A DNA stretch of 34,700 nt from Rhodoferax sp. (lineage in GTDB: Bacteria; Pseudomonadota; Gammaproteobacteria; Burkholderiales; Burkholderiaceae_C): positions 1 through 34,700 of the forward strand of contig JAIPCE010000015.1 in assembly GCA_021738345.1 (NCBI GenBank), written 5' to 3'. Both the position numbers and the translations under genes were made by a program. Below are positions 1-34,700 of this stretch, piece by piece. Below the pieces are notes generated by a model. That model saw only the letters and a program-made list of their open reading frames with translations. It did not search any database and was not told the DNA's origin. Each line of letters opens with the position of its first letter. The stretch's first letter is position 1.

Positions 1-292
1 CAAAGATGGGCGTACTGGAGGGATGCAATGCGAGGCGCAAAGCGCGCCGTGCAGCTTGGCTGCACAAGCGGTTTGCAACGACGCAGTGCGCCCGCCAGAA
101 CGTCCAGACTGTTCAAGTTATTGTTGCTCGACTCCTTAGGGTTGCTGGAAGGGGCCTTCCCCCTGCATTGCGAAAAATTAACAGCAAAACAGGCGGTTTC
201 TCTGTCTACTCTCGCATCCGCTTGCCTCTAGACTACGGGTTTGCTCAAGGGCTGGACAGTGCAGGGCCGGCCCATTTTTGGAACGGATTGTC

Positions 293-2041
293 ATGAAAGC
301 CATTGTTATCGGGTTTGTGTCGTGGTGGTGTGCGCTTTTTCTGGTCGCCTGTGGAGGGGCGGCAGAGTCGACCTCGACATCGACCACGACGACCAGTGCG
401 CCTGTGCTGCAGTCGATCAGCATTACCAATACCGCGCCCATCGCGGTGGAGGTGGGCTCTACTTTGCAACTGGTGGCATCGGGAACCTACTCCGATGCGT
501 CCACCAAAACCCTGACTTCGGAGGTGACCTGGGCGGTTGCGGGAAAAAACGCGACCATCAGTGGCGGCTTGCTCAAAGGCGTTCTGGTGGGCGCAGACTC
601 GGTGACCGCAACCTTGGGCAGCATCGTCGGCACGGTGGGGATCACCGTCTCGCCGATTTTGAAATCCCTGGCGGTAAGTCCAATGAAACCGACCATCGAG
701 GTTGGTACCAGTGTTCAGATGACCGCAACCGGTACCTACTCGGACGGCAGCGTTGCCGCCGTGAGCAAGGACCTGACCTGGACTGCCATCGGCACGCCAG
801 TCCAAGTGTCGGTGTCTGCCAGTGGTTTGGTCACAGGATTGGTGGTGGGTGCGGCTAACAGCGTGCAGGCCAAGGTAGGTACCATCACTGGCGCAACCAC
901 GGTAACTGTGAACTATCCCTATGTCACCATGGCTACCGGTGGTAGCCACAGCCTGGTAAGCAAGAAGGATGGTAGCCTACTGGCATGGGGATTGAATCGC
1001 TCGGGTCAGTTAGGTGACGGCACGCTGACCAATCGTACTTCGCCTGTATTGGTTTCGAGTTTGGCGACCAACTGGGCCCAGCTATCTGCAGGCGATTTTC
1101 ATACTCTTGCCACACGCACCGATGGCAGCCTGTGGGCTTGGGGGTTTAACCAAAATGGTCAGCTCGGTGACAAGAGCACGGTCGATAAGTCCATTCCAAC
1201 ACAGGTCGGCACCGACAAGACCTGGACCGCCATTTCCGCTGGAAAGGCACATGGTCTGGCTGTCAAGAAGGATGGGACTTTGTGGGCCTGGGGTCGAAAT
1301 TTTGACAGCCAATTGGGGGACGCCAGCAATGCGGACCGAACGGCGCCGGTGCAGATCTTGGTGACTGCACCCGTGGGAACGACTGCTCCGACAGCCATCG
1401 CTGCCGACAAAAAATGGGCCACTGTGGCGGCAGGCGGGAATTTTTCGGTCGGTCGCCAGCTTGACGGTAGTGTATACACCTGGGGTGGGAACGTATCGGG
1501 GCAATTGGGGCGTGGTACCACCACTGCGGTGGCTATTGCATCCAATGTTCCGATCCCGGTTGTGACAACAGAATTCAGCAAAGCGTCGGCGATAGCTGCC
1601 GGCAACGCCCACGTGTTGGCCATTAGGACGGACAACGTCTTGTTTGCCTGGGGTGACAATTCCAGTGGGCAGCTAGGAAGTGCAGAGCCAACCGTAAGCA
1701 AAGAAAGTTTGGCGCCAATCAAGATTCCTGACGGAGAATGGGTTGCAGTGGCTGCGGGTGCAGCGCATAGTTTGGGCATCACGACGGATGGTCGCCTTTG
1801 GGCGTGGGGCGACAACACCTTTGGGCAGCTTGGAATTAAAACGCAGGCCACCAGCGCACAAACCCCCACTTTGGTGGATGAGGACATAAAAAATTGGGTC
1901 CGGGTATTTGCCGGCAAAAACCATTCCTTCGCCATCAAGACCGACGGCTCGGTATGGGGCTGGGGTAGCAATGCCGAAGGTCAGTTAGGTAACGGCAGCA
2001 CGAGCCCGGCCAAAGTGATGTTACCGACACCACTGAACTGA
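293..2041 (+). CDS. Putative lipoprotein with two Big2-like Ig domains and seven RCC1-type repeats
   Basis: N-terminus MKAIVIGFVSWWCALFLVACGG has a signal peptide and lipobox (LVAC). Two repeated Ig-like blocks (VEVGSTLQLVASGTYSD..., IEVGTSVQMTATGTYSD...). Seven AG..H(S/T)L....DG.L.AWG.N..GQLG repeats. Start chosen at the internal ATG (293). Confidence 0.85.
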   Translation: MKAIVIGFVSWWCALFLVACGGAAESTSTSTTTTSAPVLQSISITNTAPIAVEVGSTLQLVASGTYSDASTKTLTSEVTWAVAGKNATISGGLLKGVLVGADSVTATLGSIVGTVGITVSPILKSLAVSPMKPTIEVGTSVQMTATGTYSDGSVAAVSKDLTWTAIGTPVQVSVSASGLVTGLVVGAANSVQAKVGTITGATTVTVNYPYVTMATGGSHSLVSKKDGSLLAWGLNRSGQLGDGTLTNRTSPVLVSSLATNWAQLSAGDFHTLATRTDGSLWAWGFNQNGQLGDKSTVDKSIPTQVGTDKTWTAISAGKAHGLAVKKDGTLWAWGRNFDSQLGDASNADRTAPVQILVTAPVGTTAPTAIAADKKWATVAAGGNFSVGRQLDGSVYTWGGNVSGQLGRGTTTAVAIASNVPIPVVTTEFSKASAIAAGNAHVLAIRTDNVLFAWGDNSSGQLGSAEPTVSKESLAPIKIPDGEWVAVAAGAAHSLGITTDGRLWAWGDNTFGQLGIKTQATSAQTPTLVDEDIKNWVRVFAGKNHSFAIKTDGSVWGWGSNAEGQLGNGSTSPAKVMLPTPLN

Positions 2042-2105
2042 TCAGTCTTTCATGTGGACGGTACGCGACTCCGATCGTAAAACAGGCTATATCACCCAGC
2101 GCGAA

Positions 2106-2144
2106 GTCGCACAGTCCATGCCGGACCAGCATGGACTGTGCGAC
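2106..2144. repeat. Perfect 16 bp inverted repeat (7 nt loop) between convergent genes
   Basis: GTCGCACAGTCCATGC (2106-2121) - CGGACCA - GCATGGACTGTGCGAC (2129-2144); no flanking T-tract. Confidence 0.9.
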
Positions 2145-2307
2145 GGGGCGTGCCAAGACCAAAACGGGACGCGCGCAATGGCAACGGCGGCAGCGGGCCA
2201 GGTGTTTTGGGCATGAGGGGACAATTGCACGATTCGGGCTGACCGCGGGTCATGCAGGTTGGCGTGATCCACTTGCAGAGGGTTCCGTTGGACCACACAC
2301 ACGTAGA

Positions 2308-4095
2308 TCACGTCATCAACATGGCGAATTCCTGGGGCGAGATGATCAGCGCACCCAGTTGGCGGGACTGGTCGGCCAAGTCTTGGTCGGCGGTGATCAG
2401 CGCACGTAGGTCCGGCGCGCTTGCACGCGCCAAATGGTCGAGGTGGCCCAGTATTTTGTGGTCGGCGCGGTCGACACCGGTGCCCCCCGAGTAATGGAGC
2501 CGAAAATTGTCCAGCAGGGTCTGGTCCTGGGCCGTGCTGCTGTCAAACCACAATTCTACCGACAGGTGGGGGTAGCTCTTTGCCAGTTTGGTGAGGTGTT
2601 GCACCAGCAACGCGCGTGACGCTGCGCCCGGATCAGCCGTTTCAAAATGGCCTCCAAACAGGTCTGGCAGTTTGAAAATCACGTTGTAGCCGTCCACCAC
2701 CAAGCTGCAATGCTGCCCGTGCGCCAGTTGGCGCTGCAGGTAGTGCAGTGGCAGGCCCGACCAGTTCGTTGTCGCGCCGTCCGATCTTGCCCCCAGGGTG
2801 GTGCGAAAGTACACGCGCGAGACATGGTCGTTGAGCAATGTGTGGGCCGCTTCCAGGTCCTGAGGTTCCAGGAAACCGCTCGCTTCGACCGCCACCAGGC
2901 TGCTGCGCACCTGTGCCAGCTTTTCGAGGGTGTCGGCGCGCTGCAATCGCTCAAGCAAACCGACCGGCAGCGTACGCGCCCGCTGCGGCGTAGTCGATGA
3001 TTGCTGAAGAATTTTCAGAATCTCGCGAATGCGTTGTTCCAGCCGCTCCCGATAGGCGCTTAACTCTGCCAGCGGGCAAAGGGATTCTCTGGCGGCAACC
3101 TGCAGGCGCTCCAACAAATTCTGGTATTGCACAAGCCTGGCCTCCCAGACCGAGCGTAAGCCGTACTTTTGATCGGCGGCGGCCTGGCGTTGCAGCAGGT
3201 CGTGTACCTCCTGTGCCAGGTCAGGCCCGGGTGCGGCATGAAATGCTGCCAGTGCCACGGCTGGCTGCAACCAGGGCAGCAGTCGCGCTTGCAGTTGTTG
3301 CCGCACTGCTGCCTGGGTTTTTTCGGCAAAGCGCACGATCAGCTCGTGGTGTTCGCCCTGCAGGCGTGCCAATGCTGCCGTTTCGCCTGCAAGGCTGGCT
3401 TCCAGATCGCGCGTCTGGCGCCGCAGTTGGTCGCGCTCGGACTGCAGCTCCTGGAGTTCCCGCCGGACTCGGTGCAGCGACTGCCGTTTTTCCCGCAATT
3501 CCAGCATGCGCTCTATCGCATTTCGGTCACGCGGGGGCCGCGCCTGTACACCCTGCGTGGCAGCAGCGGGAGTTTGCAGTCTGGCCGTGTTGGCACTGAC
3601 CTGCCAGATGGGCTCGATCAAATGCTGGGCAAATGTCCGCAAGGTTTGCCGTACTTTGATGATGGCGGCCTCGCGGTCCTGGTCACTGGGCGGTGTGTTG
3701 TTCCACTGCGCTATCCCGTCCCATCCGATCTGACGTACTTCAGGTCGTTCGTCGAGCAGCATGGCGCCGTACAGGTTTACCGGCCCTGCAACGTGGGCCA
3801 GATCGTGGTGAATCTGGTCGATGGCTTCGACCGAGAGCACCTTGAGCAAGGGATTGGCAAGGGTGATGGAGCGAAGAAATTCCAGCAGGTAGGTTGGCAA
3901 GTCGCCGGCATGGTCCAGAGTTGCACTGATGCGCGCGACCGCCACGGCGCGCTGCACCTTGCCCTTGCGAAAGCCAGCGGACACGTGCGGGTGCTGGCTG
4001 GCAAACGCCTGCAATGCCGCGTCTTCGCACGTCTCGATTGCGCGCTTCCACTGCGCTATAACTCGCGAGTCCACCCGTTGATCGTTGATTTTCAT
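2308..4095 (-). CDS. Coiled-coil protein with C-terminal NYN (YacP/PIN-like) putative nuclease domain
   Basis: 595 aa ORF. Central heptad-rich, Gln/Glu/Arg-rich region (RRELQELQSERDQLRRQTRDLEASL). C-terminus SLVVDGYNVIF...ELWFDSS...FRLHYSGGTGVDRADHKILGHL...LITADQDLADQSRQLGALIISPQEF resembles NYN/YacP domains. Confidence 0.7.
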   Translation of the reverse strand: MKINDQRVDSRVIAQWKRAIETCEDAALQAFASQHPHVSAGFRKGKVQRAVAVARISATLDHAGDLPTYLLEFLRSITLANPLLKVLSVEAIDQIHHDLAHVAGPVNLYGAMLLDERPEVRQIGWDGIAQWNNTPPSDQDREAAIIKVRQTLRTFAQHLIEPIWQVSANTARLQTPAAATQGVQARPPRDRNAIERMLELREKRQSLHRVRRELQELQSERDQLRRQTRDLEASLAGETAALARLQGEHHELIVRFAEKTQAAVRQQLQARLLPWLQPAVALAAFHAAPGPDLAQEVHDLLQRQAAADQKYGLRSVWEARLVQYQNLLERLQVAARESLCPLAELSAYRERLEQRIREILKILQQSSTTPQRARTLPVGLLERLQRADTLEKLAQVRSSLVAVEASGFLEPQDLEAAHTLLNDHVSRVYFRTTLGARSDGATTNWSGLPLHYLQRQLAHGQHCSLVVDGYNVIFKLPDLFGGHFETADPGAASRALLVQHLTKLAKSYPHLSVELWFDSSTAQDQTLLDNFRLHYSGGTGVDRADHKILGHLDHLARASAPDLRALITADQDLADQSRQLGALIISPQEFAMLMT

Positions 4096-4250
4096 GGAAA
4101 TTTCGGACTAATGTTGGCGCTTCGAATCGATCCCTTAATGCCCCACGCCTCAATCGGCACTGTCCCAGCTCTGGCTCAGGTTTTCGCGTCCCTTAGGCCT
4201 GGCGGTCATTGTCCTGGATCAAATGGATTGCGACCTCAATCGATGGGCTT

Positions 4251-5162
4251 TCAGTCAGGCTTGGGCCAGGGAGGTGGACTAGCACTCGCAACATGCCCCG
4301 CCGGTACATGCCGCGCTGCAGATTCGATGTGACCGGTCTGGTCGTCAAAGAAAAAGTCGGGTTCGAACTCGCGCAGAAACTCACCTTTGTCCAGGCCGCC
4401 GAGGAACATGGCTTCGTCGACGGCAATGTTCCAGTTCATCAGGGTGCGAATCGCACGTTCGTGGGCGGGCGCACTGCGCGCTGTGACGAGCGCAGTGCGC
4501 ACGCGCATGTGGGTGCCGGAGGCCTGTTGCAAGTGGTGCAGCGCGACCAACAGCGGTTTGAAGGGGCCATCTGGCAAAGGTTGGGCGACCTTGTCACTTT
4601 CGTGTTGCTGAAACGCATTGAGCCCCTGGCGCTGGTACACCTGCTCGGCCTCATCGCTGAACAATACCGCATCACCGTCGAAGGCGATGCGCACCTGTTG
4701 CGGGTGGGCATCGCTGGCATGGGCCGATTGCGGGTAGACCTGGGCTGCCGGTACGTTTGCTGCAAGGGCAGCTCGGACATCGCTCAAATGGGTGCTCAAA
4801 AACAGGTTGGCTCGCAGTGGCCGCAGGTAGCGCCAGGGTGACTCGCCGCGGGTAAAGGCGCAGCGAATGATGGGCAAGGCGTAATGCGCAGCCGACTTCA
4901 TGACGCGCAGGCCGCTCACCGGGTCGTTGCGCGACAAGATCACCACTTCCACTTGTTGCTCGGTTTCGGTGTTGAACGTCAGCAACTTCTTGACCATGGA
5001 AAAGGCCACGCCTGGCTTGGCCGGGATGTCGAGTCGCTCCAGTTGCAACTGCATATAGGCGGTATCGTCGCCTTGCTCGAAGACCAGGTTTTCTTCTTCA
5101 AAGTCAAACAGCGCGCGCGACGAAATCGCCACCACCAGTTTTCCATCCAGACTCACAGGCAT
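4251..5162 (-). CDS. 5'-nucleotidase family protein (cytosolic 5'-nucleotidase I-like)
   Basis: 303 aa ORF; KLVVAISSRALFDFEEEN..., VVILSRNDPVSGLRVMKSAAHY, RIAFDGDAVLFSDEAE, EAMFLGGLDKGEFLREFEPDFFFDDQ typical of the family. Confidence 0.8.
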   Translation of the reverse strand: MPVSLDGKLVVAISSRALFDFEEENLVFEQGDDTAYMQLQLERLDIPAKPGVAFSMVKKLLTFNTETEQQVEVVILSRNDPVSGLRVMKSAAHYALPIIRCAFTRGESPWRYLRPLRANLFLSTHLSDVRAALAANVPAAQVYPQSAHASDAHPQQVRIAFDGDAVLFSDEAEQVYQRQGLNAFQQHESDKVAQPLPDGPFKPLLVALHHLQQASGTHMRVRTALVTARSAPAHERAIRTLMNWNIAVDEAMFLGGLDKGEFLREFEPDFFFDDQTGHIESAARHVPAGHVASASPPPWPKPD

Positions 5163-5216
5163 TGCATGTCCTCTCAGGGTAAATTTTTACGCGATCCAAG
5201 TGATTGATTCACCGTC

Positions 5217-5236
5217 ATTCCCGCCTGCACGGGAAT
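5217..5236. repeat. dRS3-like REP motif ATTCCC-N8-GGGAAT
   Basis: ATTCCCGCCTGCACGGGAAT, intergenic between the 5'-nucleotidase gene and gspF. Confidence 0.75.
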
Positions 5237-5324
5237 GACAGAGATACTTGAAAACCAATGTACCTTGCATATCCTGGCACTGGCTTACCTGCCGCGTCAC
5301 ACGGGTGGCGAGCGCATCGCCGCT

Positions 5325-6563
5325 TCAACGCACTAGCTGGTTGAGCTGGATGATGGGCAACAACACCGCCAGCACGATCAGCATCACCACCAGGCCCATG
5401 GCCACAATCAGCAAGGGTTCCAATAGGGTGGCGAGTTGCATGGCGCGGCGCTGCACTTCTGCACTAAGCTGTTTGGCGGCCCGGTCCAGCATCACGGGCA
5501 GTTGACCGGTTTGCTCCCCCAGCCGGGCAAACATGCCTAGCAAACCTGGAAAGCGTTTTTTCTGCCCTAGCGCGACTGCCAGCGGTGCCCCCTCGCGCAC
5601 CAAAACCAACGCATCCAACGCGTCCGTGCGCATGGCCCGGTTGGACAGCGTGTCGGCTGCAGCCTGCAAGGCCTTAAGAATGGGAACACCGGCACTGGCC
5701 AACATGGCCAGCGTGCTGGCAAAACGTGCCCCGTTATAGCCGCGCGCCAGCTTGCCCAGCACCGGCAGGGTCAGCCACATGGCATCAAACTGCTCGCGAA
5801 ACGCCGCACGGGACCAGGCCAGCCGAGCTGCTACGCCCGCAAACGCCAACCCGATCAGCATCAGCCAGCCCTGATTCCGAACAAAGTTACCGATGCCCAG
5901 CATGACCACGGTCAACAGCGGCAGTGCCCGTTTGCTGCCAGCAAACACGGTTGCGACCTGTGGCACCACATAGGCCAACAAAAAGGTCACGATGACGATG
6001 GCGACCAGCGTAACAATGGCCGGGTACATGGCTGCGCCTATCAGTTGCGACTTGAGTGCCTGGCTTTGCTCCAGATCATCGGCCAGACGCTCCAGTACCA
6101 TGCCCAGATTGCCGCTGTGTTCGCCGGCACCGACCACAGCGCAGTAAGTGACCGAAAATTCGCGCGGATGTTGCGCCAGCGCTGCCGCAAAAGCGGTGCC
6201 TCCATTGACCTCCGAGCGCAGGTTGGATACCAAATGGCGCTGACGCTCATCATCGGATTCGTCCGCCAGTGCCGTCAAGGCACGCTCCAGCGGCAGGCCT
6301 GAGGCCACAAGTCCGGCAACCTGGCGAGTCCAGATGGCCAGCGCGCTAGGGCTGTAAACACGGCCCTCAAAGAACCGAATGTTTTTACTGGTTGTAGCAC
6401 CACCCTGGGCGCCCGAGGTGCCGGACCCGACCGCCTCGACGCTGAGCGGCACCAGGCTTTGTGCACGTAGCAGGCCACGGGCCGCGCGCGCGGTGTCGGC
6501 ATCGATGATGCCCTTGCGGCTTTCGCCGTCGGCGCTCAGTGCTTCAAATGCGTAGGCAGGCAT
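5325..6563 (-). CDS. gspF: Type II secretion system inner membrane protein GspF
   Basis: MPAYAFEALSADGESRKGIIDADTARAARGLLRAQSLVPL...; T2SF domains with SGLPLERAL and SAGVPILKALQ; last gene of the gsp series. Confidence 0.95.
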   Translation of the reverse strand: MPAYAFEALSADGESRKGIIDADTARAARGLLRAQSLVPLSVEAVGSGTSGAQGGATTSKNIRFFEGRVYSPSALAIWTRQVAGLVASGLPLERALTALADESDDERQRHLVSNLRSEVNGGTAFAAALAQHPREFSVTYCAVVGAGEHSGNLGMVLERLADDLEQSQALKSQLIGAAMYPAIVTLVAIVIVTFLLAYVVPQVATVFAGSKRALPLLTVVMLGIGNFVRNQGWLMLIGLAFAGVAARLAWSRAAFREQFDAMWLTLPVLGKLARGYNGARFASTLAMLASAGVPILKALQAAADTLSNRAMRTDALDALVLVREGAPLAVALGQKKRFPGLLGMFARLGEQTGQLPVMLDRAAKQLSAEVQRRAMQLATLLEPLLIVAMGLVVMLIVLAVLLPIIQLNQLVR

Positions 6564-6589
6564 GGCAAATCTCGTGAAGGCACAACGGC

Positions 6590-7990
6590 TCAGTCGCGCG
6601 TGACCCGCAGCAGTTCCTCGCGCGAGGTCACACCGCCTTGCACCAGCCGCTCGCCATCGTCGCGCATCAGGGTCATGCCGCCTTGCAGGGCGGCAGCACG
6701 AATATCGGCCTCGGATGCCTGGTGGTGAATCTGTTCACGAATGGCGTCGGTCGTGACCAACAACTCAAATACGCCGGTGCGTCCCTGGTAGCCGGTTTGT
6801 CCACATTCGCTGCAACCTGCCCCCTTGCAATGGGTGCACAGTTTGCGCACCAGGCGCTGGGCCAGCACGCCCAACAACGACGAACTCAGCAAAAAGGGCT
6901 CCACCCCCATGTCCATCAGGCGGGTCACGGTACTGGGCGCATCGTTGGTGTGCACTGTAGCGAGCACCAGGTGGCCGGTCAGGGAGGCCTGGATTGCAAT
7001 TTGCGCCGTTTCAAAATCGCGAATTTCACCGATCATGATGATGTCCGGATCCTGCCGCAGAATCGCACGCAAAGCCTTGGCAAACGTGAGGTCAATCTTC
7101 GGGTTGACCTGGGTTTGCCCCACGCCGGCTAGCTCGTATTCAATGGGGTCTTCGACCGTCATGATGTTCTGGCCCCGGGTGTCGAGCCGCTCCAACGCCG
7201 CGTACAGCGTGGTGGTCTTGCCCGAACCCGTGGGACCGGTCACCAGGATGATGCCGTGCGGTTGCGTCACCAGATGTTCGAAGCGCGACAGCACATGGCC
7301 CTGCATGCCAACCGACTCCAGGCTGAGTTTTGCACCGCTTTTGTCAAGCAGACGCAGCACGGCGCGCTCGCCATGGGCACTGGGTAAGGTGCTCACGCGC
7401 ACATCGACCGCGCGCGTCCCAATGCGCAGGCTGATGCGACCGTCCTGTGGCAGGCGCTTTTCGGCAATGTCGAGCTCAGCCATAATTTTCAGGCGCGAAA
7501 TCAGGGCGGCGTGCAGTGCGCGATTGGGCTGCACCACATCGCGCAAGGAGCCGTCGACCCGAAAGCGCACGCTGGAGTGGCGCTCATAGGGCTCGATGTG
7601 GATATCGCTGGCCCCATCGCGGGCGGCCTGCGTGAGCAGAGCGTTGAGCATGCGGATGATGGGGGCATCGTCCGAGGTTTCCAGCAGGTCCTCGATCGCT
7701 GGCAGGGCCTGCATCATGCGCGACAGGTCGATATCGCTCTCGACTTCACTGACCACGGTGGCTGCGCTCGACTCGCTTTGTGCGTAGGCCGCACTTACGC
7801 GCTGGCGCAGTGCATCCGCAGACTCAAGCCGAATGTCATGCAAGGCAAATTTGCGCATGACTTCGCTGACGCCGTCGGCGTCAGCGCCCGAAGGCATCCA
7901 AAGTGTCAGCTCGCCGGCAATGTCCTCGAGCAGCAGGTTGTAGCTGCGGGCAAAGCCGTAGGGCAGCGGGTAGTGCATCGCTTGCGCCAT
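6590..7990 (-). CDS. gspE: Type II secretion system ATPase GspE
   Basis: Walker [37 protein letters not shown], tetracysteine [13 protein letters not shown]. Confidence 0.97.
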
Positions 7991-7992
7991 TG

Positions 7993-10059
7993 CTATTTGC
8001 CCATGGCTGGCAAGATGGGTGCCTCGTCGATGGGCACCATAGGGTTGGCGGTGGGTTGCGCCCGCTGCTGTGTGCTACGCATCTGCTCGTAGCGGTCGGC
8101 TGAATACGACTGGGCAGAGGCTGCGTCTCGCACCACCACCGGGCGTAAAAAGACCATCAGATTGGTTTTTTTGCGGCTTCTTGACTCGGACTTGAACAGG
8201 TAGCCTAGCAGCGGCACGTCGCCTAGCCCGGGCACCTTGTCTTCGTTGCCGGCGTACTCGTCTGACAGCAGGCCGCCGAGCACCACCACCGCACCGTCGT
8301 TGACCAGTACATTGGATTCGATCGAGCGTTTGTTGGTGATCAAGCCCGAGGCTGAGTTGATGGAGGAGGCCTGCACACTCGACACTTCCTGAAAAATCGT
8401 GAGCTTGACCGTGCCGTTTTCGCTGATCTGCGGCTTGACACGCAAGGTCAGTCCCACGTCCTTACGCTCAATGGTCTGGAACGGGTTCACGGTATTGGCC
8501 GTGCCGGCCGCCGCGTTGGTGTACTGGCCCGTGACAAACGGCACGTTTTGACCGATCACAATCTTTGCCTCTTCATTGTCCAGGGTCAGCAGATTTGGCG
8601 TGGACAGAATGTTGCCATCGCCATTGGTTTGCAGGTACTGCGCCAGAAAACCCAGCACATAGACTCCGTTGGATTGGTGTGCCACGCCCGCGTTCATGCC
8701 CTTGCTGGGCACCACGGCACCGGTTGCCGCCTGTGTTGCGAGGGCAATGATGTTGGCACCGGCGGTACCAAAATTGGTGCCGAGCAACCCGATGTTGCTG
8801 TCTCCGTTGTTGCCCAATGCGCCTTGCCACTGGATGCCAAATTGGGCCGCCTTGTCGGCATTGACCTCGGCAATCAGGCTTTCTACATAGACCTGGGCAC
8901 GGCGCGCGTCAAGCTTGTCGATGACGGCGCGCAGTTGCCGGTACTGGGGTTCAGGTGCGCTGATGATGAGGGAATTGGTGGCAGGATCGGCCTGAATTTG
9001 GCCACCAGTACTGGGTTGGGCAGCGGCGGCCGCCGCGTTGGCAGCGGCTCCCCCTGGGGCACTGCCCACTGCAGCACCCGCAGTCGGGCTGCGTACCTCA
9101 CCCGACAATGCGGCGCGCAAGGTGACCGCAAGTTTGGTGGCATCCGCGTTCTTCAGGTAAACCACGTGGATGTTGCCGGCATCAGTGAGTGCTGCAGGCC
9201 GGTCCAGCTTCTCGATCAGGGACCGGGCAAGGGCCATGCGCGCTGCATTTGCGGCACGCAAAATCAGGGCGTTGCTACGGGGTTCGGCAATCACCGTGGT
9301 CTTGAATGACCCGTCGCCTTGTCCGGCAGCAGCAGTACTGCTCGATTCCAGCAGGCGCACCACCAACGGTGCCAGGTCCACCGCGATCGCATGGGTGACG
9401 GGAATCACTTCGATGTCGGTGGCATTGGAGACGTCCATGGCGGCAATGATCTGGGCAATGCGGCGCAGGTTATCCCCGTAATCGGTAATCACCAGAGCGT
9501 TTTGGCCCTGGTTGACATTGATCGTGTTGTTGGGGCTGATCAAGGGTCGCAGAATGGGCAGCAGATTGTTCGCGTTATCGAATTTCAGCTTGAAAACCTG
9601 GGTGGCAATCTGGTTGCCCGCGACCATTTCGTTGGAAAACACACCGCCCCCCTGGAGCTTGGCGTCAGCTTCGGGCACGATCTTGTCGAGTCCGGCGGCG
9701 TCGACCACGGTATAGCCTTGCAGGCGCAGCATGGCAAGAAACTGACTGTAGGCCACCGCCGGGGATACCGGCTTTTCAGTGGTGAGCGTGATTGTGCCCT
9801 TGACCCTCGGATCAACGACCACATTGCGGCCGGTCAGTGTGGCCATGGCGCGTGCCACGGCCTCAATTTCTGCACCTGTGAAGTTCAAGGTGATCGGTTC
9901 GCCGCGCTTGGGCGCTGGTTTGACTGGCACCGTGGCTGCGATGGGTGTCGATTCTTGGGCTATGGAGGCAAAGGGCAGACAACCAAACCCGACCCACACC
10001 GCACAGGCAGTCAGAGTGGCAACAGCAGATAGGGGGGAATGCTTGAAAGAATATTGCAT
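7993..10059 (-). CDS. gspD: Type II secretion system secretin GspD
   Basis: Signal peptide, N0/N-domain repeats (ITLNFTGAEIEAVARAMATLTGRNVVVDPRVKG), secretin core VPFVTGQYTN...VVVLGGLLSDEY...VPGLGDVPLLGYLFKS. Confidence 0.97.
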   Translation of the reverse strand: MQYSFKHSPLSAVATLTACAVWVGFGCLPFASIAQESTPIAATVPVKPAPKRGEPITLNFTGAEIEAVARAMATLTGRNVVVDPRVKGTITLTTEKPVSPAVAYSQFLAMLRLQGYTVVDAAGLDKIVPEADAKLQGGGVFSNEMVAGNQIATQVFKLKFDNANNLLPILRPLISPNNTINVNQGQNALVITDYGDNLRRIAQIIAAMDVSNATDIEVIPVTHAIAVDLAPLVVRLLESSSTAAAGQGDGSFKTTVIAEPRSNALILRAANAARMALARSLIEKLDRPAALTDAGNIHVVYLKNADATKLAVTLRAALSGEVRSPTAGAAVGSAPGGAAANAAAAAAQPSTGGQIQADPATNSLIISAPEPQYRQLRAVIDKLDARRAQVYVESLIAEVNADKAAQFGIQWQGALGNNGDSNIGLLGTNFGTAGANIIALATQAATGAVVPSKGMNAGVAHQSNGVYVLGFLAQYLQTNGDGNILSTPNLLTLDNEEAKIVIGQNVPFVTGQYTNAAAGTANTVNPFQTIERKDVGLTLRVKPQISENGTVKLTIFQEVSSVQASSINSASGLITNKRSIESNVLVNDGAVVVLGGLLSDEYAGNEDKVPGLGDVPLLGYLFKSESRSRKKTNLMVFLRPVVVRDAASAQSYSADRYEQMRSTQQRAQPTANPMVPIDEAPILPAMGK

Positions 10060-10076
10060 GCGGCGTGCCTTTGTGG

Positions 10077-10877
10077 TTAGCCCACTTTGATGATCGACCG
10101 CGCGCCTTCGCGCCGGCCAATGATGTTGAGAAGATTCGACAATGCTTCGATCCGTTGGGGCTCGGCGGTGGCAATGCCTTCAAACCGCAGGCTCTGCCCC
10201 AACCACACCCCGCTGCCAGACAATTGCAGACTGCCAGACAGGGTTTCAAGCCGGAGTTGGGTGGTTTGACCACCGGTCAGGGTGAACCGGTAGCTGCCCA
10301 TGGGTTGCAGCGTCGACAAACGCGAGGAAATATCATTGGCGTCCAGTTGCAGGCTGCCACCGATGTGCACGCGGCCACGCACCCACTCCAGGGTCAACTG
10401 CTGGCTTGACAGGTCCAGTTGACCCAGGGCACGCACCGTGTTCCAGGGTGTGCCCAAACCGGCAAGTAAACTCGCAGGCCAGCGCGAAGGGCTGTCAGCC
10501 AAGACCATGCGCACGCCACCTAATCCCAGAGGTTCAACGTGCAACTGCATGGCCTGAGGAGTACAACATTCTGCGCGAAACTCAAGCGACAGGGCACCCC
10601 AGCGGGGTTGCAGGCGCCACTGCACGCTGCCCGGTAGCACCACAGCATCGCGACTTCCCGCACCGCCCGACAAGACCAATTGGGCCGACCCTTGCCACAC
10701 GGTGCCGCGCGCCTGGACCAACTCGACTTGCAGGTTGCTCGCGTTGCGCAATGCCGCAGCAAGCCAGCGTGCCGGTGCGAACAGCAAGACGCCGGCCAGC
10801 ACACCGATCAACAGCCCTGCTGCGGCCCAGCCCCAGGGGCAATAATGCGCCGACGAATTTCTGTGCTGTATGGCCAT
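10077..10877 (-). CDS. gspN: Type II secretion system protein GspN
   Basis: 266 aa, single N-terminal TM, LVQARGTVWQGSAQLVLSGG, position between gspM and gspD. Confidence 0.85.
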   Translation of the reverse strand: MAIQHRNSSAHYCPWGWAAAGLLIGVLAGVLLFAPARWLAAALRNASNLQVELVQARGTVWQGSAQLVLSGGAGSRDAVVLPGSVQWRLQPRWGALSLEFRAECCTPQAMQLHVEPLGLGGVRMVLADSPSRWPASLLAGLGTPWNTVRALGQLDLSSQQLTLEWVRGRVHIGGSLQLDANDISSRLSTLQPMGSYRFTLTGGQTTQLRLETLSGSLQLSGSGVWLGQSLRFEGIATAEPQRIEALSNLLNIIGRREGARSIIKVG

Positions 10878-11377
10878 TAGCGCTGTGGCAAGCCCATAAA
10901 CACGGTGCCGCTCCAGGTCGTTGCACCATTGGCAGTCAAGCTGGTCAGGCGCACCTCTTGTGGCAGTGATTTCGCGTTCAACCGGGCCTGTGTCAGCCAG
11001 CGCGCCAGGCTATCGGCACTGGCGGCTTTGAGGGTGACCTTGGCCCGATCGGCGACGACCGTCATTTCGGCGCTCGTGCCCAGTGTCTGACGCGTCGCCT
11101 GCGTCAAGCTACGAACGGCCTCGTCCAGGCTCAAGGGTGGCTGCGCCTGCAAGGCCTGGGCTTGTTTTTGCAGTGTCAGCATCTGTTGAATCTGTGTGTC
11201 TAACGCCCGGCCCTGGAGGTCAGCAGTACGTAAGGTGCTGAGCGCGGGCGCGAGCAAGAGTTGCCAACACGCGGCTGCCAGCACCAGTGTTGCGGCAAGC
11301 CAAATCGCGGTCCTTTCACGCGAACCGAGGGCGCTCCAGCGCTTGTGCAGGGGGTCAAGGCGCGGCAGCAAAGTCAT
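10877..11377 (-). CDS. gspM: Type II secretion system protein GspM
   Basis: 166 aa, N-terminal TM, position between gspL and gspN, overlapping junctions. Confidence 0.85.
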   Translation of the reverse strand: MTLLPRLDPLHKRWSALGSRERTAIWLAATLVLAAACWQLLLAPALSTLRTADLQGRALDTQIQQMLTLQKQAQALQAQPPLSLDEAVRSLTQATRQTLGTSAEMTVVADRAKVTLKAASADSLARWLTQARLNAKSLPQEVRLTSLTANGATTWSGTVFMGLPQR

Positions 11378-12615
11378 GGTTGGCGCTCCAGTTGCAGGGT
11401 TAAGGTGTCACCATCCATGCGCGCCCGGTAACGCAATCCTTCCAGCTTGGCGGTGATGCGGGCACGCTGCGCTGCCTCCGGGTTCAAACCCTTGAGCTTG
11501 AGTTCGCCGTCTGCAAACTCGATGGCCGTGGGTAGCGGCATGCCGGAGGACATGGAGTAATACTGCACCAGCATGGTTTCAAGGTCAGCGCCGGTGACCG
11601 CACCGTTTTGACGCTGCAAATCAGCCACCGAGCGCGCCATTTGCAGTGGCGCGTCCACCACCACCCGTACCTCAGGGAACGTGGAGGTCAGCAGTTGCCG
11701 AACACTCATGCGTTTGGCTGCCAGGGAAGACTGCTCACTCCAGTTCCACAGTGCAATGCCCGATAGGTTCACCAGCAAGAGCGCGAGCGCCATCCAGCGT
11801 GCGGCGCGCCAGCGCGGCGCCGACAACAAGGTAGCAAAAAAGTGCGAAATCTTCTTGCGCGAGCGCGCGCTGCGGCTCGCGGAGCAATCGAATTGCGCCA
11901 GGTCCCACTCGGACTGCGCTGCGGCGAGAAATCTTTGCGCATTACTTTGCAGCGTCACACGCCCCTCAAAGTGCTGCTCGGCCAGCTCGGCCACTGCGGG
12001 CTCGGCCCATACCTGCGCGGGGCCCTCGCCCGCGCCGTTCACAAGTGCCATCGCTGCGGCTCCATAGGGCAGCAGCCAGACTCCGTGCGGTCCGCTATAG
12101 ATTATCTGGGTCGAGGCTGAAGTCCCGGTGAAATACAGCGCACTGGCACCAGCGTGCGGCTCGGCGGGTGGCGCCACTTCCGGGACGATGCGCACCGCTG
12201 AATGGCCGCTTTGTTCCATCGCGGCGAGCCACGCGTGCAGCCAGGCACGATCGCAAACTGCAACCCACATCGGCGCACCGGTTCGGGCCATCGGTGCAAT
12301 TGCAAAATGCAACTGTGCAGGTTCGTCCAGCACCCGATCTTCCAGCAGACCGTCCAACACCGAGCGTAAGCGCGCACCATCCCCCTCCTGAAACAGCTTT
12401 TTGTCCAGGGTTCCGCGTGGCAGCTCCAGTGCATGCCAGGACAACTTGCTTGCGGGCACTACCGCCACCACTTCCGATCCCTCGGAGGGGGGAAGCAGCG
12501 CCAAGGGCACCTCGACGTGGCGACTCACCAGGGTGCCGTCATGGGACAGCACGGCCACGGCGGACGCTGCAGCGGTGGGAGATGACGGGGGCAGGGTTAG
12601 GGTCAGGGTGCGCAT
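11374..12615 (-). CDS. gspL: Type II secretion system protein GspL
   Basis: 413 aa; cytoplasmic actin-like portion (VVAVVPASKLSWHALELPRG), TM at WRAARWMALALLLVNLSGIALWNW, position upstream of gspM. Confidence 0.88.
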   Translation of the reverse strand: MRTLTLTLPPSSPTAAASAVAVLSHDGTLVSRHVEVPLALLPPSEGSEVVAVVPASKLSWHALELPRGTLDKKLFQEGDGARLRSVLDGLLEDRVLDEPAQLHFAIAPMARTGAPMWVAVCDRAWLHAWLAAMEQSGHSAVRIVPEVAPPAEPHAGASALYFTGTSASTQIIYSGPHGVWLLPYGAAAMALVNGAGEGPAQVWAEPAVAELAEQHFEGRVTLQSNAQRFLAAAQSEWDLAQFDCSASRSARSRKKISHFFATLLSAPRWRAARWMALALLLVNLSGIALWNWSEQSSLAAKRMSVRQLLTSTFPEVRVVVDAPLQMARSVADLQRQNGAVTGADLETMLVQYYSMSSGMPLPTAIEFADGELKLKGLNPEAAQRARITAKLEGLRYRARMDGDTLTLQLERQP

Positions 12616-12676
12616 GCGGGGCTAGTGGACGGGCTATTTTCTGTGGGTGCCCAACGGGTCAGAGCAAGTTCTTGTG

Positions 12677-13648
12677 TCATTTTAGAGGCTTCGCGGGCTC
12701 CCACTCGGGGCCACCGTCTTTCCACAGCGTGACAACCGCCATTGCGTCGCGCTGCAGCACACTGCGTTGCTCCACGATAACCTGGTCCTGGCGCAAGATG
12801 CCATGGACTTCAAAAAAGCGCGAAACGACACTGTGCTGGGCGTCTACAAGCTGGCTGGGCGGATCCCCAACCAGCTTGGCTGCATCGCCGAGCGTGCGAA
12901 AGTGGCTGGTTTGACGTGCACTCACCATGCGCTGCGCCAAGGCCATATCCGCCGATGCGATGCAGGCGTAGAGCACCAGGGCATCGGCGGTGTTGAGGTT
13001 GACCGGAGTGGCGACCGGCAGCAAGGTGATGTAGGGTTGCAGCAGTGCCATGCTGCGCGCTGACAAGCCCAGCCACCCCAGTTGACTGAGGCGCTGGGGC
13101 ATCAGGGGGGAGAGCGGTGAGGATCGGTTGTCGGGGCTGGTATCGAGTGCAAAGCGCAAATTTTCGGCCAGGGCTGTCAGTTCCGACACCGGGAGCTGCA
13201 GCTTTTCAAACAACTTTGCGAATGCCTGGTAGGCAGGCTCGGACACCCTGCCGCTGTCGACCAGATTGCGCAGGTTCAGGCGGCTTTGCAGGTCGGTAAT
13301 CCGGCCCGACAAAAAGGTCTCTGTCATGCTGTCGGCATCCACCGGGCTGCTCTTGTCGGTCGCCAAAAACGTCGACAGCCGAGCCTCTTCGAGCGGCACT
13401 GACCAGGGTTCCGCGAGGTGGTCGGCGCCACCCGAGCGGGCATCTTCGCGCAGAATCAGGCGTGCCCAGTCCAGTGCCCCGGTCAGCACCCATTGGGCCT
13501 GAATCCGGGTCCGTTCGGCAGATTCGATTTCAACACTGCGCCACTGTTGCCACAGAGATGCAGCGGCCAGACTGGCTACCAGCGCAACGGTCAACATGGC
13601 GGTGAGCAGCGCCGCACCGCGTTGCCTACGCGCAGTTTGTGGCCTCAA
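12677..13648 (-). CDS. gspK: Type II secretion system minor pseudopilin GspK
   Basis: RQRGAALLTAMLTVALVASLAAASLWQQWRSVEIE prepilin-like N-terminus; FLSGRITDLQSRLNLRNLVD; VNLNTADALVLYA. Confidence 0.92.
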   Translation of the reverse strand: MRPQTARRQRGAALLTAMLTVALVASLAAASLWQQWRSVEIESAERTRIQAQWVLTGALDWARLILREDARSGGADHLAEPWSVPLEEARLSTFLATDKSSPVDADSMTETFLSGRITDLQSRLNLRNLVDSGRVSEPAYQAFAKLFEKLQLPVSELTALAENLRFALDTSPDNRSSPLSPLMPQRLSQLGWLGLSARSMALLQPYITLLPVATPVNLNTADALVLYACIASADMALAQRMVSARQTSHFRTLGDAAKLVGDPPSQLVDAQHSVVSRFFEVHGILRQDQVIVEQRSVLQRDAMAVVTLWKDGGPEWEPAKPLK

Positions 13649-14322
13649 GATTTCCCGCCTCCCACCGTTGGCCGAATCCAGTCGCGCGTCAATTGGCCAC
13701 CGATGGCACCCCCCTCGGGCAAGGTCAGCACCAATCGAACGCCGTCGGGCAGCACGGCACCGGCGGTGGTGCTTAGCGGCGCGACGCCAGGGATCACCGT
13801 GTTGCCCTCGCTGGACAGCGGGTTACTCCAGGCGTTGCCGCGAAAATAAAAAACGGACCACTGGTCCAGCGGTGCCAGGCGCACTTCCAGTTTACGTTCT
13901 TCGTCGCCCGGGTTTTGCGCCCATTGCGCGGCCCGTGCCCAGGCGGAATCCAGTTCCCCGCGTGTCTTGAGTGGTGGTGACTGCCACCGCAGCCAGTGGC
14001 CGGTGCCATCCAGGCTACGGCGGGTCCAGGCGACTACCAGCATGCCGCCCTCAGGTGCTGCCGTATTGCGGCGGCTGATGCGCAGTGCCCGGCCATCCCA
14101 GTCCTGCGCCGGGGTTTGCGGCAATTGCACCATGGCGTCGAGATCAGCCCCCCATTGTGATAGGCCGGCCTGCAAGGTCAGGGCCATATCGGTACGCACC
14201 CGGACTTGCTCTTGTGTGCGCACCATGCCGTCGAGTCCGCGCCAGCTCAAACCGGCCATCACGGCCATGACCCCCAGTGCCACAAGGAGCTCAATCAGCG
14301 TGAAACCGGCCAATTTGCGCAT
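13645..14322 (-). CDS. gspJ: Type II secretion system minor pseudopilin GspJ
   Basis: MRKLAGFTLIELLVALGVMAVMAGLSWRGLDGM prepilin leader and GspJ motif. Confidence 0.93.
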   Translation of the reverse strand: MRKLAGFTLIELLVALGVMAVMAGLSWRGLDGMVRTQEQVRVRTDMALTLQAGLSQWGADLDAMVQLPQTPAQDWDGRALRISRRNTAAPEGGMLVVAWTRRSLDGTGHWLRWQSPPLKTRGELDSAWARAAQWAQNPGDEERKLEVRLAPLDQWSVFYFRGNAWSNPLSSEGNTVIPGVAPLSTTAGAVLPDGVRLVLTLPEGGAIGGQLTRDWIRPTVGGGKS

Positions 14323-14684
14323 CAGTAACGTCCGACGACCGTGGCGATGGATAGCATGGGGGATTCACCTTCCAAGACCTGTGCTTCTACCCGCATGAAG
14401 TTGGGGTTGGGGGTGGCCGCTACCGCCAGCCGCACCTCAAACATCCGTCCGGCTTGCTCGCAGGGACGGGTGTTTTCGCCGACTGCGGGCATCTGCTTGG
14501 CAAGTCGTACGCCGATCAGCGCGTTTTCGGCACAGAGGTGGGCCAGCATCTGATCGGTTTGACGTCCTGCATTGAGAGTCAGCGAAGCGCTGGCCCTGGC
14601 CCCGGCCGCCAGGGCCAGCGCCACGATGCCCAAGGCCACCAGCACTTCAATCAAGGTAAAACCGCGCAAGGCAAAGGATTTCAT
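14322..14684 (-). CDS. gspI: Type II secretion system minor pseudopilin GspI
   Basis: MKSFALRGFTLIEVLVALGIVALALAAGARA; start set at the ATG next to the prepilin leader (the track ORF extends to 14792). Confidence 0.9.
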   Translation of the reverse strand: MKSFALRGFTLIEVLVALGIVALALAAGARASASLTLNAGRQTDQMLAHLCAENALIGVRLAKQMPAVGENTRPCEQAGRMFEVRLAVAATPNPNFMRVEAQVLEGESPMLSIATVVGRY

Positions 14685-14788
14685 TGGGATGTGTCCGAAT
14701 CCGCTGCGAAACCGAAGGTGGACGTTGAGCCAATTCGGTCTTTGAAAATGCTGGCTTGCGTCGCTGCGTACGAAATGGCGGGGTCCAT

Positions 14789-15220
14789 TCATGGAAAAGT
14801 CTTGGCCTCTTCGTCAGCAAATACGGCAAAAGGGTGGACCCCGTCGGTGGCAAGTGTCAACCGCCGAGACGGGTCTGACACCGAAACCAGTACAATTTTT
14901 TGCGGGCCAATGATGGGCTCCGGTCCCAGCAACACATCGCCCTCCCTATTGGAGCGTACGTCGCTGCTTAACCAATGCGTAGGAAGTGTCGTGCCCGGCA
15001 GCCCGTCAAATTCGAAACCGCCCGCGGTGACGCGCCAGCGCACCGGACTCGCGCTCATGCGGGACTGCGCACGCCCCGACTCCAGCAAGGCGGTCAGCCG
15101 CAAAGCCTCTCGTTCCAAAGCCACCGAGGCTCCGTCCCGCAGCGCCATCACCACCCCCGCCGTCGCCACCGCCATGATCGCCAACACCACCAGCAACTCA
15201 ATCAAGGTAAACCCGCGCAC
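14789..15220 (-). CDS. gspH: Type II secretion system minor pseudopilin GspH (GTG start proposed)
   Basis: RGFTLIELLVVLAIMAVATAGVVMALRDG prepilin leader. The nearest in-frame start is GTG at 15220; the track ATG (15415) would give an implausibly long leader crossing a repeat. Confidence 0.8.
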   Translation of the reverse strand: MRGFTLIELLVVLAIMAVATAGVVMALRDGASVALEREALRLTALLESGRAQSRMSASPVRWRVTAGGFEFDGLPGTTLPTHWLSSDVRSNREGDVLLGPEPIIGPQKIVLVSVSDPSRRLTLATDGVHPFAVFADEEAKTFP

Positions 15221-15225
15221 CCTTA

Positions 15226-15322
15226 GCGTGGGGGCTATGGTTTCACCGCCGGGCCGCCCCAAGGTGAAACGCGCCGCCTCGGGGGGCAGCGCAGCACACG
15301 AAGTGGCAAGCGTGGGGGCTAT
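15226..15322. repeat. REP-like element at the gspG/gspH junction
   Basis: 13 bp direct repeat GCGTGGGGGCTAT at 15226-15238 and 15310-15322, enclosing the inverted repeat GTTTCACC (15240-15247)/GGTGAAAC (15263-15270). Confidence 0.8.
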
Positions 15323-15323
15323 A

Positions 15324-15764
15324 TCACTCCCAACTGCCAATATCCGCATTCTTGCCTTCACCGCCGGCTTGACCATCGGCACCAAAAGAGAGCACATCGA
15401 CTTCGGCTTTGACACCCGGATTCATGTACTGATAGGGGCGGCCCCAGGGGTCGTTGGGAAGTTTGTCGAGGTAGGACTTCCAGTTGGAGGGCACTGGACT
15501 CGTGGTGGGCTTGGTGAGCAAGGCCTGCAAGCCCTGTGCTGCCGTGGGGAATCGTTGGTTGTCGAGCTTGTAGAGCTTGAGCGCCTGCATCAGGTTGTTG
15601 ACGTCGGTACGGGCGGCTGTCACCCGGGCATCGTCGGCACGGTCCAGCACATTGGGCACCACCAGCGCGGCGAGCACGCCAATAATGACCAGAACCACCA
15701 TCAACTCGATCAGGGTAAAACCTCTGGCAAGGTGACTGTGCATGCGGCTGGCGGAATGGGGCAT
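15324..15764 (-). CDS. gspG: Type II secretion system major pseudopilin GspG
   Basis: RGFTLIELMVVLVIIGVLAALVVPNVLDRADDARVTAARTDVNNLMQALKLYKLDN...DPWGRPYQYMNPG; start at 15764 (or 15743). Confidence 0.95.
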   Translation of the reverse strand: MPHSASRMHSHLARGFTLIELMVVLVIIGVLAALVVPNVLDRADDARVTAARTDVNNLMQALKLYKLDNQRFPTAAQGLQALLTKPTTSPVPSNWKSYLDKLPNDPWGRPYQYMNPGVKAEVDVLSFGADGQAGGEGKNADIGSWE

Positions 15765-15790
15765 TGGTTTTTGTTGACAGAGTGATAAGT

Positions 15791-15853
15791 TACCGTCATT
15801 CCCGCGAAGGCTGGCATCCAGGACATTCTGGGTTCCCACCTTGGCGGGAATGG
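15791..15853. repeat. dRS3/REP-like composite element between gspG and gspC
   Basis: TACCGTCATTCCCGCGAAGG...CCTTGGCGGGAATGG inverted arrangement. Confidence 0.65.
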
Positions 15854-15962
15854 CAAAGAGGGTCTTGGGCACGGCGGAGAAGTCGGCAGAAAAGGGCTGC
15901 CTTGGGGTGGGGGCGGGGCGGGTAGGATGAGTATTCATGGTGATGTCTATCATAATCTCGCC

Positions 15963-16412
15963 ATGCAAAGCAATTCGTACAATCTGTGGTGGCCCCGGGG
16001 AGTCACTTTCCTTCTTTCTGTGGCTGCAGGTCTCTGTGCTGCCTTTTGGGTGCTCAAAGGCTCCGGGGCAGGCACCGCGCCATTGGCGTCGCCCGTCGCG
16101 CAGGTGATCGCGAGTCCGACGCTCGACCCGCAAGTGCTTGCACAGGCGCTGGGGGGCGGCAAACAAGCTGCGCAGCCCGAGGCAGCGCCTAGCAGCAGCC
16201 GTTACGTGCTGACCGGCGTTGTGGCAGACCGATCCAGTGGCGGCGCAGCGCTGATCGCGGTGGATGGAAAAGCCGCCAAGGCGGTACGCGTAGGTGGGGT
16301 GGTGGAGGGCGATCTCGTGTTGCAGTCCGTGACTGGCCGACGCGCCAATCTCGGAGCGCGTGTCGATGGGCCGGCCACTGTGACGCTCGAGATGACGGCT
16401 TTGGCCAAATAA
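15963..16412 (+). CDS. gspC: Type II secretion system protein GspC-like (short, apparently without PDZ domain)
   Basis: 149 aa; MQSNSYNLWWPRGVTFLLSVAAGLCAAFWVLK TM segment, then an HR-like region (YVLTGVVADRSSGGAALIAVDGKAAKAVRVGGVVEGDLVLQSV). Divergent from gspG. Confidence 0.82.
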   Translation: MQSNSYNLWWPRGVTFLLSVAAGLCAAFWVLKGSGAGTAPLASPVAQVIASPTLDPQVLAQALGGGKQAAQPEAAPSSSRYVLTGVVADRSSGGAALIAVDGKAAKAVRVGGVVEGDLVLQSVTGRRANLGARVDGPATVTLEMTALAK

Positions 16413-16421
16413 ATCACAGGC

Positions 16422-17981
16422 CTAATTTTGCAGGAACATCCGGTAGACCGGGTTATTGGATTCGTCGACGCACGGGTAATCCAGGGTTTGCAGAAATTCG
16501 GCAAACGCTTTGTCATCGGACGTGGGGACCTGCAGGCCCACCAAGATTCGTCCGTAGTCCGCGCCCTGGTTTCGATAATGGAACAGGCTGATGTTCCAGT
16601 TTGGGCGCATCAAACTCAAGAATTTCAACAGCGCACCGGGACGTTCCGGAAAAACAAACCGCAATAAACGCTCGTCCTGTGATAGGGCCGAATGGCCGCC
16701 CACCATATGGCGGATGTGCTCCTTGGCCAACTCGTCGTGTGTCAGATCAAGCGTGTCAAAGCCGTGCTTGCAGAAATTTGCAGCAATTTTTGCCGACTCA
16801 CCCTTGCCGAGCGTGGTCAGGCCGACAAACACATGGGCCTTTACCGCGTCACTGATCCGATAATTGAATTCGGTCACATTGCGGGGACCACCGGGCAAGG
16901 TGCCAATCAATTCGCAGAATCGCCTGAAACTGCCACGCTCTTCGGGGATGGTGACCGCAAACAGCGCCTCTCTTTCTTCCCCGACTTCGGCACGTTCGGC
17001 CACGAAACGCAGCCTATCGAAATTCATGTTGGCACCGCACAGAATGGCCGCATAGGTCTCGCCCTTGGTCTTGTGCAGTGCAGCGTATTGCTTGATGGCC
17101 GCCACTGCCAGTGCGCCCGCCGGCTCTACGATGGAGCGGGTGTCAACAAAGATGTCCTTGATGGCTGCACACACCGCATCGGTGTCCACCGTCATGAATT
17201 CATCGACCAGGTCACGCGCCACCCTGAACGTTTCCTCCCCCACCAATTTGACTGCGGTGCCATCAGAAAACAGACCCACGTCGGACAGGGTCACGCGCTC
17301 TTTGGCCGTAACCGATTGCATCATCGCGTCGGAATCGTTCATTTGTACACCGATGACCTTGATGCGCGGGTCGACCGCCTTGATGTAGTTGGCCACTCCG
17401 GCAATCAGACCGCCTCCGCCAATGGCCACGAAGATGGCGTTGAGCGTGGCGCCATTGAGCGTTTGCATCTGCCGCAGGATTTCCATCGCAATGGTGCCCT
17501 GACCGGCGATCACGTCGGGGTCGTCAAACGGGTGGACAAAGGTCAGTTCCTGTTGTTTTTGCAGGGTCAGCGAGTGGGTGTAGGCATCTGAGTAGCTGTC
17601 ACCGAACAGCACTACTTCTCCGCCAAAGCCGCGCACCGCATCGATCTTGACCTTGGGCGTGGTCGTTGGCATGACGATGACGGCACGGGCACCGAGCTTG
17701 CGCGCGCTCAAGGCAACGCCTTGTGCATGGTTGCCCGCCGAGGCACAGATGACGCCTTTCTTCAACTGTTCGGGACTGAGGTGCGCCATTTTGTTATAGG
17801 CGCCACGCAGTTTGAAACTGCGTACGGTCTGCTGGTCTTCGCGCTTTAGCAGCACGGTGTTGTGCACGCGCTGGCTCAGCGCGCGCGCTGGCTCCAGCGC
17901 AGACTCGGTGGCGACGTCGTAGACACGGGCGGTCAAAATCTTCTTCAGGTAGTCGGCGGGAGTAAGGTGTTGGGTCGTCAT
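16422..17981 (-). CDS. ilvA: Threonine ammonia-lyase, biosynthetic
   Basis: MTTQHLTPADYLKKILTARVYDVATESAL; PLP motif LKREDQQTVRSFKLRGAYNKM; GGGGLIAGVANYIK; C-terminal ACT-like domains. Start set at ATG 17981. Confidence 0.95.
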   Translation of the reverse strand: MTTQHLTPADYLKKILTARVYDVATESALEPARALSQRVHNTVLLKREDQQTVRSFKLRGAYNKMAHLSPEQLKKGVICASAGNHAQGVALSARKLGARAVIVMPTTTPKVKIDAVRGFGGEVVLFGDSYSDAYTHSLTLQKQQELTFVHPFDDPDVIAGQGTIAMEILRQMQTLNGATLNAIFVAIGGGGLIAGVANYIKAVDPRIKVIGVQMNDSDAMMQSVTAKERVTLSDVGLFSDGTAVKLVGEETFRVARDLVDEFMTVDTDAVCAAIKDIFVDTRSIVEPAGALAVAAIKQYAALHKTKGETYAAILCGANMNFDRLRFVAERAEVGEEREALFAVTIPEERGSFRRFCELIGTLPGGPRNVTEFNYRISDAVKAHVFVGLTTLGKGESAKIAANFCKHGFDTLDLTHDELAKEHIRHMVGGHSALSQDERLLRFVFPERPGALLKFLSLMRPNWNISLFHYRNQGADYGRILVGLQVPTSDDKAFAEFLQTLDYPCVDESNNPVYRMFLQN

Positions 17982-18062
17982 AGGGTCTGAAAGGTGACTC
18001 CGGATGATAATCGCCCCCTTAGATGGCACATTATTGGGCGCGTGGCGCAAAGGAGTTCGGGC

Positions 18063-18512
18063 ATGGAATGCACGGTGAGTTGGACTGGCGGCTTGAACAC
18101 CCGCTCGGGCATGGGCTTTGTGGCTGAAACGGGAAGTGGCCATGTTTTTGCAATGGACGGCGCGCCCGACGACGCCAAACCTGAAAATGGGGGGCAAAAC
18201 TTGGCGCCGCGCCCGCTAGAGACGGTACTTGCGGGCACCGGGGGCTGTACCGCCTACGATGTGGTGTTGATCCTCAAACGCGGTCGCCACCCGGTGCAGG
18301 GGTGTACCGTCAAACTCACTGCCGAACGGGCAGAGGTCGATCCCAAGGTATTCACCAAAATTCACATGCACTTTACGGTTACCGGCAGAGGCATACCAGC
18401 TAATGCGGTCGAGCGCGCCATTGCCATGAGCCACGACAAATACTGCTCCGCCAGCATCATGCTGGCCAAAACCGCCGAAATCACCACCAGCTTTGAATTG
18501 GTGGAGATTTAG
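18063..18512 (+). CDS. OsmC family protein
   Basis: MECTVSWTGGL...PRPLETVLAGTGGCTAYDVVLILKRGRHPVQGCTVKLTAERAE...YCSASIMLAKTAEITTSFELVE. Confidence 0.88.
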   Translation: MECTVSWTGGLNTRSGMGFVAETGSGHVFAMDGAPDDAKPENGGQNLAPRPLETVLAGTGGCTAYDVVLILKRGRHPVQGCTVKLTAERAEVDPKVFTKIHMHFTVTGRGIPANAVERAIAMSHDKYCSASIMLAKTAEITTSFELVEI

Positions 18513-18518
18513 CTCTAA

Positions 18519-18543
18519 CTCCCCGCCGGAGGGAAGCGGGGAG
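18519..18543. repeat. GC-rich hairpin downstream of the OsmC-family gene
   Basis: CTCCCCGC (18519-18526)/GCGGGGAG (18536-18543); no clear T-tract. Confidence 0.6.
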
Positions 18544-18587
18544 CCTAATTGGGATTCTGGGTGCTAGCGGGCCAGGAGCGGTGCAAT

Positions 18588-18662
18588 GGGGGTCGGATAC
18601 CGATTCAGGACAATGATTTGCTCGACGAGCGGGACCTCTCAACGAAATCGGGCTCTGACCCC
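18588..18662 (-). repeat. 75 bp REP-like element, copy 1
   Basis: GGGGTCGGATACCGATTCAGGACAAT...CAACGAAATCGGGCTCTGACCCC. Confidence 0.85.
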
Positions 18663-18840
18663 TATTGAACTGCGGTGGTGGTGGCTGAGCATCTGCCTGC
18701 GGCGCAAAGCTGGACTGAGGTGGTGGAGGGCGAAAATGGTCGGTGCGTTGTGGAGTTTGTCTGTGTCCTTGGCTTGAATTTGTTTTCTGGCCGCGCTTTT
18801 TTTGCAGTTGCACCTCGCTCCTCCCCACTCACTCCCCCAA

Positions 18841-18872
18841 CCCCTCTCCCGCCCCGCCGGGCGGAAGAGGGG
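18841..18872. repeat. GC-rich hairpin
   Basis: CCCCTCT...CCGCCC/GGGCGG...AGAGGGG; followed by GGAGCCTCATTTGG, similar to GGAGCCTAATTGGG after the 18519-18543 hairpin. Confidence 0.6.
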
Positions 18873-19246
18873 AGCCTCATTTGGTTTCTGCGCGCCGACT
18901 ACGGAATTACCGGGGTGAGGCTGCGTTGCGCTTTTGCCTGCCCACAGTAGTTGCCTGCGGTCGTAGTAAAGGGCTGGCTTGGTTAAGCGCGAGGGTGATA
19001 AGACTGCTGGCAACGCTTAGGGATTCGGAAACAGCCAAAGTACCGTTTCTGGCGGCACCGACGGGCGCATTGCGTCGTTACCCTTCGTTTATGTGGCAAG
19101 CCACACTGCACTCAGGGCGTCTCGCACTGCATCCCGCCAGCACCACCAGAAACGGTACCTCAGCTATTTCCGCACCCCTTACTGCTGAAATTCGATGGCA
19201 AGGGAGGGATGGCAGTTGATGTTGGCGGCTTGGTAGCGCTGTAATA

Positions 19247-19320
19247 GGGGTCGGATACCGATTCAGGACAATAGTCTGGACGGAGAGCGCGGTGTCACAA
19301 CGAAATCGGGCTCTGACCCC
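19247..19320 (-). repeat. 74 bp REP-like element, copy 2
   Basis: GGGGTCGGATACCGATTCAGGACAAT...CACAACGAAATCGGGCTCTGACCCC; near-identical ends to copy 1. Confidence 0.85.
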
Positions 19321-19450
19321 TATTGCAGTGCGGTGGTGGAGGCTGAGACACACTTTGCATTAAGCGTTGTTGGATTCACACTTCTGAATCAGTTTCCTGC
19401 CTGCATTGTTCCTGCAGTTGCACTTCGCTCCGGTTGAACGGCAAAGCACT

Positions 19451-19523
19451 GGGGTCAGAGCCCCATTTCGTTCGTAACCCTTTTCGCCGAGGCGGTTCCT
19501 GTCCTGAATGGGGATCTGACCCC
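19451..19523 (+). repeat. 73 bp REP-like element, copy 3 (inverted relative to copies 1 and 2)
   Basis: GGGGTCAGAGCCCCATTTCGTT...GTCCTGAATGGGGATCTGACCCC. Confidence 0.8.
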
Positions 19524-19603
19524 ACTGCCTAGCCGATCCTGCACTGAAAGCATCGGCGCAGCATGATCAGTGCATTCGGTATGGTTACGGTCCGAAACAA
19601 AAC

Positions 19604-20221
19604 TCAGACCCGGTGCGCCACCGTCGTCATGATCTTGGCCGTGGCGCGCATCAGGTCTTTGACGGGCTGGGGTAATTCCAGTGCACCGGCCTTCTTTGCA
19701 TCGGCGGCGTGGCGCAATTCGTCATCGTGCATTTGTGCCACGATGGCACGGGACGCATGGTCGCCCTCGGGCAAGCGTTGCAGGTGACTCTGCAAATGGG
19801 CTCCCACCTGGACCTCGGTCTCGACGACAAAACCCAAACTGACCTTGTCACCCAGCCTTCCTGCCAATAGACCCAAGCCAAAGGCACCGGCGTACCACAG
19901 GGGGTTGAGCAAGGAGGTGCGGCCTCCCAACTCCTTCAATCTCTGCTCGGTCCACGCCAGGTGGTCAGTCTCCTCGATGCAGGCCTGGGTGAAATGCGCG
20001 CGCAGCGCTTCATCTTTGGTGGCAAAGGCCTGCGCCGTGTAAAGCGCCTGGGCGCACACCTCACCCACATGGTTCACCCGCATGAGCGCCGCTGCCAGGC
20101 GTTTTTCGTTTGCATTCAACTCGGTGGATGTCTCAGGCAAAGTAGGGCAAGGCTGTGCCGCCCAATGTGCGGTAAACAGGGTGCGAAGCGCAGTATCGGC
20201 CGCAGTCAGAAAAGAATCCAT
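19604..20221 (-). CDS. coq7: 2-polyprenyl-3-methyl-6-methoxy-1,4-benzoquinone monooxygenase (Coq7 family)
   Basis: 205 aa; [58 protein letters not shown] di-iron Glu/His motifs. Confidence 0.93.
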
Positions 20222-20471
20222 GGCGTGACTTTGTGGTGTTTAGGTGCGCACAGCGAGCGCCGGGCAACGCGCCTTGGCGGACGGAAAGAATGTTGCAGGT
20301 CTGCAACGAAAATAAGGGAAAACCCGATTTTAGCGGACCTTTTTTGCCCTTTTCTTTGCCAAAAGTGCCGCGTGGTGGTGCAATACGTCAACTTCCTTAA
20401 TAGGAGGTTGGCCCGGGGTTCCGAAACCTCATAGCACCGGAGCCCTTTGTTTAACCTTGGAGTATCTCTAC

Positions 20472-21515
20472 ATGAAAAAAACCCTCATCGCTTTGGCAGC
20501 ATTGGCTGCCACCAGCGCATTTGCTCAATCTTCCGTGACTATTTTTGGTATTGTTGACGCGACTTTTGCCTATGGCGATGGTGCTACCACCAAGACCCAA
20601 TTGACCAATTCCGGTTATAACAGCAGCCGTCTGGGCTTCCGTGGTGTTGAAGACCTCGGCGGCGGTTTGAAGGCCAACTTCCACCTGGAAGCTGGTGTAA
20701 ATAATGACACCGGTCTTGGTGGTGGAAATAGCACTAACAACCAAGCTGGTGGCGCTGTTGCTGGTAACGGAGGTCTGAATTTCAACCGCAAGTCTGTCGT
20801 GAGTTTGACAGGTGGCTTCGGCGAAGTGAAGTTGGGTCGTGATTACACTCCCCAGTTCTGGAACTTCACGGTTTACGATCCGTTCGGAACCAACGGCGTT
20901 GGCACGACACGCGCTCTGCTTGGTTCGGGTGGTGGACCAACTAATGTTCGCGCATCCAACAGCATCGGCTACGTGACTCCCAGCATGGGTGGCTTTGGTG
21001 CCTGGCTGCAAACTTATATGGGTGAGAACACCAATGACCTGCCAGATGCAGGTAGCGGCAGTGCCGTTCGCCTGAGCTACGACGCAGGTCCGCTGAGTGT
21101 TGCTGTTGCTTTCAGCGACACCAAGTCGAACAGTGCCAAAGGTTCCGCCGCCACCAATGTGCAGACCACCAACGTCGCTGGCTCGTTCAAGTTTGGTGCT
21201 GCCACTGTCATGGCTTTCTACAATGTGGACAAGAATACAAATCAAAAAGACGTGACCGGTATGACTCTGGGTGGTTTGCTGCCAATGGGACCTGGCACCG
21301 TTCGTCTGGCCTTCTCCAATACCGACAATGGTGCAAACAAGGCGGATCAATTTGCCGTGGGTTACGTTTATGACCTGAGCAAGCGCACAGCCTTGTATGG
21401 AACATTCGCGACCGTCAGCAATTCTGGCACAGGTACAGCCGGCTTGAATGGTGTGAGCGCCACCGCCGGCGGCACTTCTAACGGCTTCGATATCGGCGTC
21501 CGTCACTCGTTCTAA
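20472..21515 (+). CDS. Gram-negative porin (betaproteobacterial OmpC/Omp32-like)
   Basis: MKKTLIALAALAATSAFAQSSVTIFGIVDATFAYG...SRLGFRGVEDLGGGLKANFHLEAG...FDIGVRHSF with C-terminal Phe. Confidence 0.95.
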   Translation: MKKTLIALAALAATSAFAQSSVTIFGIVDATFAYGDGATTKTQLTNSGYNSSRLGFRGVEDLGGGLKANFHLEAGVNNDTGLGGGNSTNNQAGGAVAGNGGLNFNRKSVVSLTGGFGEVKLGRDYTPQFWNFTVYDPFGTNGVGTTRALLGSGGGPTNVRASNSIGYVTPSMGGFGAWLQTYMGENTNDLPDAGSGSAVRLSYDAGPLSVAVAFSDTKSNSAKGSAATNVQTTNVAGSFKFGAATVMAFYNVDKNTNQKDVTGMTLGGLLPMGPGTVRLAFSNTDNGANKADQFAVGYVYDLSKRTALYGTFATVSNSGTGTAGLNGVSATAGGTSNGFDIGVRHSF

Positions 21516-21550
21516 TCCCACGCTGACTTTAGTCAGCTAAGATTTGAAAT

Positions 21551-21583
21551 AAAACCCCGTTGTGGCAACACAGCGGGGTTTTT
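21551..21583 (+). terminator. Rho-independent terminator downstream of the porin
   Basis: AAAACCCCGTTGTGGCAACACAGCGGGGTTTTT stem plus T-tract. Confidence 0.85.
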
Positions 21584-21613
21584 GCATTGTGTGAAGCACT
21601 TCAAGGATGCCCA

Positions 21614-22831
21614 ATGCTCAGTCGCCCCTTTACGATCCATGGCCGGGCCTTTGCCCACATTGCCGCCTTTCATCCCGAACTGACAGCCTTGCGGCGAGAC
21701 CTGCATGCGCACCCGGAACTGGGGTTCGAGGAGCATTACACGGCCCGCCGTGTCATTGAGTCTCTCAAAGTCTGCGGGGTCGATGAGATTCATCCGCAGA
21801 TTGGCAAGACCGGCGTGGTGGCGCTGGTGCGGGGTCGCATCGCCTCTGACGCCATGGTGGGTTTGCGGGCCGATATGGATGCCTTGCCGCTGCAGGAGCA
21901 CAACGACTTTGGCTGGAAGTCCGCAACGACGGGCCTGATGCACGGCTGCGGCCACGACGGGCACACCGCCATGCTGGTGGGCGCTGCGCGGTATTTGGCC
22001 GAAACACGCAACTTTGCCGGTACCGCCGTGCTGATTTTTCAACCCGGAGAGGAAGGCTATGCGGGTGCCCGGGCGATGATGGAAGACGGTCTGTTTGAGC
22101 GTTTTGCTGTGCAATCGGTGTACGCCATGCACAATTGGCCCGCAATGCGCCCCGGCACCATTGGCATCAATTCTGGTCCCATGATGGCGGCGGCCGACCG
22201 TGTCACCATAAAAATTATCGGTCGCGGTGGCCATGGGGCGCATGCCTACCAGACCGTAGACCCGGTACTGGTCGCGGCACACATCATTACCGCAGCGCAA
22301 AGCATTGTTTCACGCAATGTGCGGCCCATTGACAGTGCGGTGGTGAGCCTGTGTGCCATGCGCGCCGGTGAGCTGGGCGCCATGAGTGTGGTGCCCGATT
22401 CGGCCACCTTGGTGGGTACCGTGCGCACTTTCAACGTGGCGGTGCAAGACCTGGTGGAGCGGCGGCTGGGTGAACTGTGTGCGGCAGTGGCGCAGGCTTT
22501 TGGCGCTACGGCCAAAGTCACTTTTGAACGTATGTACCCGGCCACCATCAACTCTGCGCCTGAGGCCCAATTTGCGGGCGACACGGCGGCGGCCCTGGTG
22601 GGCGAAGACCAGGTCGAGCGTCACATGGAACCCAGCATGGGTGCGGAAGATTTCTCATTCATGTTGCAAAAAAAGCCTGGTGCCTATTTGCGCCTGGGCC
22701 AGGGCGATGTGAGCGGTCGGGGGGCCTGCAACCTGCACAACAACCGCTACGATTTCAACGACGACGTGCTGCCCTTGGGCTCGGCATTGCACGCCAGTTT
22801 GATCGAGCGTGCTATGCCGGTGCCAGCTTGA
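21614..22831 (+). CDS. M20 family metallopeptidase/amidohydrolase (hippurate hydrolase-like)
   Basis: LRRDLHAHPELGFEEHYTA, GLRADMDALPLQEHN, MHGCGHDGHTAMLVGAAR, FQPGEEGYAGARAMMEDG, MGAEDFSFMLQKKPGAYL. Confidence 0.93.
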   Translation: MLSRPFTIHGRAFAHIAAFHPELTALRRDLHAHPELGFEEHYTARRVIESLKVCGVDEIHPQIGKTGVVALVRGRIASDAMVGLRADMDALPLQEHNDFGWKSATTGLMHGCGHDGHTAMLVGAARYLAETRNFAGTAVLIFQPGEEGYAGARAMMEDGLFERFAVQSVYAMHNWPAMRPGTIGINSGPMMAAADRVTIKIIGRGGHGAHAYQTVDPVLVAAHIITAAQSIVSRNVRPIDSAVVSLCAMRAGELGAMSVVPDSATLVGTVRTFNVAVQDLVERRLGELCAAVAQAFGATAKVTFERMYPATINSAPEAQFAGDTAAALVGEDQVERHMEPSMGAEDFSFMLQKKPGAYLRLGQGDVSGRGACNLHNNRYDFNDDVLPLGSALHASLIERAMPVPA

Positions 22832-22901
22832 AGCCGTAGTTACAAGATGATGTGGATGCAAGGCGTGGCGGCTAGCGGTTTTTGGCAAAACCCCAAGTCC
22901 A

Positions 22902-22987
22902 GGACTCTGACCCCAATAACTGCGGGTTCATGGAGACACTAAAGTTATGCAGTCTTCGTTTGCCTCGGTTTATTGGGGTCAGAGTCC
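22902..22987. repeat. Perfect 18 bp inverted repeat
   Basis: GGACTCTGACCCCAATAA (22902-22919) and TTATTGGGGTCAGAGTCC (22970-22987). Confidence 0.9.
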
Positions 22988-23050
22988 AAAATCCACCACA
23001 CTTCGTGTGTCCCTGACGGGTGCTGCGCATGGATATTGGAATCCGACCCC
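22975..23050 (+). repeat. 76 bp REP-like element, copy 4
   Basis: GGGGTCAGAGTCCAAAATCC...GGATATTGGAATCCGACCCC; same terminal motifs and length class as copies 1-3. Confidence 0.75.
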
Positions 23051-23188
23051 AATAAACCTGCATCGCGTCGCGCCACTACCGCAAGTCACAGAAAGCCACC
23101 TCACTTTGAATCGCACCTCGCAGCTTTTTTGACGCGGTTACCGTGTCAGAATAGCTATTTCAAAATTCTTGTCTCCAAGGTGGTTTCC

Positions 23189-24202
23189 ATGATGAAGTTC
23201 ATTCCTTTTGTCGCAGTCGCGTGTTTCGCGGCGTCAGCGCAGGCCCAGGGCCAGGTCAATGTGATCTGCTCGGTGCAGGCGGAGTGGTGCAACATGATTG
23301 GTACCGTTTACACCCGAACCACGGGTACCAAAATCAATATTGCCATGAAGGGATCGGGCGAGGCCTTGGCCCAACTCATTGCCGAGCGTGACAACCCCAA
23401 GACCGATATCTGGTTTGGTGGTACCGGAGACCCGCATTTGCAGGCTGCCGAGCAAAATCTGACCCTCGAATACAAGTCACCCTCGTTGCCGCAACTGCAT
23501 GGCTGGGCACAGCAACAGGCTTCTCAGTCACAATTCAAGACCGTTGGTATTTATTCCGGGCCCCTTGGCTTTGGCTACAACACCGAACTGATCGCCAAGA
23601 AAAAGTTGGCCATTCCCAAGACTTGGAACGATCTGTTGGTGCCCGCCCTCAAAGGGGAGATTCAGGTGGCCAACCCGGCGTCGAGTGGCACGGCCTACAC
23701 CATGGTGGCCACCTTGGTGCAACTGATGGGTGAGGACAAGGCCTTTGAGTACATGAAACAACTGCACAAGAACATCAGCCAGTATACCCGCAGTGGCACC
23801 GGACCCATCAAGGCGGCAGCGCGCGGCGAAACCACGGTTTCGATCAGCTTTGTGCACGACGCGCCAGGGGAAAAGCTCAATGGTTTTCCGGTGGAGACCG
23901 TCACACCGGCCGACGGTACGGGCGCAGAGATCGGGTCCATGAGCATCATCAAGGGCGCGCGTAACCTGGATGCGGCCAAGAAGTTTTATGAGTGGGCGCT
24001 GACCCCCTCAGCCCAAGAAATGGCCGCTGCTGCCAAGCAGTTCCAGTTGCCTTCGAACAAGGCAGCCAAGGTCGACCGCAATGTGCCTGATTTCAAGAAG
24101 ATCAAGTTCATCAACTACGACTACGCAAAATACGGTGCGTCCGCCGAGCGCAAGCGTCTGATTGCGAAGTGGGAAAAAGAAGTCAATTCCTTGCCACGCT
24201 AG
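23189..24202 (+). CDS. ABC transporter periplasmic substrate-binding protein (Fe3+/AfuA-like family)
   Basis: Signal peptide MMKFIPFVAVACFAASAQAQ; VICSVQAEWCNMIGTVYTRTTGTKINIAMKGSGEALAQL, WFGGTGDPHLQAAEQ, GPLGFGYNTELIAKK, ANPASSGTAYTMVATLVQLMG, FVHDAPGEKLNGFPVE. Confidence 0.9.
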   Translation: MMKFIPFVAVACFAASAQAQGQVNVICSVQAEWCNMIGTVYTRTTGTKINIAMKGSGEALAQLIAERDNPKTDIWFGGTGDPHLQAAEQNLTLEYKSPSLPQLHGWAQQQASQSQFKTVGIYSGPLGFGYNTELIAKKKLAIPKTWNDLLVPALKGEIQVANPASSGTAYTMVATLVQLMGEDKAFEYMKQLHKNISQYTRSGTGPIKAAARGETTVSISFVHDAPGEKLNGFPVETVTPADGTGAEIGSMSIIKGARNLDAAKKFYEWALTPSAQEMAAAAKQFQLPSNKAAKVDRNVPDFKKIKFINYDYAKYGASAERKRLIAKWEKEVNSLPR

Positions 24203-24295
24203 CAGACGGGCAAATTTGTGCTTCCACCAAGCCATAGAGTTTCCGGAACTATTCACCGCCCACCGAAGCTACAGATGTCATGCCTACCATCTGTC

Positions 24296-24424
24296 ATGGG
24301 TGCGATTCAAGCTAATGACGCTTCTAACTCTCAGAGGGCAATAGGGTGGTGGCTCAAACATCCCGGCGGATGCGCCGCGCTTATGCACCGTACCAGACGG
24401 TGGGTCACTTTGAATCGCACCCAT
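24296..24424. repeat. 15 bp perfect inverted repeat spanning ~130 bp between the SBP and permease genes
   Basis: ATGGGTGCGATTCAA (24296-24310) and TTGAATCGCACCCAT (24410-24424); TCACTTTGAATCGCACC also occurs at 23101-23117, upstream of the SBP gene. Confidence 0.85.
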
Positions 24425-24428
24425 CCGT

Positions 24429-24447
24429 CATTCCCCCTTCGCGGGAA
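24429..24447. repeat. dRS3-like REP motif (7 nt spacer variant)
   Basis: ATTCCCCCTTCGCGGGAAT, ~30 bp upstream of the permease start. Confidence 0.7.
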
Positions 24448-24476
24448 TGGCGACAGGTGAGTAGTCTCGAAACACC

Positions 24477-26684
24477 ATGAAATCCCCTAATCGCGCAATT
24501 CAGTTTTGGCTCGTTACCGGCCTGTTGGCCTTTCTGGTGTTGCCGTGGTACGCGATTCAGGACACGGCGTGGTACAGCGTTTTAACCCAGATACTGGGCG
24601 GCGCCGAGACCGCAAACGGCCTGTGGCAGGCGCTGGTGCATGGTCGGGTGTGGCTCTTGTTTGGGCTCTTGGGTCTGGGCCTGGCCGCGGTGAGTCTGGC
24701 CGTACCCCCGGGCAGAGCGCAGAGCCGCTGGCTGTTGGCGGGTGGTTTGCTGGGATTTCTGGGTTTGTTGCTGAGCGGCTTCATGGTAGGGGCCCGGGGC
24801 TGGTCGTTTGGTTTTCTGAATGCGCAGTTCGGTGAGTTGGCCATCAACCAGTTTGGGATCGGGATCGGGGCCTTTGTTGCTTTGCTCGCGCTGGTGATGT
24901 TGGGATCGGCCGGGGTGGCGCGCCGCGGTTACTTCAAGGGTGACCTGTTTGTGGCGTCGGCAGTGGTGGGTTGCTCGGTATTGTTGTTGCTATTTATTGC
25001 GTTTCCGGTCACCAAGGCCCTGTACGGTGCCTTTTTGAACGAAGACGGACAGTGGGCACTGTCAGCCATTTTCGAGCGACTCGGACACGAGCGTATCTGG
25101 GGTCTGAACTGCCTAGCAGGTGGCGTGCGCTGCGGTGTTGCGTGGAATACCTTGTTTCTGGCGCTATTGACGGCCACCGGCACCACTGTTTTGGGGACCA
25201 TGATGGCCTTGCTGGCCGAGCGCAGCGCCGGGCCGCGGGTACAGACGCCGTTGCGTGTAGTGGCCTTGTTGCCCATCATCACTCCGCCCTTTGTGGTCGG
25301 GCTGGGTCTGATCTTGTTGTTTGGGCGCGCAGGCATCGTCAACCAGTTTCTGGAATACGCCTTTGGCATTGCGCCCACACGCTGGTTTTACGGCTTGTTG
25401 GGGGTCTGGATTGCCCAACTGTTTGCGTTTACACCGATCGCGTTCATGATCATGCGCGGCGTCGTGCAAGGTGTCGCGCCCAGCCTGGAGGAGGCGGCGC
25501 AAACCTTGCGTGCCAACCGCCGGCAGACCTTTTTTACCGTTACCTTGCCGCTGCTCAAGCCGGGTCTTGCCAATGCGTTTTTGGTGGGCTTTATTGAAAG
25601 CATTGCTGACTTTGGCAATCCGGTGGTGGTCGGAGGACAGTTCTCGGTGCTTTCGACCGATATTTTCTTTGCGATTGTGGGCGCGCAATATGACCAGGGA
25701 CGTGCGGCATCGCTGGCCTGGATTTTGACGGTGTTCGCATTGGCAGTGTTTGCTTTGCAGCGTGGCGTGCTGGGGCGGCAAAACTACACCACGGTCAGTG
25801 GCAAGGGAGATGCGGGAATTCCCATGGCCTTGCCCGACACCGTGCGACGCGTCCTCAATTTTGTCGTTTATCCTTGGTTGGCATTCACCATCGTGGTGTA
25901 TCTGTTTGCCTTTGCCGGGGGTTTTGTACAGACCTGGGGCCGCGACTACACGCTGACACTGGCGCACTTCAAAACAGCGTTTGGTCTTGAGTGGAGCGAG
26001 TTCGGGCTGGTGTGGGCCGGAACCGCCTGGAACTCCTTGTTCACCACCCTCAAGCTGGCGGGCCTTTCGGCACCCATGACGGCGATGGTGGGATTGATGA
26101 TTGCCTATTTGCTGGCACGCACCGAGTTCCGGGGCCAGGGCTGGTTCGAGTTTGTGGCATTGCTGGCCTTTGCCATTCCCGGCACGGTACTTGGTGTAAG
26201 TTACATCCTGGCGTTTAACGTGCCACCAGTCGAATTGACGGGAACCGGACTGATCATCGTGTTGTGCTTCATGTTTCGCAACCTGCCGGTGGGGGTGCGG
26301 GCAGGTACCGCCGCTTTCAAGCAACTGGACAAGTCACTCGACGAGGCCTCGGTCATGCTGCGCGCATCGACCTTTCAGACTCTGCGCTTTGTGGTGCTGC
26401 CGCTGCTCAAGCCAGCCCTGGTGGCGGCGCTGGTCTACAGTTTTGTGCGCGCCATGACCACGGTCAGTGCGGTAATTTTTTTGGTGACGGCTGAAAATGA
26501 GTTGGCCACCACCTACATCATCGGGCGGGTGGGCAATGGGGACTATGGTGTGGCGCTGGCCTATTGCACCGTACTGATTGTCCTGATGTCGCTGTCGATT
26601 GCACTGATTCAGTTGCTGGTGGGCGAACGTAAGCTGGGGCGACGCAGAACCGGTGTCATTGCAAAGATTTTGCCGGCACATTGA
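24477..26684 (+). CDS. ABC transporter permease (fused two-domain, Fe3+/AfuB-like, with extra N-terminal TM segments)
   Basis: 735 aa, highly hydrophobic; two binding-protein-dependent transport domains with EAA-type loops (LEEAAQTLRANRRQTFFTVTLPLLKPGLANAFL; LDEASVMLRASTFQTLRFVVLPLLKPALVAAL). Confidence 0.93.
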   Translation: MKSPNRAIQFWLVTGLLAFLVLPWYAIQDTAWYSVLTQILGGAETANGLWQALVHGRVWLLFGLLGLGLAAVSLAVPPGRAQSRWLLAGGLLGFLGLLLSGFMVGARGWSFGFLNAQFGELAINQFGIGIGAFVALLALVMLGSAGVARRGYFKGDLFVASAVVGCSVLLLLFIAFPVTKALYGAFLNEDGQWALSAIFERLGHERIWGLNCLAGGVRCGVAWNTLFLALLTATGTTVLGTMMALLAERSAGPRVQTPLRVVALLPIITPPFVVGLGLILLFGRAGIVNQFLEYAFGIAPTRWFYGLLGVWIAQLFAFTPIAFMIMRGVVQGVAPSLEEAAQTLRANRRQTFFTVTLPLLKPGLANAFLVGFIESIADFGNPVVVGGQFSVLSTDIFFAIVGAQYDQGRAASLAWILTVFALAVFALQRGVLGRQNYTTVSGKGDAGIPMALPDTVRRVLNFVVYPWLAFTIVVYLFAFAGGFVQTWGRDYTLTLAHFKTAFGLEWSEFGLVWAGTAWNSLFTTLKLAGLSAPMTAMVGLMIAYLLARTEFRGQGWFEFVALLAFAIPGTVLGVSYILAFNVPPVELTGTGLIIVLCFMFRNLPVGVRAGTAAFKQLDKSLDEASVMLRASTFQTLRFVVLPLLKPALVAALVYSFVRAMTTVSAVIFLVTAENELATTYIIGRVGNGDYGVALAYCTVLIVLMSLSIALIQLLVGERKLGRRRTGVIAKILPAH

Positions 26685-26832
26685 AGCTTAAGACACCACC
26701 CGAGTGACTTCAATGGATGAAATTGGTCCGTCATTCCCGCGGAGGCAGGAATCCACAAGCTACAGTACTGTCCCGGTCTGCAGGACCAGTTGGCCATGAC
26801 GGGGTACGAAACATTTCAAGTGAACCCAAACC

Positions 26833-27885
26833 ATGAACTACGGCGTTGAATTCAAGAGTATTACCAAGCGTTATGGCCTCGATGCCAACGCACCGCTGGT
26901 GATCAAAGGCGTGAGCTTCGAGATCGAGCAGGGTTCGCTGACCACCATTTTGGGGCCTTCGGGCTGCGGAAAGACTACGGTGCTGCGCATGATCGCGGGG
27001 CTTGAGACTCCGTCGGGCGGTCAGATTCTGATGCAGGGCAAGGATGTCACCACTTTGGGGCCGGCAGACCGCAATGTGAGCATGATGTTTCAGAGTTACG
27101 CACTGTTTCCGCACATGAATGTGATAGAAAACGTGATGTACGGGCTCAAGATGTCGGGGGTCGAAAAGGTTGAGGCGCTGCGCCGTGCGGCGGACACCTT
27201 GGGTAATGTCGGTCTGGTGGGCTATAACGAGCGACTGCCTAGCGAACTCTCTGGCGGCCAACAGCAGCGTGTGGCGCTGGCGCGCGCCCTGGTACTAGAG
27301 CCGGGCGTGCTGCTGTTTGACGAACCCCTGAGCAACCTCGATGCGCGCTTGCGGCGTGAAATGCGTGAGGAAATTCGCAGCCTGCAGCAGCGTCTGCACC
27401 TGACGGTGGCGTATGTCACGCATGACCAGAGTGAGGCGCTCGCAGTCAGTGATCAGATCATCGTGATGAATGAAGGTCTGATTGCCCAACGCGGCACGCC
27501 GCAGGACATGTATGAGCGCCCGGGTAGCGAATTTGTGGCGGGATTCATGGGCGAGGCCATGCTTTTTTCGGGCGTGGCAGCAGACGACGGCAGTGTGCAG
27601 TTGGGGCCACTGTCCATTCTGCCACGCCAACGGGTGTCTGCCGGTGCGGTGAAAGTTGCGGTACGGCCCGAGGCCTGGCACATTCACCGCGCGGTGCAGG
27701 GCTTGCCTGCTAGTCTGCGCAAGCGGGCTTATCTGGGCAGTTTCTTTGAGTACACCTTTGATACGGTGCTGGGACCGGTGTTTGTGGTGTCGCCCGATCT
27801 GACGCTGGTGTTGGAACTCGGGGCGCAAGTCGGGCTGTCCCTGGCCGATCATGGCGTGTCGGTGGTGCAGGTCGGGGCCGCCTGA
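26833..27885 (+). CDS. ABC transporter ATP-binding protein (FbpC/PotA/AfuC-like)
   Basis: Walker [17 protein letters not shown], signature [38 protein letters not shown]-terminal TOBE-like region. Confidence 0.95.
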
Positions 27886-27934
27886 TTGGCTTTGGATCAA
27901 CATAACGGGGCGAGCCGCGCGGGATAATGGGGCC

Positions 27935-28882
27935 ATGAACCAACTCGAAACTCTCAAACAATTTACCACCGTGGTGGCCGACACCGGGGACTTCAAGCAG
28001 CTCGCTGTATTCTTGCCGCAAGATGCCACCACCAACCCATCACTGATTCTCAAGGCTGTGCAAAAGCCGGACTATGCCCCTTTGCTGCAGGAGGTGGCCA
28101 GCCAGTTCCGGGGCCGAGCGATCGACGAAATCGTCGACCGTCTGCTGGTGCGTTTTGGCTGCGAGATCTTGTCGATCATCCCGGGTCGCGTGTCCACCGA
28201 GGTCGATGCACGCTTGAGTTTTGACACTGAGGCCACCGTGACCCGGGCGCGACGCATCATTGAGTTGTATCAGGCACAGGGCATCCATATCAATCGGGTG
28301 TTGATCAAAGTGGCTGCCACCTGGGAGGGCATTGCGGCCGCACAACGTCTGGAGCAAGAGGGCATCCATACCAATCTCACCTTGTTGTTTTCGTTTTGCC
28401 AGGCGGTCGCCTGCGGCCAGGCCAAGGTTCAGTTGATTTCGCCGTTTGTGGGCCGGATTTATGACTGGTACAAGAAGTCGGCGGCAGCGTCGTGGGTCGA
28501 GACCGAGCGGGCCGGCGCCAATGACCCCGGTGTGCAGTCGGTGACGCAAATCTATAACTACTACAAGAAGTTCGGCATTGCCACAGAAGTCATGGGTGCG
28601 AGCTTTCGCAATGTGGGGCAAATTACGGCACTGGCCGGGTGTGATTTATTGACCATCAGCCCCGACCTGCTGGCCGTGCTGGCTGCGAGCGATCAGCCCT
28701 TGCCCAAGGCGTTGGGCGCTGAAGCTGCACAGTCGCTGGATATCGGGCATGTGACGCTGGACGAAGCACAGTTCCGGCTCGCATTGAACGACGACGCAAT
28801 GGCGACCGAGAAGCTGGCCGAGGGCATCCGTGCGTTTTGTGTTGATGCGGTCAAGTTGGAGCAATTGTTGCTTGCAGCCTGA
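27935..28882 (+). CDS. tal: Transaldolase
   Basis: [20 protein letters not shown]..., [74 protein letters not shown]. Confidence 0.97.
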
Positions 28883-28890
28883 GACGGAGT

Positions 28891-28915
28891 GGATGCCCGC
28901 CTGCGCGGGCATGAC
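28891..28915. repeat. REP-like hairpin
   Basis: GGATGCCCGCCTGCGCGGGCATGAC in the tal-pgi gap. Confidence 0.65.
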
Positions 28916-28952
28916 AGTGGGTGGTGGTTTTGACTTTAGCGAAGGAGTTGTT

Positions 28953-30521
28953 ATGAGCCGCGTTCGTTGTGACCGTACTGCTGCATGGGGCCAAATACAG
29001 GCGTATTACGAGACTTCTGGCAAAGACTTCCATCTGCGCGATGCATTTGCAAACGATCCCCAGCGTTTTGCGCGCTTTAGCCAGGATGCACCTTTGGTGT
29101 TTGCCGACCTATCCAAGAACCGTCTGGATGCCGTTACTGAAGACCTATTGCTGGAGCTTGCACAGCAAAGCGGTGTTCTGGAGCACCGCGACGCCATGTT
29201 TGCCGGCGAAAAAGTCAACGCGACCGAGCAACGCGAAGTCTGGCATGTGCTGCTGCGCAGGCCACCGAAGCCAGCGCTCGGTACTACCGCGCCCTCTGAT
29301 GGCCGGATCGACGCAGAACTTGCCAAGGTCCACAGCACCCTTGACGCAATGTTGGCCTATGCGGAGTCGGTGCGCGCAGACACGTCCATTACCGATGTGG
29401 TGAATATTGGTATTGGCGGCTCCGATCTGGGACCCCAAATGGCAACTTTGGCACTCGATGCCTTTGCGGACAGTGGCAAGCGCATGCACTTTGTGAGCAA
29501 TGTCGATGGGCATGAGTTAGCCGCCACGCTCAAGCAACTCAAGGTGTACAGCACGCTGTTTTTGATTGCCAGCAAGACCTTCACCACGATCGAGACTATG
29601 ACCAATGCGCGCTCGGCCAAGGCCTGGTTTGAGGCCCAGGGTGGCACCGACACGGCACGGCATTTTGCAGCATTGACCACCAATGTGGCGGCCGCCAATG
29701 CCTTTGGCGTGACCACGACCTTTGGTTTCTGGGACTGGGTGGGCGGGCGCTACTCGATGTGGTCGGCGATTGGGCTACCGCTGGCCATTTCCATTGGCGC
29801 CGAGGGCTTTCACCGCTTTTTGGCGGGCGCGCATGGCATGGACGAGCATTTTCGAACCGCGCCGATCGAGACCAATCTGCCGGTGCGCCTGGCGCTGCTT
29901 GATGTCTGGTACCGCAATTTTCATGGCTTCACCAGCCGCTCGATCGCACCCTACCACAGTGCTCTGCGCCGTTTGCCCGCCTATTTACAGCAACTGGAAA
30001 TGGAGAGCAATGGCAAACGGGTGGATGCCGGCGGAGAGGCCTTAGCATTTGATACCTCGCCGGTGCTGTGGGGCGAGCCCGGTACCAACGGCCAGCATGC
30101 CTATTTTCAGATGCTGCACCAGGGCACCGACGTGGTTCCGGTGGAGTTTGTGGCGGTCAAAAAGGCGCGCCATACCTTGCCGGGCCACCACGACCTTCTG
30201 CTGTCCAATGTGCTGGCGCAGGCACAGGCCTTGATGGTGGGCAAGGCAGATGTTGGCGGCCACAAGGATTTTCCGGGCAACCGGCCCAGCACTTTTTTGT
30301 TACTGGAAGACCTGACACCCGAGAGTCTGGGGGCGTTGATTGCCTTGCAGGAGCACCGCGTCTTTGTCAGCGGCTCGCTCTGGGGCATCAACAGTTTCGA
30401 CCAGTGGGGTGTGGAGTTGGGCAAGGTGCTGGCCAAAGACATCGAACCCCGGCTGGCGAGCGGTGATGTGACAGGGCTAGACGGCTCCACTGCAGGACTG
30501 CTGGCGCGTTTGCGCGCTTGA
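28953..30521 (+). CDS. pgi: Glucose-6-phosphate isomerase
   Basis: VNIGIGGSDLGPQMATLAL, FLIASKTFTTIETMTNA, FWDWVGGRYSMWSAIGLPLAI, GEPGTNGQHAYFQMLHQGT, SFDQWGVELGKVLA. Confidence 0.98.
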   Translation: MSRVRCDRTAAWGQIQAYYETSGKDFHLRDAFANDPQRFARFSQDAPLVFADLSKNRLDAVTEDLLLELAQQSGVLEHRDAMFAGEKVNATEQREVWHVLLRRPPKPALGTTAPSDGRIDAELAKVHSTLDAMLAYAESVRADTSITDVVNIGIGGSDLGPQMATLALDAFADSGKRMHFVSNVDGHELAATLKQLKVYSTLFLIASKTFTTIETMTNARSAKAWFEAQGGTDTARHFAALTTNVAAANAFGVTTTFGFWDWVGGRYSMWSAIGLPLAISIGAEGFHRFLAGAHGMDEHFRTAPIETNLPVRLALLDVWYRNFHGFTSRSIAPYHSALRRLPAYLQQLEMESNGKRVDAGGEALAFDTSPVLWGEPGTNGQHAYFQMLHQGTDVVPVEFVAVKKARHTLPGHHDLLLSNVLAQAQALMVGKADVGGHKDFPGNRPSTFLLLEDLTPESLGALIALQEHRVFVSGSLWGINSFDQWGVELGKVLAKDIEPRLASGDVTGLDGSTAGLLARLRA

Positions 30522-30578
30522 GTGCGTGCAGCCGCCGTTCCCTCAAATCGATTTCCCTTGCACGCTCCCGCCAAGACC

Positions 30579-31214
30579 ATGAATATAGTGTTTGATTTTG
30601 GTGCGGTGCTTTTCGCCTGGAAGCCTGCCGAGATGCTCGCGCACCACTTTCCGCGCGAGGCAGCAACTGCCCACACCGCTGCAGCGCTGGCACGGTCGGT
30701 GTTCAGTCATACCGACTGGCACAATTTTGACCGTGGAACGTTAACGTCAGACGATGTCGTTCAACGCACTTCGCAACGTTTGAATCTGGACCAGCGCCGC
30801 CTGGAGACCTTGGTGGGCGGAATTGGCGAACACCTTGAACCTATGCCGGAGACGCTTGCGGTGCTCAAGTACTTGCACGAACACAGCAGGCAACACCAGG
30901 GCGTGCGCCTGTACTACCTTTCCAATATGCCAGAGCCCTATGCTCGCGTGCTGGAGCAAAGGCACCCATTTTTGCAATGGTTTGACGGAGGCATTTTCTC
31001 GAGTGACGTGCTGCAGATCAAACCCGAAGCTGCGATATACCAGTCCTTGCAAGCCCGTTATGCTCTGGAGCCAGAGCGTACGCTGTTGATCGACGATCTG
31101 CTGGCCAATGTGCAGGCCGCACAACAACAGGACTGGCAGGGGATACACTTCCATTCGGCCTCTCAACTGCAGGCTGAGTTGGTGGCCAGAAATCTCTACC
31201 CGGCAGAACTGTAG
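30579..31214 (+). CDS. HAD family hydrolase (YihX-like sugar-phosphate phosphatase type)
   Basis: MNIVFDFGAVLFAWKP; YYLSNMPEPYARVLE; GIFSSDVLQIKPEAAIYQSL; TLLIDDLLANVQAAQQQDWQGIHF. Confidence 0.85.
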   Translation: MNIVFDFGAVLFAWKPAEMLAHHFPREAATAHTAAALARSVFSHTDWHNFDRGTLTSDDVVQRTSQRLNLDQRRLETLVGGIGEHLEPMPETLAVLKYLHEHSRQHQGVRLYYLSNMPEPYARVLEQRHPFLQWFDGGIFSSDVLQIKPEAAIYQSLQARYALEPERTLLIDDLLANVQAAQQQDWQGIHFHSASQLQAELVARNLYPAEL

Positions 31215-31255
31215 AGGATGCAGCCCCCCAAAGATTCCCCTGAAATCGTAGACAC

Positions 31256-31297
31256 AAAAAAACCCCGCAGAGCCAATAGCTGAGCGGGGTTTTGTTG
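31256..31297. terminator. Bidirectional Rho-independent terminator between the HAD gene and groEL
   Basis: AAAAAAACCCCGCAGAGCCAATAGCTGAGCGGGGTTTTGTT. Confidence 0.85.
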
Positions 31298-31335
31298 GTC
31301 AGTGGACGTAGCCCACCGGACGCAGGGGCCTGAAC

Positions 31336-33018
<1,683 letters not shown>

Positions 33019-33027
33019 TCAAAGATA

Positions 33028-33173
33028 AATAAAGTGACTCGTTGTTGAGGAAGAAAGCGTAGCGAGCGGTTCGTAGGCTAGGCGGACGGAGCGCAGCAAT
33101 CGGAACGTACTTCTGTACGTGAGGATTGCGAGCACCGCCCAACGACGCATACGGGCCGCGCAGTCGCTTTATT
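33028..33173. repeat. 146 bp nested palindromic element filling the groES-groEL gap
   Basis: Terminal inverted repeats AATAAAGTGACT (33028-33039)/AGTCGCTTTATT (33162-33173, 11/12 match). Inner hairpin GGCGGACGGAGCGCAGCAATCGGAACGTAC-TTCT-GTACGTGAGGATTGCGAGCACCGCC (33081-33139). Confidence 0.85.
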
Positions 33174-33459
33174 TCTCGACAACGGCGAAGAGGTCGTCTT
33201 CTTTCATCACCAGCAGCTCGTCGCCGTCGACCTTGACGGTCTGGCCGCTGTACTTGCCGAACAAAACGCGGTCGCCCACCTTGACGGTCAGGGCGGTGAG
33301 TTCGCCCTTGTCGTTGCGCTTGCCAGGGCCAATGGCCAAAACTTCGCCTTGGTCAGGCTTTTCTGCGGCGCTATCGGGAATGACGATGCCAGAGGCAGTT
33401 TTGGTTTCGTTTTCAACGCGCTTAACAATGACGCGGTCTGCCAGAGGACGCAGTTTCAT
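33169..33459 (-). CDS. groES: Co-chaperonin GroES
   Basis: [47 protein letters not shown]...[37 protein letters not shown] upstream of ATG 33459. Confidence 0.98.
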
Positions 33460-33545
33460 GAGGAATCTCCTAGGTTTAAAAACAGGGGTAAAACAAAAGC
33501 CAACTGTTCTGAGTTGGCGTTTATTCAAGCGTGGGGAAAATGCTG

Positions 33546-33572
33546 TTAGCACTCATCTCCAACGAGTGCTAA
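33546..33572 (-). promoter_or_regulatory. CIRCE element (HrcA operator) upstream of groES
   Basis: TTAGCACTC-N9-GAGTGCTAA, perfect. Confidence 0.97.
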
Positions 33573-33599
33573 TGATAATGCCTTTTTTGACTATTTCAA
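33572..33599 (-). promoter_or_regulatory. Candidate groESL promoter
   Basis: On the - strand TTGAAA (33594-33599), 16 nt spacer, TATCAT (33572-33577), directly abutting CIRCE. Confidence 0.55.
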
Positions 33600-33694
33600 G
33601 AGCGGGGTTAATTCGTTAATCCCAAGTAGTCGTGTGAGGCTACCCGCGCCCGCAATGCCGCCTTACAGCCTTTCGCGTGTTCGCGTACCCGTCC

Positions 33695-34006
33695 TCAGGC
33701 GTTTGGGTTCGCTTCGCTGCTGGCGAGCACCCTTTGTGCGACCATGTCCAGGGCCGGCTTGGTGTTGCCTTGCTTGTCGGTCCACACCTTGGGGATCAGG
33801 CTGCCAGCTACGGCCACAGAGTCGCCGTCACGCAGGGCAGCCAGAGCGGTTCGCGGTGCATCGTCAAACGCTATGACATTGACAAATAAGATTTCACCAT
33901 CATGCGTTGCTGCACGGACCTTAGCCACCACAAACAAACTTTCGCCTTTGCCCCGGCGTTGCTCGGGGTCGCCAAATACCTTGCCAGCGATCAGTCCGTC
34001 AATCAT
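33695..34006 (-). CDS. Short single-stranded DNA-binding (SSB-like OB-fold) protein
   Basis: 103 aa; MIDGLIAGKVFGDPEQR..., FVVAKVRAATHDGEILFVNVIAFDDAPRTALAALRDGDSVAVAGSLIPKVWTDKQGNTKPALDMVAQRVLA. Confidence 0.72.
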   Translation of the reverse strand: MIDGLIAGKVFGDPEQRRGKGESLFVVAKVRAATHDGEILFVNVIAFDDAPRTALAALRDGDSVAVAGSLIPKVWTDKQGNTKPALDMVAQRVLASSEANPNA

Positions 34007-34272
34007 GCGCGCTCCAAAAAGCCCGAACTATAGCCGCAGCGACGTTCAAGCCAGTATCCTTGCGGCGTAATGGGTAGCCTGCAGCCTGCAGCGTCGTCTC
34101 GCCTACCCAGAAAATCGGCTTTTTGTAGGCTGCCCACGGCCGCCAGCAGCGCACTCGGTCACGTCCAACTGAGGAATCTAGGTTGAAGCGCACCCAAAGC
34201 GACCCACATGCATTCATTCTGGAAAGAGACTGGAAAACATGCTTAAATCTGTCTTTACTCCTCCCATTCACC

Positions 34273-34572
34273 ATGCCCTCAGCCCTTTCGATTTCGTTAG
34301 CCGGAATGCAGGCCGCGCAAACCGCCTTGAATGTATCAGGCCAACGGATTGCCAACGCAGCCACCCAGGGGCTTCGGCAGCCTGACCCGGTGGCAAGCGA
34401 GCCAGCGCGCGCGCGCGCAACGGGAGTGGTCGCTGCCGCCGACAATCCTGTCACTCCCCTGACACAGGACGTGGTGTCACAGCTTCAGGCAAAGAACACT
34501 TTTCTGGCCAATCTGGCAGTGTTCAAAGCGGCAGACCAGATGGCGGGTGCCTTGCTGAAGGCAAAGGCCTGA
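34273..34572 (+). CDS. Small flagellar basal-body-rod-like protein
   Basis: 99 aa; N-terminus SALSISLAGMQAAQTALNVSGQRIANAATQG and C-terminus KNTFLANLAVFKAADQMAGALL resemble the two ends of rod/hook-family proteins. Confidence 0.6.
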   Translation: MPSALSISLAGMQAAQTALNVSGQRIANAATQGLRQPDPVASEPARARATGVVAAADNPVTPLTQDVVSQLQAKNTFLANLAVFKAADQMAGALLKAKA

Positions 34573-34700
34573 TTGGCTGTTTCCGAATCGCTAAGCCGGA
34601 CAAGCCGGAATTACTGTGTTTTGCCTGGCTCCCTCCGTCTTTGGGGAGGGGTGCGGTTGGGGATGGCTTGTCCATGGCGGCGAATCAAAGGCAGGCCCCC

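Follow-up and report, generated by a model that had tools for sequence, protein, structure and literature searches.

A gene of 595 codons encodes a predicted endoribonuclease of the NYN/YacP class, in which the nuclease domain sits at the C-terminal end of a large protein that is rare, evolves rapidly and has an N-terminal domain without a solved counterpart. The whole architecture is real and heritable, and the family is rare and patchily distributed; the gene is accessory and was probably acquired horizontally. Our preferred reading, to which we give a probability of roughly 0.4, is that the protein is a metal-dependent endoribonuclease held on a coiled-coil stalk with an N-terminal sensor, serving as a conditional effector against phages or mobile elements.

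The gene and the parts of its product

The open reading frame runs on the minus strand from an ATG at 4095 to a stop at 2308 of the window (the whole stretch of DNA that was analysed, 34,700 nucleotides). Host-like codon usage (score 91 in a simple gene model), together with ten full-length homologues, indicates that this frame, reported in the initial annotation at 2308-4095, is a gene and not a chance occurrence. As its GC content is also host-like (61.7%, versus 59.4% for the window), recent transfer is not visible. Neither a second full-length copy nor other NYN_YacP genes were found in the same genome, and promoter and terminator scans gave results no better than shuffles. The features are as follows, residue numbers referring to the protein.

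2308..4095, minus strand: whole gene, 595 aa, multidomain NYN_YacP protein (open reading frame; Pfam PF05991; 10 full-length homologues)
3622..4095, minus strand: N-terminal all-helical domain, residues 1-158 (pLDDT 92.4, pTM 0.85; no PDB fold match)
Around residues 112-121, minus strand: conserved LLLDxRxxVR motif in the N-terminal domain (family alignment)
G41, L74, S88, G104, D115, R117 and R121: invariant residues of the N-terminal domain (11 sequences)
3523..3621, minus strand: disordered, poorly conserved linker, residues 159-191 (pLDDT below 50; 22% identity)
3244..3522, minus strand: long helix, residues 192-284, with coiled-coil periodicity over about 192-260 (AlphaFold2; 3.5-residue period)
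Residues 271-276: conserved RLxPWL motif at the end of the long helix (R271, L272, W275 and L276 invariant)
2761..3243, minus strand: second helical region, residues 285-445 (AlphaFold2 helices)
Residues 300-312: conserved LLxxQAxxDxxYG motif in the second helical region (L301, Q304, D308 and G312 invariant)
2311..2760, minus strand: C-terminal NYN/YacP-like RNase domain, residues 446-595 (Pfam 465-592; Foldseek 5mq9; 44% mean identity)
2692..2694, minus strand: putative catalytic D468, VDGYN motif (invariant 11/11)
2542..2544, minus strand: putative catalytic or structural D518, WFD motif (invariant 11/11)
2461..2463, minus strand: putative catalytic D545, SGGxGxxRAD motif (invariant 11/11)
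2386..2388, minus strand: putative catalytic D570, TAD motif (invariant 11/11)

The sole Pfam domain above its curated cut-off (24.6 bits) is NYN_YacP, PF05991, which matches residues 465-592 with 28.7 bits and scored 31.5 bits in the genome search. The match covers positions 1-125 of the 166 in the model and the chain stops three residues later, so the C-terminal tail of Rae1 is absent. In the AlphaFold2 model residues 449-595 form an alpha/beta domain, and the best PDB match found by Foldseek is Bacillus subtilis Rae1/YacP (5mq9; E 9.7e-4, probability 1.00, TM (target) 0.61), which supplies the two top matches of the whole model, with only one match below E 0.001. This domain is the best-conserved part of the protein, and D468, D518, D545 and D570 are shared without exception by the 11 full-length sequences, which are 25-77% identical. 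An RNase fold of the C-terminal domain is thus well supported by structure prediction. The initial annotation had proposed a NYN/YacP-like domain with acidic residues arranged as in NYN/PIN-like RNases, and had made this depend on the predicted fold and on conservation of the acidic residues; the fold is NYN-like and the cluster is conserved. Within the TADQDLADQ stretch that it singled out, D570 holds, while D572 and D576 are not invariant.

An alignment of the 11 family sequences served as input for the model (mean pLDDT 76.6, pTM 0.34), the low pTM being expected from loosely connected parts. Residues 1-158 form a helical domain in it, followed by a disordered linker, a long helix (192-284), helices up to about residue 435 and the alpha/beta domain. 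The N-terminal region, previously noted as helical and uncharacterised, is confidently predicted, when modelled alone, as a compact, all-helical domain with 33% mean identity in the family, and a fold search of it against the PDB gave no counterpart (best E 1.7); a HEAT-like character of its LLLDxRxxVR motif is only an impression. The linker that follows has the lowest mean pairwise identity in the protein.

The long central coiled coil described earlier holds for part of its length. Residues 192-284 are predicted as one continuous helix, and family-averaged hydrophobicity has a period of about 3.5 residues over 192-250 and 200-260 (p about 0.002-0.003). Over the full helix the period is not significant, whether in the family average (p 0.09) or in the single sequence, and residues 285-445 form further helices and not one coiled coil.

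The fusion is as unusual as first supposed, a YacP-type domain ending a larger helical protein, and no characterised family with the whole architecture was found in Pfam, NCBIfam, PADLOC, the PDB or a literature search. Matches to LmuB, PbeC, JetC and SMC in PADLOC and NCBIfam were weak and limited to the helical middle, and were set aside as coiled-coil noise. PADLOC-DB 2.0.0 gave no defence-family match beyond the coiled coil, and a profile search of PDB sequences returned coiled coils only.

Distribution and rate of change

Ten full-length homologues, 27-36% identical to the window protein over the whole length, were identified in nine other genomes: one each in G168, G1053, G190, G406, G1356, G377, G1274 and G1275, and two in G052, whose copies are unlike, being about 40% identical to each other. 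Within the genus the gene was found in one of 100 genomes, i.e. in none of the 99 others, and in the same taxonomic family in 5 of 401 genomes including its own (about 1%). Two other families of the order have it in 3 of 98 genomes and, full-length, in 2 of 74. A phylum sample of 399 genomes yielded none besides its own. About three candidates were scored per genome in the largest searches, and so distant family members can be missed in these counts. A search with the NYN domain only, in 258 genomes of the phylum, gave nothing credible; a weak match in G592 was rejected, its NYN reading frame not being credible. Two further forms, in G217 and G440, consist of the NYN domain only and look shortened or decayed. 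No homologue was found in collections of plasmids, phages and viral contigs, nor beside the orthologous 5'-nucleotidase (85-90% identical) of six congeners. A search of named genomes with single-sequence patterns, which reach close relatives only, found an ordinary Olsenella YacP alone and not the full architecture. The family tree gives no resolved position for the window copy.

Between the closest copies dN/dS is about 0.2-0.35, which shows that purifying selection maintains the gene. At the locus shared by G406 and G1356, where flanking gene order is conserved, the NYN protein is 78% identical, versus 92-100% for the flanking proteins, and its gene changes about twice as fast (dN/dS 0.23 versus 0.00-0.13). 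Its dS is also higher (0.57 versus 0.08-0.37), so that allele replacement fits as well as faster evolution; faster change than in the neighbours can also mean weaker constraint. At the G1274/G1275 locus the NYN gene lies at the fast end, but some neighbours are as fast.

Gene neighbourhoods

In the window, the gene runs in the same direction as a 5'-nucleotidase gene and a cluster of type II secretion genes, and converges on an RCC1-repeat gene. No CRISPR-like repeat array was found in the window, and those neighbours of the gene that are annotated have housekeeping functions, within a view limited by the contig end, 2.3 kb past the gene. The RCC1-repeat gene (278-2041, plus strand) encodes a probable secreted lipoprotein with seven RCC1 repeats and Big_2 Ig-like domains, which, lying near the secretion cluster, is possibly a substrate of it. 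The cluster itself (5325-15415, minus strand; gspF, E, D, likely N to H) stands between the 5'-nucleotidase gene and ilvA. As these two are directly adjacent in the congeners G963, G1001 and G976, it appears to have been inserted here or lost there.

Most copies of the family, including that of the window, lie among housekeeping or metabolic genes and not in defence islands, and no consistent gene partner was found across loci. Three copies have other contexts: those of G190 and G377, and the G052:C9 copy. The G190 homologue lies about 165 bases upstream of brxA, in the same direction, at the head of a type I BREX cluster that is complete, in the order BrxA, BrxB, BrxC (1597 bits), PglX (1580 bits), PtuA-like ATPase, PglZ and BrxL; the PtuA-like gene occupies L050:14700-15671, between pglX and pglZ. 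Placement by chance is unlikely, for what is a single case among 11 copies, noticed post hoc. No BREX genes were seen beside the window copy or the other nine. Type I BREX clusters with embedded accessory genes offer the parallel for a homologue placed first, before brxA; such a gene belongs to no BREX definition, and a literature search on NYN proteins with BREX or phage defence gave nothing relevant beyond a CRISPR-associated NYN.

In G377 the homologue comes third in a set of genes on one strand, after a UvrD-like helicase gene with Nhi/AbiO/GajB-like matches and a 415-aa gene without a known match. The set is compositionally deviant, with lower GC than its surroundings. The helicase gene overlaps the 415-aa gene by 8 bases (L023:363-2790), directly before the NYN homologue, and the three are possibly an undescribed three-gene system; no homologue of the 415-aa partner was found in plasmids. 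The G052:C9 copy is divergent from a WYL regulator gene and two dynamin-like GTPase genes (L010:897-9882), the latter with weak LeoA matches.

Relation to known nucleases and possible role

The known RNases of the YacP/Rae1 type are small proteins. Of 14 control genomes, only those of Bacillus subtilis and Synechococcus gave a match to the NYN_YacP family, and the Olsenella YacP (179 aa) adjoins an rlmB-like methyltransferase gene. The window protein shares with Rae1/YacP (5mq9) the NYN_YacP domain, the PIN-like fold and the DGYN...FD...AD...TxD acidic pattern. However, Rae1/YacP is small and stand-alone (a 166-position model), whereas the window protein carries about 445 extra residues N-terminally and is without the last 40 or so positions of the model, and its gene lies beside those of an RCC1-repeat protein and a 5'-nucleotidase and not in an rlmB neighbourhood. 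Given these differences in size, C-terminal tail and neighbourhood, the protein is no orthologue of Rae1 and should not bear its name, although the chemistry by which it cuts RNA may be the same.

An immune link exists for another member of the NYN superfamily, the RNase of a type III CRISPR locus in Bacteroides fragilis, which is active, is dead as a D13A mutant, and has three conserved aspartates of which one was shown to be essential (PMC11346440, in its excerpted text). Equivalence with the aspartates of the window protein is by motif order only. Unlike the window protein, the B. fragilis enzyme is not described with a coiled coil or N-terminal domain in those excerpts, and unlike that enzyme the window gene has no cas gene or CRISPR array seen nearby; the two probably belong to different NYN branches.

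Under the preferred reading, the catalytic domain (446-595) would be held by the helical and coiled-coil stalk, which probably dimerises and would so place two NYN domains, and the N-terminal helical domain would sense a signal or bind a partner and thereby control the nuclease. The scaffolded or multimeric RNase that the initial annotation suggested would be of this kind. RNA would be cut once a phage or other invading element is sensed, the effector acting by itself or supplementing other defence systems. Somewhat more tentatively, the family may be a new one of single-gene defence RNases, built of helical sensor, coiled coil and YacP-type NYN domain, which is sometimes added to a BREX or helicase cluster. 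Were this role correct, the YacP branch of NYN nucleases would join the RNA-cutting defence enzymes as a simple single-gene system open to testing, and the BREX-linked homologue would allow direct experiment.

An immune effector, at the probability given above, is the single most likely role in view of the sparse distribution, the divergent copies, the fast change and the one embedded BREX position. The NYN_YacP score, the Rae1-like fold, the accessory distribution, the two unlike G052 copies, the faster evolution at the G406/G1356 locus and the defence contexts of G190 (BREX), G377 (helicase) and G052:C9 (WYL, dynamin-like) support it, and the invariant aspartates are in line with the conserved cluster of an active NYN RNase (PMC11346440, excerpted text). 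Counting against it are the host-like GC, the lack of homologues in the phages, plasmids and viral contigs searched, PADLOC matches that are only weak coiled-coil ones, and a complete defence system adjoining just one of 11 copies, seen after the fact; the fast change may be weaker constraint, some G1274/G1275 neighbours being as fast. The setting of most copies, that of the window included, among housekeeping genes also counts against an immune effector, and these lone genes favour instead a non-immune, translation-linked RNase, whose stalk and N-terminal domain would dock on ribosomes or another RNA machine for mRNA to be cut in normally growing or stressed cells. The nearest fold is indeed that of Rae1/YacP, an RNase of ribosome-dependent mRNA decay (as cited in the excerpts of PMC11346440). 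Since a translation-linked housekeeping role should be widely kept, and the gene occurs in about 1% of related genomes in a form without the Rae1 tail, we regard this alternative as rather unlikely.

The other main rival, which we place just behind it, is a general accessory nuclease of RNA processing or regulation that drifts between genomes, with a role in neither defence nor at the ribosome. Purifying selection (dN/dS about 0.2-0.35) with no consistent gene partner across loci would suit such an enzyme, but the first-gene position in the BREX cluster and the rapid turnover would be left unexplained. A catalytically dead NYN domain that serves as an RNA-binding scaffold is highly improbable, as all four acidic residues stay unchanged among sequences of 25-77% identity, in the best-conserved part of the protein.

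A minor observation concerns two loci of the family: genes of SRAP/YedK type, 55% identical to each other, are found close to the homologues of G168 and G190 (L012:8947-9645 and L013:13781-14446).
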